From NCBI RefSeq assembly GCF_003853705.1, contig NZ_QTQI01000012.1, positions 124,001-188,000 of the forward strand: 64,000 nt of DNA. Reading direction: 5' to 3'. A program made the translations under genes and the position numbers. Positions 1 through 64,000 of this stretch are shown here, piece after piece; position 1 is the stretch's first letter, and each line of letters opens with the position of its first letter. The notes below the pieces were generated by a model, which worked only from the letters and a program-made list of their open reading frames with translations, was not told the origin of the DNA and ran no database searches. Source of the DNA: Burkholderia sp. Bp8992 (GTDB taxonomy: Bacteria > Pseudomonadota > Gammaproteobacteria > Burkholderiales > Burkholderiaceae).

Positions 1-407
1 GCGAGAGCGCGGAACTCGTGCGGCGCGCGCGGCTCTTCATCGGGCCCGACACCGGCGCGACGCACGTCGCGGCCGCGACGGGCACCGACACGATCGCGCT
101 GTTCGGCCCGTCCGACCCCGTGCGCTGGGGGCCGTGGCCGCAGCACTGGCCCGCGACCGAGAACCCCTGGCCGTTGCGCGGCTCGGGGCGGCACGGGAAC
201 GTGTGGCTGCTGCAGGGGGCGGGCGATTGCGTGCCGTGCCGGCACGAAGGCTGCGAGCGCAAAGTCGACAGCCGCAGCGACTGCCTCGCCAATCTCGGCG
301 CGCAGCGCGTGAAGGCCGCGGCGGCCGACATGCTCGGGCTGAATCCGCCCGGTGCGGCGGATGCCGTCGTCGACACGTCGCGGCTGCATCGCGCCCGGTC
401 CGACTGA
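1..407 (+). CDS. Glycosyltransferase family 9 (heptosyltransferase-type), C-terminal part
   Basis: The reading frame is open from the left edge (first whole codon at base 3), so the true start lies outside the window and about 134 C-terminal residues are visible. The stretch [15 protein letters not shown] followed by [15 protein letters not shown] is the nucleotide-sugar-binding signature of the ADP-heptose:LPS heptosyltransferases (GT9, WaaC/WaaF/RfaQ type). A cysteine-rich segment ([13 protein letters not shown]) follows, as in several WaaF-like proteins. Enzymes of this family add heptose or a related sugar to LPS core on the cytoplasmic face of the inner membrane. It is convergent with the O-antigen ligase-like gene, in keeping with an LPS-core locus. 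The acceptor and exact sugar cannot be told from the fragment. Confidence 0.85.
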
Positions 408-428
408 CGCGCGGGGGACGCGCGTTTT
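407..428 (+). terminator. Possible terminator after the GT9 gene
   Basis: The repeat ACGCGC (407-412) and GCGCGT (420-425) can form a 6-bp hairpin directly at the stop codon, followed by TTTT. The stem is short, so this is a moderate candidate. It sits between two convergent genes, where a terminator is expected. Confidence 0.35.
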
Positions 429-551
429 CCTGAATTCGAAGGGGAGCAGGGCCGCGACGAGCAGCGCCGACGGCACGCTGCCCGCTCGCGTCGACGCCGG
501 GCTGGCGTCGCTGCCGGAGCCGGCCGACAGCGGAACCCGTGTCGTGGTGCG

Positions 552-1832
552 TTACGCGCTGCGCCGGATCGCCGACGTTTCGCGCGGCAGCGCTTCGCCG
601 CGTTCGCCGCAACCGAGCAGGATGCCGGCCAGCAGCACGATCAGGTGCCCTTCGGCGAAATCGAGCAGCAGCGAGTTCGCGAGACTGCCGATCGCGAAGA
701 TCGCGAGCCACCCGAGCAGCAGGTGCCGTGAGCGCGGATCGAGCGCACGGCTGCCGCGCGCGATCTGCACGATCAGGTTGATGAACAGCAGCAGGCCGAC
801 CGTGCCGAGCTGGACGGCCATCAGCAGGTATTCGTTGTGCGGGTTCGACGTGAGCTGCCCTTCGGCTGCCGTCTTGCCGGCCGTGAGCCGCTCGAATTCG
901 GTTTCGAGGCCGCCCGCGCCGTAGCCGATCACGGGGCGCTGGCGATACAGTTCGAGCCCCTTCTTGTACCACTCGAGACGCAGGCCGGTGGACGTGGCCG
1001 CATCGCTTTGCCGGTACTGCTGCACTTCCGTCACGACCTTCACGAGCCGGCCGTTGTGAACCGTGCACGCGGCGACCACGAGTGCGACGCCGGCGAGTGC
1101 GAATACGCCGGCGGCGAGCCCGGCGCGCAGCGCCGACTGCCGGCGCAGCAGCAGCACGAAACGCACGGCGACGACGAGGATCAGCAGCAGCGCGATGACC
1201 TGCCCCGTGCGTCCTTGCAACATCACGAACACGTTGACGAGCGACCACGCGGCGATGCCCGCGTACGCGACGCGCGACAGCGCCGTGCGGGCCGCCAGCG
1301 CGAGATCGGCGGCCTGGTAGAACAGCAGCGCGCCGAACATGCCGGCGGCGATATGGTTCTTGAACACCCACGCGCGCGACAACGGCAGATCGGACGCGTG
1401 CGCGGGCCCGATCGCGGTCAGCCCGAGATAGTTGGTCGTCGACAGCAGCAGGATCACGCACAGCGTGCCGAACCAGCAGCGCTGCACGATCGGCGCCCAG
1501 TTCGAATGACGGAACGCGAGCACGGCAAACGGCAGCAACAGCAGCTTGTCGTACTTGGCGACCCAGCTCCACGCCTTGCCGTGCGGCGCGACCGTGTACG
1601 TGATGCTGACGGCGAGCGCCGCGAGGATCAGCAGCGCGGCGAGCGACGCCTGATCGGTGACGAGCGAGCGCAGGTCGCGCCAGAATTCGGGGGAGATCAC
1701 GAGCGCGGCGGCGAACAGCCCGCAGAACACGTTGGTCAGCGCGGTCGAGACGGGCACCATGCAGAGCGCGGCGACGGCGAATGCACGGGCGGCGGTCAGG
1801 CGCCGCGAGGCGGGAGCGGAAAACGATAGCAT
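552..1832 (-). CDS. O-antigen ligase / polymerase family membrane protein
   Basis: A 426-residue polytopic protein with about ten to twelve hydrophobic segments and a large loop before the last helices. The loop carries NPHNEYL with His332, which matches the conserved catalytic histidine motif of the WaaL O-antigen ligase family (Wzy_C domain). WaaL moves undecaprenyl-linked O polysaccharide onto lipid A-core on the periplasmic face. I chose the ATG at 1832; an upstream start at 1889 would add an unconvincing polar stretch before the first helix. It lies next to two GT2 genes and msbA, so a role in LPS or another surface glycan is likely. It could also be a polymerase or a ligase for a different glycan, since burkholderias often hold more than one member of the family. 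Confidence 0.8.
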   Translation of the reverse strand: MLSFSAPASRRLTAARAFAVAALCMVPVSTALTNVFCGLFAAALVISPEFWRDLRSLVTDQASLAALLILAALAVSITYTVAPHGKAWSWVAKYDKLLLLPFAVLAFRHSNWAPIVQRCWFGTLCVILLLSTTNYLGLTAIGPAHASDLPLSRAWVFKNHIAAGMFGALLFYQAADLALAARTALSRVAYAGIAAWSLVNVFVMLQGRTGQVIALLLILVVAVRFVLLLRRQSALRAGLAAGVFALAGVALVVAACTVHNGRLVKVVTEVQQYRQSDAATSTGLRLEWYKKGLELYRQRPVIGYGAGGLETEFERLTAGKTAAEGQLTSNPHNEYLLMAVQLGTVGLLLFINLIVQIARGSRALDPRSRHLLLGWLAIFAIGSLANSLLLDFAEGHLIVLLAGILLGCGERGEALPRETSAIRRSA

Positions 1833-1965
1833 CGGAACCTGTCGAATGGACGAATGCGGCTTGCCGGCATCGTGCGGCGCGCCGCGCATCCCGGCGGGAG
1901 ATCCGGGACGAACGGCGCAGTATACGCGAAGCAGGACAGGTTTCTGTGTCGTTTTCGGGGCTCGA

Positions 1966-2808
1966 TCAGCTGAAGGCGCGCTTGATCCGCGAGCGCAGCA
2001 GCGCGCGCTTCAGGCGGCCTTCCACGGCCGGCGTCGCGAGTGCGATTTGCGGGCCGGCCGGCTCGCCGCGATGCAGGTAGTAGCGGTCGAACGTCGCCTG
2101 GGTCATGCCCCATTTGTTGAGAAACTGGCGGCGACCGTCGTTCTTGACGATCTTGCCCGTGCTCTTCTGCTGGAAGTGGTAGACGAGGCTGTCGCCGACG
2201 CCGAGGAAGATCCGGCAGCCGGCGTCCCAGAATTTCATCGAGAAGTCGTTGTCGCTGCTCATGCCGGGCGACAGCTCGCTGCTGTAGCCGCCGATGCGGT
2301 TCCACCAGTCGCGGTGCACGAGCGTCGGCGGCCAGGTCGATCCGAGCCAGTCCGCGCGTGCGAGCTTCGGCGTCGCCGCGACGAGGCCCGCCGCGTCGAA
2401 CTGCTCGGCGTCGCGGCCGAAATTGCTGACGACGACGCACGGGTTGCGCGTGTCGACCGGCTCGACCATCGTGCCCGACAGCATGAAGAGGTCGGTCGGC
2501 ATCTGTTCGATGCGGCGCACGAGCGCCGCGTCCCAGCCTGGGCAGCAGTACATGTCGTCGTTCATGTAGACGACGTAGTCGCGCGTCGCACGCGCGGCGG
2601 CCCAGTTCACTGCATGGCAGATGCCGATGTTGGCCGGCGACGCGGTGTGCTCGATGCCTTCGCTGCGTACCCAGTCGAGCGTGCCGTCCGAGCCGTCGTT
2701 CACGTGCACGATGACCTGGTGGTCATGGGCGGAATGGCGGCGCAGGCTGTCGACGACGAGCTTGAGGTACGGCAGGTTGTTCCAGGTCGGAATGATGATG
2801 GAGAACAT
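1966..2808 (-). CDS. Family 2 glycosyltransferase (GT-A fold)
   Basis: A 280-residue cytosolic protein that begins with the GT2 nucleotide-binding strand (FSIIIPTWNN) and has the metal and nucleotide-sugar motif MNDDMYC at residues 82-88, in the place of the usual DXD. A later SSDNDFSMKFWDAG region probably supplies the catalytic acid, and the C-terminus is basic, as is common for membrane-associated LPS transferases. It lies in the same direction as the O-antigen ligase-like gene, 133 bases away, and the WaaE-like gene, so it probably adds a core sugar. The donor and acceptor are not identifiable. The family call is firm and the specific function is not. Confidence 0.8.
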   Translation of the reverse strand: MFSIIIPTWNNLPYLKLVVDSLRRHSAHDHQVIVHVNDGSDGTLDWVRSEGIEHTASPANIGICHAVNWAAARATRDYVVYMNDDMYCCPGWDAALVRRIEQMPTDLFMLSGTMVEPVDTRNPCVVVSNFGRDAEQFDAAGLVAATPKLARADWLGSTWPPTLVHRDWWNRIGGYSSELSPGMSSDNDFSMKFWDAGCRIFLGVGDSLVYHFQQKSTGKIVKNDGRRQFLNKWGMTQATFDRYYLHRGEPAGPQIALATPAVEGRLKRALLRSRIKRAFS

Positions 2809-2940
2809 GGCGGTCGGAGTCGGTGGTCGTCGTGGCGGGCGGCGCGCGGCGGCGCCTCTCGGGCGGGCTCGCGCGGCGCGGGCAGCCCGGCATTGTAACG
2901 CCGGGCCGCGCGCGCGCCGGCGGTGCGCGGGGCGGGCGGC

Positions 2941-3693
2941 TCAGCGCGCGGCTTCGTGGCCGAGTTTCAGGAAGCGGTAATACACGGTTTCCGCGTTGAA
3001 CACGGCGATCATGAAGCCGGCGCGGCCGTCGAGGAACCCGCGCCGCAGCACGTAGGTCCGCACGAACGCCCATGCGCCGCGTGCGACCGCCTTGCCGAAG
3101 CCGCCGCGCTGGCCGGCCGCGCGGCGCTGGCGCGCGCCGGCCGTCGAATACGCGTCGAGCTTGCGCACGACGGTTTCGAAGTCCTCGTACGAATAGTGCA
3201 TCAGCTTGCCGGCCAGGCGCTGCGCGGCGCCGTCGAACACGAGGCGCTCATGCACGAGGTCGTCCGAGAACCGCGCGGCGCCGCGCCGGAACAGGCGCGG
3301 CACCCAGTCCGGATACCAGCCGCTGTGATGGATCCACTGGCCGCAGAAGCTCGACAGCCGGTCGACCGCATAGACCTTCGCGGCCGGCGTGCGGATCGTG
3401 TCGCGGATCGACTGCGCGAGCTCCGCGGTGACGACTTCGTCGGTATCGAGCGACAGGATCCAGTCGGTGCCGAGCGCGTCGAGCGCGCGGTTCTTCTGCG
3501 GGCCGAAGCCCGGCCAGTCGCGCTCGACGATCACGCGCGCGCCGTGCGCCTGCGCGATCGCGACGGTATCGTCGGTGCTGCCGCCGTCGATGACGACGAC
3601 ATCGTCGGCGAACGACAGCGCATCGAGGCACTGCGCGAGCCGGGCGGACGCGTTGAGGGCGATGAGGGCGACGCCGAGGGAGGGTTCAGCCAT
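2941..3693 (-). CDS. waaE: LPS core glycosyltransferase, WaaE/KdtX type (GT2)
   Basis: A 250-residue GT2 enzyme. It starts with GVALIALNASARLAQCL, has VVVIDGGSTDDT at about residues 32-43, and carries the metal-binding DTD at 83-85 in ILSLDTDE. The run DWPGFGPQKNRALD and the aromatic C-terminal part (HYSYEDFETVVRKLDAYS) are typical of WaaE/KdtX proteins, which transfer glucose by a beta-1,4 linkage to the inner-core heptose. The gene precedes the GT2 and O-antigen ligase-like genes on the same strand and diverges from msbA across 195 bases. The gene symbol rests on family resemblance and locus, so the exact linkage in this organism is inferred. Confidence 0.75.
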   Translation of the reverse strand: MAEPSLGVALIALNASARLAQCLDALSFADDVVVIDGGSTDDTVAIAQAHGARVIVERDWPGFGPQKNRALDALGTDWILSLDTDEVVTAELAQSIRDTIRTPAAKVYAVDRLSSFCGQWIHHSGWYPDWVPRLFRRGAARFSDDLVHERLVFDGAAQRLAGKLMHYSYEDFETVVRKLDAYSTAGARQRRAAGQRGGFGKAVARGAWAFVRTYVLRRGFLDGRAGFMIAVFNAETVYYRFLKLGHEAAR

Positions 3694-3793
3694 GAAATCG
3701 TCGGAAAGGCGGAGAAAACGGTGAGCGGCAGTATACCCGCGGCCCGGCCGCCGGCCGCATCGGCCATGCCCGTGCCGGCGGGGGCGGTGCGGC

Positions 3794-3799
3794 TATAAT
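3794..3799 (+). promoter_or_regulatory. Candidate -10 box for msbA
   Basis: A perfect TATAAT sits 89 bases before the msbA start in the divergent intergenic region, with no clear -35 partner. A short inverted repeat (CCGCCCG with CGGGCGG) lies within the transcribed leader at about 3819-3846. In this GC-rich DNA an exact TATAAT is rare by chance, so it is a reasonable promoter candidate. Confidence 0.45.
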
Positions 3800-3888
3800 G
3801 TTGGGCCCTTTTAGGCATCCGCCCGACGGGGGCGAACTCCCGGGCGGCCACGCGCCGGGCGCCGCATCGCGGCTCAAGAAGGATTGCC

Positions 3889-5670
3889 TTGGAAACCCAG
3901 AACACACTTCGCAAACCGATGGACGGCACCGGCACCTCGCCGGTCACGGTCCTCAAGCGCCTGTGGCCGTACATCCGGCCGCTGATCGGCATCGTGGTGC
4001 TCGCCGTGATGACGATGGGCGTCGTCGCGGCCACCGAAGCCGGTATCCCGGCGCTGCTCAAGCCGCTGCTCGACCACGGCTTCGGCTCGCACGGCAGCGA
4101 CAGCGCGAAATGGTACGTGCCGATCGCGGTGATCGGCCTCGCGCTCGTGCGCGGCGTGTCGCAGTACACGTCGAACTACCTGCTCAACTACGTATCGAAC
4201 CGCATCCTGCTGCAACTGCGGCTCGAGATGTTCCAGCGGATGCTCCACACCGGCGCGTCGTTCTTCCAGCGCGAAACCGCGAGCACGGTGATCAACGCGA
4301 TCGTGTTCGAAGTCAACCAGATCCTGTCGGTGCTGACCGGCGTGATGGTGACGCTCGTGCGCGACTCGCTGACCGTGATCTTCCTGCTCGGCTACCTGTT
4401 CTACCTGAACTGGCGGCTCACGCTGATCGTCGCGGTGATCCTGCCGGGCATCGGCTGGCTCGTCAGCAAGATCAACCGCCGCCTGCGGCGCCTGAACCGC
4501 GAGCACCAGACGCTCACCAACGAGCTGTCGTACATCGTCGAGGAGACGGTCGGCGGCTACAAGGTCGTCAAGGTGCACAACGGCGAAGCGTACGAAATGG
4601 ATCGCTTCACGACGATGAGCAAGCGCCTGCGCGGCTACGCGATGCGCATGACGATCTCGGGCGGCCTCGCGCAGCCGCTCACGCAGTTCCTCGCGTCGAT
4701 CGCGCTCGCGGTCGTGATCACGATCGCGGTCGTCCAGTCGTCGAACGACCAGACGACGGTCGGCGGCTTCGTCGCGTTCGTCACGTCGATGCTGCTGGTG
4801 ATCTCGCCGCTCAAGCACCTGATCGACGTCAACCAGCCGCTGCAGCGCGGGATGACGGCCGCCGAGCTGATCTTCGGGCTGATCGACGAGCCGGCCGAAC
4901 CGCAAGGCGGCGGCCGGCCGCTGCCGCACGCGCGCGGCGAGATCGAATTCCGCAACGTGTCGTTCGACTATGGCGCGGCCGAGCGGCCGACGCTCGACCG
5001 CATCTCGTTCAAGGTCGCGCCGGGTGAAATGATCGCGCTGGCCGGCCCGTCCGGCAGCGGCAAGACGACGCTCGTGAACCTGCTGCCGCGCTTCTTCGAC
5101 CCGACCGACGGTGCGATCCTGGTCGACGGCGTGCCGGTTTCCGACTACGACCTTCATGCGCTGCGCAGCCAGATGGCGATGGTCAGCCAGGACGTCGTGC
5201 TGTTCAACGACACGATCGCGGCGAACGTCGCGTACGGGCAGACGCCCGATCGCGCGCGCGTGCAGGCCGCGCTCGAGGCCGCCAATCTCGCCGATGCAGT
5301 CGCCGCGATGCCCGACGGGCTCGACACGCTCGTCGGCGGCAACGGGATGCGATTGTCCGGCGGCCAGCGCCAGCGGCTCGCGATCGCGCGCGCGATCTAC
5401 AAGGACGCGCCGATCCTGATCCTCGACGAAGCGACGTCGGCACTCGATTCGGAATCGGAGCGCCACGTGCAGGCGGCGCTCGAACGGCTGATGGAAGGCC
5501 GCACGACGCTCGTGATCGCGCACCGGCTGTCGACGATCGAGCGCGCGGACCGCATCCTCGTGCTCGAGGCCGGCAAGATCGTCGAGGAGGGCAGCCACGA
5601 TGAACTGCTGCGCCACGGCGGCCTCTACGCGCACCTGCACCGGATCCAGTACCAGCAGCAGGCGGCTTGA
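3889..5670 (+). CDS. msbA: Lipid A export ABC transporter, permease/ATPase MsbA
   Basis: A 593-residue half-transporter. The first 330 residues hold six membrane helices of the ABC type I exporter fold. The C-terminal nucleotide-binding domain has Walker A GPSGSGKT near residue 387, the signature LSGGQ at 489-493, Walker [13 protein letters not shown] and the switch histidine in VIAHRLST. MsbA homodimers flip lipid A-core across the inner membrane before ligation and export. The chosen start is TTG at 3889, which has AAGGA five bases upstream; an ATG at 3919 is the alternative but lacks a ribosome site. The position next to LPS-core transferases supports the assignment. Confidence 0.93.
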
Positions 5671-5762
5671 CGCGCGGTCATGCGCCAGCGCAGTGCCGTG
5701 TGCTAGTCTCCATCGGGCAGTTCGAGTGTTCGTTCGACGTGACAACACGGAGGGAAAGCACG

Positions 5763-6143
5763 ATGAACAAGATGCACGGGATGGTGCTGGCCGCGGTGAT
5801 CGCGGCCGGTTTCGCCGCGCCGGCCGCGATGGCGCAGGACCACGACAACCACGACGACCACGGCGGCCACGGCATGCAGCGTGGCCACGGCCCGAAACAC
5901 ATGCCGCCCGGCCAGATGCGTCATGAGGACGACGTGCCGCAGCGCTGGGCCGACCAGCCGCGCCGCGAGTGGCACAAGGGCGACCGGCTTCCCCCCGAGT
6001 TCCGCGATCGTCAGTACGTGATCGACGACTGGCGCGGCTATCGCCTGAGCCCGCCGCCGCGCGGCTATCAATGGGTCGGCGTCGGCGGGGATCACCTGCT
6101 GGTGCAGATCGGTTCCGGCATCGTGTTGCGGATCGGCGACTGA
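5763..6143 (+). CDS. RcnB-family small periplasmic protein
   Basis: A 126-residue exported protein. Residues 1-24 are a signal peptide ending AMA, then comes a His/Asp/Met/Pro-rich stretch (about 25-60), and the C-terminal half carries YVIDDWRGYRLSPPPRGYQWVGVGGDHLLV. That last element is the hallmark of the RcnB / anti-virulence regulator CigR-like family. RcnB in E. coli tunes nickel and cobalt export, but many members have no known role. A good ribosome site (GGAGG) lies 10 bases before the ATG. No metal efflux gene is adjacent, so the function is left open. Confidence 0.75.
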   Translation: MNKMHGMVLAAVIAAGFAAPAAMAQDHDNHDDHGGHGMQRGHGPKHMPPGQMRHEDDVPQRWADQPRREWHKGDRLPPEFRDRQYVIDDWRGYRLSPPPRGYQWVGVGGDHLLVQIGSGIVLRIGD

Positions 6144-6207
6144 CCTTGCCGATCGCCCGGCACGTATCGCGATGCCGCGATGCGCGCCGGGCAGCCGGCC
6201 CGCCGCG

Positions 6208-6774
6208 TCACTTCGCTTGCGCGTGGCGGAACCAGCGCCGCTCGATCCTCGACATCACCCAGCACACGCCCAGCGCACACACGGTGCCGAGCGTCACCTC
6301 GCCGAGCCGCATCAGCGGCACATCCCACAGCGGGCCGTTGCCCGGAAACAGCAGCACGATCGTCGCGGTCACGCCGCCGAGCCGTGCCGCGCTGCCGACG
6401 TTCAGGCACCAGCAGCAGACGATCACGACCGCGACCGTGATCGCATACGTGACGAGGCGATCGCCGCCGACCGCCGCGCCCGCGAAGCCGAGCACGCCGC
6501 CGACCATCGCGCCGACGAACTGGTCGCGCGACAGCGACATCGTGTCCGAGTAGTTGTGCTGCGTGACGGCGATCGCGGTGATCGCCGCCCACACGGCCTG
6601 CTCGGTGTGCATCGCACGGCCGATCGCATACGCGAGGCACGCGCTGCAGACGGCCTGGAGCGCCATCAGCCCGCCTTGCGCGAGCCGTTCGCTGAATGAC
6701 AGCCCCTTGAACAGATCGAAGATCGACTGCTGGATCTGCTGGCGGGCTTCGTTGAGTGTCCTGATCGTATCCAT
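6208..6774 (-). CDS. Short FUSC-like inner-membrane protein
   Basis: A 188-residue protein with a short N-terminal helix (QQIQQSIFDLFKGLSF) and about five or six membrane segments. It resembles one membrane module of the FUSC / aromatic acid exporter (AaeB, YccS) superfamily: motifs such as WAAITAIAVTQHNYSDTMSLSRDQFVGAMVGGVLG match the FUSC core. Full AaeB-type exporters are over 600 residues, so this is a compact one-module version. It lies 41 bases downstream of the MFS gene on the same strand and may be co-transcribed. The substrate is unknown. Confidence 0.65.
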   Translation of the reverse strand: MDTIRTLNEARQQIQQSIFDLFKGLSFSERLAQGGLMALQAVCSACLAYAIGRAMHTEQAVWAAITAIAVTQHNYSDTMSLSRDQFVGAMVGGVLGFAGAAVGGDRLVTYAITVAVVIVCCWCLNVGSAARLGGVTATIVLLFPGNGPLWDVPLMRLGEVTLGTVCALGVCWVMSRIERRWFRHAQAK

Positions 6775-6815
6775 CGTGAGTCGGCCAAGAAGCGGGTAAC
6801 GGCGGCGCGCCGCGT

Positions 6816-8078
6816 TCAGTGCGCCTGTTCGGGCGATGCGGCAGCCGGTTCGTCGGCCGCCGTGTCGCCGTTCTCGACGCGTGTTTCGGGCATCACGAGC
6901 CAGACCAGCAGCACCGCGAGCGCGCCGGCGCCCGCGAGCCCGAAGAAGCTGACCGCGTTGCCGAAGTGATCGGCGACGTAGCCGGCGGCGGCCGTGCTGA
7001 GCGTCGCGCCGATCCCGGCCGCGAGCCCGAACAGCCCGATGCACAGGTTGTAGCGGCCCTTGCCGCCCGCGACGTCGGCCGCGATCAGCGGCAGCATCAC
7101 GCCGAACACGGCCGCGCTGATGCCGTCGAGCATCTGTACCGGCACGAGCAGGTACGGGCTGCTCACGCCGGCGAACAGCAGCGCGCGCACCGGCAGCGCG
7201 GAGAAGCCGAGCAGCAGGATCGGCCGGCGCCCCCAGCGTTGCGCGGAGCGGCCGACCCACGGCGACAGCATCGCGACGATCGCCTGCGGCACGATGATGC
7301 ACGCGGCGATCACGAGCTGCACGTTTTCGCCCATCCCGGCCGTGACTTCGCCGGCCGCGAGGTTCAGCATCGCCGCGTTCGACAGGTGGAACAGCACGAC
7401 GCACGCCGCGAAGATCAGCATCCGGCGGTCGCGCAGCAGCTCGAGCAGCGTCTCGCGTTCGCCGGCTTCGTCGTGGTGATCGTCGGGCCTCGACGACTGC
7501 GGGATCACTTCGTGGGTCGGCTGGATCATCGCGAGCGCGAACAGTGCGGGCAGCGCCAGCACGGCGGTCAGCCAGAACACCGCGCGCGCGGAGAAGTATT
7601 CGCCGGTGAGCCCCATCAGGCCCGCCGCGACCGCGCTGCCGATCGAGGCCCAGCGCGCATTGCGGCCGAGCCGGTCGCCGAGGTCGGCGCGGCCGACCAG
7701 CGAGAACGAGATGGCGGCCATCGCCGGCACGAGCATGCAGCTCGCGAAGCCGTGGAACACCTCGGCGGCGATCACCGGCACGATCGTCGGGCTCGACGCG
7801 AGCAGCACCGCGGACAGGATGATGGCCGCGATCGCCCAGGCGGCCGCGCCTTTCTTGTTCTTCAGCGCGTCGACGGCCGCGCCGCCCGGCACCTGGCTGA
7901 CCATCGCGCTGATCGTGCCGATCGACAGCACCATGCCGATTTCACCCTGCGTCCACTTGTGCGACGCGAGGTAGGACGCGATGAACGGGCCGAACCCGGT
8001 CTGCACGTTTGCAACGAAGAAGTTGAGCCAGTCGAGGGACCGCAGGCTGCGAACGCTGACGGAATGCTTGATCGTCAT
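6816..8078 (-). CDS. Major facilitator superfamily transporter
   Basis: A 420-residue protein with twelve predicted membrane helices in two halves, joined by a charged central loop (about residues 195-220, rich in D, H and E). It has MFS-type loop motifs such as DRLGRNARW and GRSAQRWGRRPILLLGF. The start ATG overlaps the last codon of the upstream lipoprotein gene by four bases (ATGA), so the two are probably translationally coupled. The substrate cannot be inferred from sequence; relatives are usually annotated only as MFS. Confidence 0.85.
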   Translation of the reverse strand: MTIKHSVSVRSLRSLDWLNFFVANVQTGFGPFIASYLASHKWTQGEIGMVLSIGTISAMVSQVPGGAAVDALKNKKGAAAWAIAAIILSAVLLASSPTIVPVIAAEVFHGFASCMLVPAMAAISFSLVGRADLGDRLGRNARWASIGSAVAAGLMGLTGEYFSARAVFWLTAVLALPALFALAMIQPTHEVIPQSSRPDDHHDEAGERETLLELLRDRRMLIFAACVVLFHLSNAAMLNLAAGEVTAGMGENVQLVIAACIIVPQAIVAMLSPWVGRSAQRWGRRPILLLGFSALPVRALLFAGVSSPYLLVPVQMLDGISAAVFGVMLPLIAADVAGGKGRYNLCIGLFGLAAGIGATLSTAAAGYVADHFGNAVSFFGLAGAGALAVLLVWLVMPETRVENGDTAADEPAAASPEQAH

Positions 8079-9037
8079 CGGGTGGCACTCGCAGATGAAG
8101 CCGGGGCCGGGGCAACGGGCGGGAAGACCGCGACGATCGGCTTGTCGGCCGCGTAGGGCGGCGATGCCTTGATCTGCGCGTCGTTCAGGTCCAGCTGCGG
8201 GTGCAGCGCCTTGTCGCGCGTGACGAAGCGCAGTGCGCCCCAGCTCGCGGCGATCGAACGGCGGTCGGTATTGACGAGGCCGCCGAGGTCGAGCACGACG
8301 GCCTGCGGCTGCGCGGCGCGGTCGATCAGCACGTCGACGATGCGGCCGATCTTCGTGCCGTTCGGGCGCTCGACGTCGCTGTCGAGCATCGGCAGCCGCG
8401 TCGCGGGCGAGGCCGCGGCCGAACCCGACAGCGGCACGGCCTTCGGCCGCGCGGCCGGCGGCAGGTCGCCCGACGGCACGTCGAGCACGATCGGCTCCTG
8501 TTTGCCGCCCGGCGTGAAGCGGAACACGTTCCACGGGAAGATGACCTTGCGGTCGCCGACGCCCATGAAACCCTGCAGGTTGACGATCATCTCGCGCGGC
8601 TTGCCGCTCGCATCGGTCACCATGTCGACCGCGCGGCCGATCACCTTGCCGTTGCGGCGCGCGACTTCGCTGTCGAGCAGCGCATGGATCTGGGTGCGGT
8701 CGAGCGGGCGCGTCGCGACGATCGGCGGGGGCGGAGGCGGCGCAGGCGTCGGTGTTTCGGGGTGCTGCACGGGTTTCGGCCGCGTCACTTCGCGGTGCGG
8801 CTTCTTCGGCGCTTCCGGCGCCTCCGGTTGCGTCGGCGCCGGCACGGGCGGCATCGTCAGCGGCTCGCCGGCGGTTTCCTCGACAGGCTCGACGAGCGCC
8901 TCGCTGATCGGCGCGGGCGGGTTCTGGACCGGCAGCAGCCCGCAGCCGGACAGCAACGCGACGGCGACGAGAATCAGGAAGACCGTCGAGGACGGCAACG
9001 ACTTGCGGGATGCGGGAAACGGGAGTCCGCCGCTCAT
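8075..9037 (-). CDS. PRC-barrel domain lipoprotein
   Basis: A 320-residue secreted protein. A hydrophobic segment ends with the lipobox LLSGC, placing the lipidated cysteine at residue 32. A long Pro/Glu/Thr-rich linker follows (about 35-108). Two PRC-barrel-like units then occur, near 115-170 (VARRNGKVIGRAVDMVTDASGKPREMIV) and near 210-270 (VERPNGTKIGRIVDVLIDRAAQPQAVV). PRC barrels are small beta barrels that bind partners or RNA; here an envelope role is implied by the lipobox. I chose the ATG at 9037, which follows GGAGTGAG, over a GTG two codons earlier. The four-base overlap with the MFS gene suggests one functional unit. Confidence 0.75.
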   Translation of the reverse strand: MSGGLPFPASRKSLPSSTVFLILVAVALLSGCGLLPVQNPPAPISEALVEPVEETAGEPLTMPPVPAPTQPEAPEAPKKPHREVTRPKPVQHPETPTPAPPPPPPIVATRPLDRTQIHALLDSEVARRNGKVIGRAVDMVTDASGKPREMIVNLQGFMGVGDRKVIFPWNVFRFTPGGKQEPIVLDVPSGDLPPAARPKAVPLSGSAAASPATRLPMLDSDVERPNGTKIGRIVDVLIDRAAQPQAVVLDLGGLVNTDRRSIAASWGALRFVTRDKALHPQLDLNDAQIKASPPYAADKPIVAVFPPVAPAPASSASATR

Positions 9038-9295
9038 TGACACTCACTCCATGGGTCGGGGGCGGCCCGAGGGCACGCGGCTGGCGATGGATGGCGGGTG
9101 CGGGCGGCGCACCACGCGAGGTGAGAGTTTAACGTGTCTTGCTTTCAGGACCGATTTCGATGGCCGGTTGCAGGCGGACTGTGGGGAAAAGGTAGGGATC
9201 GGAGGGGGCGGGCGCGGCCGGATGCGCCCCGGGGAGGGTTGCAGCCGCGGCGCCCGATCGTCGGTGACGATGCGGGCGCCGCGTCTTCGAGCGGC

Positions 9296-10522
9296 TTATT
9301 TGACCAGCGAGCCGAGCGTCGTCGTGACCGGGGCGAGCACGCCGCCCACCGTCTTCGAGAGCGCACCGGTACCGGTGCCGCCCGTCAATCCCGCGACGGG
9401 CGAGCCGCCGGCCGCGCCCGACACGGCGCCCGTCACGGTGCCGACCGCCGTCGTGAGCGCGCCGGCCGGGTTGCTGCCGCCCGTCGCGCCGCCGAGTGCG
9501 CCGGTCGACAGGAGCCCCGTGACCGGCGCGAGCGGATTCGTCGCGGCAGCGCCGCCGCCGAGCAGCGCCGTGCCGGCCGTGGCCACCGTGTTGCCGGTTG
9601 CCGTCACCACGTTGCCGATGCCGGTCGTGACCGGATTGCCGCCGGTCTTCGCGATCGTCGTGCCGGCGTTCGCGACTCCGTTGCCGACCGTCGTCACGAG
9701 GTTCGTGAGCGGCGCGCCGAGCGGCGTGCTCGCCGCGACGGTCTGCGTGACCGACCCGACCGTCGTCGTGATCGGCGTGATCGCCGAACTGGCGGCGCCC
9801 GTGACCTGCGCGACGGGGCCGGTCGACAGCTGCGTGCCGAGCGTTGCGCCGCCGCCCGCGATCGTATTGCCGAGCGTCGTGATCGCGCCGCCGACGGGCG
9901 ACGTGACGGGGGCGAGCGGGGCCAGTGCCGAGCCGCTGGCGCCGAGGCTCGACACGACACCGCCGGTCGCCGCGACCGCGTTGCCGAGATTCGTGACCAC
10001 GCCGCCCGTGCTCGCGACCGTCGTGCCGACCGGATTCGACGATGCGCCGAGCTGGCCGAGCCCCGATCCGATGCCGGTGCCGAGCGTCGTGACGGCCGCG
10101 CCGGCATCCTGCACGACGGTGCCGAGCCCTTGCGTGGTCGCCGCGTTCGTGCCGGGCAGCGACTGGCCCGCGATCACCGTGCCGACGCCCGATACGGTGC
10201 CGCCCGCGGCCGTCACGACGTTGCTCGACGCATCGATCGTCTGGCCGAGCGCATTGGCCGACTTGCCGGTGCCGGACGTGCTGCCGGTGCCGCTCCCCGT
10301 GCCGCCCGCGGTCGAGCTGCTGCCTGACGCGCTGCCGCTTCCGTTGCCGGCGCCCGTGCCGCCGGTCGTCGCGGTCGTGTCGCCCGAACCCGAGCCGCTG
10401 CCGCCGGTGCCCTGGCTCAGCGAGCCGGAGCCGCCGCAGGCGGACAGCGACATCAGCGCCGCAACGCCTGCCGCGATCATGATCATTCGGAGTCCTGCTT
10501 GATGGATGGTCGGCGTCGTCAT
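9296..10522 (-). CDS. Glycine/threonine/alanine-rich repeat lipoprotein (collagen-like annotation group)
   Basis: A 408-residue protein. Residues 1-29 form a lipoprotein signal with the lipobox LSAC (Cys29). A Gly/Ser/Thr linker runs from 30 to about 85. From there to the end, degenerate units recur, rich in V, G, T and A, with the pattern TxLGxxVxxxGxxVxxxG, for example GNTIAGGGATLGTQL, GNGVANAGTTIAKTGG and GNVVTATGNTVATAG. Gly is not at every third position over long runs, so true collagen triple helix is doubtful even though such genes are often labelled collagen-like. A surface-exposed beta-rich or structural role is possible but unproven. Confidence 0.6.
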   Translation of the reverse strand: MTTPTIHQAGLRMIMIAAGVAALMSLSACGGSGSLSQGTGGSGSGSGDTTATTGGTGAGNGSGSASGSSSTAGGTGSGTGSTSGTGKSANALGQTIDASSNVVTAAGGTVSGVGTVIAGQSLPGTNAATTQGLGTVVQDAGAAVTTLGTGIGSGLGQLGASSNPVGTTVASTGGVVTNLGNAVAATGGVVSSLGASGSALAPLAPVTSPVGGAITTLGNTIAGGGATLGTQLSTGPVAQVTGAASSAITPITTTVGSVTQTVAASTPLGAPLTNLVTTVGNGVANAGTTIAKTGGNPVTTGIGNVVTATGNTVATAGTALLGGGAAATNPLAPVTGLLSTGALGGATGGSNPAGALTTAVGTVTGAVSGAAGGSPVAGLTGGTGTGALSKTVGGVLAPVTTTLGSLVK

Positions 10523-10976
10523 GTCGTCCTCGTCTTGTCTCGTTTGATGGAATGGGTCAGGCGGCCGTCGCGTGCGCCGACGTGTCGTCACTGCGAACGG
10601 GAAGCGGCTGGCACGTTGTCGGTTGTCTCCCTGATTGCCTGTCGCCGTGTCGCATTTCGCCCGTACCGGAATCCGGAGCGCTTGTCGGGCGAGCGATTCA
10701 CATTCTTTCGTATTGCTTGCCGATCGCGCCGGAAAACACCGGATTCCTGGCAATCAGAGTAGGTCCGCCGATGCGAGCCGTCTTTTAATGATCGTTAAAT
10801 TGAAGTAAGCGTCCGATTCAAAGCGGAAATCGGGGTAATCACGGTCGACGCGATGCGAATCGTGTGAGTCGGTGCCGGAGAGGCGGGGGAAGGCGGGAGT
10901 GGTGCCGCACCGGCCTGGCCCGCTGTCATGGCGGGCAGGCGCGAGCGCTGCGTGAAGCAGGGTGAAGCGGGGGAAA
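10523..10976. other. Intergenic region without a convincing gene
   Basis: This stretch separates the repeat lipoprotein from yggL (both on the minus strand) and is clearly less GC-rich than its surroundings, particularly 10640-10830. It must hold the promoter of the lipoprotein gene. Short open frames here have no ribosome site or recognisable content. The only structured element I see is the dyad at 10784-10799. Confidence 0.5.
10784..10799. repeat. AT-rich near-palindrome
   Basis: TTTAATGATCGTTAAA is symmetrical at seven of eight base-pair positions. It lies about 260 bases upstream of the repeat lipoprotein start and could be an operator or part of a promoter. No regulator is assigned. 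Confidence 0.25.
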
Positions 10977-11312
10977 TCAGGCGTCCGGATACCACGCGTC
11001 GGTGAACTCGCTGACCTTGACGTCCGTCAGTTCCGGGCGGGCGGCGAGCCACCCGCGCACGAGTTCGCGATCGGCGTCGGTCGTCGTGCCGCGCGGCGCG
11101 CCGGAGATCACGTACGCGCCGATGCCCTCGTCCGCGGACGCGACGGTCATCAGCCCGTTCGCTTCGACGAAGTCGATGAACGCGTCGATCAGTTCGCCGC
11201 GCGCGAGGTCGGTCATTTCGTTGCGGTAATGCGCGGTGGCGTTGAACGCGAGTTCCTGGAATTCGCCGATGTGGAGTTTCTTGCGCTGGCGGCGGTTGTG
11301 GCCTTGGCTCAT
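10977..11312 (-). CDS. yggL: YggL-family 50S ribosome-associated protein (DUF469)
   Basis: A 111-residue soluble protein that starts MSQGHNRRQRKKLHIGEFQELAF and contains ELIDAFIDFVEANGLM, the typical YggL core. E. coli YggL binds the large ribosomal subunit. The start at 11312 gives the family's usual length; an in-frame extension to 11483 would add an unrelated proline-rich leader. It stands alone on the minus strand, facing away from the islet to its right. Confidence 0.8.
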   Translation of the reverse strand: MSQGHNRRQRKKLHIGEFQELAFNATAHYRNEMTDLARGELIDAFIDFVEANGLMTVASADEGIGAYVISGAPRGTTTDADRELVRGWLAARPELTDVKVSEFTDAWYPDA

Positions 11313-11578
11313 GGTGTGTGGTGAGTGATAGGTGAGAAAGGATAGCGCGGCGGATGGCGCAGGCGCCCTGTCGACATGCGGCATGGGCGAGGCTGGCGGC
11401 GAAGGCGGGTGTATCGCAGGACCGTTTTCGAAACTGTTCTTAAACAATTGCGCGATGCGCCTTTCGCCGTGTGGCCTGGTCAAGCGGCCTATTGCACGCC
11501 TGACCGAATGATACAGGGATGGCGAGCGTGTTCCGCTTTGCTAAGGTCTGCGGTCATTCGAACAACAACGAGGGCCGT

Positions 11579-12009
11579 ATGTCGGACAATCGCCATTCGT
11601 ACGAGGGGCGTGAGGATCTCACGCCGGGGGATCTGTTTTTTTGGTTGCCGTGAATCAGGTTTGCAAACGGTTTGGCTTTCACGACCTTGGTGCTGCGGCT
11701 GCCGTTCTATTGGGGCAGAACGATGTACCGGTTCCCGGCAAGCCGCGCGGCGCGGTGGCCGGCACCTCCGTTGCGTCGCTTGCGGCGCGCAAAGCGCTGC
11801 CGTTCAACGTCGGAATTCGGTTGCCGACCATCACGAAAGCCGGTGCCGGTGGTATGCGGATCGCGACGACTCGTAACCTCGGTGCGTTCGTCGGGCGAGC
11901 AGTGCCCGTTGTCGGTACTATCATGCTCGCTACGGATGCGGCAGTCGTCATGTGGAATACGGTGCAGGTCTACAACAGCATTGCAAAACCGGAAGACAGA
12001 GTGCTCTGA
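11579..12009 (+). pseudogene. Frameshifted hypothetical gene in a small islet
   Basis: An ATG at 11579 opens a 24-codon frame (beginning MSDNRHSYEGREDLTPGDLFF) that stops at 11651-11653. The next frame continues at once as 120 residues (VNQVCKRFGFHDLGAAAAVLLGQ onward, ending AKPEDRVL) with two hydrophobic segments near its middle and end. The break lies just after a run of seven T at 11636-11642; adding one base there fuses both parts into one protein of about 143 residues. It could be a disrupted gene, a homopolymer sequencing error, or ribosomal slippage on the T run. From memory, similar proteins labelled STM2901-family sit beside DUF1493 genes, as here; that link needs checking. No function is assigned. 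Confidence 0.55.
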
Positions 12010-12010
12010 T

Positions 12011-12391
12011 ATGGCTGACACGGCATGGGATCGGCTCGAGGCATTTGCTCGGGAGGAGTTAGGGCGTCCACTCTTTGGCGGTCCGCTGAAGCTGTCACGT
12101 TCAAGCCGGATGGAAGAGGACCTCCGCATCACGGGAATCGACGCGATCGAATTTATCGACAAGTGGGGCGAGACCTTCGGGATCGATGTAGAGCGTTTCC
12201 CGTATCAGCGATACATCGGCCCGGAAACGCTCGATATGGTCAGAACGTTCCTTGGGCTGTTTTCGTCGAAATATCGCGACCCGGAACTTGTGCCCCTGAC
12301 ACTCGGCATGCTGGAAGAAGCGATGCGTCTCGGCCGGTGGGATACCGAAGCGATCGAGCGTTTCGCACGGGAAGGGGGCCGCGCGGAATAG
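12011..12391 (+). CDS. DUF1493 family protein
   Basis: A 126-residue acidic protein starting MADTAWDRLEAFAREELG, with the central SSRMEEDLRITGIDAIEFIDKWGETFGIDVERFPYQRYIGPE typical of DUF1493. The layout, a loop with DLRITGIDAIEF between helices, resembles acyl carrier proteins, but the serine of the phosphopantetheine site is not obvious. The function is unknown. It begins one base after the preceding broken gene and is likely its operon partner. This pair is less GC-rich than its neighbours, which fits horizontal gain. Confidence 0.7.
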   Translation: MADTAWDRLEAFAREELGRPLFGGPLKLSRSSRMEEDLRITGIDAIEFIDKWGETFGIDVERFPYQRYIGPETLDMVRTFLGLFSSKYRDPELVPLTLGMLEEAMRLGRWDTEAIERFAREGGRAE

Positions 12392-12470
12392 CCGTTCACC
12401 ATGGCATGCAGGTTGCGCGAAATCCCTCCCATGCCGGGCAGGAATCGCGCAACCGCAGCAGAGCGCAGCG

Positions 12471-13940
12471 TTACATCAGCACGATATCGTACTGCTCCTG
12501 GCTCAGATTCGACTCGACCTGCAGCGACACCGGCTTGCCGATGAAGTCGATCAGCATCGCGAGATGCTGCGACTCTTCGTCGAGGAACAGGTCGATCACC
12601 TGCTGCGCGGCGATCACGCGGAATTCGCGCGGATTGAACTGCCGCGACTCGCGCAGGATCTCGCGCAGGATGTCGTAGCACACGGTGCGCGACGTCTTCA
12701 CCTGGCCCTTGCCCTGGCAGGTCGGGCACGGTTCGCACAGCACGTGCGCGAGCGATTCGCGCGTGCGCTTGCGCGTCATCTCGACGAGCCCCAGCTGCGA
12801 GAAGCCGTTGACCGTCACGCGTGTGCGGTCGCGCGACAGCGCCTTCTTCAGCTCGGACAGCACCGCGTCGCGATGCTCGGCGTTCTCCATGTCGATGAAG
12901 TCGATGATGATGATCCCGCCGAGGTTGCGCAGCCGCAGCTGGCGCGCGATCGTATGCGCGGCCTCGAGGTTGGTCTTGAAGATCGTGTCGTCGAAGTTGC
13001 GCGCGCCGACATAGCCGCCCGTGTTCACGTCGATCGTCGTCATCGCCTCGGTCTGGTCGATCATCAGGTAGCCGCCCGACTTCAGGTCGACGCGGCGCGA
13101 CAGCGCGCGCTGGATCTCCGTCTCGATGTTGTACAGGTCGAACAGCGGCCGCTCGCCGGTGTAGTGGTGCAGCTTCGGGCTCACGGCCGGCGTGAACTCG
13201 CCCGCGAATTCCGAGAGGCGCTGGTACGTCTCGCGCGAATCGACCTGGATGCGCGTCGTGTCGTCGTTCGCAAAATCGCGCAGCACGCGCTGCGCGAGAT
13301 CGAGATCCTGGTACAGCAGGCTCGTCGCCGGCAGCCGCTGCGCCTGGGCGACGATCGTCGCCCAGGTCTTGCGCAGGTACGTGACGTCGCCGGCCAGTTC
13401 GTCAGAGGTCGCGTCCTCGGCGATCGTGCGCACGATGTAGCCGCCTTTCTCGTCCGGCGGGATCACGGCCGTCAGGCGCGCGCGCACGGCCTCGCGTTCG
13501 ACCTCGCTCTCGATCTTCTGCGAGATGCCGATATGCGGTTCCTGCGGCAGGTAGACGAGCGTGCGGCCCGCGATACTGACTTGCGTCGACAGCCGCGCGC
13601 CCTTCGTGCCGATCGGATCCTTGATCACCTGGACCATCAGCGTCTGGCCCTCGAACACGATCTTCTCGATCGGCTGGTGCGGCGTGCCCGACTGCGGCTC
13701 GCCCGCGAGGCGCGGATGCCAGATGTCGGCGACGTGCAGGAAGGCCGCACGCTCGAGGCCGATGTCGATGAACGCCGACTGCATGCCGGGCAGCACGCGC
13801 ACGACCTTGCCGAGATAGATGTTGCCGACCCGCCCGCGCGACAGCGTGCGCTCGACGTGAAGCTCCTGCACCGCGCCTTGCTGGACGAGTGCGACCCGCG
13901 TTTCCTGCGGCGTGAGGTTGATCAGGATTTCTTCGTTCAT
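12471..13940 (-). CDS. rng: Ribonuclease G
   Basis: A 489-residue endoribonuclease of the RNase E/G family. An S1 RNA-binding domain is near residues 35-125 (GRVGNIYLGKVVRVLPGMQSAFIDIG). The DNase I-like catalytic part holds TTIDVNTGGYVG and IIIIDFIDM, whose aspartates coordinate magnesium, and CEPCPTCQG forms the zinc-link. The long C-terminal scaffold of RNase E is absent, which separates RNase G from RNase E. It matures 16S rRNA and cuts some mRNAs. It starts at ATG 13940, seven bases past the end of maf, and closes the conserved cluster. Confidence 0.93.
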   Translation of the reverse strand: MNEEILINLTPQETRVALVQQGAVQELHVERTLSRGRVGNIYLGKVVRVLPGMQSAFIDIGLERAAFLHVADIWHPRLAGEPQSGTPHQPIEKIVFEGQTLMVQVIKDPIGTKGARLSTQVSIAGRTLVYLPQEPHIGISQKIESEVEREAVRARLTAVIPPDEKGGYIVRTIAEDATSDELAGDVTYLRKTWATIVAQAQRLPATSLLYQDLDLAQRVLRDFANDDTTRIQVDSRETYQRLSEFAGEFTPAVSPKLHHYTGERPLFDLYNIETEIQRALSRRVDLKSGGYLMIDQTEAMTTIDVNTGGYVGARNFDDTIFKTNLEAAHTIARQLRLRNLGGIIIIDFIDMENAEHRDAVLSELKKALSRDRTRVTVNGFSQLGLVEMTRKRTRESLAHVLCEPCPTCQGKGQVKTSRTVCYDILREILRESRQFNPREFRVIAAQQVIDLFLDEESQHLAMLIDFIGKPVSLQVESNLSQEQYDIVLM

Positions 13941-13947
13941 GTGCGGT

Positions 13948-14580
13948 TCAGAAGGCGACGCGTGCGGTGCGCAGCAACGCGGCAGTCTCAAAAAGGGGCA
14001 GACCCATGATACCTGAATGGGAACCGTCGATTCGCTCGATGAATTCTGCCGCGCGGCCCTGGATCGCGTACGCGCCGGCCTTGCCGAACGGCTCGCCGGT
14101 TTCGACGTAGCGCGCGTAGGCGTCGCGCGACGCGGGCGCGAAGCGCACCGACGAGCGCGACAGCGCGGGCGGCAGCAGTTCTCCGCCGGCATCGATCACG
14201 GCGACGGCGGTCAGCACCGCGTGTTCGCGGCCCGCGAGGCGCGTGAGCATCGCGAGCGCGTCGTCCGCGTCGGCCGGCTTGCCGAGGATCGCGCCGTCGA
14301 TCGTCACGGTCGTATCGGCGACCAGCACCGGCGCGGCCGGCTTGCCGCTCGCGACGAGGCGCGCACGCGCGGCTTCGGCCTTCGCGACGGTCACGCGCCG
14401 CACGTAGGCCTCGGCGGCTTCGCCGGGCAGTTCGGCTTCGAGCGCTTCGGCGTCCTCGTCAGGGCGCGGCAGCAGCAGTTCGAAGCGGACGCCGATCTGC
14501 TGCAGCAGCTCCTGGCGGCGCGGGCTTTGCGAAGCGAGGTAAAGGATCGGGAAAAGCGCGGGGGACGTGCTGGACGGCAT
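13948..14580 (-). CDS. maf: Maf-family nucleoside triphosphate pyrophosphatase
   Basis: A 210-residue protein with the Maf hallmarks: [22 protein letters not shown] at the N-terminus, [16 protein letters not shown], and [12 protein letters not shown] holding the catalytic aspartate. Maf proteins hydrolyse dTTP, UTP or modified nucleotides to monophosphates and are linked to housecleaning and cell division. The YhdE type usually acts on dTTP/UTP. It lies between rlmH and rng in one minus-strand series. Confidence 0.88.
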
Positions 14581-14631
14581 GGTGTCGTTATCTCGTTGAG
14601 CGCGCGCGGCGCGCGTCCCGAGGACGACGCG

Positions 14632-15102
14632 TCATGCGCGGTGGTAGGGGTGATTCTGCGTGATGCTCCACGCCCGGTAAAGCTGTTCGGCGAGCAGCAC
14701 GCGCACCATCCCGTGCGGCAGCGTCATGCTCGAGATGCGCAGCAGCACGTCGGCACGCGCTTTCAGTTCCGGATCGAGCCCGTCGGCGCCGCCGATCACG
14801 AACGCGACGTCGCGGCCGTCCTGCTGCCAGCCGGGCAGTGCCTGCGCGAGCTGCATCGTGGTCCAGTCGCGGCCGCGCTCGTCGAGCGCGACGAGGCGCG
14901 CGCCCTTCGGCAGCGCCGCCTCGATCTTCTGCCGCTCGGCCGCCATCACGCTTTCGGCGCTGCGGCCGCCCGAACGCAGTTCGGGCTTGATCTCGCGCAA
15001 CTCGATGCGCAGCTCGGGCGGCATCCGCTTCGTGTATTCGTCGAAGCCGGATGCGATCCAGCCCGGCATCTTGTGGCCGACCGCGAGGATGAAAAGCTTC
15101 AT
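14632..15102 (-). CDS. rlmH: 23S rRNA pseudouridine-1915 N3-methyltransferase
   Basis: A 156-residue SPOUT methyltransferase, the full usual length. It begins [16 protein letters not shown] and has the knot region [17 protein letters not shown] and [25 protein letters not shown] ending NHPYHRA. RlmH methylates pseudouridine 1915 in helix 69 of 23S rRNA. It follows rsfS by 18 bases, a pairing found in most bacteria. Confidence 0.95.
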
Positions 15103-15120
15103 CGGAAGACGCGTGACGGC

Positions 15121-15570
15121 TTAACGGCGGCGGGCGGCCGTCTTGCGCGCCGGACGGGCGGGCGCGGCTTCCTCTTCGTCTTCCTCGTCTTCGCTGGCCG
15201 TGGCAAAGCCGTTCGGGCCCTTGCCGCCGCCGAGCTTCATCCGCACCGGCTTGTCGCCCCAGATTTCCTCGAGGTTGTAGTACTGGCGCAGGGCCGGCTG
15301 GAGGATGTGCACGACCGCGTCGCCGCAATCGACCAGCACCCATTCGCCGGTGTCTTCCCCTTCGGAGCTGACGATGTCGCCGCCGGCTTCCTTGACCTTG
15401 TCGCGCACGCTCGACGCGAGAGCCTTGGTCTGGCGGTTGGAGGTGCCCGATGCGACGACCACGCGGTCGAACAGTTCGGTCAGGTGGCTGGTGTTGAACA
15501 CCTTGATGTCTTGCGCCTTGACGTCTTCGAGGGCGTCGACGATCACGCGCTGCAGTTTGCGAATATCCAT
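15121..15570 (-). CDS. rsfS: Ribosomal silencing factor RsfS
   Basis: A 149-residue protein whose first 115 residues form the RsfS/Iojap domain (VASGTSNRQTKALASSV, GEWVLVDCGDAVVHI, YYNLEEIWGD). A C-terminal tail of acidic then basic residues follows. RsfS binds ribosomal protein L14 and prevents subunit joining in starvation. The start at 15570 is four bases downstream of the nadD stop, and the two genes are surely co-transcribed. Confidence 0.93.
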   Translation of the reverse strand: MDIRKLQRVIVDALEDVKAQDIKVFNTSHLTELFDRVVVASGTSNRQTKALASSVRDKVKEAGGDIVSSEGEDTGEWVLVDCGDAVVHILQPALRQYYNLEEIWGDKPVRMKLGGGKGPNGFATASEDEEDEEEAAPARPARKTAARRR

Positions 15571-15574
15571 GGAT

Positions 15575-16276
15575 TCAGGAATGGTAGAGGCGATGTTGAA
15601 GAATATAGGCCCATACGGCGGCCGGCACATGCTCGGCCGACGCATCGGGCATTTGCGCATGGCGCGCGATGCATTCGCGCAGGTGGGCGCGGATGTCGGT
15701 CGCGGCAATGTCGAACGAAAGGGTCGTATCGATCAGCAGGTGGCCGGCCGGCGTGGCCTTCAGCACGTCGGCGCCGGCCTGCCGCGCGGCGATTTCCCGC
15801 GTAACGTCCGGCGGCGCCGTGCCCAGGTCGAAACCCGGGCGCGTCGACACGCAGATGTGCGCGTAGTCGAACAGCTTGCGCCAGTCGCGCCACGTGTCGA
15901 GCCGCACGAGCTGGTCGGCGCCGATCAGCAGCGACAGCGACGCGTCCGGGCCGATCCGCTCGCGCCAGCGCGCGAGCGTCTCGACCGTGTAGGTCGGGCC
16001 GGCGTGCTCGATCTCGTCGGTGGCGACGGTCACGGTCACGCCCGGCACGGACAGCGACCCGGCGGCCGCACGCGTCATCGCGAGCCGGTGCTCGGCGGCC
16101 GACACGTCGCGCTTCTGGTACGGCTGCCCGGCGGGCAGCAGCACGAGTTCGGTCAGGCCGAGCAACTCGGCGAACCGGCGCGCGAGCGCGAGATGGCCGT
16201 CGTGGATCGGGTCGAAAGTACCGCCCAGCAAGCCGATACGACGCGGCAGCGGGGCGGGGCGGGCGGTGGTGTCCAG
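15575..16276 (-). CDS. nadD: Nicotinate-nucleotide adenylyltransferase
   Basis: An adenylyltransferase of NAD synthesis with [18 protein letters not shown] at its N-terminus, [17 protein letters not shown], and [11 protein letters not shown] in the place of the ISSTxxR motif. The start is uncertain. The first beta strand (RRIGLLGG) requires translation to begin before the TTG at 16231, yet no ATG, GTG or TTG lies upstream in frame. A CTG at 16276 has AAGGA eight bases upstream and would give 233 residues. It sits between hemF and rsfS, the usual order in this group. Confidence 0.88.
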
Positions 16277-16315
16277 AAACGGCGTCCTTTCCTTGGGGCA
16301 GCGGGGCGCGCGGGC

Positions 16316-17239
16316 TCAGACCCAGTCGCGCGGCACGATGAAGTCGCTGTACAGGCGCGCTTCGGGCGTGCCCGGCTCGGGCTGCCAGTTGTAGCGCCAG
16401 TTCGCGACCGGCGGCATCGACATCAGGATCGACTCGGTGCGGCCGCCGCTTTGCAGGCCGAACAGCGTGCCGCGGTCGAATACGAGGTTGAATTCGACGT
16501 AGCGGCCGCGACGATACGCCTGGAAGTCGCGCTCGCGCTCGCCGTACGGCAGCTCGGCACGGCGCTCGACGATCGGCAGGTAAGCCTGCAGGAACGCATC
16601 GCCGACGCTTTGCATCAGGTCAAACGAGCGTTCGAATCCGGGCTCGGAGAAATCGTCGAAGAAGATCCCGCCGATGCCGCGCATCTCGTTGCGGTGCTTC
16701 AGGAAGAAATATTCGTCGCACCACTGCTTGAAGCGCGGGTAGAGCTCGGCACCGAACGGGTCGAGCGCATCCTTGCAGGTCTGGTGGAAATGACGCGCGT
16801 CGTCCTCGAAACCGTAAACCGGTGTCAGATCCATGCCGCCGCCGAACCAGAACACGGGCTCCTCGCCGGGCTTCGTCGCGATCAGCATCCGCACGTTCAT
16901 GTGGACGGTCGGGCAGTACGGATTGCGCGGATGCAGCACGAGCGACACGCCGAGCGCCTCGAACCCGCGGCCCGCGAGCTGCGGGCGCGCCGCGCTCGCC
17001 GACGGCGGCAGCGCGTCGCCCGCGACGTCGGAAAAGCCGATCCCCGCGCGCTCGAACACGCGGCCGCCTTCGAGAATCCGCGTGCAGCCGCCGCCGCGCA
17101 GGCGTTCGTCCGGCCCGCGCTGCCACGTGTCGGTGGCGAGCGGCGTGCCGTCGAGCGCGCCGAGCGCGTCGGCGATGCGTGTCTGCAGGCCCTGGAGGTA
17201 CGTGCGCACGCGCGCCACGTCGTAGGTCGAATCGGTCAT
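16316..17239 (-). CDS. hemF: Oxygen-dependent coproporphyrinogen III oxidase
   Basis: A 307-residue enzyme of haem synthesis that decarboxylates coproporphyrinogen III to protoporphyrinogen IX with oxygen. Seen motifs are [56 protein letters not shown] and the C-terminal [34 protein letters not shown], all typical of HemF. Start is ATG 17239. It is downstream of purD and upstream of nadD on the same strand. Confidence 0.95.
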
Positions 17240-17357
17240 GTCTGGACTGGGTGCCCCCGCCCGAAGCGGGGGCCGTAAAAAAGGCATCTGCCGGGCATTC
17301 TATCGAACCCCGGCAGAGGAGCCGCCGCCGCGCGAGGACGGGGCGGCGACGGCGACG

Positions 17358-18638
17358 TCACACGCTCTTGCGGTTGAGCGCGCGGAAGCCGATGTCGCGG
17401 CGGTACTGCATGCCCTCGAAATTGATCTGGTTGATCGTGTCGTACGCATGCTGCTGCGCTTCGCGCACCGAATCGGCCAGGCCGACCACGCACAGCACGC
17501 GGCCGCCCGACGTCACGAGCTTGTCGCCTTCGCCGAGCGTCGTGCCCGCATGGAACGTCACGGCCTGTTCGGTCTCGGCCGGGATCCCGTTGATGCGGTC
17601 GCCCTTGCGCGGCGCGTCCGGATAGCCGTGCGCGGCCAGCACGACGCCGAGCGCGGTGCGGCGGTCCCAGTCGAGCTCGACCGTGTCGAGCGTGCCCGCG
17701 ATCGCCTGCTCGACGACCTTCGAGAAATCGCTCTTCAGGCGCGCCATGATCGGCTGCGTTTCCGGGTCGCCCATCCGGCAGTTGAACTCGAGCGTGCGCG
17801 GATTGCCGTCCTTGTCGATCATCAGGCCCGCGTACAGGAAGCCCGTGAAGCGGATGCCGTCCTTCTCCATGCCGCGCACGGTCGGCATGATGATCTCGCG
17901 CATCACGCGTGCGTGCATCTGCGGCGTGACGATCGGCGCGGGCGAATACGCGCCCATGCCGCCGGTGTTCGGGCCGCGGTCTTCGTCGAGCAGGCGCTTG
18001 TGGTCCTGGCTCGAAGCCAGTGCCAGTGCGTGCTTGCCGTCGACCATCACGATGAAGCTCGCTTCCTCGCCGTCGAGGAATTCCTCGATCACGACGCGCG
18101 CGCCGGCGTCGCCGAGCTTGTTGCCCGACAGCATCATGTCGACCGCTGCATGCGCTTCTTCCAGCGTCATCGCGACGACGACACCCTTGCCGGCCGCGAG
18201 GCCGTCGGCCTTCACGACGATCGGCGCACCCTTCGCGTCGATGTACGCGTGGGCGGCCGTCGCATCGGCGAAGGTTTCGTAGTCGGCCGTCGGAATGTTG
18301 TGGCGCTTCATGAACGCCTTCGCGAAATCCTTCGAGCTTTCGAGCTGCGCGGCTTCGCGGGTCGGGCCGAAGACCTTCAGGCCGCGTGCGCGGAACAGGT
18401 TGACGATGCCGGCCGCGAGCGGTGCTTCCGGCCCGACGAGCGTGAACGCGACGCCTTCGCTTTCCGCGAAATCGGCGAGTGCGTCGAGCGACGTGATATC
18501 GACGTTCTTCAGACGCTCGTCCTGCGCCGTGCCGCCATTGCCGGGCGCGACGTAGACCATCTGGACGCGCGGCGATTGCGCGAGCTTCCACGCCAGCGCA
18601 TGTTCGCGGCCGCCGGAACCGACGACGAGTAGTTTCAT
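17358..18638 (-). CDS. purD: Phosphoribosylamine-glycine ligase
   Basis: A 426-residue ATP-grasp enzyme for the second step of purine synthesis. It begins MKLLVVGSGGREHALAWKLAQSPRV, has GPEAPLAAGIVNLFRARGLKVFGP, the ATP-grasp region VVKADGLAAGKGVVVAMT, EEASFIVMVDG and the GARS signature RGPNTGGMGAYSPAPIV. Length and motifs are complete. It opens the purD-hemF-nadD-rsfS-rlmH-maf-rng cluster. Confidence 0.96.
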   Translation of the reverse strand: MKLLVVGSGGREHALAWKLAQSPRVQMVYVAPGNGGTAQDERLKNVDITSLDALADFAESEGVAFTLVGPEAPLAAGIVNLFRARGLKVFGPTREAAQLESSKDFAKAFMKRHNIPTADYETFADATAAHAYIDAKGAPIVVKADGLAAGKGVVVAMTLEEAHAAVDMMLSGNKLGDAGARVVIEEFLDGEEASFIVMVDGKHALALASSQDHKRLLDEDRGPNTGGMGAYSPAPIVTPQMHARVMREIIMPTVRGMEKDGIRFTGFLYAGLMIDKDGNPRTLEFNCRMGDPETQPIMARLKSDFSKVVEQAIAGTLDTVELDWDRRTALGVVLAAHGYPDAPRKGDRINGIPAETEQAVTFHAGTTLGEGDKLVTSGGRVLCVVGLADSVREAQQHAYDTINQINFEGMQYRRDIGFRALNRKSV

Positions 18639-18743
18639 GGGATTCCCCGCAGACTAGAAAACAGGGCGGCCGGCACGCTCAGGCGCGCCGGCCGCGAATT
18701 CGGTCGGGCCGCCGTCGCAACGCTGCGCGCGACGGCCGGCATC

Positions 18744-19472
18744 TCATTCCTCGATGATGACGGCGTTCGTATACACGTCCTGCACGTCGTCGAGGTTCTC
18801 GAGCGCGTCCAGGAGCTTCTGCATCTTCGCCGCATCGTCACCGGTGAACTCGACTTCGTTCTGCGGCTTCATCGTCACTTCGGCGAGTTCGGCCTTGAAG
18901 CCGCCGGCTTCGAGCGCGTCCTTCACCTTCGAGAATTCCTGCCAGTCGCACAGCACTTCGATCGAGCCGTCGTCGTTCGTGTTCACGTCGTTCGCGCCGG
19001 CTTCGAGCGCGGCTTCCATCAGCGCGTCTTCCGACGTGCCGGGCGCGAACAGGAACTGGCCGACGTGATCGAACATGAACGCGACCGAGCCGTCGGTGCC
19101 CATGTTGCCGCCGAATTTCGAGAATGCGTGGCGAACTTCCGCGACCGTACGCGTGCGGTTGTCGGTCAGCGTGTCGACGATGATCGCCGCGCCGCTGATG
19201 CCGTAGCCTTCGTAACGGATTTCTTCGTAGTTCGCGCCGTCCGCGCCGCCGACGCCGCGATCGATCGCGCGCTTGACGTTGTCCTTCGGCATGTTCGCGT
19301 CGGCTGCCTTGTCGACCGCGAGACGCAGGCGCGGGTTCGAGTTGACGTCGCCGCCGCCGAGGCGCGCCGCGACCTGGATTTCCTTGATCAGGCGGGTCCA
19401 GATCTTGCCGCGCTTCGCGTCGGCCGCTGCCTTCTTATGCTTGATGTTGGCCCATTTCGAATGACCAGCCAT
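18744..19472 (-). CDS. YebC/PmpR-family transcription or translation regulator
   Basis: A 242-residue TACO1/YebC protein that starts [32 protein letters not shown] and has the full three-domain length of the family. Members have been described both as DNA-binding regulators and as ribosome-associated factors that help translation of proline-rich stretches. It lies 105 bases upstream of purD on the same strand. Confidence 0.93.
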
Positions 19473-19689
19473 ACCTTTCTCCGTGCCCGGGCGCGCTGCG
19501 CGGGCGATTGTTTCAATGTGTCGTTGAGTCGGCGGCCGTGTCGGCGGGCATGAAGCCGCGGGGCCGCGCGTATCGAGTGGATCGTGATTTTATCACGCGG
19601 CGACCGCCGGTTCGGGGCCGCCGCGCCTGGCCGAACGGCCGGGCAGGCCGCCGCGGACCGGGCCGCGCGCCGCGCGGCCGCGCCGGCGC

Positions 19690-20340
19690 TCAGTTCTTGG
19701 TGCCGAACAGGCGGTCGCCCGCGTCGCCGAGGCCGGGCACGATGTACGCATGCTCGTTCAGGTGCGAATCGAGCGACGCGACGAACAGCTTCACGTCGGG
19801 GTGCGCGTCCTGGAACACCTGGACGCCCTCGGGCGCGGCGACCAGCGCGACGAACGTGATGTTCGCGGCCGGCACGTTGCGGCGCTTGAGCACGTCGACC
19901 GCGTGCACGGCCGAATAGCCGGTCGCGACCATCGGGTCGCACAGGATGAAGATGCGGTCTTCCAGGTCGGGCAGGCGCACCAGGTATTCGACCGGGCGGT
20001 GGTCTTCGGCACGATATACGCCGATATGGCCGACGCGCGCGGACGGCACCAGGTCGAGCAGGCCGTCCGACATCCCGATGCCCGCGCGCAGCACGGGCAC
20101 GATCGCGAGCTTCTTGCCCGCGATCACGGGCGCGTCGACCGCCACCAGCGGGGTTTCGACCCGCTTGGTCGTGATCGGCAGGTTGCGGGTGATCTCGTAG
20201 CCCATCAGCAGCGTGATTTCGCGCAGCAGCTCGCGGAACGTGCGCGTGGACGTGTCCTTGTCGCGCATGTGCGTGAGCTTGTGCTGGATCAGCGGGTGAT
20301 CGGTGATGAAGAGATTCGGGAAACGGCTGTCCTGTTTCAT
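19690..20340 (-). CDS. upp: Uracil phosphoribosyltransferase
   Basis: A 216-residue pyrimidine-salvage enzyme that makes UMP from uracil and PRPP. Motifs include [25 protein letters not shown] near the start, [30 protein letters not shown], and the PRPP loop [20 protein letters not shown]. The C-terminus has the usual [13 protein letters not shown]. It is on the same strand as yebC, separated by 217 bases. Confidence 0.95.
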
Positions 20341-20546
20341 GACGGGGGCGCGCTGGCGGCAAAAGGGGATCGGGGCGGCGGCGGGCGCAAGCCGGCTGCC
20401 GCTTATGGCCGCAATTTTACCAAGGCGCGCCGCATGATCCGGATATTATCGACGTCTCACGACAATCCGCGCGCCGCGCCCGCCCGTTCGCCGTCCACCG
20501 GCGCGGCGGGGCCGTCCCGGCGCGCGTCGCCACCAGGGAGTCGACG

Positions 20547-21326
20547 ATGGATCTCGGTATCGAAGGAAAGACCGCGCTCGTATGCGCGGCCAGCAAGGGT
20601 CTCGGTCGCGGCTGCGCGGAAGCGCTGGCCGCCGAGGGCGTGAACCTCGTGATCGTCGCGCGCACGCGCGACACGCTGGAGGAAACCGCGGAGGAGATCC
20701 GCGCGGCGTCGAATGTGTCGATCACGGCAGTCGCCTGCGACATCACGACGCCGGAAGGCCGCTCGGCCGCGCTCGCCGCATGCCCGCAGCCGGACATTCT
20801 CGTGAACAATGCCGGCGGCCCGCCGCCCGGCGACTTCCGCGACTTCTCGCACGACGACTGGATCCGCGCGCTCGAGGCGAACATGCTGACGCCGATCGAG
20901 CTGATCCGTGCGACCGTCGACGGGATGATCGCGCGCCGCTTCGGCCGGATCGTCAACATCACGAGTTCGGCCGTGAAGGCGCCGATCGACGTGCTCGCGC
21001 TGTCGAACGGCGCGCGCTCGGGGCTGACCGGTTTCGTCGCCGGGCTGTCGCGCAAGGTCGCAGGGCAGGGCGTGACGATCAACAACCTGCTGCCGGGGCT
21101 GTTCGACACCGACCGGATCGCGACGACGCTCGCCGCGTCGGCGAAGGCGCAGGGCGTGACGGTCGACGAAATGCGCGCGCGGCGCGCGCACGACATTCCG
21201 GCCGGCCGCCTCGGCACGCGCGCCGAATTCGGCGCTGCCTGCGCGTTCCTGTGCAGCGTGCATGCCGGCTACATCACCGGGCAGAACTGGCTGCTCGACG
21301 GCGGCGCGTATCCGGGGACGTTCTGA
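20547..21326 (+). CDS. SDR-family oxidoreductase lacking the usual Tyr-Lys active site
   Basis: A 259-residue Rossmann-fold protein. The cofactor loop near residues 12-19 reads AASKGLGR, and ILVNNAGGPP follows near residue 89. After the expected catalytic serine (ITSSAVKAP), the place of YxxxK reads LSNGARSGLTGF, so both the tyrosine and the lysine are absent. This matches a known divergent subgroup of beta-ketoacyl reductase-like SDR proteins. It therefore may not catalyse a normal ketone/alcohol reaction. It is followed 54 bases later by mgsA on the same strand. Confidence 0.82.
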   Translation: MDLGIEGKTALVCAASKGLGRGCAEALAAEGVNLVIVARTRDTLEETAEEIRAASNVSITAVACDITTPEGRSAALAACPQPDILVNNAGGPPPGDFRDFSHDDWIRALEANMLTPIELIRATVDGMIARRFGRIVNITSSAVKAPIDVLALSNGARSGLTGFVAGLSRKVAGQGVTINNLLPGLFDTDRIATTLAASAKAQGVTVDEMRARRAHDIPAGRLGTRAEFGAACAFLCSVHAGYITGQNWLLDGGAYPGTF

Positions 21327-21380
21327 CCGCGCCTTGCGATTCATGATCACGACGACAACCGAACGACGAAGGAACTGGAG

Positions 21381-21773
21381 ATGAGCAAACCCCGCATCGC
21401 ATTGATTGCGCACGACGCGAAGAAGGACGAGATCGTCGCGCTCGCGGGCGAGTATCGCGCGACGCTCGCGCAATGCCGGCTGGTCGGCACGGGCACGACG
21501 GGCGGCCGCATCGCGGCCGCGCACGGGCTGGAGGTCGAGCGCAAGCTGTCGGGCCCGCTCGGCGGCGATCTGCAGATCGGCGCGGAACTGGCCGAGGGCC
21601 GCGTCGACATCGTCGTGTTCCTGCGCGACCCGATGACCGCGCAGCCGCACGACCCCGACATCACCGCGCTCGTGCGCGCGTGCGACGTGCACGACGTGCC
21701 GGTTGCGACCAACGTCGCCACCGCGCGCATGCTGCTCGACGACCTGGCGCGCAACATGCAGGACGTTTGCTAG
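21381..21773 (+). CDS. mgsA: Methylglyoxal synthase
   Basis: A 130-residue enzyme that converts dihydroxyacetone phosphate to methylglyoxal and phosphate, bypassing lower glycolysis when phosphate is scarce. It carries [26 protein letters not shown] and [30 protein letters not shown], which hold the phosphate-binding loop and the catalytic aspartate, and [13 protein letters not shown] near the end. A clear ribosome site (AAGGAACTGGAG) precedes the ATG. Confidence 0.95.
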
Positions 21774-21952
21774 CTGGTCACGCACCGCGGCCGATTGCCC
21801 CTGCTCGCGGCAGGGCCATGCACGGACGGTGGCGACGCGCGAGAATCGTGCGTCGCGACGCGCACCTGCCGCCCGGTTCCTGCATGAATCGGCCGGCCCG
21901 CGCATCGGCGACCCCGATTTTTCTGACCGATTGACAGACGAGGAGCGAAACG

Positions 21953-22927
21953 ATGCCGAAAGCAATCCGATACGACCAGCCGGGCGGCCCGGACGTGATG
22001 AAGTGGGTCGATGTCGAGGTCGGCGAGCCGAAGGCGGGCGAAGTCCGCATCCGGCAGCACGCGGTCGGGCTCAACTACATCGACGTGTATTTCCGCACCG
22101 GCCTTTATCCGCAACCGCTGCCCGGCGGCCTCGGGATGGAGGCGGCGGGCGAGGTGACGGCCGTCGGCGACGGCGTGACCGCGCTCAAGGTGGGCGACCG
22201 CGTCGCGTATGTCGGGCAGCCGCCCGGCGCGTATGCGCAGGAGCGCGTGATGCCGGCCGAGCGGCTCGTGAAGCTGCCCGACGGCATCAGCTACGACGAT
22301 GCGGCATCGGTGATGCTGCAGGGCCTGACCGCGCACTACCTGCTGCGCCGCACCTACCCGGTGAAGGCCGGCGACACGATCCTGATCCACGCGGCGGCCG
22401 GCGGCGTCGGCCTGCTCGTGTGCCAGTGGGCGAAGGCGCTCGGCGCGACCGTGATCGGGACGGTCGGCTCCGACGAAAAGGCCGAACTCGCGAAGGCGCA
22501 CGGCTGCGATCACCCGATCGTCTACACGCGCGAGAACTTCACGCAGCGCGTGAAGGAGATCACGAACGGCGCGGGCGTGCCGGTCGTCTACGATTCGATC
22601 GGCAAGGACACCTACCTCGGCTCGCTCGACTGCCTCGCGCCGCTCGGCTACTTCGTCAGCTTCGGCAGCGCGTCGGGCCCGCTGCCGCCGATCGACTCGA
22701 AGGAGTTCTCGTCGCGCGGCTCGCTGTTCTTCACGCGGCCGACGCTGTTCTCGTACATCGCGAAGCGCGCCGATCTCGAAGCCGGGGCCGCCGAGCTGTT
22801 CGACGTGATCCTGTCGGGCAAGGTGAAGACCAGCATCAACCAGCGCTATCCGCTCGCGGAAGTCGGTCGGGCGCATGCCGATCTCGAAGCGCGCAAGACC
22901 ACCGGCTCGACGATCCTCGTTCCCTGA
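21953..22927 (+). CDS. qor: NADPH:quinone reductase (zinc-independent MDR family)
   Basis: A 324-residue medium-chain dehydrogenase. The N-terminal GroES-like domain has GLNYIDVYFRTGLYP and GMEAAGEVTAVGDGV. The Rossmann domain has HAAAGGVGLLVCQWAKALGATVIGTVGSDEKAELAKAHG. Zinc-binding cysteines are absent, as in Qor. It reduces quinones with NADPH as a single-electron or hydride donor. It is the last gene before the kdp locus and is followed by a possible terminator. Confidence 0.9.
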   Translation: MPKAIRYDQPGGPDVMKWVDVEVGEPKAGEVRIRQHAVGLNYIDVYFRTGLYPQPLPGGLGMEAAGEVTAVGDGVTALKVGDRVAYVGQPPGAYAQERVMPAERLVKLPDGISYDDAASVMLQGLTAHYLLRRTYPVKAGDTILIHAAAGGVGLLVCQWAKALGATVIGTVGSDEKAELAKAHGCDHPIVYTRENFTQRVKEITNGAGVPVVYDSIGKDTYLGSLDCLAPLGYFVSFGSASGPLPPIDSKEFSSRGSLFFTRPTLFSYIAKRADLEAGAAELFDVILSGKVKTSINQRYPLAEVGRAHADLEARKTTGSTILVP

Positions 22928-23019
22928 GCCTTCCCCCCCGTGCCGGCGTCATGCCGGCACGCGCCCATGCGGGCGGCGCTGCGGCGCCGTCCGTCCCGCC
23001 TCCCGGTTTGCCCCGTCCG

Positions 23020-23037
23020 CGTGTTTACACGTTTTTT
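23020..23037 (+). terminator. Weak terminator between qor and kdp
   Basis: CGTGTTTACACG can fold into a four- or five-base-pair hairpin and is followed by six T. A stronger hairpin without a T run (CGTGCCGGC and GCCGGCACG, 22939-22961) lies just upstream. One of them probably ends qor transcription. Confidence 0.4.
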
Positions 23038-23055
23038 ATATCCGCCCCGACACCT

Positions 23056-23086
23056 TTGACCCGTCCTTTACGTGCGTTCCCATAAT
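23056..23086 (+). promoter_or_regulatory. Candidate kdp promoter
   Basis: TTGACC (23056-23061) and CATAAT (23081-23086) lie 19 bases apart, 38 bases before the first small ORF of the kdp operon. The spacing is long, as often seen where an activator is needed. KdpE, encoded downstream, is the expected activator in low potassium; no KdpE site was identified by eye. Confidence 0.35.
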
Positions 23087-23123
23087 GTTCTAGTCGTCTG
23101 ATTTCGACGACGGAGAACACAAA

Positions 23124-23231
23124 ATGGATGGGGTTTTCATCGGCGCTCTGGTGCTCTTCACCGCGCTGATCCTCGGCTTGGTTGCCGGTTGCGACAAGCT
23201 CGTGCAATACGGTCGCGGGGGGCGGGCATGA
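23124..23231 (+). CDS. Small membrane peptide preceding kdpF
   Basis: A 35-codon ORF coding [20 protein letters not shown] and a short tail with [16 protein letters not shown] lies eight bases before its ATG, and its stop overlaps the kdpF start (ATGA at 23228-23231). It is one hydrophobic helix with a short basic C-terminus. Its place at the head of the operon and the translational coupling suggest an accessory subunit or a regulatory peptide of the Kdp pump. No function is known to me. Confidence 0.65.
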
Positions 23232-23320
23232 CCTGGATGCTTTGGCTGGCGGGCGCCTCGACGGCCCTGCTGTTCGCGTATCTCGTCTTTGCGCTGCTGC
23301 GCGCGGAGGACATCGAATGA
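23228..23320 (+). CDS. kdpF: Potassium-transporting ATPase subunit F
   Basis: A 30-residue peptide ([20 protein letters not shown] followed by [10 protein letters not shown]) with a single membrane helix, the size and C-terminal LLRxE pattern of KdpF. KdpF stabilises the KdpABC complex in the inner membrane. Its stop overlaps the kdpA ATG by four bases, so it is coupled on both sides. Confidence 0.9.
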
Positions 23321-25122
23321 ACGCGAACAATCTCTTTCAAACGCTGCTCTTCATCGTCGTGCTGCTCGCGGCGGCCGTGCCGGTCGCGCGCTACCTGTCG
23401 GCGGTGATGGACGGCAGCTCGCGCGTCGTGCGCGTGTTCGGGCCGCTCGAACGCGCGCTGTACCGCATCGCCGGCGTCGACGCCGGCAGCGAGATGAACT
23501 GGAAGCAGTACGCGGTCGCGACGATCGCGTTCAACGCGCTCGGGGCGCTGTTCCTCTACGGCCTGCTGCGCCTGCAGGGCGTCCTGCCCGGCAACCCGCA
23601 GCAATTCGGCGCGATGACGGTCGACGGCGCGTTCAACACGGCTGTCAGCTTCGTCACCAACACGAACTGGCAGGACTACACGCCCGAGCAGACCGTCAGC
23701 TACCTGACGCAGATGCTCGGCCTGACCGTGCAGAACTTCCTGTCGGCGGCGACCGGCATCGTCGTCGTGATCGCGCTGATCCGTGGCTTCGCACGCCACA
23801 CCGCGCAGACGATCGGCAACTTCTGGGTCGACCTGACACGCGTGACGATGTACGTGCTCGTGCCGATGTCGGTCGTGATCGCCGCGCTGCTGATGAGCCA
23901 GGGCGTGATCCAGAACATGAAGGCCTACCAGGACGTGCCGGTGCTGCAGGCGAGCACCTATGCGGCGCCGAAGCTCGACGCGCAGGGCAACCCGGTGAAG
24001 GACGACAAGGGTAACGCGGTCACGGTGCCGACCCCGCTCACGAAGCAGACGCTCGCGATGGGCCCGGTGGCGTCGCAGGAAGCGATCAAGATGCTCGGCA
24101 CCAACGGTGGCGGGTTCTTCAACGCGAACTCCGCGCATCCGTACGAGAACCCGACACCGTTTGCGAATTTCATCCAGATCTTCGCGATCCTGATCATCCC
24201 GGCCGCGCTGTGCCTCGTGTTCGGCCGCATGATCGGCGACCGCCGGCAGGGTATCGCGGTGCTCGCGGCGATGACGGTCGCATTCGTGATCGCGATCGGC
24301 GTCGAGGTGAATGCGGAGCAGGGCGGCAACCCGACGCTCGCCGCGCTGCACGTCGACCAGTCGGCGAACGCGCTGCAGCCGGGCGGCAACATGGAAGGCA
24401 AGGAAACGCGCTTCGGCATCGCGCAGACCGGCATCTTCACGGTCGCGACCACGGCTGCATCGTGCGGCGCGGTCGACACGATGCACGATTCGCTGACGCC
24501 GCTCGGCGGCCTCGTGCCGATGCTGCTGATGCAGCTCGGCGAAGTGGTGTTCGGCGGGGTCGGCTCGGGTCTCTACGGGATGCTCGTGTTCGCGCTGCTC
24601 GCGGTGTTCGTCGCCGGCCTGATGATCGGCCGCACGCCGGAATACGTCGGCAAGAAGATCGAAGCGTACGAGATGAAGATGGTGTCGATCGTCGTGCTGC
24701 TCACGCCGCTGCTCGTGCTGGTCGGCACGTCGATTGCCGTGCTCGCCGATGCGGGCAAGGCCGGCATCGCGAACCCCGGCCCGCACGGCTTCTCGGAAAT
24801 CCTCTACGCGTTCAGCTCGGCCGCGAACAACAACGGCAGCGCGTTCGCGGGCCTGACGGTCGGCACGCCGTTCTACAACTGGACGACCGCGATCGCGATG
24901 TGGTTCGGCCGCTTCGGCACGATCGTGCCGGTGCTGGCGATCGCCGGTTCGCTCGCCGCGAAGAAGCGCATTGCGGTGACGAGCGGCACGCTGCCGACGC
25001 ATGGTCCGCTGTTCGTCGTGCTGCTGCTCGGCACCGTGCTGCTGGTGGGCGCGCTGACCTACGTGCCGGCGCTTGCGCTCGGCCCGGGCGTCGAGCACCT
25101 GATGATGTGGCTGGGCGCGTGA
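23317..25122 (+). CDS. kdpA: Potassium-transporting ATPase potassium-binding subunit
   Basis: A 601-residue membrane protein with the four pseudo-repeats of the K+-channel-like superfamily. Selectivity-filter-like loops are seen, for example [34 protein letters not shown] and [17 protein letters not shown]. KdpA selects and takes up K+ in the high-affinity KdpFABC pump. The start ATG at 23317 overlaps the kdpF stop. Confidence 0.97.
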
Positions 25123-25176
25123 TGCGCGCCCGCATGGCGACACATTGAAAAGACTGAAGAGCTTGAAGAGATCGCA

Positions 25177-27261
25177 ATGACTCAACATTCCGCAACACGG
25201 TCCATGTTCGATCCGGCGCTGCTGCGCCCCGCGATCGTGGACTCGTTCAAGAAACTCACGCCGCGCACGCAGTTCCGCAACCCGGTGATGTTCTGCGTGT
25301 ACGTCGGCAGCATCCTGACCACGATCCTGTGGATCGCGGCGCTCGCCGGCCAGGCCGAGGCGCCCGCGGGCTTCATCCTCGCGATCGCGCTGTGGCTGTG
25401 GTTCACCGTGCTGTTCGCGAACTTCGCCGAGGCGCTCGCCGAAGGGCGTTCGAAGGCGCAGGCGGCCTCGCTGCGCAGCGCGAAGAAGGACGTGATGGCG
25501 AAGAAGCTCAACGAGCCGCATCCGAAGTCGCCGATCCGCATCACGACCGCGTCCGACCTGCGTAAAGGCGACGTCGTGCTGGTCGAGACCGGCGATGTGA
25601 TCCCGGCCGACGGCGAGGTCGTCGACGGCGTCGCGTCGGTCGACGAATCGGCGATCACCGGTGAATCCGCGCCGGTGATCCGCGAGTCGGGCGGCGACTT
25701 CTCGTCGGTGACGGGCGGCACGCGCGTGCTGTCGGACTGGATCGTCGTCAAGGTCACCGCGAACCCCGGCGAGGCATTCCTCGACCGGATGATCGCGATG
25801 GTCGAGGGCGCGAAGCGCAAGAAGACGCCGAACGAGATCGCGCTGACGATCCTGCTGGTCGCGCTGACGATCGTGATGCTGCTGGCCACTGCCACGCTGC
25901 TGCCGTTCTCGATGTTCTCGGTCGAGGCGATGAAGGCCGGCCACGTGGTGACGATCACCGCGCTCGTCGCGCTGCTCGTGTGCCTGATCCCGACGACGAT
26001 CGGCGGCCTGCTGTCCGCGATCGGCGTGGCCGGCATGAGCCGGATGATGCAGGCGAACGTGATCGCGACGTCGGGCCGCGCGGTGGAAGCGGCTGGCGAC
26101 GTCGACGTGCTGCTGCTCGACAAGACCGGCACGATCACGCTCGGCAACCGCCAGGCGTCGACGTTCGTGCCGGCGCCGGGCGTGACCGAGGAAGCGCTGG
26201 CCGATGCCGCGCAATTGTCGTCGCTCGCCGACGAAACGCCGGAAGGCCGCAGCATCGTCGTGCTCGCGAAGGAGCGCTTCAACATTCGCCAGCGCGACAT
26301 GGCGCAACTGCATGCGACGTTCCTCGGTTTTTCCGCGCAGACGCGGATGAGCGGCGTCGACCTGCCCGGCCGCGAAATCCGCAAGGGCGCGGCCGATGCG
26401 ATCCGCCGCTACGTCGAGACGCACGGCAGCCGCTTCCCGGAGGAAGTGCGCCGTGCGGTCGACGAGGTGGCGCGCCGCGGCAGCACGCCGCTCGTCGTGG
26501 CCGACCTGCACGAAGGGGCGGCGCGCGTGCTCGGCGTGATCGAGCTGAAGGACATCGTGAAGGGCGGCATCAAGGAGCGCTTCGCGGAACTGCGCAAGAT
26601 GGGCATCAAGACCGTGATGGTGACGGGCGACAACCGGCTGACGGCCGCGGCGATCGCCGCGGAAGCCGGTGTCGACGACTTCCTCGCGGAAGCGACGCCG
26701 GAAACCAAGCTCGCGACGATCCGCGAACACCAGGCCGCCGGCCGGCTCGTCGCGATGACGGGCGACGGCACCAACGACGCGCCGGCGCTCGCGCAGGCCG
26801 ACGTGGCCGTCGCGATGAACACCGGCACGCAGGCCGCGAAGGAAGCCGGCAACATGGTCGACCTCGACTCGAATCCGACGAAGCTGATCGAGATCGTCGA
26901 GATCGGCAAGCAGATGCTGATGACGCGCGGCTCGCTGACGACGTTCTCGATCGCGAACGACATCGCGAAGTACTTCGCGATCATCCCGGCCGCGTTCGTG
27001 ACGACCTACCCGCAACTGCGCGTGCTCGACATCATGCACCTGACGTCGCCGGCGTCCGCGATCCTGTCGGCGGTGATCTTCAACGCGCTGATCATCGTCG
27101 CGCTGATCCCGCTCGCGCTGAAGGGCGTCACGTACCGGCCGCTCGGCGCCGCGTCGCTGCTGCGCCGCAACCTGCTGGTCTACGGCCTCGGCGGCGTGCT
27201 GCTGCCGTTCCCGTTCATCAAGCTGATCGACATGACGCTCGCCGCACTCGGCTGGGCCTGA
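25177..27261 (+). CDS. kdpB: Potassium-transporting ATPase ATP-binding subunit
   Basis: A 694-residue P-type ATPase, the energy-coupling subunit of KdpFABC. The phosphorylated aspartate is D315 in [13 protein letters not shown]. Other seen motifs are the TGES loop ([11 protein letters not shown]), TGDN and [20 protein letters not shown]. The length matches KdpB. It starts 54 bases after kdpA. Confidence 0.97.
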
Positions 27262-27286
27262 TCCGGCCGTACTTGAAGGAAACATC

Positions 27287-27868
27287 ATGAAAACGTTGAT
27301 TCGCCCGCTCATCGTGCTCTTCGTCGTCCTGACCGCCGTGACGGGCCTGGCTTACCCGGCCGTGATGACCGTGTTCGGCCAGGCCGTGTTCCCGTCGCAG
27401 GCCAACGGCAGCCTGATCGAGAAGGACGGCAAGGCAGTCGGCTCCGCGCTGATCGGCCAGCAGTTCGATGCGCCGAAGTACTTCTGGGGCCGGCTGTCGG
27501 CCACTGCGCCGATGCCGTACAACGCGACCGGCTCCGGCGGCTCGAACCTCGGCCCGCTGAACCCGTCGCTCGCCGACCAGGTGAAGGGGCGCATCGCCGC
27601 GCTGCGCGACGCCGGCACCGACCTGTCGAAGCCCGTGCCGGTCGACCTCGTGACGGCATCGGCGAGCGGCCTCGATCCGGAGATCACGCCGGCCGCCGCC
27701 GCGTACCAGGTCGAGCGCGTCGCGAAGGCGCGCAACCTGGCGCCGGACGCGGTCGCGCAGCTCGTCGCCGCGAACACGGCGGGCCGCCAGTTCGGCGTGC
27801 TCGGCGAGCCGCGCGTGAACGTGCTGAAGCTGAACCTCGCGCTCGACGCGGCGCAGGCCGCGCACTGA
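27287..27868 (+). CDS. kdpC: Potassium-transporting ATPase subunit C
   Basis: A 193-residue protein with one N-terminal membrane helix ([21 protein letters not shown]) and a soluble domain with [34 protein letters not shown] and [15 protein letters not shown]-like features of KdpC. KdpC assists ATP binding and holds the complex together. A terminator-like hairpin follows it. Confidence 0.96.
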
Positions 27869-27904
27869 GCGCGCGGCCGGGCTTCCGGCGACGACCGGTG
27901 TCCG

Positions 27905-27944
27905 GCGTCCGGTGCGGCATGATCCGCGCCGGACGCGCCTTTTC
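27905..27944 (+). terminator. Hairpin between kdpC and kdpD
   Basis: GCGTCCGG (27905-27912) pairs with CCGGACGC (27929-27936), with further pairing inside, and CCTTTT follows four bases later. It may lower readthrough from the pump genes into the sensor genes kdpDE. Confidence 0.45.
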
Positions 27945-28037
27945 CCGACGGCGCTTGCGCCGTCTTTGCCTTTTGCGGCGATTTGGAACAACAATGCTCG
28001 TACTCGCGCGCATCCGGGCGCTCCGCTTTCCTGACGC

Positions 28038-30881
28038 ATGAACCGTCCCGATCCAGACCAACTCCTCGACAAGCTGCAGCGAGACGAAGAAAAGCAGCGG
28101 CGCGGCCAGCTCAAGATCTTCTTCGGCGCATCGGCCGGTGTCGGCAAGACCTACGCGATGCTGCAGGCCGCGCGCCAGCGGCTGCAGGAAGGCGTCGACG
28201 TCGTCGTCGGCATCGTCGAGACCCATGGCCGCGGCGAGACCGCCGCGCTGCTCGACGGCCTCGACGTGCTGCCGCTCGCGCGCATCGACTATCGCGGCCG
28301 CACGCTCGCCGAATTCGATCTCGACGGCGCGCTCGCGCGTGCGCCGCAATTGATCCTCGTCGACGAGCTCGCGCATTCGAACGTGCAGGGCGCGCGGCAC
28401 CTGAAGCGCTGGCAGGACGTCTACGAGCTGCTCGACGCGGGCATCGACGTGTACACGACCGTCAACGTCCAGCACCTCGAAAGCCTGAACGACGTGGTCG
28501 GCGCGATCACCGGCATCCGCGTGTGGGAGACCGTGCCCGACCGCGTGTTCGATGCGGCCGACGAAGTCACGCTCGTCGACCTGCCGGCCGAGGAGCTGCT
28601 CGAGCGGATGCGCGACGGCAAGGTCTACCTCGCGCAGCAGGCCGAGCGCGCGGTGCGCAACTTCTTCCGCAAGGGCAACCTGATCGCGCTGCGCGAACTC
28701 GCGCTGCGGCGCACGGCCGACCGCGTCGACGCGCAGATGCGCGAATACCGCGCCGACCGCTCGATCCAGCGCATCTGGCAGGCGCGCGAGCGGCTGCTCG
28801 TGTGCGTCGGGCCGGGCGCCGAGGCGCCGACGCTCGTGCGCGCGGCCGCACGGCTCGCCGCGAGCCTGAAGGCCGACTGGCTGGCCGTCTATGTCGAGAC
28901 GCCGCGCCTGCAGCGGCTGCCCGATGCGCGGCGGCAGCGCACGCTCGATGCGCTGAAGCTCGCGGCCGAACTCGGCGCGGAAACGGCCACGCTCGCCGGC
29001 GCCGACGCGGTGGCCGCGCTGATCGGCTATGCGAAGGTGCGCAACGTGTCGAAGATCGTCGCGGGCGGCTCGCCGAAGGCCGGGCTCATGCGCCGCCTCG
29101 CGCGGCCGTTCGGCGAGCAGCTTGCCGAACGCGCGGGCGATGTCGACCTGATGCTGATCCGTGCGTCCGCGAGCGACGAGGCGCGCGCGGCGCCGCTCGA
29201 TGCGCGGGCGCGCGACTGGCGTGATGCGTTCGCGCAGTTCGGCACGCACCGTTCGCCGCCGCGGCACTACGTGTATGCGGCCGCGATCTGCGCGGCGATC
29301 ACGGTCGTCGCGAGCCTCGTGTCCGAGCGGCTCGACCTGACGAACCTCGTGATGCTGTACCTGCTCGGCGTCGTGTTCTCGGCCGTGCGGCTCGGTCGCG
29401 GCCCGGGCGTGCTGCAGTCGTTCCTGTCGGTGGCCGCGTTCGACTACTTCTTCGTGCCGCCGCGCATGTCGTTCTCGGTCAGCGACACGCAATACCTGCT
29501 GACCTTCTTCGGGATGCTGCTGACCTCGCTCGTGATCAGTCACCTCACGTCGACGCTGACGCGCCAGGCGAGCGTCGCGCAGCGCCGCGAGCGCCGCACC
29601 GGCGCGATCTACGCGATGGCGCGCGAACTCGGCGCGGCGCTGACGACCGAGCAGATCGTCGAGATCGGTAGCCGCCACGTGGGCGAGGTGTTCCGTGCGC
29701 GCGTCGCGTTCCTGCTGCCCGACAGCGCGGACAAGGTGCGCCAGAAGATCGAGGAGCCCGATGCGGCCGTCACGCTGACGGGCGCCGATCTCGACAGCGA
29801 CGTCGGCCAGTGGGTGTACGACCAGCAGAGGCCGGCCGGACGCGGCACCGACACGCTGCCCGCGACGGCCGCGCTGTACCTGCCGCTGAAGGCGCCGATG
29901 CGCACGCGCGGCGTGCTCGCGGTTGCGTCGCGCGAGCCGCGCGAACTCGAGGTGCCGGAGCAGCAGCGGATGCTCGACGCGTTCGCCGCGCAGATCGCGC
30001 TCGCGCTCGAACGCGTGCACTACGTGGAGATCGCGCGCGACGCGCTCGTCAACATGGAATCCGAGCGGCTGCGCAACTCGCTGCTGTCGGCGATCTCGCA
30101 CGACCTGCGCACGCCGCTGACGACGATCGTCGGCTTCTCGTCGATGCTCGCGAACGGGCGCGCGGCCGCGCAGGGCGGCGACACGGCGGCGGCCGAGCGG
30201 TTCGCGCAGCGCGAGGGCGAACTCGTCGACGCGATCCACGACGAGGCGCTGCGGATGACGGGCATCGTCACGAACCTGCTCGACATGGCGCGGCTGCAGG
30301 CCGGCAGCCTGCAGCTCAAGCGCCAGTGGTCGCTGCTCGAGGAGACCGTCGGCGCCGCGCTCGCCGCGTGCAAGCGCGTGCTCGCGCGTCATCCGGCGCG
30401 CGTCGCGCTGCCGGCCGACCTGCCGCTGCTGCAGATGGACGCGGTGCTGATGGAGCGCCTGTTCACCAACCTGTTCGAGAATGCGGCGAAGTACACGCCG
30501 CCCGATACGCCGATCGAGATCGGCGCGGAGCGCGTGACCGACGACGGGCTGCCGTTCGTGCGCGTGCATGTCGACGATCACGGCCCGGGCCTGCCGGCCG
30601 GGATGGAAACGCGTATCTTCGACAAGTTCACGCGCGGCGAGAAGGAGTCCGCGACGCCGGGCATCGGGCTCGGCCTCGCGATCTGCCGTGCGATCGTCGA
30701 GGCGCACGGCGGTAAAATCGGCGCGCTCAACCGCACCGCGCCCGACGGCCGCGTGACGGGCGCGCGCTTCTGGTTCACGCTGCCGATCGAGACGCCGCCG
30801 GCCGCGCCTGCCGTGCCCGACGACGAATCCGATGTGCCGGGCGCATCGTCCCCATCCGAGTCATTGCCAGACCATGAGTGA
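28038..30881 (+). CDS. kdpD: Osmosensitive potassium channel sensor histidine kinase KdpD
   Basis: A 947-residue kinase. The N-terminal KdpD domain holds Walker A GASAGVGKTYAML (near 32-44) and LILVDELAHSNVQGARHLKRWQDV; a universal-stress-like domain follows (about 250-370). Four membrane helices lie near 405-500, then a GAF domain. The kinase core has His688 in SAISHDLRTPLTTIVGF and ATP-binding boxes with NLFENAAKYTP and GIGLGLAICRAIVEAHGG. KdpD senses low K+ and stress and controls KdpE. Its end overlaps the kdpE start. Confidence 0.97.
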   Translation: MNRPDPDQLLDKLQRDEEKQRRGQLKIFFGASAGVGKTYAMLQAARQRLQEGVDVVVGIVETHGRGETAALLDGLDVLPLARIDYRGRTLAEFDLDGALARAPQLILVDELAHSNVQGARHLKRWQDVYELLDAGIDVYTTVNVQHLESLNDVVGAITGIRVWETVPDRVFDAADEVTLVDLPAEELLERMRDGKVYLAQQAERAVRNFFRKGNLIALRELALRRTADRVDAQMREYRADRSIQRIWQARERLLVCVGPGAEAPTLVRAAARLAASLKADWLAVYVETPRLQRLPDARRQRTLDALKLAAELGAETATLAGADAVAALIGYAKVRNVSKIVAGGSPKAGLMRRLARPFGEQLAERAGDVDLMLIRASASDEARAAPLDARARDWRDAFAQFGTHRSPPRHYVYAAAICAAITVVASLVSERLDLTNLVMLYLLGVVFSAVRLGRGPGVLQSFLSVAAFDYFFVPPRMSFSVSDTQYLLTFFGMLLTSLVISHLTSTLTRQASVAQRRERRTGAIYAMARELGAALTTEQIVEIGSRHVGEVFRARVAFLLPDSADKVRQKIEEPDAAVTLTGADLDSDVGQWVYDQQRPAGRGTDTLPATAALYLPLKAPMRTRGVLAVASREPRELEVPEQQRMLDAFAAQIALALERVHYVEIARDALVNMESERLRNSLLSAISHDLRTPLTTIVGFSSMLANGRAAAQGGDTAAAERFAQREGELVDAIHDEALRMTGIVTNLLDMARLQAGSLQLKRQWSLLEETVGAALAACKRVLARHPARVALPADLPLLQMDAVLMERLFTNLFENAAKYTPPDTPIEIGAERVTDDGLPFVRVHVDDHGPGLPAGMETRIFDKFTRGEKESATPGIGLGLAICRAIVEAHGGKIGALNRTAPDGRVTGARFWFTLPIETPPAAPAVPDDESDVPGASSPSESLPDHE

Positions 30882-31572
30882 ACCCAGCCTGACCGTCGTC
30901 CTGATCGAGGACGAAAAGCAGATCCGCCGTTTCGTGCGCGCCGCGCTCGAAGAGGAGGACATCGCGGTGTTCGAGGCCGAGACGGGCAAGCAGGGGCTGA
31001 TCGACGCGGCGACGCGCAAGCCCGATCTCGTGATCGTCGACCTCGGCCTGCCCGATACCGACGGCCTCGACGTGATCCGCGAACTGCGCGGCTGGTCCGA
31101 GGTGCCGGTGATCGTGCTGTCGGCCCGCACCCAGGAAGAGGAGAAGGTCGCCGCGCTCGACGCGGGCGCCGACGACTACCTGACCAAGCCGTTCGGCGTG
31201 TCCGAACTGCGCGCGCGGATTCGCGCGCAGCTGCGCCGGCGCAACCAGGGCGGCGCGAACGAGTCGCCGAAGGTGACCTTCGGCACGGTGATCGTCGATC
31301 TCGCGCTGCGCCAGGTGTGGCGCGACGGCGAGATCGTGCACCTGACGCCTCTCGAATACCGGCTGCTCGCGACGCTCGTGCGGCACGCGGGGCGCGTGCT
31401 CACGCACCGCCAGTTGCTGCGCGACGTGTGGGGGCCGTCGCACGTCGAAAGCCATCACTACCTGCGCATCTACATGGCGCACCTGCGGCAGAAGCTCGAA
31501 CTCGATCCCGCGCAGCCCGAGTACATCGTCACCGAGACGGGCGTCGGCTACCGGCTCGTCGGCGCCGCGTGA
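30874..31572 (+). CDS. kdpE: Two-component response regulator KdpE
   Basis: A 232-residue OmpR-type regulator. The receiver domain has acidic IEDE at 11-14, the phosphorylated Asp56 in LVIVDLGLPDTDG, and the conserved lysine in YLTKPFG. The winged-helix DNA-binding domain has TPLEYRLLATLVRHAG and YLRIYMAHLRQKLE. It activates kdpFABC. The ATG at 30874 lies inside the last codons of kdpD (overlap of eight bases), which ties their synthesis together. Confidence 0.95.
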   Translation: MSEPSLTVVLIEDEKQIRRFVRAALEEEDIAVFEAETGKQGLIDAATRKPDLVIVDLGLPDTDGLDVIRELRGWSEVPVIVLSARTQEEEKVAALDAGADDYLTKPFGVSELRARIRAQLRRRNQGGANESPKVTFGTVIVDLALRQVWRDGEIVHLTPLEYRLLATLVRHAGRVLTHRQLLRDVWGPSHVESHHYLRIYMAHLRQKLELDPAQPEYIVTETGVGYRLVGAA

Positions 31573-31730
31573 AGGGGCGGGGCGGGCGCCAGCGGCGGAC
31601 GGGCGCATGACGTTGCGCACCGGCACGGTTGCGCCGGCGCGACAGTTTTGTGACCTGCGCCGGCCTCGCACACCGCGCGCTCATTCCCCGTTATCCTGAC
31701 CGTTCCGCGAACGAAAACGAGGAGCGTGCA

Positions 31731-32012
31731 ATGTCCGTCCGTCTGGTCGTCATCTGTGCGCTGGCGCTCGCCGCGCCCGGCGCGTTCGCCCAGCCGCTGC
31801 CACCCGGGCAGCAGCCGCCCGCGAAGGCGGCGCTGGCCAATCCTGCGTCGGTCAACTGCGAGAAGCTCGGCGGTCGCCATGTGATCCGCAACCTGTCGAG
31901 CGGGCAGGTCGGCATGTGCGTGTTCAAGGATGGCCGCGTGTGCGAGGAATGGGCGCTGTACCGCGACGACCGCTGCGTCGGCGGCGGCGCGCCGAAGCGC
32001 GTGTCGAACTGA
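31731..32012 (+). CDS. DUF333-domain small exported protein
   Basis: A 93-residue protein with a signal peptide (about residues 1-20, ending AFA) and a DUF333 domain in the second half: ANPASVNCEKLGGRHVIRNL, then GMCVFKDGRVCEEWALYRDDRC. The four cysteines are probably disulphide-bonded in the periplasm. The function is unknown. GAGGAGCG before the ATG is a good ribosome site. It is 158 bases downstream of kdpE and seems independent. Confidence 0.8.
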   Translation: MSVRLVVICALALAAPGAFAQPLPPGQQPPAKAALANPASVNCEKLGGRHVIRNLSSGQVGMCVFKDGRVCEEWALYRDDRCVGGGAPKRVSN

Positions 32013-32094
32013 CCGAACTGGCCGGGCCCGGCCGATCGCGCCCCCGATCGGCCGTCGGCCTGCCCCGCAGTCGATGCGTCCGTAAGCAACTTGT

Positions 32095-32100
32095 TATACT
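32095..32100 (+). promoter_or_regulatory. Candidate -10 box of the guanidine exporter gene
   Basis: TATACT lies nine bases before the first riboswitch hairpin, so transcription would begin right at the aptamer. No strong -35 box is seen. The tight fit between the box and the riboswitch supports it. Confidence 0.5.
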
Positions 32101-32108
32101 CGGCGCCG

Positions 32109-32152
32109 CCCGGGGACGACCCCGGGTCATTCGCTTCAACGGGGACGGCCCC
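32109..32152 (+). promoter_or_regulatory. Guanidine-II (mini-ykkC) riboswitch
   Basis: Two hairpins are separated by 14 bases and each is capped by the diagnostic ACGR tetraloop. The first is CCCGGGG-ACGA-CCCCGGG (32109-32126), the second GGGG-ACGG-CCCC (32141-32152). This is the full consensus of the guanidine-II class, in which guanidinium bound by the two loops brings the hairpins together and frees the ribosome site. GGAG (32162-32165) lies just downstream and nine bases before the ATG of the SMR exporter gene, the standard target. Confidence 0.92.
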
Positions 32153-32174
32153 ATCCGATACGGAGTACGTCGAG

Positions 32175-32495
32175 ATGGCGTGGGTATGGTTGTTGATCGC
32201 CGGTATGCTGGAAGTGGCCTGGGCGGCCGGCCTGAAATCGTCGGACGGCTTCACGAAGCTCGGTCCGTCGGTGTTTACGATCGTGACGGCGCTGGCCAGC
32301 TTCGGGCTGCTCGCGGTTGCGATGCGCCAGTTGCCGCTCGGCACGGCCTATGCGGTGTGGACGGGCATCGGCGCGGTCGGGGCGTTCGTGTTCGGCATCG
32401 TGATGATGGGCGAGGCGCTGACCGCCGCGCGCGTCGCGAGCGCCGCGCTGATCGTCGCGGGGCTGATCGGCCTCAAGCTGTCGTCGGCCGCCTGA
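32175..32495 (+). CDS. sugE: SMR-family guanidinium exporter (SugE/Gdx type)
   Basis: A 106-residue four-helix small multidrug resistance protein. It begins [26 protein letters not shown] with the essential membrane glutamate (Glu13), and has [25 protein letters not shown]. The [14 protein letters not shown] pattern belongs to the SugE/Gdx branch, which exports guanidinium in exchange for protons, rather than the EmrE drug pumps. The guanidine-II riboswitch directly upstream confirms the substrate. Start ATG at 32175. Confidence 0.93.
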
Positions 32496-32583
32496 CGCGG
32501 GGCATTCGGGCGTCGGCGTCCGAGTGCGCGCCCGCCCACGATATCGCGCTGCGGAATTGCGCCGGTCCCCCGGATAGCCTGTC

Positions 32584-32589
32584 TATAAT
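32584..32589 (+). promoter_or_regulatory. Candidate -10 box for the DUF4126 gene
   Basis: A perfect TATAAT lies 133 bases before the DUF4126 start, outside any coding region. No -35 box at standard spacing is clear. Confidence 0.4.
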
Positions 32590-32722
32590 GGAACGCATTC
32601 GGGCCTGAATTCCGTCGCGCTTCTCGCGGCACGCGGTGCCGGTCGCCACGCGCCCTGCGGCCGGCCTGTCCGACTCGATCCGATCAATCGGCAAATCGCA
32701 CGGAAAGTGCAAGGAGAGGGCG

Positions 32723-33340
32723 ATGATCGAAGCCATTTCGCTCGGCGCGGGGCTCGCGTGGGCGAGCGGGCTGCGCTTGTACCTGACGGTGCTGATCGCC
32801 GGCGTGCTGGCGCGGTTCGGCTGGCTCCATCTGCCCGATACGCTGGCCGTCCTGATGTCGCCGTGGGTCATCGGCGCGGCGGCCGTGCTCACCATCACCG
32901 AATTCCTGGCCGACAAGATCCCCGCGTTCGACTCGCTGTGGGATGCCGTGCATACCTTCATCCGCATTCCCGCCGGCGCCGTACTGGCAGCCGGTGCGCT
33001 CGGCCATGCCGATCCGACCGTGCTCGCGGTCGCGGGGCTCGCCGGCGGCTCGCTGGCCGGTGCCGCGCACGTCGCGAAGGCCGGTACGCGCGCGCTGATC
33101 AACCTGTCTCCCGAACCGATTTCGAACTGGGTCGCCTCGTCGACCGAGGACGGCCTCGTCGTCGGCGGGCTCGTGCTGGCATTCTTCGTCCCGCTCGCGT
33201 TCCTCGTGCTGCTCGCCGCGTTCATCGCGGCGTCGGCGTGGGCGCTGCCGCGCCTGTGGCGCGGCGTGTCGGGCGGCTTCCGCGGGATGGCGAACCACAT
33301 GGTGTCGCGGCTCAACTCGATCGGGGGCAAGCGCGATTGA
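32723..33340 (+). CDS. DUF4126 family membrane protein
   Basis: A 205-residue protein with about five membrane segments, starting MIEAISLGAGLAWASGLRLYLTV. It has FDSLWDAVHTFIRIPAGAVLAAGALG, LAGGSLAGAAHVAKAGTRALIN and NWVASSTEDGLVVGGL, the pattern of DUF4126. The role is unknown. AAGGAGAGGG six bases before the ATG is a strong ribosome site. Its stop overlaps the TTG of the following permease (TTGA), so the two are translationally linked. Confidence 0.8.
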   Translation: MIEAISLGAGLAWASGLRLYLTVLIAGVLARFGWLHLPDTLAVLMSPWVIGAAAVLTITEFLADKIPAFDSLWDAVHTFIRIPAGAVLAAGALGHADPTVLAVAGLAGGSLAGAAHVAKAGTRALINLSPEPISNWVASSTEDGLVVGGLVLAFFVPLAFLVLLAAFIAASAWALPRLWRGVSGGFRGMANHMVSRLNSIGGKRD

Positions 33341-35952
33341 ACGAGCGGCAACCCGCGGCGCAGCCGCCGGCCGGGCAGCCCGGCCATGACAGGCCCGCGC
33401 ATGCCGGTCGCTTCGGCCTGCACGACCTGATCCGCCAGGCCGCGCGGATGACCGCGCGCGACTGGCGCGCGGGCGAGTTGACGCTGCTCGTCCTCGCGCT
33501 GGTGCTGGCCGTCGCGGCGCTGACGAGCGTCGGTTTCCTCGCCGACCGCCTGCGCCAGGGGCTCGAACGCGACGCCCGCCAGATGCTCGGCGCCGATTTC
33601 GTCGTGCGCGCCGATCGTCCCGTCGATCCGTCGTTCGACCGGCAGGCCCGGGCGCTCGGCCTGCGTACCGCGACGACCGCCATTTTCCCGAGCATGATCG
33701 CGTCTGCCCCGGGCGGGCAGGCGGCCGAGGCCGCACCGTCGCGCCTCGCGGCCGTGAAGGCCGTGTCGCCCGGGTATCCGCTGCGCGGCGCCGTGGATAT
33801 CGTGCCGGCCGGCGCCGCCGCCGCGCAGAAGGCGGCGGCGATTCCCGCGCCCGGCACCGTGTGGGCCGATCCCGCGCTGCTCGACGCGCTGCACCTGAAG
33901 GCGGGCGATACGGTGCGCGTCGGGTTGCGCACGTTCAAGGTCGCCGCGTCGATTGCCCGCGAGCTCGATCGCGGCTTTTCGTTCGTCAATTTTTCGCCGC
34001 GGCTGATGATGCGCGCGGACGACCTCGTCGCCACCGGGCTGACGGGCTACGGCAGCCGCGTCACCTACCGGCTGCTGGTCGCCGGCGACGCAGCGGCCGT
34101 CGCGCGTTTCGAAGCTTATGCGCACGCGCGCGTCGACGGCGGGAAACTGCGCGGCGTCGGGCTCGAGTCGTTGCAGGAAGGCCAGCCGCAGGTGCGGCAG
34201 ACACTGGATCGCGCGCGCCATTTCCTGACGCTCGTCGCACTGCTGACCGCGCTGCTCGCGGCGGTCGCGATCGCGATGGCCGCGCAGCGCTACATGCGGC
34301 GCCATCTCGACGGCTGCGCGACGATGCGCTGCCTCGGCGTGAGCCGCCGCACGCTCGGCGCGCTGTTCGCACTCGAATTCGCCGGGATCGGCATCGTCTC
34401 GGGCGCCGCGGGCGCGCTGCTCGGCTACGGCGGTCACTGGGCGTTGCTGGCCGCGCTCGGCAGCCTGATCGACGTCGCGCTGCCGCCGCCCACGCTGTGG
34501 CCGGCGCTGATCGGCATGGGCGCCGCGCTCGTGCTGCTGCTCGGCTTCGCGCTGCCGCCGCTCGTGCCGCTCACGCGCGTGCCGCCGGTGCGCGTGCTGC
34601 GACGCGAGTGGGGCGATGCGTCGCGCACCGCATGGGCTGCGTACGCGATCGGCGTCGTGCTGTTCGCGGGGCTGCTGATCGTCGCGGCCGGTAACCTGAA
34701 GCTCGGCCTGATCGTCGCGGGCGGCTTCGCCGGCGCGCTGGTCGGCTTCGCGATGATCGCGCGGCTCGTGCTGTTCGCGGCCGCCCGTGCGGTACGCAAC
34801 GCGCGCGTGGCCGCCGGCGTCGGCTGGCGCTATGCGCTCGCGTCGCTGCACCGGCGCGGCACGGCCAGCGCGCTGCAGATCACCGCGCTCGCGCTCGGCC
34901 TGATGTGCCTGCTGCTGATCGCGATCACGCGCAACGATCTCGTCGCGGGCTGGCGGCAGTCGACGCCGCCCGATGCGCCGAACCAGTTTCTGATCGACAT
35001 CCAGCCCGACCAGCGCGACGACGTTGCCGCCTATCTGGCCGCGCACGGCGTGCGCGATGCGGCGCCCGCGCCGATGGTGCGCGGCCGCCTCGTCGCGATC
35101 AACGGCAAGCCGGTGAATCCGGATGCGTATCCGTCCGACGAGGCGCGCCGGCTCGTCGACCGTGAGTTCAACCTGTCCTATACGACCGAACTGCCGTCCG
35201 ACAACCGGATCGTCGAAGGCGACTGGTTCGGCACCGCGGCCACGCCGCAGATCTCGATCGAGGCCGGCCTTGCAAAGACGCTGAACGTGAAGCCGGGCGA
35301 CACGCTGCGCTTCGACGTGACGGGGCTGACGGTCGACGCGCCGGTCACGAGCGTGCGCAAGCTCGACTGGGGCTCGTTCCGCGTCAACTTCTTCGTGCTG
35401 ATGCCGCCGCCGGTGCTGAAGGATTTCCCGGCCGTCTACCTGACGAGCTTCCATTTGCCCGCGTCGAACGCCGCGCTGCTCGATCCGCTGATCGCGCGCT
35501 ATCCGAACCTGACCGCGATCGACGTCGCGCCGATCCTCGCGCAATTGCAGCGGATGATGCTGCAGGTGGTCGGCGCGGTGCAGTTCCTGTTCCTGTTCAC
35601 GCTCGCGGCCGGCGTGCTGGTGCTGTACACGGCGCTCGCCGGCTCGCGCGACGAGCGCGTGCGCGAGGCCGCGCTGCTGCGTGCGCTCGGCGCGTCGCGC
35701 GCACAGGTCAATGCGGTGCAGCGCGCGGAATTCGTCGTGGTCGGCACGCTGGCCGGCGCGCTGGCATCGGCGGGCGCGATCGCGGTCGGCTGGGTGCTCG
35801 CGTCGCGCGTGTTCGATTTCCAGCTCGCCGTCGATCCGTGGCTCGTGCCGGCCGGCATCGCGGCCGGCGTCGCGTGCGCCGGTGCGGCCGGCTGGCTGAG
35901 CCTGCATAATGTGTTGCGGCGCCCCGCGCTGCAGTCGCTGCGCGACGCATGA
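33337..35952 (+). CDS. FtsX-like ABC transporter permease (YbbP type)
   Basis: An 871-residue protein. One helix is near residue 55, followed by a periplasmic MacB-like domain. FtsX-type helix blocks lie near 295-420 and 780-865, with a second extracytoplasmic domain between them (about 535-740). The size and two FtsX modules match YbbP of E. coli, part of the YbbAP complex, and lipoprotein-handling permeases. No ATPase partner lies next to it here. The start chosen is TTG at 33337, overlapping the DUF4126 stop; the first ATG is at 33448. The substrate is unknown. Confidence 0.85.
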   Translation: MNERQPAAQPPAGQPGHDRPAHAGRFGLHDLIRQAARMTARDWRAGELTLLVLALVLAVAALTSVGFLADRLRQGLERDARQMLGADFVVRADRPVDPSFDRQARALGLRTATTAIFPSMIASAPGGQAAEAAPSRLAAVKAVSPGYPLRGAVDIVPAGAAAAQKAAAIPAPGTVWADPALLDALHLKAGDTVRVGLRTFKVAASIARELDRGFSFVNFSPRLMMRADDLVATGLTGYGSRVTYRLLVAGDAAAVARFEAYAHARVDGGKLRGVGLESLQEGQPQVRQTLDRARHFLTLVALLTALLAAVAIAMAAQRYMRRHLDGCATMRCLGVSRRTLGALFALEFAGIGIVSGAAGALLGYGGHWALLAALGSLIDVALPPPTLWPALIGMGAALVLLLGFALPPLVPLTRVPPVRVLRREWGDASRTAWAAYAIGVVLFAGLLIVAAGNLKLGLIVAGGFAGALVGFAMIARLVLFAAARAVRNARVAAGVGWRYALASLHRRGTASALQITALALGLMCLLLIAITRNDLVAGWRQSTPPDAPNQFLIDIQPDQRDDVAAYLAAHGVRDAAPAPMVRGRLVAINGKPVNPDAYPSDEARRLVDREFNLSYTTELPSDNRIVEGDWFGTAATPQISIEAGLAKTLNVKPGDTLRFDVTGLTVDAPVTSVRKLDWGSFRVNFFVLMPPPVLKDFPAVYLTSFHLPASNAALLDPLIARYPNLTAIDVAPILAQLQRMMLQVVGAVQFLFLFTLAAGVLVLYTALAGSRDERVREAALLRALGASRAQVNAVQRAEFVVVGTLAGALASAGAIAVGWVLASRVFDFQLAVDPWLVPAGIAAGVACAGAAGWLSLHNVLRRPALQSLRDA

Positions 35953-35995
35953 GCGTCGCCGGCGGCCCCGAAGATCCCGTTTTCCGACTATCCGT

Positions 35996-36406
35996 ATGAC
36001 CGATGTGAATGACGATGCGCCGTCGCAGCCGACGGCGTTCGAGCTCGTGGGCGGCGAAGCCCGCGTGCGCGACATGGTGGACCGCTTCTACGACCTGATG
36101 GACCTCGAGCCCGAGTTCGCGGAAATTCGCGCGCTGCATCCGCCGTCGCTCGACGGCTCGCGCGACAAGCTGTTCTGGTTCCTGTGCGGCTGGCTCGGCG
36201 GCCCCGACCACTACATCAGCCGGTTCGGTCATCCGCGGCTGCGCGCGCGGCACCTGCCGTTCCCGATCGCGTCGGTCGAGCGCGACCAGTGGCTGCGCTG
36301 CATGGCGTGGGCGATGGAGGATGTCGGGCTGGCCGAGCCGCTGCGCGAGCGGCTGATGCATTCGTTCTACGACACGGCCGACTGGATGCGCAACCGGCCC
36401 GGTTGA
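35996..36406 (+). CDS. Group II truncated haemoglobin
   Basis: A 136-residue globin with TAFELVGGEARVRDMVDRFYDLM, LFWFLCGWLGGPDHYISRFGHPRLRARHLPFPI and a C-terminal WAMEDVGL. The histidine in GHPRLRARH fits the proximal haem ligand, and the tryptophan in GWLGGP is the group II (TrHbO) marker. Such globins bind oxygen or nitric oxide and are linked to redox or nitrosative stress. It sits 43 bases after the permease gene and may be co-transcribed. Confidence 0.88.
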   Translation: MTDVNDDAPSQPTAFELVGGEARVRDMVDRFYDLMDLEPEFAEIRALHPPSLDGSRDKLFWFLCGWLGGPDHYISRFGHPRLRARHLPFPIASVERDQWLRCMAWAMEDVGLAEPLRERLMHSFYDTADWMRNRPG

Positions 36407-36512
36407 TCGACCGGTACGCCGCTGCCCGTGCGCCGGGCGATCTGCGTCTGGGCGCACGGGCGGCGTCGCGCGACACTGGCCGTTTCCCCCCCATGGACAC
36501 GAGGCTCGCCCG

Positions 36513-37244
36513 ATGACGACACAAGCACTGTTTCGCGAAGACGCGTACCTCACGCAATGCGACGCGGTCGTCCAGGCCGTCGGCGACGACGGCATCCGGC
36601 TCGACCGCACGGTGTTCTATCCGCTCGGCGGCGGGCAGGCCGGCGACACCGGCACGCTGACGCTGCCCGACGGCAGCACGATCGCGATCACCGATACGCG
36701 CAAGGCGAAGTTCGAAGGCGCGACGCCCGACGATGCGGTGCACGTGCCGGCGCCGGGGCAGGCGGCGAGCGTCGCGACGCTCGCGCCCGGCACGCGCGTG
36801 GTCGCGGCGATCGACTGGTCTCGCCGCTACCGGCACATGCGCCTGCATACGGCCGCGCACCTGATGTGCGCGGTGCTGCCGTACGCGGTCGACGGCTGCA
36901 GCGTGACGGCCGACTACGTGCGGCTCGATTTCGCGACGTCCGATGCGATCGACCGCGACGACGTCGAGCGGCGCCTCGCGGGGCTGGTCGGCGGCGCGCA
37001 TCCGGTCACGACCGAATGGATCACCGACGACGAGATGGCCGAGCGGCCCGAACTCGTGCGCACGATGAGCGTGAAGCCGCCGATGGGCCTCGGCCGCGTG
37101 CGGCTGTTGCGCATTGAAAATGTCGACCTGCAGCCGTGCGGCGGCACGCATGTGCGCAACACGTCCGAAATCGGCGGGCTGCGGGTCGCGAAACTGGAAA
37201 AGAAGAGCGCGCGGACACGGCGCCTCGTACTGGAGTTTGCATGA
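36513..37244 (+). CDS. Alanyl-tRNA editing protein (AlaX family)
   Basis: A 243-residue free-standing editing protein related to the editing and C-terminal region of alanyl-tRNA synthetase. It contains TVFYPLGGGQAGDTG, the zinc motif RLHTAAHLM (HxxxH) and LQPCGGTHVRNTSEIGGLRV with the partner Cys and His. AlaX hydrolyses Ser-tRNA(Ala) or Gly-tRNA(Ala) to prevent mistranslation. Its stop overlaps the DUF924 start by four bases. Confidence 0.92.
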   Translation: MTTQALFREDAYLTQCDAVVQAVGDDGIRLDRTVFYPLGGGQAGDTGTLTLPDGSTIAITDTRKAKFEGATPDDAVHVPAPGQAASVATLAPGTRVVAAIDWSRRYRHMRLHTAAHLMCAVLPYAVDGCSVTADYVRLDFATSDAIDRDDVERRLAGLVGGAHPVTTEWITDDEMAERPELVRTMSVKPPMGLGRVRLLRIENVDLQPCGGTHVRNTSEIGGLRVAKLEKKSARTRRLVLEFA

Positions 37245-37858
37245 CGATCGACACCGGCAAGGCCGGCGCGGCGGTGCTGGATCCGCAAGCGCGGGAGATT
37301 CTGGATTTCTGGTTCGGCGAGCCGGGCTCGGCCGAATTCGGGCAGGAACGCAAGGTGTGGTTCAACGGCGGTGCGGCGTTCGACGATGTACTGCGCACGC
37401 GCTACGGCGCGTTGCTCGACGCCGCGTGCGACGGCGCCTGCGATCACTGGGCCGACTCGCCGTCGGGTGCGCTGGCGTTGATCGTCGTGCTGGACCAGTT
37501 TTCGCGCAACATCCATCGCGGCACGCCGCGCGCGTTTGCCGCCGATCCGAAGGCGCTTGCGCTCGCACGCCGGGTCGTCGCGGCCGGCTGGGACGCGCAG
37601 TTGCCGAGCGGCCATCACCGCGCGTTCGCGTACCTGCCGTTCGAGCACGACGAATCGGTCGAGAGCCAAGGCGAAGCCGTGCGCCTGTGCGCGGGCATTC
37701 GCGACGAGGCCGGATGCGAGAGCTATCACCGTTTCGCGCTGCTGCACGCGGCCGTGGTCGAGCGCTTCGGCCGCTTTCCGCACCGGAACGCGATTCTCGG
37801 TCGTGCCTCGACCGACGAGGAGACCGCGTTTCTGCGCGAGCCCGGTTCGTCGTTCTGA
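37241..37858 (+). CDS. DUF924 family protein
   Basis: A 205-residue soluble helical protein with ILDFWFGEPGSAEFGQERKVWFNGG, LALIVVLDQFSRNIHRGTPRAFAADPKAL and HHRAFAYLPFEHDESVESQ, all typical of DUF924. It is predicted to fold like a tetratricopeptide repeat protein. The function is unknown. The ATGA overlap with the AlaX gene makes this a coupled pair, though a shared role is not established. Confidence 0.88.
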   Translation: MTIDTGKAGAAVLDPQAREILDFWFGEPGSAEFGQERKVWFNGGAAFDDVLRTRYGALLDAACDGACDHWADSPSGALALIVVLDQFSRNIHRGTPRAFAADPKALALARRVVAAGWDAQLPSGHHRAFAYLPFEHDESVESQGEAVRLCAGIRDEAGCESYHRFALLHAAVVERFGRFPHRNAILGRASTDEETAFLREPGSSF

Positions 37859-38022
37859 CGATCCGGGCAGCGGCGTAAAGCGCAGGGGCCGGGCGATCCC
37901 GCGGATTGGCGCGGGTGCCTCGAAGGCGGGTATCGCGCAAAGGTCGCGCACCGGCCGGACGGGCGCGCGCTACCGTTGCGAAAGATGAAGGCAGGCATGA
38001 CGGCGCATCGCGCCGTCGCGCG

Positions 38023-39915
38023 TTACTGCAGGTGCTGTTCGGGCGTACGCACGTACACGCGCAGCAGTTCCTCGTTGTCGCCCGGGCGGGCGCCCGTCCA
38101 GAACAGTTTCCATTCGTTGCCGGGCGCCGGATCGACGGCGCGCACGCCCTGGACGATCATCCACGTGCAGCGCGTCGACTTCGCGTCGTCGATCGGCGTG
38201 TGCTGGATGCCGGAGAAGTAGTACAGCATCGGCGCTTCCGATTCGCCGAGCCCGTGCAGGCTCGCCATGCAGTCGCCGTCGGTCCATTCGAGCGCGAGAT
38301 GCGCGTTCAGGTCGTCGAACACCGAGCGATAGCTCTTCGCGACGTCGAGCCACGGCAGCAGCAGTGTATAGACGAGGCCCCAGGCGACGAGTGCGCCGGC
38401 GCCCCACGACAGCGCGCCGCGCCAAAGGCCCGTCGTGCGCAGCTTCGGCAGCAGCGTCAGCCAGCCGACGGTCAGCGCGAGCGCGCCGATCACGAGCGCG
38501 GGCTGGATCGGCATCGTCCAGTCGAGCGGCAGCCAGCGGCCGAGCAGTGCGAGATCCGCGCGCGACGCGGCCGGATCGGCCATCACGGCCCAGATCGCCC
38601 ACGCGAGCGCGACGGTCGTGCCGAACAGCACGCGGCTGAAGTAGTCCCACGCGAGATGCAGCCGGCGCGGCAGGCGTTCGATCGCCTGCGCGGCGACCAG
38701 CGCGAGCGGTGCGAAGAACGGCAGGATGTAGAGCTGGCGCGACGTCGCGGACACTTGCAGCACCACGAGCCCGATACCGGCGAACAGCACCGGCAGCGCG
38801 ATGCGCGGCGTGCGCCAGTCGCGCCATGCGCCGCGCGCGAGGGCGACGATCGCGAGCGGCGCGACCGGGAAGCCGACGAGCAGGAACGCGCGCAGGATAA
38901 AGAACGGCTTGTCGTTTTCCGCGCCGAGTTCGGGGACGGAGAAGCCGAAGAACCGGCCGACGTTGTTGTTCCAGAACCACGTCATGAACAGCGGTTCGGA
39001 GCGCAGGAACAGTGCGGTCGGCCAGATCAGCGCGAACGGCGCGAACGCGAGCGCAGCGACGCCGAGCGCGCGCGCGAACGAGCGGGTGCGGCAGGCCGGG
39101 TAGAGCACCAGCGTGCAGATGAGCGTGGCCGCGAACACGAGCGGCACGAACAGCCCTTTCGTCATCAGCGCGATGCCGACGCCCGCGCCGAACATCGGCG
39201 CGGCCCAGCGGCCCGACGGCCGGACCGGCAGCCCGTGGCGCATCTGCTGTGCGCGCGCGACGTGCTGCATCACGAGTTCGAGCAGCCCGCAGAAGCCCAT
39301 CGCCGTGCCGGCGAACAGCGCGACGTCCGTCATCATGTCATGCACGTGCTTGATGACGACGAGCGTGCCCGCGCTGAGCACGACGGGGCCGAGCACGCGC
39401 AGGTCGAACCAGCTGTCCGCACGGCTGGCGACGCGCGCCGCGCGCGCGATGAAGCCGAATGCGAGCGCGGCGAACAGCGCGCTCGCGAGCCGCGCCGCGT
39501 CGTGCAGCGGCATCACGCGCTGCAGCAGCCACGCGAGGCTCGTCGCGACCCATGCGTAAAGCGGCGGCTTTTCCATGAACGGCAGGCCGGCATTGGTCGG
39601 CACGACGAAGTCGCCGGTCTCGAGCATGTGCTGGATGATGCCGAACGTGTAGGTTTCGTCCTGCTTCCACGGATCGTGGCCGAGCACGCCCGGCAGCGTG
39701 TACGCGCAGACCAGCGCGGCGACGAACAGCCACGCCCGCCAGCCGAGCAGGGCCGAGCGGTCGCGCACGGTGCGGGGGGCGGCGGTCGACGCCACGACGG
39801 GCGTGCCGGCGGCGTCGAGCGTCGCGGCGGTGTCGGCGTCGGCGGTCGAACGGGTGAGCTGGGCCGGCGCGGGCACAGACGTGCGTCGCCGGCTGGGCGC
39901 TGCGGTTCCAGGCAT
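38023..39915 (-). CDS. GT-C glycosyltransferase, ArnT/PMT-like
   Basis: A 630-residue membrane protein with about twelve helices. The first periplasmic loop holds HDPWKQDETYTFGIIQHMLE, which carries the acidic catalytic residues of the PMT/ArnT fold, followed by PTNAGLPFMEKPPLYAWVATSLAWLL, the classic ArnT-type lipid-sugar motif. A periplasmic C-terminal domain follows. ArnT adds aminoarabinose to lipid A, but many relatives transfer other sugars from undecaprenyl carriers. The gene stands alone here and not in an arn operon, so the substrate is uncertain. I chose the ATG at 39915. Confidence 0.82.
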   Translation of the reverse strand: MPGTAAPSRRRTSVPAPAQLTRSTADADTAATLDAAGTPVVASTAAPRTVRDRSALLGWRAWLFVAALVCAYTLPGVLGHDPWKQDETYTFGIIQHMLETGDFVVPTNAGLPFMEKPPLYAWVATSLAWLLQRVMPLHDAARLASALFAALAFGFIARAARVASRADSWFDLRVLGPVVLSAGTLVVIKHVHDMMTDVALFAGTAMGFCGLLELVMQHVARAQQMRHGLPVRPSGRWAAPMFGAGVGIALMTKGLFVPLVFAATLICTLVLYPACRTRSFARALGVAALAFAPFALIWPTALFLRSEPLFMTWFWNNNVGRFFGFSVPELGAENDKPFFILRAFLLVGFPVAPLAIVALARGAWRDWRTPRIALPVLFAGIGLVVLQVSATSRQLYILPFFAPLALVAAQAIERLPRRLHLAWDYFSRVLFGTTVALAWAIWAVMADPAASRADLALLGRWLPLDWTMPIQPALVIGALALTVGWLTLLPKLRTTGLWRGALSWGAGALVAWGLVYTLLLPWLDVAKSYRSVFDDLNAHLALEWTDGDCMASLHGLGESEAPMLYYFSGIQHTPIDDAKSTRCTWMIVQGVRAVDPAPGNEWKLFWTGARPGDNEELLRVYVRTPEQHLQ

Positions 39916-40143
39916 GGAAAAGATCTCGGGTCGAGTCGAGCGGTCCGCGACTTGGGCAGGACCGATAAGGGCCACATCAGGGTGGCGAAGTCCAAGCGTT
40001 TATGACGCCTGTCTGATTGCCCGCTAGTAGAGCACGGAACTATTACGGATGTTTACTGAAACCGTCACGAAATTGTGGAGATTTGTGGTGTCGTGACGAC
40101 AGAACGCTGCTGGCGGCGCGTCGCGCGCGCCGCGCGGGCGAGA

Positions 40144-40905
40144 TTACCGGCCGCCGCCGACGTCGAGCAGGGCGCCCGTCGTGTAGGACGCCGCGTCGCC
40201 GAGCAGCCAGACGACCGCTTCGGCGATCTCCTGCGCTTCGCCCGCGCGGCCGAGCGGCGTTTGCACGCCGAGGCGGGCCGCCCGGCCCGGCTGGCCGCCG
40301 CTGGCGTGAATATCGGTCTCGATCAGGCCGGGGCGCACCGCGTTGACGCGCACGCCGTGCGGGCCGAGTTCCTTCGCGAGGCCGATCGTCAACGAGTCGA
40401 CCGCGCCTTTCGACCCCGCATAGTCGACGTATTCGTTCGGCGAACCGAGCCGCGACGCGATCGACGACACGTTGACGATCGCGCCGCCGCGGCCGCCACG
40501 GTCGATGGACAGCCGGCGCGCGGCTTCGCGGGCGCACAGGTACGCACCGAGCACGTTGGTGTCGAACATCCGCCGCAGCCGGTCGACCGGCATGTCGGCG
40601 AGCGGCATCGACGGCGCGACGATGCCGGCGTTGTTGACGAGCGCGTCGAGGCGTCCGAACGCGGCCATGACGGTGTCGAACATCGCGATGACGTCCGCCT
40701 CGTTCGCGACATCGCCCGCGACGATGCACGCGCGGCCGCCCGCGTCGCGCACGGCTTGCGCGGTGAGTTCGGCCGCTGCCGCGTCGCGTGCGTAATTGAT
40801 GCCGACGTCCCAGCCGCGTTCGGCCGCGAGCACGGCGGTCGCGCGGCCGATGCCGCGGCTCGCGCCGGTGATGAGGACGGCCTTGCGATCGGACGGTGCG
40901 GTCAT
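40144..40905 (-). CDS. SDR-family oxidoreductase
   Basis: A 253-residue classical short-chain dehydrogenase. It has the NAD(P)-binding glycine motif in LITGASRGIGRATAVL, LVNNAGIV, and the active site serine and YAGSK in VSSIASRLGSPNEYVDYAGSKGAVDSL. It resembles glucose-1-dehydrogenase and 3-oxoacyl-ACP reductase relatives. The substrate is unknown. It is the last gene of a tetR-LOG-SDR operon, 22 bases after the LOG gene. Confidence 0.88.
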   Translation of the reverse strand: MTAPSDRKAVLITGASRGIGRATAVLAAERGWDVGINYARDAAAAELTAQAVRDAGGRACIVAGDVANEADVIAMFDTVMAAFGRLDALVNNAGIVAPSMPLADMPVDRLRRMFDTNVLGAYLCAREAARRLSIDRGGRGGAIVNVSSIASRLGSPNEYVDYAGSKGAVDSLTIGLAKELGPHGVRVNAVRPGLIETDIHASGGQPGRAARLGVQTPLGRAGEAQEIAEAVVWLLGDAASYTTGALLDVGGGR

Positions 40906-40927
40906 GGCGTGCGGTTTCCGGTGACGA

Positions 40928-41509
40928 TTACTTCGCGGCGTCGGGCGCCCACTTGTCGCGGGCGGGCGGCTGGTAGCGGCGCAGCCGCTCGATCAGCGCG
41001 ACGGGCTCGGATTCGACACACAGCGCGTCGAAATAGGCCGGACGCATGAAGCCTTCGTCGACCGTATGGCGCAGCAGCGCGATCAACGGATCGTAGAACG
41101 AATCGATGTTGTAGACCGCGACGGGCTTGCGGTGATAGCCGAGCTGCGCCCACGTGTAGACCTCGAAGAGCTCTTCGAGCGTGCCGGCGCCGCCGGGCAT
41201 CGCGACGAACGCGTCGGAGAGGTCGGCCATCATCTTCTTGCGGTGGTGCATGTCGGGCACGACGTGCAGTTCCGACAGCCCCGTATGGCCGACTTCCTTG
41301 TCGACGAGCAGTTCCGGGATCACGCCGACCGCATGGCCGCCGGCAGCCATCACTTCGTCGGCGATCACGCCCATCAGGCCGACTCGGCCGCCGCCGTAGA
41401 CGAGCGTGAGGCCCGCATCGACGAGCGCGCGGCCGAATGCGCGCGCGGCGTCGGCATAGACGGGCCGCACGCCGGGCGACGAGCCGCAGTAAACGCAGAC
41501 TGCCTTCAT
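40928..41509 (-). CDS. LOG-family cytokinin riboside 5'-monophosphate phosphoribohydrolase (TIGR00730)
   Basis: A 193-residue Rossmann-like protein with CVYCGSSPGVRPVYADAAR, LVYGGGRVGLMGVIADEVMAAGG, and the catalytic motif VAMPGGAGTLEELFEVYTWAQLG (PGGxGTxxE). Members split nucleoside monophosphates to base and ribose phosphate; in plants and some bacteria this activates cytokinins. The start overlaps the tetR stop by four bases. Confidence 0.9.
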   Translation of the reverse strand: MKAVCVYCGSSPGVRPVYADAARAFGRALVDAGLTLVYGGGRVGLMGVIADEVMAAGGHAVGVIPELLVDKEVGHTGLSELHVVPDMHHRKKMMADLSDAFVAMPGGAGTLEELFEVYTWAQLGYHRKPVAVYNIDSFYDPLIALLRHTVDEGFMRPAYFDALCVESEPVALIERLRRYQPPARDKWAPDAAK

Positions 41510-42264
41510 TGCTTGGGATCCTTGGCGGGTGCCTGCCCGGTGACGACGGGGCTGTCGGCGGGGCGCGGCGAGCCGTCGCGCGGCGGCAGGTAGTCGGTGA
41601 ACTGGCGCTTCGGCAGCTTGCCCGAGACCAGGTCGTCGAACAGCTGGCGCGAACGGCCGCGCAGGTACGGCGCCATCACGGAGATCACGTGCATGCTGAC
41701 CTGGTGCAGTTCCTCGCGGATCGCGTCCTGGTCGTTGTATTTGCGCGGGTGCATCACGTACTGATACGACAGCCAGTAGGTCGAGATCACGGCCATGTTG
41801 GTGGCAATGACTTCGATCTCGGCGGGCGTGGCGACCATTTCCGCGTCGGACACGAGCAGCTCGCACATGTCGCGCGCGAAGCGCACCTTGTGGCTGATGA
41901 TCTGCTTGAAGTGCGTCTCGAGCGTGCGGTTGCGGGCGAGCAGGTCGTTGAGGTCGCGATACAGGAACCGGTAGGTCCACATGAAATCGGCCATGTACTG
42001 CAGGTACGACCAGGTTTCGTCGATCGTCGGACGGTGATCTTCAGGGAAGCGCAGCCGCCGTTCGATCTGCTGCTCGAACTGCGCGAAGATGCTGTTGATG
42101 ATGTCGTCCTTGTTGCGGAAATGGTAGTACAGGTTGCCTGGACTGATTTCCATTTCCTCGGCGATCGTCGTGGTCGTGACGTTCGGCTCGCCGATCTCGT
42201 TGAAGAGTTTCAACGACAACTCGAGAATCCGTTCGCGGGTGCGGCGGGGAGGTTTCGCTTCCAT
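41506..42264 (-). CDS. TetR/AcrR-family transcriptional regulator
   Basis: A 252-residue regulator. The N-terminal helix-turn-helix domain (residues 8-55) has TRERILELSLKLFNEIGEPNVTTTTIAEEM and ISPGNLYYHFRNKDDI. The rest is a helical ligand-binding domain followed by a disordered Pro-rich tail. It is the first gene of an operon with a LOG-family hydrolase and an SDR, which it may control together with itself. The ligand is unknown. Confidence 0.9.
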   Translation of the reverse strand: MEAKPPRRTRERILELSLKLFNEIGEPNVTTTTIAEEMEISPGNLYYHFRNKDDIINSIFAQFEQQIERRLRFPEDHRPTIDETWSYLQYMADFMWTYRFLYRDLNDLLARNRTLETHFKQIISHKVRFARDMCELLVSDAEMVATPAEIEVIATNMAVISTYWLSYQYVMHPRKYNDQDAIREELHQVSMHVISVMAPYLRGRSRQLFDDLVSGKLPKRQFTDYLPPRDGSPRPADSPVVTGQAPAKDPKQ

Positions 42265-42469
42265 GTCGTCCGGCCCTGTGTGTGCCGGACTGGCGGGCGC
42301 TGCAATCGATGCTGCGTGATTCGTCCGGCGCGGGTTGCTGTTCTATGTCTAGCGGACGATTATAAACCGGGGTTTCGCCCCACCGGGGCATTTCGTGATC
42401 GCGGCCCCGCGCGGCGCATGGTGCAGCGCCGCACGCGGGCGGCGCGCGACGCGTCCGCCCGATACCCGT

Positions 42470-43006
42470 CTAGAAGCCGAGCCAGTGTGCGACGACCGGG
42501 CCGAGCACGAAGCCCCACGTGGTCACGCACGCGAACAGCGCAACCGTCACGGCCGCGCTGCCGAGATCCTTCGCGCGCTTGGAGAGTTCGTGGCGCTCGA
42601 GCGAGATGCGGTCGATCGCGGCCTCGACGCTCGAGTTCAGCAGCTCGACGATCAGCACGAGCAGTACCGAGCCGATCAGCAACGCGCGCGACGCGGCCGG
42701 CACCGGCGCGAACGCACCGATCGGGAGCATCAGCGCGGCGAGCGTGAGTTCCTGGCGAAACGCGCTCTCCTCGCGGATCGCGACGCGAAAGCCGTTCAGC
42801 GAATGCTTGAGGGCGTACCACGCGCGCGTGATGCCGCGGTGGCGCTTGTACGGGTTCGGCGGCAGCGGCGACAGCTGGTCGTCGGGGCCGAGCGGCTCGT
42901 GCGCGTGCACGTCCGCTTCGGCGTGCGGCTCTTCCTCGTCGAACGGGCGGTGCCGTTGCGGCGTGGAGGCAGGGGGCGGGGTCTTGTCGTTCAGGTCTCG
43001 TTTCAA
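42470..43006 (-). CDS. dgkA: Diacylglycerol kinase
   Basis: A 178-residue protein. The last 120 residues are a standard three-helix DgkA with AIREESAFRQELTLAAL, VELLNSSVEAAIDRISLERHELSKRAKDLGSAAV. It phosphorylates diacylglycerol to phosphatidic acid. An unusual 60-residue N-terminal extension, rich in Pro, Asp, Glu and His, precedes it. The start is a TTG overlapping the agt stop (TTGA). Its place as third gene after plcP and agt suggests that it reclaims the diacylglycerol made by PlcP. Confidence 0.9.
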   Translation of the reverse strand: MKRDLNDKTPPPASTPQRHRPFDEEEPHAEADVHAHEPLGPDDQLSPLPPNPYKRHRGITRAWYALKHSLNGFRVAIREESAFRQELTLAALMLPIGAFAPVPAASRALLIGSVLLVLIVELLNSSVEAAIDRISLERHELSKRAKDLGSAAVTVALFACVTTWGFVLGPVVAHWLGF

Positions 43007-44037
43007 ACGGCGGCACCTTCGGCTGGCGAGTACGCGGTCTTCGGCAGCGGCTTCAGATGCGACGCGAACTGCTCGGATGCCGCGCGCCACGAGAAGCGTT
43101 CCGCCCACGCGCGCGCAGTCGTGCGTTCGATCTTCAGCGCTTCGAGGCAGGCTTCCTGCAGGTCCTCGTGCATCGCGCCCGCGTCGCCGCCGCTGAGCAC
43201 GTCGATCGGGCCCGTGACGGGATACGCGGCCACCGGCGTACCGCAGGCGAGGGCTTCGAGCAGCACGAGGCCGAACGTGTCGGTGCGACTCGGGAACACG
43301 AACACGTCGGCCGCAGCATACACCTTTGCAAGCTCGCCCTGTGACAGCACGCCGAGATAGTTCGCCTCCGGATAGCGCGACTTCAGCTCCGCGAGCGCGG
43401 GGCCTTCGCCCGCGACCCACTTCGAGCCGGGCAGGTCCAGGCGCAGGAACGCCTCGACGTTCTTCTCGATCGCGACGCGGCCCACGTACAGGAAGATCGG
43501 CCGCGCGGTGTTGAGCACCTTCGAATCCATCGGCCGGAAGATGTCGAGATCGACGCCGCGGGTCCACAGCACGACGTTCGTGAAGCCGAATTTCTCGAGG
43601 TCCTGCTTGACGACCGGCGTCGGCGCCATCACCGCGAGCGACGGGCCGTGGAACCAGTGCAGGAAGCGATAGGTCGCCGCCAGCGGGATGCCGAAGCGCG
43701 CCTGCACGTATTCCGGAAAGCGCGTGTGGTACGCGGTCGTGTACGGCAGCTTGCGCGAGCGCGCGTAGCGCCGCGCGGCGAGGCCGAGCGGGCCTTCGGT
43801 CGCGATGTGCAGCGCATCGGGTGCGAACGCATCGATCCGCGCGCGCAGCTTGCGGTACGGCAGGATCGACAGGCGGATCTCGGGGTAGGTCGGGCAGGGT
43901 ATCGTGCGGAATTCCAGCGGCGTCAGCAGTTCGACGCGGTGGCCGAGCGCGGTGAGTTCGCGCGACGTGCTCTTCAGCGTGCGCACGACGCCGTTGACCT
44001 GCGGTTCCCACGCGTCGGTGACGATCATGATCTTCAT
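43003..44037 (-). CDS. agt: GT4 glycosyltransferase, diacylglycerol glycosyltransferase (Agt) type
   Basis: A 344-residue GT-B enzyme. It begins MKIMIVTDAWEPQVNGVVRTL and has DALHIATEGPLGLAARRYA, YTTAYHTRFPEYVQARFG, LWTRGVDLDIFRP and the donor-site motif SRTDTFGLVLLEALACGTPVAAYPVTGP with the catalytic glutamates. In alphaproteobacteria, members of this branch (Agt) glycosylate diacylglycerol under phosphate limitation to make glycolipids. It lies 29 bases after the PlcP-type gene. Substrate assignment is by family and neighbourhood, not proven; related GT4 enzymes make other glycolipids. Confidence 0.72.
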   Translation of the reverse strand: MKIMIVTDAWEPQVNGVVRTLKSTSRELTALGHRVELLTPLEFRTIPCPTYPEIRLSILPYRKLRARIDAFAPDALHIATEGPLGLAARRYARSRKLPYTTAYHTRFPEYVQARFGIPLAATYRFLHWFHGPSLAVMAPTPVVKQDLEKFGFTNVVLWTRGVDLDIFRPMDSKVLNTARPIFLYVGRVAIEKNVEAFLRLDLPGSKWVAGEGPALAELKSRYPEANYLGVLSQGELAKVYAAADVFVFPSRTDTFGLVLLEALACGTPVAAYPVTGPIDVLSGGDAGAMHEDLQEACLEALKIERTTARAWAERFSWRAASEQFASHLKPLPKTAYSPAEGAAV

Positions 44038-44066
44038 CGCGGCTTTGTCCTGTAGGTAGGGTTGTG

Positions 44067-45005
44067 TCAGGCAGTGGCCTTGGCCTTGCGCGACGCGGTC
44101 TCCGACGGTGCGGTGCGCATCACCGTCCAGTAGACGATCTTCAGTTCGCCTTCCATCGTTTCGACGAGTGCGGACAGGCTTTCGACCCAGTCGCCGTCGT
44201 TGCAGTACAGCACGCCGTCGATGTCGCGGATCTCGGCCTTGTGGATGTGGCCGCACACGACGCCGTCGCAGCCGCGGCGGCGCGCCTCGTCGGTCATCAC
44301 GGTCTCGAACTGCGAGATGAAGTTGACCGCGTTCTTGACCTGGTGCTTCAGGTACTGCGACAGCGACCAGTACTGGAAGCCGAGCCGGCTGCGGATCCGG
44401 TTGAACCAGCGGTTCAGCACGAGGATCAGCGTGTACAGCGTGTCGCCGAGGTACGCGAGCCATTTCGCGTGCTGGATCACGCCGTCGAACAGGTCGCCGT
44501 GCACGATCCACAAACGTTTGCCCGCGAGCGTCGTGTGGAACGCCTCGCCGCGCACCTGGATGTCGCCGAACGCGAGATCGCAGAACTGCCGCGCGCCTTC
44601 GTCGTGGTTGCCGGGGATGTAGACGACCTGCGTGCCCTTGCGCGCCTTGCGCAGGATCTTCTGCACGACGTCGTTGTGCGCCTGCGGCCAGTACCAGCCC
44701 TTCTTCAGCTGCCAGCCGTCGATGATGTCGCCGACGAGGTACAGGTATTCCGAATCGTTGTGGCGCAGGAAGTCGAGCAGGTACGGCGCCTGGCAGCCGC
44801 TCGAGCCGAGGTGGATGTCGGACAGCCAGATGGTGCGGTACCGATGGGTGGACGGGTCGGGGTCGTCGTGCTGCGTGGTGTGCGCGGCAGGCGGTTCTTG
44901 CGACGCCAGGCCATCGGTGACAGCCGAGCCGGACAGGAAGGCGGTGGCGGCGCGGGCGCCGATAGGGTGACGGAACAGGGAGGTCGCGGACGTTTTCTGG
45001 CCCAT
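44067..45005 (-). CDS. plcP: PlcP-type metallophosphoesterase (often mislabelled UDP-2,3-diacylglucosamine diphosphatase)
   Basis: A 312-residue calcineurin-like phosphoesterase after a 55-residue polar leader. The metal motifs are complete: IWLSDIHLGS, YLVGDIIDGW, VVYIPGNHDE, IVHGD and VVCGHIHKAEI. The GNHDE block and GWYWPQAHNDVVQKILRKARKG resemble PlcP of Sinorhizobium, which cleaves phospholipids to diacylglycerol in low phosphate, and differ from true LpxH (GNRDF). A PHO-box-like site lies 47 bases upstream of the start, and agt and dgkA follow. The function is inferred from family, context and this site. Confidence 0.75.
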   Translation of the reverse strand: MGQKTSATSLFRHPIGARAATAFLSGSAVTDGLASQEPPAAHTTQHDDPDPSTHRYRTIWLSDIHLGSSGCQAPYLLDFLRHNDSEYLYLVGDIIDGWQLKKGWYWPQAHNDVVQKILRKARKGTQVVYIPGNHDEGARQFCDLAFGDIQVRGEAFHTTLAGKRLWIVHGDLFDGVIQHAKWLAYLGDTLYTLILVLNRWFNRIRSRLGFQYWSLSQYLKHQVKNAVNFISQFETVMTDEARRRGCDGVVCGHIHKAEIRDIDGVLYCNDGDWVESLSALVETMEGELKIVYWTVMRTAPSETASRKAKATA

Positions 45006-45051
45006 GCATGACTCGCGCCGGTTGACATTACCGGCATTCCGCCATGCGGGC

Positions 45052-45069
45052 GTGACTGTGCCATGACAG
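45052..45069 (-). promoter_or_regulatory. PHO-box-like site upstream of plcP-agt-dgkA
   Basis: Read on the minus strand, the sequence is CTGTCATGGCACAGTCAC: two seven-base half sites (CTGTCAT and CAGTCAC) in direct repeat with the 11-base period typical of PhoB sites. Only one base of the second half departs from CTGTCAC. The same DNA (45052-45073) is also a perfect inverted repeat, GTGACTGT-N6-ACAGTCAC. It lies 47 bases before the plcP ATG. Confidence 0.65.
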
Positions 45070-45230
45070 TCACGAGACGTTCTTATTACGACCGTTGCAG
45101 GGTGTTTAGCAGTGAATCGATGGGCGTTGCGTAGCCTGCCGCACGGAACGGCCGACGGTTGTGCGGCAAGGCCGTCGGGCAGGGTGACGGAAGGCGGTAC
45201 GAGCGGTTTTCGTCTGGCGAATGCGGCGCG

Positions 45231-45737
45231 TCAGCGTGGTATGGCGACGACGCGTGTGCGCGCGATCCGGTCGTGCGGGAACTGGCGATCGCCATGCAGC
45301 CGGGCAGCGCCGGCCCAGATGACGACCCAGGCGGCCGTGAGCGCGAGCGTGACGGGCACCGACAGGCCGAGGAGCGGATGCAGCGCGAGCGGCGGCAGGA
45401 ACCACAGCCAGCCGAGCGCATAGCGGACGAGCGCGTGGCCGGCGCCCAGCGGCCGGCCGCTCGACGATTCGAGGCGCAGCCGCCAAGTCTTCATCGGCAG
45501 TGTCTGGCCGCCGTGGGTCCAGAACCACACGAAGTACGCGCCGACGACGAGCGCGATCCACGCGGCGAGCAGGTTGTGATGGACGAGGCCGTTGCGTTGC
45601 TGCGTCGCGAGGCTGAACGCGAGCCCGGCGAAGAACACGACGCCGAACAGCAGCACGCCTTCGTAGAGCAGCGCGGCGAGACGCCGCCGCACGGACGGTG
45701 TGGTGGTTGTGGTGTCGGGTGCGCGGGCGTTCGCCAC
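45231..45737 (-). CDS. RDD family membrane protein
   Basis: A 168-residue protein. It begins with the RDD-domain pattern (VRRRLAALLYEGVLLFGVVF) and has three hydrophobic segments, with WTHGGQTLPMKTWRLRLESSSGRPLG between them. RDD proteins are of mostly unknown function, some linked to ion transport. The ATG is six bases past the stop of the DUF3106 gene, so it is the last gene of the sigma factor operon. Confidence 0.85.
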   Translation of the reverse strand: MANARAPDTTTTTPSVRRRLAALLYEGVLLFGVVFFAGLAFSLATQQRNGLVHHNLLAAWIALVVGAYFVWFWTHGGQTLPMKTWRLRLESSSGRPLGAGHALVRYALGWLWFLPPLALHPLLGLSVPVTLALTAAWVVIWAGAARLHGDRQFPHDRIARTRVVAIPR

Positions 45738-45743
45738 GGCCGC

Positions 45744-46505
45744 TCAGGAGCCCTTGAACAGCGAGGGGGCGTCGGCGGGCGATACGGGCGCCACGGCGGG
45801 CGGTGCGGATGCGGTGCCGGCCGTCGACGAGGCCGGCACCGGCTGCGCGGCGGCGCCGGCCGACGCGGGCGCCGGTGCGGCGGCCGCGCCGCTTGCCGGA
45901 TGTTCGTGCGAATTGACGAGGCGACGGACGTCACGGTCGGCGACGGTCGGCGGTGCGCTGACGACGCTCGGCTTGCGGCGGCGCTCGGCGGCCGCGAGAC
46001 GTTCCTTCTGTTCCTCGGGGAGCTGCTGATAGGCCTTCCACGCGCGCTCGCGCGCCTGCGCGGACAGCTCCTTCGCGCTCTGGTAGTTCTCGCGCGCGAC
46101 GCGGCGCTGCTCGGGCGTCATCTTCGCCCATTCGGTCATCCGGTCCTGCAGGCGTTTCTGGTCATCGGGCGTCAACTTCGCGAAACGCGATGCGATCTTC
46201 AGCCATTTTCGCTTGCGGGCGTCGCTGAAGCCGTCCCATTGGTCGGCGAACGGCGCGAGAGCCGCGTGCTGGGCCGGCGTGAGGCGCGCCCACGACAGCG
46301 GGCCGGTGGCGGCCGGCAGCGGCAGGGGCAGCGGCGGGAGTTCGGTGGTCAGCCCGGTCGCGGCCGAGGCCGGCGCGGCGGGGCTGACGGCCGCGACGGT
46401 GGTCGTCGCGGGGGCCGGGTGGAATCGGGAATACGTGGCGACGTAGGAAACGGCGATCGCAATCACGCATCCGAAAAATACGGCCAGGCCGCGCTTCTGA
46501 CTCAC
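45744..46505 (-). CDS. DUF3106 domain membrane-anchored protein
   Basis: A 253-residue protein with an N-terminal membrane helix (GLAVFFGCVIAIAVSYVATY), a Pro/Ala linker and a central charged helical DUF3106 domain (about 85-180) with repeated W/K/R and LTP-Q-R patterns such as LTPAQHAALAPFADQWDGFS, LTPDDQKRLQDRM and MTPEQRRVARENYQ. The C-terminus is Ala/Pro-rich. The regular repeats resemble periplasmic stress proteins of the Spy/CpxP kind, but this is only a likeness. The start is GTG at 46505, preceded by GAGGGG. Confidence 0.78.
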   Translation of the reverse strand: MSQKRGLAVFFGCVIAIAVSYVATYSRFHPAPATTTVAAVSPAAPASAATGLTTELPPLPLPLPAATGPLSWARLTPAQHAALAPFADQWDGFSDARKRKWLKIASRFAKLTPDDQKRLQDRMTEWAKMTPEQRRVARENYQSAKELSAQARERAWKAYQQLPEEQKERLAAAERRRKPSVVSAPPTVADRDVRRLVNSHEHPASGAAAAPAPASAGAAAQPVPASSTAGTASAPPAVAPVSPADAPSLFKGS

Positions 46506-46531
46506 CCGTGCGATCCCCTCGTTATTGTCTG

Positions 46532-46957
46532 TTAGTGAGCGCGCGAAAGATACGCGTTGAACCCGTGATCGAGATACGCGTTGAGCGGCAGGTCGTCGCT
46601 GAGCATCGCCGCGTCGATGTCGGCGAGTTCGGCGGTGCGCTGCATGTCTTCCCAGTAGGCGATGCCGACGAGCCCCGCGAGCAGCAGCGCCAGCGGCCAC
46701 GCGCGCAGCAGGCGGCGCGCGAACGACGCCTGCGGGCGGCTCGCGGGAGCCGTGCCGTAGGCGCCGGCCGCGCCGGCGAAGGCCGGCACGAACACCGGCG
46801 CGGTCGCGGCTTCGGGCTTCTTGCGCGCGAGCGCGGCCCGGCGGGCGACGGCCAGGCGGTCGGTGGTCGCGGCAGGCAGGGCGGCCGTGCGCTCGTCAAG
46901 CGCGCGGCGCACCTTCAGCGCGAATTCGTATTCTCGATTTGCGGGAGCGGAGCTCAT
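46532..46957 (-). CDS. DUF3619 family membrane protein, possible anti-sigma factor
   Basis: A 141-residue protein with a charged cytosolic N-terminus (REYEFALKVRRALDERTAALP), one membrane helix near 88-103 (RAWPLALLLAGLVGIAYW) and a short periplasmic tail. This layout and its start overlapping the sigma gene stop (ATGA at 46954-46957) fit an anti-sigma factor. No direct evidence of sigma binding can be read from sequence. Confidence 0.8.
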   Translation of the reverse strand: MSSAPANREYEFALKVRRALDERTAALPAATTDRLAVARRAALARKKPEAATAPVFVPAFAGAAGAYGTAPASRPQASFARRLLRAWPLALLLAGLVGIAYWEDMQRTAELADIDAAMLSDDLPLNAYLDHGFNAYLSRAH

Positions 46958-47517
46958 AGCGTGATTCCTTTGGCCTTGAGCGCTTGCGCCAGTGTATGGG
47001 TGGCCCGCGAGCAGTGCGTCTTCACGCTGCCCTCGGAGCACCCCATTGCGGCGGCAGTCTCGGCGACATCCATATCTTCCCAATAACGCATCAGGAACGC
47101 TTCCCGTTGACGCGCCGGAAGCTTCTGGATTTCTTCGTCGATCAGGGCCAGAACCTGCTCTCTTTCGAGGCGGTGCTCGCTGCTCTCGACGCCCGCGTTG
47201 TCGTCCGCGGATTCGAGTGTTTCGAGCGGGTCGAAGTCTTCGTCGTCGGTATTGTTCAGCGACGAGAAGAGCGTGACCCAGGTGTTGCGGACTTTCTGCC
47301 GACGAAACCAGTCGTGGACCGTATTCTGCAGGATCCGTTGAAAAAGCAGCGGCAATTCGGCCGCCGGCCGGTCGCCGTACTTTTCGGCGAGCTTGATCAT
47401 CGCGTCCTGCACGATGTCGAGCGACGCATCGTCGTCACGCACGGCGTACGCGGCCTGCTTGAACGCGCGCCTTTCGACGCCCGCCAGAAAGTCGGCGAGT
47501 TCCTTGTCTGATGCCAT
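46954..47517 (-). CDS. ECF RNA polymerase sigma factor
   Basis: A 187-residue sigma-70 family protein with region 2 (FKQAAYAVRDDDASLDIVQDAMIKLAEKY, LLFQRILQNTVHDWFRRQK) and region 4 (LIDEEIQKLPARQREAFLMRYWEDMDVAETAAAMGCSEGSVKTHCSRATHTL), with an acidic linker between. It is the first gene of a four-gene operon with DUF3619, DUF3106 and RDD proteins. The signal is unknown. Confidence 0.92.
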   Translation of the reverse strand: MASDKELADFLAGVERRAFKQAAYAVRDDDASLDIVQDAMIKLAEKYGDRPAAELPLLFQRILQNTVHDWFRRQKVRNTWVTLFSSLNNTDDEDFDPLETLESADDNAGVESSEHRLEREQVLALIDEEIQKLPARQREAFLMRYWEDMDVAETAAAMGCSEGSVKTHCSRATHTLAQALKAKGITL

Positions 47518-47872
47518 TCCGTGAAGGTATGCGCTGCGGGCCGCTGCGTGGTGAAAAAGGTCGAAAAATTTCGTAAAACCCGCGGATGCTATCAAATTTT
47601 CGTGCCGCTTGGCACCGGGGCGGGCGCTGCACGTTGCGCGCGAGCCGCGGCAGTGGGGCGCCGGGCGGCGTGCATGATGCGGTGCGGGATATTTTGCTTG
47701 ACGACCCAATCGCGACCCGCTATCGTCAGCGATTCGCAACATGAAGTGATGGTCTCATTTGAGGCTGGCCCAAGAAGCCCGCCCTTCAAACTGGACGCGC
47801 CGCTTGAACCCGAGCCACAAGCCCGGCAGAGAGCACCCGATCAATTTTTTGCCGAAAATTCGAAAGGTCAAA
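47518..47872. other. Divergent intergenic region between the sigma operon and ilvI
   Basis: This 355-base region carries promoters for both sides. The ilvI promoter candidate is at 47698-47726. No leader peptide rich in branched-chain residues was found, and the open frame running across to ilvI lacks features of a real gene. Confidence 0.5.
47698..47726 (+). promoter_or_regulatory. Candidate ilvI promoter
   Basis: TTGACG (47698-47703) and TATCGT (47721-47726) are 17 bases apart, the optimal spacing. They would give an mRNA leader of about 140 bases before the ilvI ATG. Confidence 0.5.
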
Positions 47873-49636
47873 ATGAACATGCCCAGCGCGGAATTCTCCA
47901 CGTCGGAACCCCTTTCCCCTCCCGATAGCGACTCCATCGGCGGCACCGTGCTGATGAAGGCACTCGCCGACGAAAACGTCGAATTCATCTGGGGCTACCC
48001 CGGCGGCTCGGTTCTCTACATCTACGACGAGCTGTACAAGCAGGACAAGATTCAGCACGTGCTGGTGCGCCATGAACAGGCGGCCGTGCACGCAGCCGAT
48101 GCGTATGCGCGTTCCACCGGCAATGTCGGCGTCTGTCTCGTGACGTCGGGCCCCGGTGTCACCAACGCGGTGACCGGCATCGCAACGGCCTACATGGATT
48201 CGATCCCGATGGTCGTGATCAGCGGCCAGGTGCCGACTGCCGCGATCGGCCAGGATGCTTTCCAGGAATGCGACACCGTCGGCATCACGCGTCCGTGCGT
48301 GAAGCACAACTTCCTCGTGAAGGACGTGCGCGACCTCGCGGAAACCGTCAAGAAGGCGTTCTACATCGCCCGTACCGGCCGTCCGGGCCCGGTGCTGATC
48401 GACATCCCGAAGGACATCTCGAAGACGCCGTGCCAGTACGAGCCGGTCAAGAGCGTGTCGCTGCGTTCGTACAACCCCGTCACGAAGGGCCATTCGGGCC
48501 AGATCCGCAAGGCCGTGTCGCTGCTGCTGACGGCCAAGCGCCCGTACATCTACACGGGTGGCGGCATCATCCTCGCCGATGCGTCGCGTGAGCTGAACCA
48601 GTTCGCGGACCTGCTCGGCTACCCGGTCACGAACACGCTGATGGGCCTCGGCGGCTATCGCGCGTCGGACAGGAAATTCCTCGGCATGCTCGGCATGCAC
48701 GGCACCTACGAAGCGAACATGGCGATGCAGCACTGCGACGTGCTGATCGCGATCGGTGCCCGCTTCGACGACCGCGTGATCGGCGATCCGGCGCACTTCG
48801 CGTCGCGTCCGCGCAAGATCATCCACATCGATATCGACCCGTCGTCGATCTCGAAGCGCGTGAAGGTCGACATCCCGATCGTCGGCGACGTGAAGGAAGT
48901 GCTGAAGGAGCTGATCGAGCAGCTGCAGACGGCCGAGCACGGCCCCGACACCGAGGCGCTCGCGCAATGGTGGAAGGACATCGAGGGCTGGCGCTCGAAG
49001 GACTGCCTGAAGTACGACCGCGAAAGCGAGATCATCAAGCCGCAGTACGTGGTGGAGAAGGCGTGGGAGCTGACGGACGGCAATGCGTTCGTGTGCTCGG
49101 ACGTCGGCCAGCACCAGATGTGGGCTGCGCAGTTCTACCGATTCAACAAGCCGCGTCGCTGGATCAACTCCGGCGGCCTCGGCACGATGGGCTTCGGCCT
49201 GCCGGCAGCGATGGGCGTCAAGATGGCGCACCCGGACGACGACGTGCTGTGCATCACGGGCGAAGGCTCGATCCAGATGTGCATCCAGGAACTGTCGACC
49301 TGCCTGCAGTACGACACGCCCGTGAAGATCATTTCGCTGAACAACCGCTATCTCGGCATGGTCCGCCAGTGGCAGCAGATCGAATACAGCAAGCGCTATT
49401 CGCATTCGTACATGGATGCGCTGCCGGATTTCGTGAAGCTCGCCGAAGCGTACGGCCATGTGGGCTTGCGGATCGAAAAGACCTCGGATGTGGAGCCGGC
49501 GCTGAAGGAAGCGCTGCGCCTGAAGGACCGCACCGTGTTTCTCGACTTCCAGACCGATCCGACCGAAAACGTCTGGCCGATGGTACAGGCCGGCAAGGGC
49601 ATCACCGAGATGCTGCTCGGATCGGAAGACCTGTAA
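47873..49636 (+). CDS. ilvI: Acetolactate synthase, large (catalytic) subunit
   Basis: A 587-residue thiamine-diphosphate enzyme that makes acetolactate and acetohydroxybutyrate for valine, leucine and isoleucine. It has IWGYPGGSVLYIYDEL, RHEQAAVHAADAYARSTGNVGVCLVTSGPG with the catalytic Glu, ISGQVPTAAIGQDAFQECD, and the cofactor region ITGEGSIQMCIQELSTCLQY with NNRYLGMVRQWQ. An N-terminal extension of about 20 residues rich in Ser and Pro precedes the domain. The start at 47873 follows AAAGG. ilvH follows after 112 bases. Confidence 0.95.
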   Translation: MNMPSAEFSTSEPLSPPDSDSIGGTVLMKALADENVEFIWGYPGGSVLYIYDELYKQDKIQHVLVRHEQAAVHAADAYARSTGNVGVCLVTSGPGVTNAVTGIATAYMDSIPMVVISGQVPTAAIGQDAFQECDTVGITRPCVKHNFLVKDVRDLAETVKKAFYIARTGRPGPVLIDIPKDISKTPCQYEPVKSVSLRSYNPVTKGHSGQIRKAVSLLLTAKRPYIYTGGGIILADASRELNQFADLLGYPVTNTLMGLGGYRASDRKFLGMLGMHGTYEANMAMQHCDVLIAIGARFDDRVIGDPAHFASRPRKIIHIDIDPSSISKRVKVDIPIVGDVKEVLKELIEQLQTAEHGPDTEALAQWWKDIEGWRSKDCLKYDRESEIIKPQYVVEKAWELTDGNAFVCSDVGQHQMWAAQFYRFNKPRRWINSGGLGTMGFGLPAAMGVKMAHPDDDVLCITGEGSIQMCIQELSTCLQYDTPVKIISLNNRYLGMVRQWQQIEYSKRYSHSYMDALPDFVKLAEAYGHVGLRIEKTSDVEPALKEALRLKDRTVFLDFQTDPTENVWPMVQAGKGITEMLLGSEDL

Positions 49637-49748
49637 CGGCGCGACGCGCGCTTGAGCCCGATGCGGCCGCCTTCACGAAAGGCGGTGCGGCACCGGGCGG
49701 CGCGCGGCGCGAGTGAATCGACACGGACACATTCTGGAAGAAGCGAAC

Positions 49749-50240
49749 ATGAGACACATCATTTCCGTCCTGCTGGAGAACGAACCGGGCGCGCTGTCGC
49801 GCGTGGTCGGCCTGTTCTCCGCACGCGGCTACAACATCGAAACCTTGACGGTGGCGCCGACCGAAGACCAATCGCTGTCGCGGCTCACCATCGTTTCCAT
49901 TGGCTCCGACGACGTGATCGAACAGATCACGAAGCATCTGAACCGCTTGATCGAGGTGGTGAAAGTGGTGGACCTGACCGACGGTGCACACATCGAACGC
50001 GAGCTGATGCTGATCAAGGTACGTGCAGTGGGCAAGGAGCGCGAAGAAATGAAGCGGATGTCGGACATTTTCCGCGGCCGCATCATCGACGTGACCGAAA
50101 AGACCTACACGATCGAATTGACGGGCGCGAGCGACAAGCTCGACGCATTCATCCAGGGGCTGGACGCGGGCGCGATCCTGGAGACCGTGCGCACCGGCAG
50201 CTCCGGCATCGGGCGCGGCGAGCGCATCCTGAAGGTGTGA
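49749..50240 (+). CDS. ilvH: Acetolactate synthase, small (regulatory) subunit
   Basis: A 163-residue protein with an N-terminal ACT domain (HIISVLLENEPGALSRVVGLFSARGYNIETLTV) and the C-terminal IlvN-like domain, ending in RTGSSGIGRGERILKV. It confers valine feedback on the large subunit. The length matches E. coli IlvH. Confidence 0.96.
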   Translation: MRHIISVLLENEPGALSRVVGLFSARGYNIETLTVAPTEDQSLSRLTIVSIGSDDVIEQITKHLNRLIEVVKVVDLTDGAHIERELMLIKVRAVGKEREEMKRMSDIFRGRIIDVTEKTYTIELTGASDKLDAFIQGLDAGAILETVRTGSSGIGRGERILKV

Positions 50241-50326
50241 TGCCGAAATTGCCAGACAGGCACGCCGGGTGCGCCGTCATGTCCCGGCCCGCAGTACTCC
50301 ATCCGAACGAATTGTTGAATTTTTGA

Positions 50327-51361
<1,035 letters not shown>

Positions 51362-51404
51362 GCACCGCGTGCTGTTCCGGCCCTTCGAGTGGAGGGTCGG
51401 TATC

Positions 51405-51444
51405 AAAAAGCCGTCCGAAGGCAGCAGTGCCCCGGGCGGCTTTT
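51405..51444 (+). terminator. Terminator after ilvC
   Basis: AAAAGCCGTCCG (51406-51417) pairs with CGGGCGGCTTTT (51433-51444) over twelve positions, with one G-U pair. It is an A-tract/T-tract type hairpin and could act in both directions. It separates ilvC from psd. Confidence 0.75.
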
Positions 51445-51488
51445 GCTATCCTACGGGCTTTGCAATTCACCGAACACAGAACGAATCC

Positions 51489-52133
51489 ATGAACTATCCT
51501 CATCCGATCATCGCGCGCGAAGGCTGGCCGTTCATCGCGATTGCTGCCGTCGTCGCGCTGTTGATCCACGCCGTCGGGGGCTTCGGCTTCGCGTGGCCGT
51601 TCTGGCTGCTGCTCGTCTTCGTCGTCCAGTTCTTCCGCGATCCGCAGCGCCCGATCCCGGCGCAGCCGAATGCGGTGCTGTGCCCGGCAGACGGCCGCAT
51701 CGTCGCGGTCGAGACCGCACAAGACCCGTACGCGAACCGTGAAGCGCTGAAGATCAGCGTGTTCATGAATGTATTCAATGTCCACTCGCAGCGTTCGCCG
51801 GTCGATGGCGCGATCACCAAGGTCGAATACTTCCCGGGCGCGTTCCTGAACGCGGCGATCGACAAGGCGTCGACCGAGAACGAGCGCAATGCGGTCGTGA
51901 TCCAGACGGCAAGCGGCAAGACCGTCACCGCCGTGCAGATCGCGGGCCTCGTCGCCCGCCGGATCCTCTGCTACGTCCGGGCCGGCGAGCCGCTGTCGCG
52001 CGGCCAGCGCTACGGTTTCATCCGCTTCGGTTCGCGCGTCGACGTGTACCTGCCGCTCGGCAGCCGCGCGAAGGTGTCGATCGGCGAGAAGGTCTACGCG
52101 TCGTCGACGATCCTCGCCGAGCTCGAGCAGTAA
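51489..52133 (+). CDS. psd: Phosphatidylserine decarboxylase proenzyme (short type)
   Basis: A 214-residue membrane-bound enzyme with an N-terminal hydrophobic hairpin (about 15-45), [29 protein letters not shown] with the catalytic His, and the self-cleavage site RFGSRVD, where Ser182 becomes the pyruvoyl group. It makes phosphatidylethanolamine. pssA follows 15 bases after its stop, so the two steps from CDP-diacylglycerol are encoded together. Confidence 0.95.
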
Positions 52134-52148
52134 GCGGCGGGGCGCACG

Positions 52149-53021
52149 ATGGCCGCATTCAAACCGCGTCGGCCGCGTAACGGCTCCGGCCAGACGCCAC
52201 GCCCGTTCCGCCGCAACAAGGTGATGGCGCCCGATGCGGCGCCGCTCGAGAGCCGCCGCGCCGCGCGCCAGCGGTTCCTGAAGACGCGCGGCATCTACCT
52301 GCTGCCGAACGCATTCACGACCGCCGCGCTGTTCTGCGGCTTCTTCGCGGTCGTGCAGGCGATGAACGTGCGCTTCGAGATCGCCGCGATCGCGATTTTC
52401 GTCGCGATGGTGCTCGACGGGATGGACGGGCGCGTCGCACGCATGACGCACACGCAGAGCGCGTTCGGCGAGCAGTTCGACAGCCTGTCGGACATGGTGT
52501 CGTTCGGCGTCGCGCCCGCGCTCGTGATGTACGAGTGGGTGCTGAAGGATCTCGGCCGCTGGGGCTGGCTCGCCGCGTTCGTCTACTGCTCGGGCGCCGC
52601 GCTGCGTCTCGCGCGCTTCAACACGAACATCGGCGTGGTCGACAAGCGCTTCTTCCAGGGGCTGCCCAGCCCGGCCGCCGCCGCGCTGATCGCGGGCTTC
52701 GTGTGGCTCGCGACCGACAACCGCGTGCCGATGAAGCTCGGCTGGCTGCCGTGGGTCGCGTTCGTGCTGACGATCTATGCGGGCGTGACGATGGTGTCGA
52801 ACGCGCCGTTCTACAGCGGCAAGGCGCTCGACGTGCGGCACCGCGTGCCGTTCGCGGCGATCCTGCTGGTCGTCGTCGCGTTCGTGCTCGTGTCGTCCGA
52901 TCCGCCGCTGATGCTGTTCTGCCTGTTTGTCCTGTACGGGCTGTCCGGCTATGTGTTCTGGGCCTATATGGCCGTCCGCGGGCGCGCGAATCCGGCGCGC
53001 TCGTCGCAGCGCGATCACTGA
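52149..53021 (+). CDS. pssA: CDP-diacylglycerol-serine O-phosphatidyltransferase
   Basis: A 290-residue membrane protein with a 40-residue basic N-terminus, then the CDP-alcohol phosphatidyltransferase motif DGMDGRVARMTHTQSAFGEQFDSLSDMVSFG (DGxxAR-type with the two distal Asp), followed by six or more helices. It makes phosphatidylserine, the substrate of Psd. It is in operon with psd and ends before a strong terminator. Confidence 0.95.
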   Translation: MAAFKPRRPRNGSGQTPRPFRRNKVMAPDAAPLESRRAARQRFLKTRGIYLLPNAFTTAALFCGFFAVVQAMNVRFEIAAIAIFVAMVLDGMDGRVARMTHTQSAFGEQFDSLSDMVSFGVAPALVMYEWVLKDLGRWGWLAAFVYCSGAALRLARFNTNIGVVDKRFFQGLPSPAAAALIAGFVWLATDNRVPMKLGWLPWVAFVLTIYAGVTMVSNAPFYSGKALDVRHRVPFAAILLVVVAFVLVSSDPPLMLFCLFVLYGLSGYVFWAYMAVRGRANPARSSQRDH

Positions 53022-53040
53022 CGTGCGATTGACCCGGAAA

Positions 53041-53065
53041 CGGCGGCCTCGAGGCCGCCGTTTTT
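53041..53065 (+). terminator. Terminator after pssA
   Basis: A 20-base perfect palindrome (CGGCGGCCTC and its complement, 53041-53060) is followed by five T. This is a textbook rho-independent terminator and closes the psd-pssA unit before the leuA promoter. Confidence 0.85.
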
Positions 53066-53116
53066 ATTTGTCCCCCTTTTCGCGCCGGGCCGCGGGAATC
53101 CCCGGGCGGCGTCCGA

Positions 53117-53145
53117 TTGCGCGGTCACTGGAATGCCGCTATAGT
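53117..53145 (+). promoter_or_regulatory. leuA promoter
   Basis: TTGCGC (53117-53122) and TATAGT (53140-53145) are separated by 17 bases. Transcription would start about seven bases later, at or just before the ATG of the leader peptide, so the leader mRNA could be nearly leaderless. Confidence 0.6.
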
Positions 53146-53152
53146 CTTCGGC

Positions 53153-53233
53153 ATGACTGCATCTTCCCGCCTCTCCCTCCTTCTAGCCGGTGCGCCGCTA
53201 CGCGCGCTAGCTTTGGCGCGCCTGCCGCGCTGA
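53153..53233 (+). CDS. leuA leader peptide (putative attenuator)
   Basis: A 26-residue ORF between the promoter and leuA coding a peptide with eight leucines (MTASSRLSLLLAGAPLRALA, then LARLPR). Three of the leucine codons are CTA, which is very rare in this GC-rich DNA, with CTC, CTC, CTT, TTG and CTG. That pattern is expected of a leader where ribosome stalling at low charged leucyl-tRNA alters mRNA folding. Hairpins lie at about 53210-53229 and 53277-53290, but no classic T-tract terminator is evident, so translational coupling is an alternative. Confidence 0.65.
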   Translation: MTASSRLSLLLAGAPLRALALARLPR

Positions 53234-53337
53234 CCGTTCTCGCCCCCCGTCTCAAGCCTCGTCTGTTGTTGAGCGTCGCCAGCGGTGGCGCGATCTCATT
53301 ACGTTTGACTTCCGTATAAAGAGCCCTGGAGCCCCCC

Positions 53338-54882
53338 ATGACAGACAAGCTGATCATTTTCGATACGACGTTGCGTGACGGCGAACAATCGCCCGGCGCG
53401 TCGATGACGAAGGAAGAGAAAATCCGCATCGCGAAGAACCTCGAGCGGATGAAGGTCGACGTGATCGAAGCCGGCTTCGCGGCCAGCTCGAACGGCGACT
53501 TCGACGCGATCCACACGATCGCCGGTCTCGTGAAGGACAGCACGATCTGTTCGCTGGCGCGAGCCAACGACAAGGACATCCAGCGCGCGGCCGACGCGCT
53601 GAAGCCGGCCAACAGCTCGCGGATCCACACGTTCATCGCGACGTCGCCGCTGCACATGGAGAAGAAGCTGCGGATGACGCCCGACCAGGTGTTCGAGCAG
53701 GCACGTCTCGCGGTGCGTTTCGCGCGCAAGTTCACCGACAACGTCGAATTCTCGCCGGAAGACGGCAGCCGTTCGGATCTCGATTTCCTGTGCCGCGTGC
53801 TGGAAGCCGTGATCGCGGAAGGCGCGACGACGATCAACATCGCCGACACGGTCGGCTACGGCGTGCCGGAGCTCTACGGCAACCTCGTGAAGACGCTGCG
53901 CGAGCGCATTCCGAACTCGGACAAGGCGATCTTCTCGGTGCACTGCCACAACGACCTCGGGATGGCGGTCGCGAACTCGCTGGCCGGCGTGAAGATCGGC
54001 GGTGCGCGCCAGATCGAGTGCACGATCAACGGGCTCGGCGAGCGCGCGGGCAACACGTCGCTCGAAGAAATCGTGATGGCCGTGAAGACGCGCAAGGACT
54101 ACTTCGGCCTCGACGTCGGCATCGACACGACGCAGATCGTGCCGACGTCGAAGCTCGTGTCGCAGATCACCGGTTTCGTCGTGCAGCCGAACAAGGCGGT
54201 GGTCGGCGCGAACGCGTTCGCGCACGCGTCGGGCATCCACCAGGACGGCGTGCTGAAGGCACGCGACACCTACGAGATCATGCGCGCGGAAGACGTGGGC
54301 TGGACTGCGAACAAGATCGTGCTCGGCAAGCTGTCGGGCCGTAACGCGTTCAAGCAGCGCCTGCAGGAACTCGGCGTGTCGCTCGACAGCGAAGCCGAAC
54401 TGAACGCCGCGTTCATGCGTTTCAAGGATCTGGCCGACCGCAAGGCCGAGATCTTCGACGAGGACATCATCGCGATCGTCTCCGAAGAGTCGGCGCTCGC
54501 GCACGAGCAGGAGCACTACAAGTTCGTGTCGCTGTCGCAGCGCTCGGAAACGGGCGAGCAGCCGCAGGCGAAGGTCGTGTTCGCGGTCGAAGGCCAGGAA
54601 GTGACGGGCGAGGCGCGCGGCAACGGCCCGGTCGACGCGACGTTCAATGCGATCGAGGGTGAAGTCGGCAGCGGGTCCGAACTGCTGCTGTACTCGGTGA
54701 ACGCCATCACGACCGGCACGCAGGCGCAGGGCGAGGTGACCGTCCGCCTGTCGAAGAGCGGGCGGATCGTCAATGGCGTCGGCACCGATCCGGACATCGT
54801 CGCCGCATCGGCGAAGGCGTACATCTCCGCGCTGAACAAGCTGCATTCGAAGGACGACAAGCTCAACCCGCAGCGCTCGTAA
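53338..54882 (+). CDS. leuA: 2-isopropylmalate synthase
   Basis: A 514-residue enzyme, the first committed step of leucine synthesis. The TIM-barrel domain begins [28 protein letters not shown] and has [16 protein letters not shown] with metal-binding His residues. The C-terminal LeuA allosteric domain (about 390-514) mediates leucine feedback. The ATG at 53338 follows CTGGAG. It stands alone, between the leader and a strong terminator. Confidence 0.96.
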
Positions 54883-54906
54883 GCGCCGCGCGCTGAGCCT
54901 CTCCGG

Positions 54907-54944
54907 AACGCCCCGTGCGGCCCTGCGCCGCCGGGGCGTTTTTT
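54907..54944 (+). terminator. Terminator after leuA
   Basis: AACGCCCCG (54907-54915) pairs with CGGGGCGTT (54932-54940), followed by four more T. It is a strong intrinsic terminator between convergent leuA and the SulP gene. Confidence 0.85.
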
Positions 54945-54954
54945 CATCTGCCGC

Positions 54955-56505
54955 TCATTCGGCGGCCGGCGCGCGGAACAGCCAGCGGCGCGTCGCCGGG
55001 CGCGGCGCCGGGCTGCGCCGGCGGAACTCGACCGCGATCCCGCGACGCGGCGCATCGGCGACGAACGCGTCGAGCAGTTCGAGCACGTCGTGATCGATGT
55101 AGTCGGCGCGTGTCGCGTCGATGATCACCGCCGCGCGGTCCGGAATGTGCCGCAGGTGGTGCTTGACCTGCACCTTGCCGAGGAACGACACGTCCTTGCG
55201 GAACGACAGCAGGAAGTGGTCGTCGTGCTGCGCGAGCGTGACGGGGCTCTTCAGGTTCGCGACGGCGACCGCCAGCACGCTGCACGCGAGGCCGAGCGCG
55301 ATGCCGAACAGCAGGTCGACCGAGAGCACGCCGATGATCGTCGCCGCGAACGGCACGAACGCGGCCGGCCCTTGCTTCATCACCGAACGGAACAGCGCCG
55401 GCTTCGCGAGCTTGAAGCCCGTGTGGATCAGGATTGCGGCGAGGCTCGCGAGCGGGATCAGGTTGATGAGTCCGGTGAGCGCGAACACGCTCGCGAGCAG
55501 CAAAATCCCGTGGACGATGGCCGACATCCGGCTTTGCGCGCCCGCGTTGACGTTAACCGAGCTGCGTACGATCACCGACGTGATCGGCAGCCCGCCAACG
55601 GCGCCCGCGACGAGATTGCCGACGCCCTGGGCCTTCAGCTCGCGATCGGGCTGCACCGGCCGGCGCTTCGGGTCGATCTGCTCGACGGCTTCGAGGCTCA
55701 GCAGCGTCTCGAGGCTCGCGACGACCGCGAGCGTGATCGCGACGCGCCACACGTCCGGATTGACGAGCTGCGCGAAGTTCGGGCCGAGCTCCGCATGCTT
55801 GAGCGAGGCCGCGAGCGCCGCGAACGACCCGAGCTCGGGCAGCGTCACGCGATGGGCGGCGCCCGGCGCGACGGCCGGCGCGACGAAGCCAAGCACGAGC
55901 GTCGCGCCGATCCCGAGCACGACGACTGCGAGCGGCGCGGGTACCGAGCGCACCAGCGCGAAGCGGCGCAGTACAGGCGTGTCCCACGCGATCAGCAGCG
56001 CGAGCGACGCGAGCGCGATGGCCGTGGCGGCCCATGCGACCGGCAGGCCCGGCCAGTTCGCAAACGGTTGCGCGGCCGAGCCGCCGATGCCGAACGCGAA
56101 CGGAATCTGCTTCACGATCAGCAGCAGGCCGATCGCGGCGAGCATGCCCTTGATGACGGGCGACGGCACGTAGGCGGCGAAGCGGCCGGCGCGCAGCATG
56201 CCGAACCCGAACTGCAGCACGCCGGACAGCAGCACCGCGAGCAGGAACGCGGAGAAGCTGCCGAGTTGCGCGATCCCTTCGACGACGATCACGACGAGGC
56301 CGGCGGCCGGCCCGCTGACGGACAGCGACGAGCCGCTCAGCAGCGCGACGACGATGCCGCCGACGATGCCGGACACGAGCCCGGCGAACGGTTCGACGCC
56401 CGAGGCGTTGGCGATGCCGAGACAGAGCGGCAGTGCGACGAGGAAAACGACGATGCCGGCGACGATGTCGCGCGGCAGGGTGGACAGGCGCTCGTTCAGT
56501 TTCAT
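54955..56505 (-). CDS. SulP-family anion transporter with STAS domain
   Basis: A 516-residue protein. The membrane core (about 1-400) has the SLC26/SulP signature near its start (IVVFLVALPLCLGIANASGVEPFAGLVSG) and up to fourteen half-helices. A STAS domain at the C-terminus (about 420-510) has AAVIIDATRADYIDHDVLELL. The gene is 39 bases downstream of a beta-carbonic anhydrase on the same strand. That pairing points to bicarbonate rather than sulphate as substrate. Confidence 0.88.
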   Translation of the reverse strand: MKLNERLSTLPRDIVAGIVVFLVALPLCLGIANASGVEPFAGLVSGIVGGIVVALLSGSSLSVSGPAAGLVVIVVEGIAQLGSFSAFLLAVLLSGVLQFGFGMLRAGRFAAYVPSPVIKGMLAAIGLLLIVKQIPFAFGIGGSAAQPFANWPGLPVAWAATAIALASLALLIAWDTPVLRRFALVRSVPAPLAVVVLGIGATLVLGFVAPAVAPGAAHRVTLPELGSFAALAASLKHAELGPNFAQLVNPDVWRVAITLAVVASLETLLSLEAVEQIDPKRRPVQPDRELKAQGVGNLVAGAVGGLPITSVIVRSSVNVNAGAQSRMSAIVHGILLLASVFALTGLINLIPLASLAAILIHTGFKLAKPALFRSVMKQGPAAFVPFAATIIGVLSVDLLFGIALGLACSVLAVAVANLKSPVTLAQHDDHFLLSFRKDVSFLGKVQVKHHLRHIPDRAAVIIDATRADYIDHDVLELLDAFVADAPRRGIAVEFRRRSPAPRPATRRWLFRAPAAE

Positions 56506-56544
56506 GGTTGGGGCGATTTCATTGGCGTTGGGGCGGGGGATGCA

Positions 56545-57186
56545 TCAGCCGAGCGCGTCGGCGGTTGCGGTCAGCGCGGGTTCGACGTCGACGGGCGCCG
56601 CCGCGTAGCCCGAATCGAGCTCCAGCAGGCGACCGTCGGCGAGCGAGAAGATCCAGCCATGCACGAGCGGCGGCCGCTCGCGACCGCGCACGATCGGCGA
56701 CGCGCGCAGCAGCCGTACCTGTTCGAGCACGTTCAGTTCGGCGAGGCGATCGGCGGCGGCCGTATCGTCGAGCCCGCCGAGCATGTCGCGATGGCGCCGC
56801 GCGAGCGCGCAGAGCGGTGCGATGCGGCGCGCGACGTGCGGCAGGTCGGCCGGCGGCGGTAGCAGCGACGCGCGCACGCCGCCGCAGCCGTAGTGCCCGC
56901 ACACGATCACGTGGTCGACCTTCAGCACGCGCACCGCGTACTCGAGCACGCTGGCGGAATTGTCGTCGTCGGGGTGGAACAGGTTCGCGATGTTGCGATG
57001 GACGAACAGTTCGCCGGGCGCGCAGTGCGTGATGGTTTCGGCCGGCACGCGGCTGTCGGCGCAGCCGATCCACAGGACGCGCGGGTTCTGGCCGCGCGCG
57101 AGCGCGTCGAAGAAGCCGGGCGAGTGTTCACGCGTCTCGCGGGCCCAGGCAATGTTGGCAACCAGCATGCTCTTGGGGCGATTCAT
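56545..57186 (-). CDS. Beta-class carbonic anhydrase
   Basis: A 213-residue enzyme with the zinc ligands in WIGCADSRVPAETI (Cys and Asp-Ser-Arg dyad) and VIVCGHYGCGGVRASL (His and Cys). It has the TRExSPGFF-type N-terminal helix and the FVHRNIANLF segment. It interconverts carbon dioxide and bicarbonate. It is the first gene of an operon with the SulP transporter, so the pair probably supplies or balances bicarbonate. Confidence 0.93.
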   Translation of the reverse strand: MNRPKSMLVANIAWARETREHSPGFFDALARGQNPRVLWIGCADSRVPAETITHCAPGELFVHRNIANLFHPDDDNSASVLEYAVRVLKVDHVIVCGHYGCGGVRASLLPPPADLPHVARRIAPLCALARRHRDMLGGLDDTAAADRLAELNVLEQVRLLRASPIVRGRERPPLVHGWIFSLADGRLLELDSGYAAAPVDVEPALTATADALG

Positions 57187-57307
57187 GAGGACTCCTTTGT
57201 GACCAAGGCAAATAAATATCGATGAAATGACGCAATCGCAATCTTTCTGAATTGAAAGGTTCGGTTTCGACTGATATTAGGGGTATGCCCTAGCACTCCG
57301 GGTGCAA

Positions 57308-57324
57308 TGAAACAAATTGTTTCA
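57308..57324. repeat. Perfect palindrome, possible operator
   Basis: TGAAACAAATTGTTTCA has two eight-base arms around a single A. It lies 122 bases upstream of the carbonic anhydrase ATG, where a regulator could act. The protein that binds it is not known. Confidence 0.45.
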
Positions 57325-57494
57325 AATTGATTTGGCGTAGTGCATCGTGTGCACCAACCCAACGCATGACATGCCCCGGATATGCCTGATTCGGCGCAAT
57401 GGCCCGCATGACGGGGCGTTCAGCGGATTGCCATCGGCGCGTCATCGATCGGGAAAGTTTTCCGCAATAATCCTCGAATTAAATAAGGCGGCGG

Positions 57495-57538
57495 AAAAAA
57501 GGAAATGGCCATTCCGCAATAATTCGTGAATGGCCATT
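57495..57538 (-). terminator. Terminator of the BamE-like lipoprotein gene
   Basis: On the minus strand, AATGGCCATTC pairs with GAATGGCCATT (57504-57514 and 57528-57538) in an 11-bp stem, followed by TCCTTTTTT. It lies just downstream of the lipoprotein stop. Confidence 0.8.
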
Positions 57539-57572
57539 GTGATAATTGCGTGTAAATGCGTAATCGGTCAGG

Positions 57573-58085
57573 TCAGAACAGGTTGCGGCGATCGGGATCG
57601 TGCAGCGGGTCCGGGGTTTTCTGCGTGATGCGCAGGATGCCCTGCGGATCGAAATAGAAGCTGTACATCATGTACCAGACGTTGTTCTCGAGATACCGGT
57701 AGGTCCACACCTCGCGCTTCATCAGCGGGAAGTAGGACGTCTCGACCGGGCGTCCGAAATTGACGAGCACGTCGGTCTTCGTCCATTTGCCGATTTCCGC
57801 GCGATAGAACTCGCTCGGCTGCAACACCTGGCGCACGTTGACGATCTTGTGGGCCGCGTCGACATCGGCCGCGATCGTGACCTCGCCCATCGGCTGGGTC
57901 GGCCACATCAGTCGCTTGCCGCCGCCGGGCAGGTCGTAGATCTCGCGCGGCGGCCCCATGCGCGCGACGATCGCCGACTCGTCCTGGCCGGCCTGGTATT
58001 GCTGCCACGGTTGCGCGCAACCGGCCAGCAGTGCGGCGGCACAGGCGACCAGCACCGGCAGGCGCGCGGGAATGCGAATGCGCAT
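57573..58085 (-). CDS. BamE/SmpA-like lipoprotein
   Basis: A 170-residue lipoprotein. The signal has a basic start (MRIRIPARLPVLV) and a lipobox LLAGC, giving a lipidated Cys at residue 23. Two short units resemble the BamE/OmlA fold: IVARMGPPREIYDLPGGGKRLMWP and LVNFGRPVETSYFPLMKREVWTYRY. It is larger than the true BamE (about 110 residues) and may be a separate envelope lipoprotein. Confidence 0.72.
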   Translation of the reverse strand: MRIRIPARLPVLVACAAALLAGCAQPWQQYQAGQDESAIVARMGPPREIYDLPGGGKRLMWPTQPMGEVTIAADVDAAHKIVNVRQVLQPSEFYRAEIGKWTKTDVLVNFGRPVETSYFPLMKREVWTYRYLENNVWYMMYSFYFDPQGILRITQKTPDPLHDPDRRNLF

Positions 58086-58253
58086 GGGATCCTCCAGAAC
58101 ACGGAAACAGGACCCGTTGTATCACGGACGGCGCGCGACGGTGCATCGCCCGGAAAAAATCGGTGCGGATCGCCGGCAGGGCCGGGCTTGCGGGCGGCGG
58201 GCGCGCCGGCCTATGATCCGCGCTTCTCGGGCAGATTGAAGGGCAGGTGGCCG

Positions 58254-59513
58254 ATGCAGGGTTGGAAGCGGTGCGCGCTCGCGTTGAGCGCAGGATGGAT
58301 GCTCGTGTCGTCCGCGTTTGCCGGCGGCGAGCCCGTGCGGATCGCGCTGGTCGAAGGGATGTCGGGCCCGTTCGCGAACGCGGGCGCGGCGGTCGAGCGC
58401 AACGTGCGCTTCGGCGTCGAGCAGGTCAACGCGGCGGGCGGCGTGAAGCTGCGCGACGGCGCGCACCCGCTCGAACTCGTCGTGCTCGACAGCAAGGGCA
58501 GCCCGGAGGAGGCGCTCGTGCAGCTGCGCGCGGCCGCGGACCGCCATATCGGCTTCGTTGCGCAGGGCAACAGCTCGGCCGTCGCGGCCGCGCTCGTCGC
58601 GGCGCTCGACAAGCTGAACGCGCGCAACCCGGACAACCGGATGCTGTTCCTGAACTATTCGGCCGACGATCCCGCGCTGACCGGTGCGCGCTGCAGCTTC
58701 TGGCATTTCCGCTTCGATGCGCACGCGGGCATGCGGATGGCCGCGCTCGCGGACGTGATGGCGCACGACCGCGCGCTGCGCAGGGTCTATCTGCTGAACC
58801 AGGACTACAGCTTCGGCCACGACGTCAGCGCGCTCGCGCGGCAGGCGCTGGCCACGCGGCGCCCGGACGTGACGATCGCCGGCGACGAATTCCACCCGAT
58901 CGGCCGGATCAAGGATTTTGCGCCGTATATCGCGAAGATCCGCGCGAGCGGGGCGGACGCCGTCGTGACCGGCAACTGGGGCAACGACCTCACGCTGCTC
59001 GTGAAAGCGGCGCGCGAGCAGGGGCTGAACGCGAAGTTCTACACGTTCTACGGCAACAGCCTCGGCGCGCCGGCCGCGCTCGGCGACGCCGGCGTCGGGC
59101 GCGTCGTGGCCGTGGCCGACTGGCACCCGAACGCGGGCGGCGCGAAATCGGACGCGTTCTACCGCGCGTTCCGGACCCGTTTCCCGGCCGCGCAGGACGA
59201 CTATCCGGTGCGGCGGATGAGCCTGATGATCGAGATGCTGGCCGCGGCGATGAGCCGAGCGGGATCGGCCGACCCTGTCGCGGTCGCGCGGGCGCTCGAG
59301 GGTTTGTCGTTCGACGACGGTTTCCATGCGTCGCGGATGCGCGCGCAGGATCATCAGTTGATCCAGCCCCTTTATGTGATGGAGATGGACAAGGCCGGCA
59401 CGCCGGGCGTGCGCTTCGACAACGAGGGGTCGGGCTATGGCTTCCGGACGGTGCTGGCGGTGCCGGCGCAGCGCACGGAGATGCCGTCCGCATGCTCGAT
59501 GACGCGTCCGTGA
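58254..59513 (+). CDS. Periplasmic substrate-binding protein, branched-chain amino acid (Leu/Ile/Val) type
   Basis: A 419-residue secreted protein with a signal peptide (about 1-23, ending AFAGG) and a periplasmic-binding fold of the LivJ family: IRIALVEGMSGPFA-like start, GVEQVNAAGGVKL, GFVAQGNSSAVAAAL and LLNQDYSFGHDVSALARQAL. It should bind an amino acid or related compound in the periplasm. No permease or ATPase gene is nearby, so it is an orphan that may work with transporters elsewhere. Confidence 0.83.
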   Translation: MQGWKRCALALSAGWMLVSSAFAGGEPVRIALVEGMSGPFANAGAAVERNVRFGVEQVNAAGGVKLRDGAHPLELVVLDSKGSPEEALVQLRAAADRHIGFVAQGNSSAVAAALVAALDKLNARNPDNRMLFLNYSADDPALTGARCSFWHFRFDAHAGMRMAALADVMAHDRALRRVYLLNQDYSFGHDVSALARQALATRRPDVTIAGDEFHPIGRIKDFAPYIAKIRASGADAVVTGNWGNDLTLLVKAAREQGLNAKFYTFYGNSLGAPAALGDAGVGRVVAVADWHPNAGGAKSDAFYRAFRTRFPAAQDDYPVRRMSLMIEMLAAAMSRAGSADPVAVARALEGLSFDDGFHASRMRAQDHQLIQPLYVMEMDKAGTPGVRFDNEGSGYGFRTVLAVPAQRTEMPSACSMTRP

Positions 59514-59545
59514 CAGGAAGCGGTAAGAACGGCGAGGAGTTGTGC

Positions 59546-59551
59546 TACAAT
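59546..59551 (+). promoter_or_regulatory. Candidate -10 box for rpsO
   Basis: TACAAT lies 69 bases before the rpsO ATG, directly after the upstream gene ends. No firm -35 box. The leader length fits the known S15 autoregulatory region, though no structure was resolved. Confidence 0.4.
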
Positions 59552-59620
59552 GCCCGCCGGTTGTAAGTCACGGCACGGCCATTCTTCCGTGTCCGCCTGT
59601 TCAGTTAGAAAGGAAATCAC

Positions 59621-59890
59621 ATGTCTGTTGCAGATATCAAGAAGTCGGAAGTCGTTGCTCAGTTCGCCCGCGGTACCAACGACACGGGGTCGCCCGAAGT
59701 CCAGGTCGCACTGCTGACCGCACGTATCGTCGAACTGACGGGTCACTTCAAGACCCACGCGAAGGATCACCACAGCCGCCGCGGCCTGCTGCGCATGGTG
59801 AGCCGCCGCCGCAAGCTGCTCGACTACCTCAAGGGCAAGGATGCCGACCGTTACCGCGCACTGATCGAGAAGCTGGGTCTGCGTAAGTAA
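59621..59890 (+). CDS. rpsO: 30S ribosomal protein S15
   Basis: An 89-residue ribosomal protein of usual length, with [51 protein letters not shown], the S15 signature. It binds the central domain of 16S rRNA. GAAAGGA lies nine bases before the ATG. It is followed by a terminator and pnp, the same order as in E. coli. Confidence 0.98.
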
Positions 59891-59913
59891 TCGAGGCGAT
59901 TGCCGCCAGCAAG

Positions 59914-59953
59914 ATGCCTGTGTCAGTCCGCTGATACAGGCATTTTGTTTTTG
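59914..59953 (+). terminator. Terminator after rpsO
   Basis: A 13-bp stem (59914-59926 with 59931-59943, one G-U pair) with a TCCG loop is followed by TTTGTTTTT. It is a strong intrinsic terminator that separates rpsO from pnp. Confidence 0.88.
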
Positions 59954-60042
59954 CGCGGTGCGTAGCGTCACGCGCATCGCAGGCTGTCCGGCACGTTCGT
60001 GCGGGGCAGCCGCAACGACTGATACCGGGGCAGGATTTGTGT

Positions 60043-60081
60043 CATTCCAGCGCGTCGCTGCGCGAGCGCCGCGCTGGAATG
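60043..60081. repeat. Long perfect hairpin in the pnp leader
   Basis: CATTCCAGCGCG (60043-60054) is perfectly complementary to 60070-60081, and four more base pairs form within. It lies 100 bases before the pnp start. In E. coli a comparable leader hairpin is cut by RNase III and mediates PNPase autoregulation. Here the role is inferred; an A-run after the stem means it could instead terminate minus-strand transcripts. Confidence 0.5.
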
Positions 60082-60180
60082 GCATAAAAAACACACCTTG
60101 CTCCGGGTGATTCGGTCGGGACGCCGCTGTGCCGGATGGCCGGCGCGGCGAATGAAATGCATGAATACAAAGGAGCAACC

Positions 60181-62328
60181 ATGTCCATGTTCAACAAGGT
60201 CGTGAAGGAATTCCAGTGGGGCCAGCACAAGGTGCGCCTCGAAACCGGTGAAGTCGCTCGTCAGGCGAGCGGTGCGGTGATCGTCGACGTCGAAGACACC
60301 GTCGTGCTGGCAACCGTCGTCGGCGCGAAGTCGGCGAAGCCGGGTCAGGACTTCTTCCCGCTGACCGTCGATTACCTCGAGAAGACCTACTCGGCCGGCA
60401 AGATCCCGGGCGGCTTCTTCCGCCGCGAAGGCCGTCCGTCGGAGCACGAGACGCTGACGTCGCGCCTGATCGACCGTCCGCTGCGCCCGCTGTTCCCGGA
60501 AGGCTTCTACAACGAAGTCCAGGTCGTGATCCACGTGCTGTCCGTGAACCCGGAAATCCCGGCGGACATCCCCGCGCTGATCGGCGCATCGGCTGCGCTC
60601 GCCGTGTCGGGCCTGCCGTTCAACGGCCCGGTCGGTGCCGCACGCGTGGCGTACATCGACAACGCATACGTGCTGAACCCGACGCGTGACCAGATCAAGG
60701 CATCGAGCCTCGACCTCGTCGTCGCGGGTACGGAGCGCGCCGTGCTGATGGTCGAGTCGGAAGCCGACCAGCTGTCGGAAGACGTGATGCTGGGCGCAGT
60801 GGTGTTCGGTCACGAGCAGATGCAGATTGCGATCGACGCGATCCACGAGCTGGTGCGCGAAGGCGGCAAGCCCGAGTGGGACTGGCAGCCGGCGCCGAAG
60901 AACGAGCCGCTGATCGCACGCGTGACCGAGCTGGCGCAGAACGACCTGCTCGCCGCTTACCAGCTGCGCGACAAGCAAGCGCGTTCGGCGAAGCTGAAGG
61001 AAGTCTACGCGGCGACCTCGGCGAAGCTCGAGGAAGAGGCGCTGGCGGCCGGTACGGTCGCGGCCGACAAGGCTACCGTCGGCAACGTGCTGTTCGACAT
61101 CGAGGCAAAGATCGTCCGTTCGCAGATCCTGAACGGCGAGCCGCGTATCGACGGCCGCGACACGCGCACCGTGCGCCCGATCGAAATCCGCACCGGCGTG
61201 CTGCCGCGTACCCACGGCTCGGCGCTGTTCACGCGCGGCGAGACGCAGGCGCTGGTCGTCGCGACGCTCGGCACGAAGGGTGACGAGCAGATCATCGACG
61301 CGCTCGAAGGCGAATACCGCGAGCGCTTCATGCTCCACTACAACATGCCGCCGTTCGCGACCGGCGAAACGGGCCGCGTCGGCTCGCCGAAGCGCCGCGA
61401 AATCGGCCACGGCCGCCTCGCGAAGCGCGCGCTGGTCAAGTGCCTGCCGAGCGCTGACGAATTCGGTTACTCGATCCGCGTCGTGTCGGAAATCACCGAA
61501 TCGAACGGTTCGTCGTCGATGGCATCGGTGTGCGGCGGCTGCCTCGCGCTGATGGACGCCGGCGTGCCGATGAAGGCGCACGTCGCGGGTATCGCGATGG
61601 GCCTGATCCTCGAAGGCAACAAGTTCGCGGTGCTGACCGACATCCTCGGCGACGAAGATCACCTCGGCGACATGGACTTCAAGGTGGCCGGCACGGAGCA
61701 AGGCGTGACGGCGCTGCAGATGGACATCAAGATCCAGGGCATCACGAAGGAAATCATGCAGGTCGCGCTCGCGCAGGCGAAGGAAGGCCGCATGCACATC
61801 CTCGGCAAGATGACGTCGGCAGTCTCGGGTGCGAACACGCAACTGTCGGAATTCGCGCCGCGCATGATCACGATCAAGATCAACCCGGAAAAGATCCGCG
61901 ACGTGATCGGCAAGGGCGGTTCGGTGATTCGCGCGCTGACGGAAGAAACGGGCACGACCATCGACATCTCCGATGACGGCGTCGTGACGATCGCGAGCAC
62001 GAACAGCGACGGCATGGCCGAAGCGAAGAAGCGCATCGAGCAAATCACGGCCGAAATCGAAGTCGGCCAGGTGTACGAAGGCACGGTGCTCAAGCTGCTC
62101 GATTTCGGCGCGATCGTGAACCTGCTGCCGGGCAAGGACGGCCTGCTGCACATCTCGGAAATCGTCAACGAGCGTGTGAAGGACATCAACGACTACCTGA
62201 AGGAAGGTCAGCAGGTCAAGGTCAAGGTCATTCAGACGGACGAGAAGGGCCGTGTGCGCCTGTCGGCCAAGGCGCTGCTGAACGAAGCAGCCGCGGCAGC
62301 GCAGTCGGACACGCCGCCGCAGCAGTAA
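60181..62328 (+). CDS. pnp: Polynucleotide phosphorylase
   Basis: A 715-residue 3'-5' phosphorolytic exoribonuclease. Two RNase PH-like domains are seen ([30 protein letters not shown] in the first; [15 protein letters not shown] and [21 protein letters not shown] in the second), then a KH domain ([20 protein letters not shown]) and an S1 domain ([33 protein letters not shown]). The ATG at 60181 follows AAAGGAGC. It degrades mRNA and forms part of the degradosome. Confidence 0.98.
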
Positions 62329-62343
62329 GCGGACGGGCGGACC

Positions 62344-62380
62344 AACGGCCGGCAGTGCGAAAGCGCGCCGGCCGTTTTTT
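62344..62380 (+). terminator. Terminator after pnp
   Basis: AACGGCCGGC (62344-62353) pairs with GCCGGCCGTT (62367-62376), with extra pairing in the loop, followed by further T. It is a strong intrinsic terminator. Confidence 0.88.
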
Positions 62381-62476
62381 CTGTAGCATCGTTGTGCGGC
62401 GCAGCAGCGCCGGCGAGGCGCTCGTGCCGTGCGCGCGGGCGTGCCATCCGATTCCGATCCTGGAGCCTCCCTCACC

Positions 62477-63496
62477 ATGAAAGCCATCGAAATCACCGAA
62501 TTCGGCGCCCCCGACGTGCTGAAGCTTGCGGAGCGTCCGCGCCCCGAACCGAAGCGCGGCGAGGTGCTGATCAAGGTGGCGGCTTCCGGCGTGAACCGGC
62601 CCGACGTGTTCCAGCGCAAGGGTGCCTATGCGCCGCCGCCGGGTGCGTCGGATCTGCCGGGGCTCGAGGTGGCGGGCGAAATCGTCGGCGGCGATCTGTC
62701 CGATGTCGCGCTGAACCCGTTCGGCCTGAAGCTGGGCGATCGCGTGTGCGCGCTGCTCGCGGGCGGCGGTTACGCCGAATACGCGGTCGCACCGCTGCCG
62801 CAATGCCTGCCCGTGCCCGACGGGCTCACCGATATCGAGGCCGCGTCGCTGCCCGAAACGTTCTTCACCGTGTGGAGCAACGTGTTCGACCGTGCGGGGC
62901 TCGGCGCGGGCGAAGGCGGCGAGCAGGAGACGCTGCTGGTTCAGGGCGGCTCGAGCGGCATCGGCGTGACGGCCATCCAGATCGCGCATGCGCTCGGCTT
63001 TCGCGTGTTCGCGACGGCCGGCACCGCCGACAAATGCCGCGCGTGCGAGGCGCTCGGCGCCGAACGTGCGATCAACTACAAGACCGAAGACTTCGTCGAG
63101 GTCGTGAAGTCGCTGACGCACGATCGCGGCGTCGACGTGATCCTCGACATGGTGGCGGGCTCGTACGTGCCGCGCGAGCTGTCCGCGCTCGCGGACGGTG
63201 GCCGTCTCGTGCTGATCGCGCTGCTCGGCGGCGCGAAGGCCGACGTCAACCTGAGCGAGATCCTGCGCCGCCGGCTGACCATCACGGGTTCGACGCTGCG
63301 GCCGCGCCCGGTCGAGTTCAAGGCGCGCATCGCCGCGCAACTGAAGGCGCGCGTGTGGCCGCTGATCGCCGACGGCCGCATCAAGCCGGTGATCTATCGC
63401 GTGCTGCCGGCCGCGGACGCCGCGCAGGCGCATGCGCTGATGGAAAGCAGCGAGCACACCGGCAAGATCGTCCTCGATTGGGGTACGAACGCCTGA
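62477..63496 (+). CDS. NAD(P)H quinone oxidoreductase (PIG3-type)
   Basis: A 339-residue zinc-independent medium-chain dehydrogenase with ASGVNRPDVFQRKGAYAPPPGASDLPGLEVAGEIV, ETFFTVWSNVFDRAGL and LVQGGSSGIGVTAIQIAHALG, typical of the TP53I3/PIG3 group. It is distinct from the Qor homologue earlier in the window. Start ATG 62477 follows GGAGCC. It lies between pnp and tpiA. Confidence 0.9.
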   Translation: MKAIEITEFGAPDVLKLAERPRPEPKRGEVLIKVAASGVNRPDVFQRKGAYAPPPGASDLPGLEVAGEIVGGDLSDVALNPFGLKLGDRVCALLAGGGYAEYAVAPLPQCLPVPDGLTDIEAASLPETFFTVWSNVFDRAGLGAGEGGEQETLLVQGGSSGIGVTAIQIAHALGFRVFATAGTADKCRACEALGAERAINYKTEDFVEVVKSLTHDRGVDVILDMVAGSYVPRELSALADGGRLVLIALLGGAKADVNLSEILRRRLTITGSTLRPRPVEFKARIAAQLKARVWPLIADGRIKPVIYRVLPAADAAQAHALMESSEHTGKIVLDWGTNA

Positions 63497-63637
63497 CGGC
63501 CCGTGTGGCCGGGCTTGACATGCGCGGTTTGACCGGTTCAAGCCGTGCGCAGTAAAATCGCGGGTTTGCTTCGCCAGATCAAACCTGACGGCCGGTTTCC
63601 GGCGCGTTAATGACCAAGCGGTGACGAGACAGACACG

Positions 63638-64000
63638 ATGTCGAAACAGAGAACTAAGCGGGTGATCGGCAACTGGAAGATGCACGGCCGGCTGGCCGGC
63701 AACCAGGCGTTGCTGAACGAAGTGGTGCAGGGTGTAGGCGCGGTGGCGGCCGAAACGTCGGTCGGCGTGTGCGTGCCGTTCCCGTATCTCGCGCAGGTTC
63801 ACGCGCAGCTCGATGGCGGCCGTGTCGCCTGGGGCGCGCAGGACGTGTCCGCGCACGAACAGGGCGCGTTCACCGGCGAAGTGGCGGCCGCGATGGTCGC
63901 GGAGTTCGGCGCACGCTATGCGATCGTCGGTCACTCGGAGCGCCGCGCGTATCACCGCGAAAGCAACGAGACGGTCGCGGCGAAGACGCAGCGCGCGCTC
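63638..64000 (+). CDS. tpiA: Triosephosphate isomerase, N-terminal part
   Basis: The first 121 residues of TpiA are present; the window ends within the gene. It begins MSKQRTKRVIGNWKMHGRLA with the substrate-binding Asn and Lys, and reaches AIVGHSERRAYHRES, which holds the catalytic His. The catalytic Glu lies beyond the edge. It interconverts dihydroxyacetone phosphate and glyceraldehyde-3-phosphate. Confidence 0.96.
   Translation, partial: MSKQRTKRVIGNWKMHGRLAGNQALLNEVVQGVGAVAAETSVGVCVPFPYLAQVHAQLDGGRVAWGAQDVSAHEQGAFTGEVAAAMVAEFGARYAIVGHSERRAYHRESNETVAAKTQRAL

Follow-up and report, generated by a model that had tools for sequence, protein, structure and literature searches.

In the analysed window, a 64,000-nucleotide stretch of the Burkholderia sp. 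Bp8992 genome, three genes predicted to make, glycosylate and phosphorylate diacylglycerol (plcP, agt and dgkA) lie in tandem on the minus strand (Table 1). A 29-base gap separates plcP from agt, and the agt stop and the dgkA start overlap by 4 bases (TTGA). The first-pass annotation had called this tandem and the overlapping TTG start, and both were confirmed by the open reading frames, the protein families and the gene order. The span it gave, 42470..45073, contains the triad, although its outer end lies upstream of the plcP ATG at 45005. Three terminator-like hairpins occurred in the scanned region against a shuffle mean of 2.4, and the one behind dgkA is no evidence by itself. In the nearest relative compared (G001), which had 53% of the window's sampled 31-letter words in common, the counterpart of the plcP product was 98% identical.

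Table 1. Features of the plcP-agt-dgkA locus, in window coordinates
Feature	Coordinates	Strand	Details
plcP, predicted PlcP-type metallo-phospholipase C	45005-44067	minus	ATG start, 312 aa
agt, predicted GT4 diacylglycerol glycosyltransferase	44037-43003	minus	ATG start, 344 aa
dgkA, predicted integral-membrane diacylglycerol kinase	43006-42470	minus	TTG start, 178 aa
DgkA N-terminal extension, residues 1-51	42854..43006	minus	acidic/proline-rich, fast-evolving
PHO box, candidate PhoB binding site CTGTCATGGCACAGTCAC	45069-45052	minus	46 bases 5' of plcP ATG; 13/14 consensus
Weak terminator-like hairpin	42368..42382	minus	3' of dgkA
RDD-family gene	45737-45231	same strand as triad	upstream neighbour
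TetR gene	42264-41506		downstream neighbour of triad

The phosphoesterase is PlcP-like and, by score, not LpxH

Pfam assigned only metallophosphoesterase domains to the plcP product (P0001; 39-41 bits), a family-level match that we resolved by motifs, identity and model scores. Its metal motifs are SDIHLG, GDIIDGW, PGNHDE, HGDL and GHIHK, whereas four LpxH proteins inspected in relatives have SDLHL, GD(F/L)F(E/D)(F/Y)W, HGNRDF, HGDx and GHTHR. The full PlcP-type motif set including GNHDE, proposed earlier as a difference from LpxH, is therefore real (PGNHDE vs HGNRDF). The protein shares 51% identity with Sinorhizobium meliloti PlcP (L207) and 48-50% with the Pseudomonas aeruginosa proteins (L209, L208). 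We take L207 to be SMc00171 (plcP), because its plcP has the same neighbours, an acyl-homoserine-lactone synthase and a LuxR-type gene. For comparison, P. aeruginosa PA3219 is reported to share 47% identity with the Phaeobacter PlcP and 46% with that of S. meliloti (PMC8528852). A search with the S. meliloti protein matched a single location in each of four family genomes, which was the operon gene (50-52%).

Against the NCBIfam LpxH models, whose cut-offs are 134 and 190.35 bits, the plcP product scored only 35.1 and 33.6 bits, the lower score being that for TIGR01854 (33.6 vs 190.35 bits). A separate gene above the LpxH cut-off was present in 11/11 relatives searched, split into two adjacent pieces in one of them, and a tblastn search of the plcP product (E 1e-4) against 12 LpxH loci (L092-L103) returned no match. 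In a first tree of 55 PlcP-type and 10 LpxH rows, L091, a faultily extracted row with 12% of its columns filled, fell among LpxH. A second tree was built without 13 of the 55 (L091, L126, L119, L120, L166, L172, L032, L043, L045, L046, L049, L059 and L061), which were omitted partly to reduce long branches. In this tree of 42 PlcP-type and 10 LpxH rows, the two groups were split with 100% SH-aLRT support and the window protein lay on the PlcP side. An AU test did not reject a tree constrained to place the window protein with LpxH (p 0.44), because the attachment point of the distant, very long LpxH branch is not fixed by the tree. We therefore assign the protein to the PlcP family by its scores, identity and motifs rather than by the AU test, and predict that it acts as a phospholipase C in Burkholderia sp. 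Bp8992.

LpxH identity was also considered directly, and is rejected for this protein on the model scores, the LpxH gene elsewhere in all 11 relatives, the empty tblastn search and the split in the tree. Routine annotation had been expected to hide the gene under an LpxH-like name, and it does. Among 31 plasmid-collection records with a plcP match, 24 were labelled UDP-2,3-diacylglucosamine diphosphatase and 7 had no listed feature at the match. This label is misleading for the PlcP of the Burkholderiaceae group.

agt is predicted to encode an Agt-type glycosyltransferase

The agt product (P0002) has GT4 domains by Pfam and is 52% identical to P. aeruginosa Agt1. Searching four family genomes with Agt1 gave the operon gene as best match in every case (349-372 bits), with all other matches at or below 37 bits; in G001 the operon copy scored 372 bits and the runner-up 34.5. 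The assignment is thus a forward best match, with a gap of more than 300 bits in 4/4 genomes. Together with its position beside plcP, this supports the Agt identity given by the first-pass annotation, and we predict that the enzyme is an Agt-type diacylglycerol glycosyltransferase.

The plcP-agt pair is widespread and dgkA is a family addition

Matches to plcP were found in 219/249 family genomes and in 127/299 genomes of a phylum sample (E 1e-10). We examined 69 family loci, a non-random set composed of the 30 best-scoring same-genus loci and others picked for genus coverage, with the broken plcP of G024 omitted. In this set agt adjoined plcP in 67/69 loci, and dgkA followed the pair in 63/69, representing 13 of 15 genera, with variable gene spacing. 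The 63 include L065 (G095), where plcP and agt are fragmented, and L122, which was counted by hand since its match starts just ahead of the cut. Among the six family loci without the triad, L049 had no dgkA within 9.5 kb and L059 had plcP alone; the other four (g21/g22) either had no agt beside plcP or showed only ~310 bases past agt. The gene order proposed from a single genome is therefore kept across relatives.

Outside the family, agt lay beside plcP in 69 of 121 loci, and dgkA came next in 0/69, with at least 250 bases visible past agt in 64/69 and at least 1000 in 47/69. Near-copies are present among these loci, and L185 has a title that calls it a Burkholderiaceae MAG, which makes its outside status uncertain. 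On this gene-order evidence, the plcP-agt pair is common and a dgkA behind it is a trait of the family.

DgkA carries a variable, acidic N-terminal extension

The dgkA product (P0003) matched DAGK_prokar (PF01219) with 109.4 bits against a cut-off of 22.3, and solved diacylglycerol kinase structures in the PDB at 7.2e-27. We take the catalytic residues of E. coli DgkA to be E28, E69, N72, E76, K94 and D95. These positions map to E80, E121, N124, E128, K146 and D147 of the window protein, and all six are invariant in 20/20 aligned family proteins. With the domain and the catalytic residues present, the product is a predicted integral-membrane diacylglycerol kinase.

The TTG start at -4, with an open frame, was found in 29/30 same-genus loci, and an in-frame ATG or GTG occupied the same position in 10 loci from four other genera. 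In the remaining triad genera agt and dgkA do not overlap, and there is either a gap or a different start. Since the overlap is kept within the genus and loci of four other genera have ATG or GTG in place of the TTG, it is not an accident of one genome, and a conserved 4-base stop-start overlap points to translational coupling.

Ahead of the DgkA core lie approximately 50-56 additional residues, which the first-pass annotation had described as an acidic, His-rich extension of 60 residues. The extension is real and acidic, but 'His-rich' is too strong: the first 52 residues contain 4 His, 11 Asp/Glu and 12 Pro, so that acidic and proline-rich is the better label. Its length also varies across the family, from ~13 to 151 residues when the first in-frame start is considered. 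The genera nearest to the window have mainly a short tail in common, similar to EPLGPDDPLAPLPFNPYKGNRG, and farther genera share little beyond NP(Y/H)KGNRG. Within the genus, codon changes in the extension were 259 replacing and 140 silent, compared with 64 and 345 in the DgkA core. The extension is translated but fast-evolving. It resembles a disordered acidic tail, and might tether DgkA close to PlcP or Agt.

A candidate PHO box lies upstream of plcP

In the entire window, only the candidate PHO box has less than three mismatches to the consensus. Its position was the same within one base in 30/30 same-genus loci, with 11-13 matching bases, and 28/30 reached p <=0.02 in a comparison with 200 sequences resampled at first order; the species are closely related and so do not count as 30 independent facts. 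In other family genera, 30/38 loci (29/37 genomes, G010 being counted twice) had a site at p <=0.02, although its place and sequence differed. The corresponding figure for loci from outside the family, near-copies included, was 43/121. In the reverse-complement controls the number of matching bases ranged from 8 to 11 for family loci and from 8 to 12 for the others, with most values at 8-10. The scan covered loci that extend at least 300 bases upstream, without eight that were broken or repeated.

The same scan of the 400 bases 5' of the DgkA core, which in loci with a long extension are part of that extension and of agt, found no PHO box above chance in 29/29 loci (best 8-10/14, p >=0.17). 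Therefore, PHO control of dgkA, if real, would come from plcP. The assignment of the first gene to PlcP is accompanied by a candidate PHO box, and its conservation is consistent with the role in phosphate starvation proposed from the sequence. We expect that PhoB binds this site and that the triad is co-transcribed.

A proposed role for the operon in lipid remodelling

The gene identities, order and overlap, the PHO box and their conservation can all be read from the DNA. From them we consider it reasonably probable that this is a PhoB-activated membrane-lipid remodelling operon in which DgkA is made alongside PlcP and Agt to recycle surplus diacylglycerol. At low phosphate, PhoB would switch on a single plcP-agt-dgkA message. 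PlcP would cleave membrane phospholipid to diacylglycerol and a phospho-headgroup, and Agt would add a sugar to the diacylglycerol to give a phosphorus-free glycolipid. DgkA, from the same message, would convert diacylglycerol left unused by Agt to phosphatidate, thereby preventing diacylglycerol build-up and preserving precursor for the phospholipid pathway. PlcP remodelling generates diacylglycerol, whose accumulation the cell has to avoid.

The PlcP and Agt steps, and the enzyme activities in Burkholderia sp. Bp8992, are predicted from the likeness of both proteins to tested enzymes. The recycling role of DgkA is one that we infer from gene order, the overlap and precedent. A cycle of PlcP and DgkA would burn ATP with no net gain of phosphate, which would be odd to induce unless flux is controlled. 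More tentatively, and with slightly less than even confidence, we suggest that the usually single DgkA of the Burkholderia-Cupriavidus-Ralstonia-Polynucleobacter type family has become a PHO regulon member as the last gene behind plcP-agt. This would place a three-way branch point of diacylglycerol (make, glycosylate, recycle) on one message, with the DgkA tail perhaps sitting near PlcP or Agt.

Other explanations for the locus

The distribution of dgkA bears on whether the kinase belongs to this pathway. In a PF01219 search of 17 triad genomes, the operon copy was the sole DgkA in 14, and G245, G005 and G034 had a second. Three family genomes (G002, G007 and G037) lacked both plcP and dgkA. 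G086 had plcP, with no agt beside it, and no dgkA; G042 had dgkA without plcP, and in G057, G022, G023 and G073 dgkA was located elsewhere. In G095, dgkA is intact while plcP and agt are fragmented. An intact gene in G095 and a relocated one in G073 imply that dgkA has uses outside the pathway, and a sole DgkA in 14/17 triad relatives must meet general needs. These observations favour a housekeeping gene lying behind a PlcP-Agt starvation operon, read mainly from its own promoter inside agt and acting on diacylglycerol from periplasmic glucan synthesis and lipid A modification. Against this reading stand the 4-base overlap kept in 29/30 loci of the genus, its ATG/GTG version in four further genera and an order maintained over 13 genera. 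In addition, a simple scan of 42000-45400 found no sigma-70-like promoter, although such a scan says little in GC-rich DNA. We regard the housekeeping explanation as a serious alternative with roughly one chance in three. The absence of dgkA from all 69 outside plcP-agt loci further indicates that a linked kinase is not generally needed.

The first-pass annotation had instead seen a reversible switch, with DgkA reverting the membrane to phospholipid once phosphate is back. The gene order and the chemistry from diacylglycerol to phosphatidate would fit, but the substrate of DgkA is diacylglycerol and not the glycolipid that would have to be reverted. Moreover, a PHO box would turn the operon off upon phosphate return, and the dgkA loci show no such box of their own. 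The switch did not hold up, and we consider it very unlikely. Least credible of all is an LpxH-type lipid A enzyme paired with a glycosyltransferase acting in the envelope, with no phosphate link. It has the database label and the permissive AU test in its favour; the subthreshold model scores, the LpxH gene elsewhere in every relative searched, the lack of matches to LpxH loci, the fully supported split and the PHO box speak against it. A remodelling operon with diacylglycerol recycling is thus the reading we prefer. With maker, user and recycler tied in one family-wide operon, a direct genetic test is possible, and phosphate-free glycolipids are to be expected in Burkholderiaceae. In P. aeruginosa, mutants lacking lipids of this kind are reported to survive polymyxin B poorly (PMC8528852).

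Comparison with known systems

The locus had been presented as an alphaproteobacterial pathway hidden from view, a claim that is not supported. The closest paper is reportedly the B. cenocepacia phosphorus-stress proteome of Shropshire et al. 2021, which may already list these proteins. In the literature searched, mostly titles and abstract openings, we found no plcP-agt-dgkA operon and no PlcP-made glycolipids in Burkholderia. We took L209 to be the PA3219-PA3218 locus of P. aeruginosa because a CyaB gene adjoins it, as PA3217, presumably CyaB, adjoins the pair. The PlcP-Agt pathway itself is already known (PMC4796936, PMC8528852), including PlcP-Agt1 with a PHO box in P. aeruginosa, PA3219-PA3218 (PMC8528852). 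The P. aeruginosa system resembles the window in its plcP-agt order and upstream PHO box (PMC8528852), and its loci L209/L208 in identity (48-50% for PlcP, 52% for Agt1). Unlike the window, L208 and L209 have no dgkA behind agt, and P. aeruginosa also encodes a second enzyme, Agt2 (PA0842), away from this locus (PMC8528852). S. meliloti PlcP is similar in identity (51%) and has the same metal motifs, but its plcP (L207) has no agt after it and no dgkA. The plcP-agt arrangement matches the 'type 2' context of PMC4796936, and the Agt enzymes of Agrobacterium and SAR11 are related known systems (PMC4796936, PMC3972451).

Precedents also exist for the kinase. The mcr enzyme releases diacylglycerol, so that mcr-3 and mcr-8, like plcP, encode a diacylglycerol-releasing enzyme next to DgkA. 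For dgkA beside these genes, recycling of a lipid by-product was proposed as the role; unlike PlcP, however, mcr is a lipid A phosphoethanolamine transferase and not part of phosphate-starvation remodelling (PMC10285318). In P. putida BIRD-1, DagK is named with PlcP among the proteins enriched on Pi depletion, so that there too a diacylglycerol kinase goes with PlcP (PMC5082522). The discussion there calls DagK and PlcP PHO-dependent, whereas DagK is absent from the passage that lists what the PHO mutant lost, in which PlcP and OlsAB do appear; its passages on these proteins describe no operon and do not state the kinase family of DagK (PMC5082522). Judged against these systems, the plcP-agt pair is known, also in Pseudomonas, and what appears to be new here is the family-wide addition of dgkA to it.

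Conservation and decay of the plcP–agt–dgkA operon

In a Burkholderiaceae-type genome of 1.7 Mb (G095, locus L065), dgkA is intact downstream of fragmented plcP and agt genes, which suggests that the diacylglycerol kinase is required independently of the PlcP–Agt pathway in this small-genome lineage. Another genome of the family, G024, carries several plcP fragments on contig C33 (loci L064, L066 and L067) with a partial dgkA match close by; this region is an operon in decay.

On the upstream side of the Bp8992 operon, the two genes listed below possibly form a small sigma factor/anti-sigma unit, and a DUF3106 gene lies beyond them.

Genes upstream of the operon in the window
Feature	Position	Strand	Location
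Sigma-70 region 4 (ECF-like) gene and DUF3619 gene	46532–47742	−	Operon upstream side

Plasmid-labelled records and plcP loci lacking agt

The plcP regions of Pseudomonas aeruginosa L208 and L209 are chromosome-like, yet their records are labelled plasmid, and the similarly chromosome-like region of Sinorhizobium meliloti L207 lies in a 3.7 Mb record labelled ‘pSymB’. These three records represent mislabelled, fused or captured DNA.

Within the excised locus stretches, agt adjoined plcP at none of 19 loci (L131–L149, nearly all titled Pseudomonas), and therefore glycosylation in these genomes must be encoded elsewhere. On the Mitsuaria sp. 7 plasmid NZ_CP011515.1 (L210), plcP has a polyphosphate-related neighbourhood, with ppk1 and a gene for a Ppx/GppA phosphatase adjoining it in place of agt.
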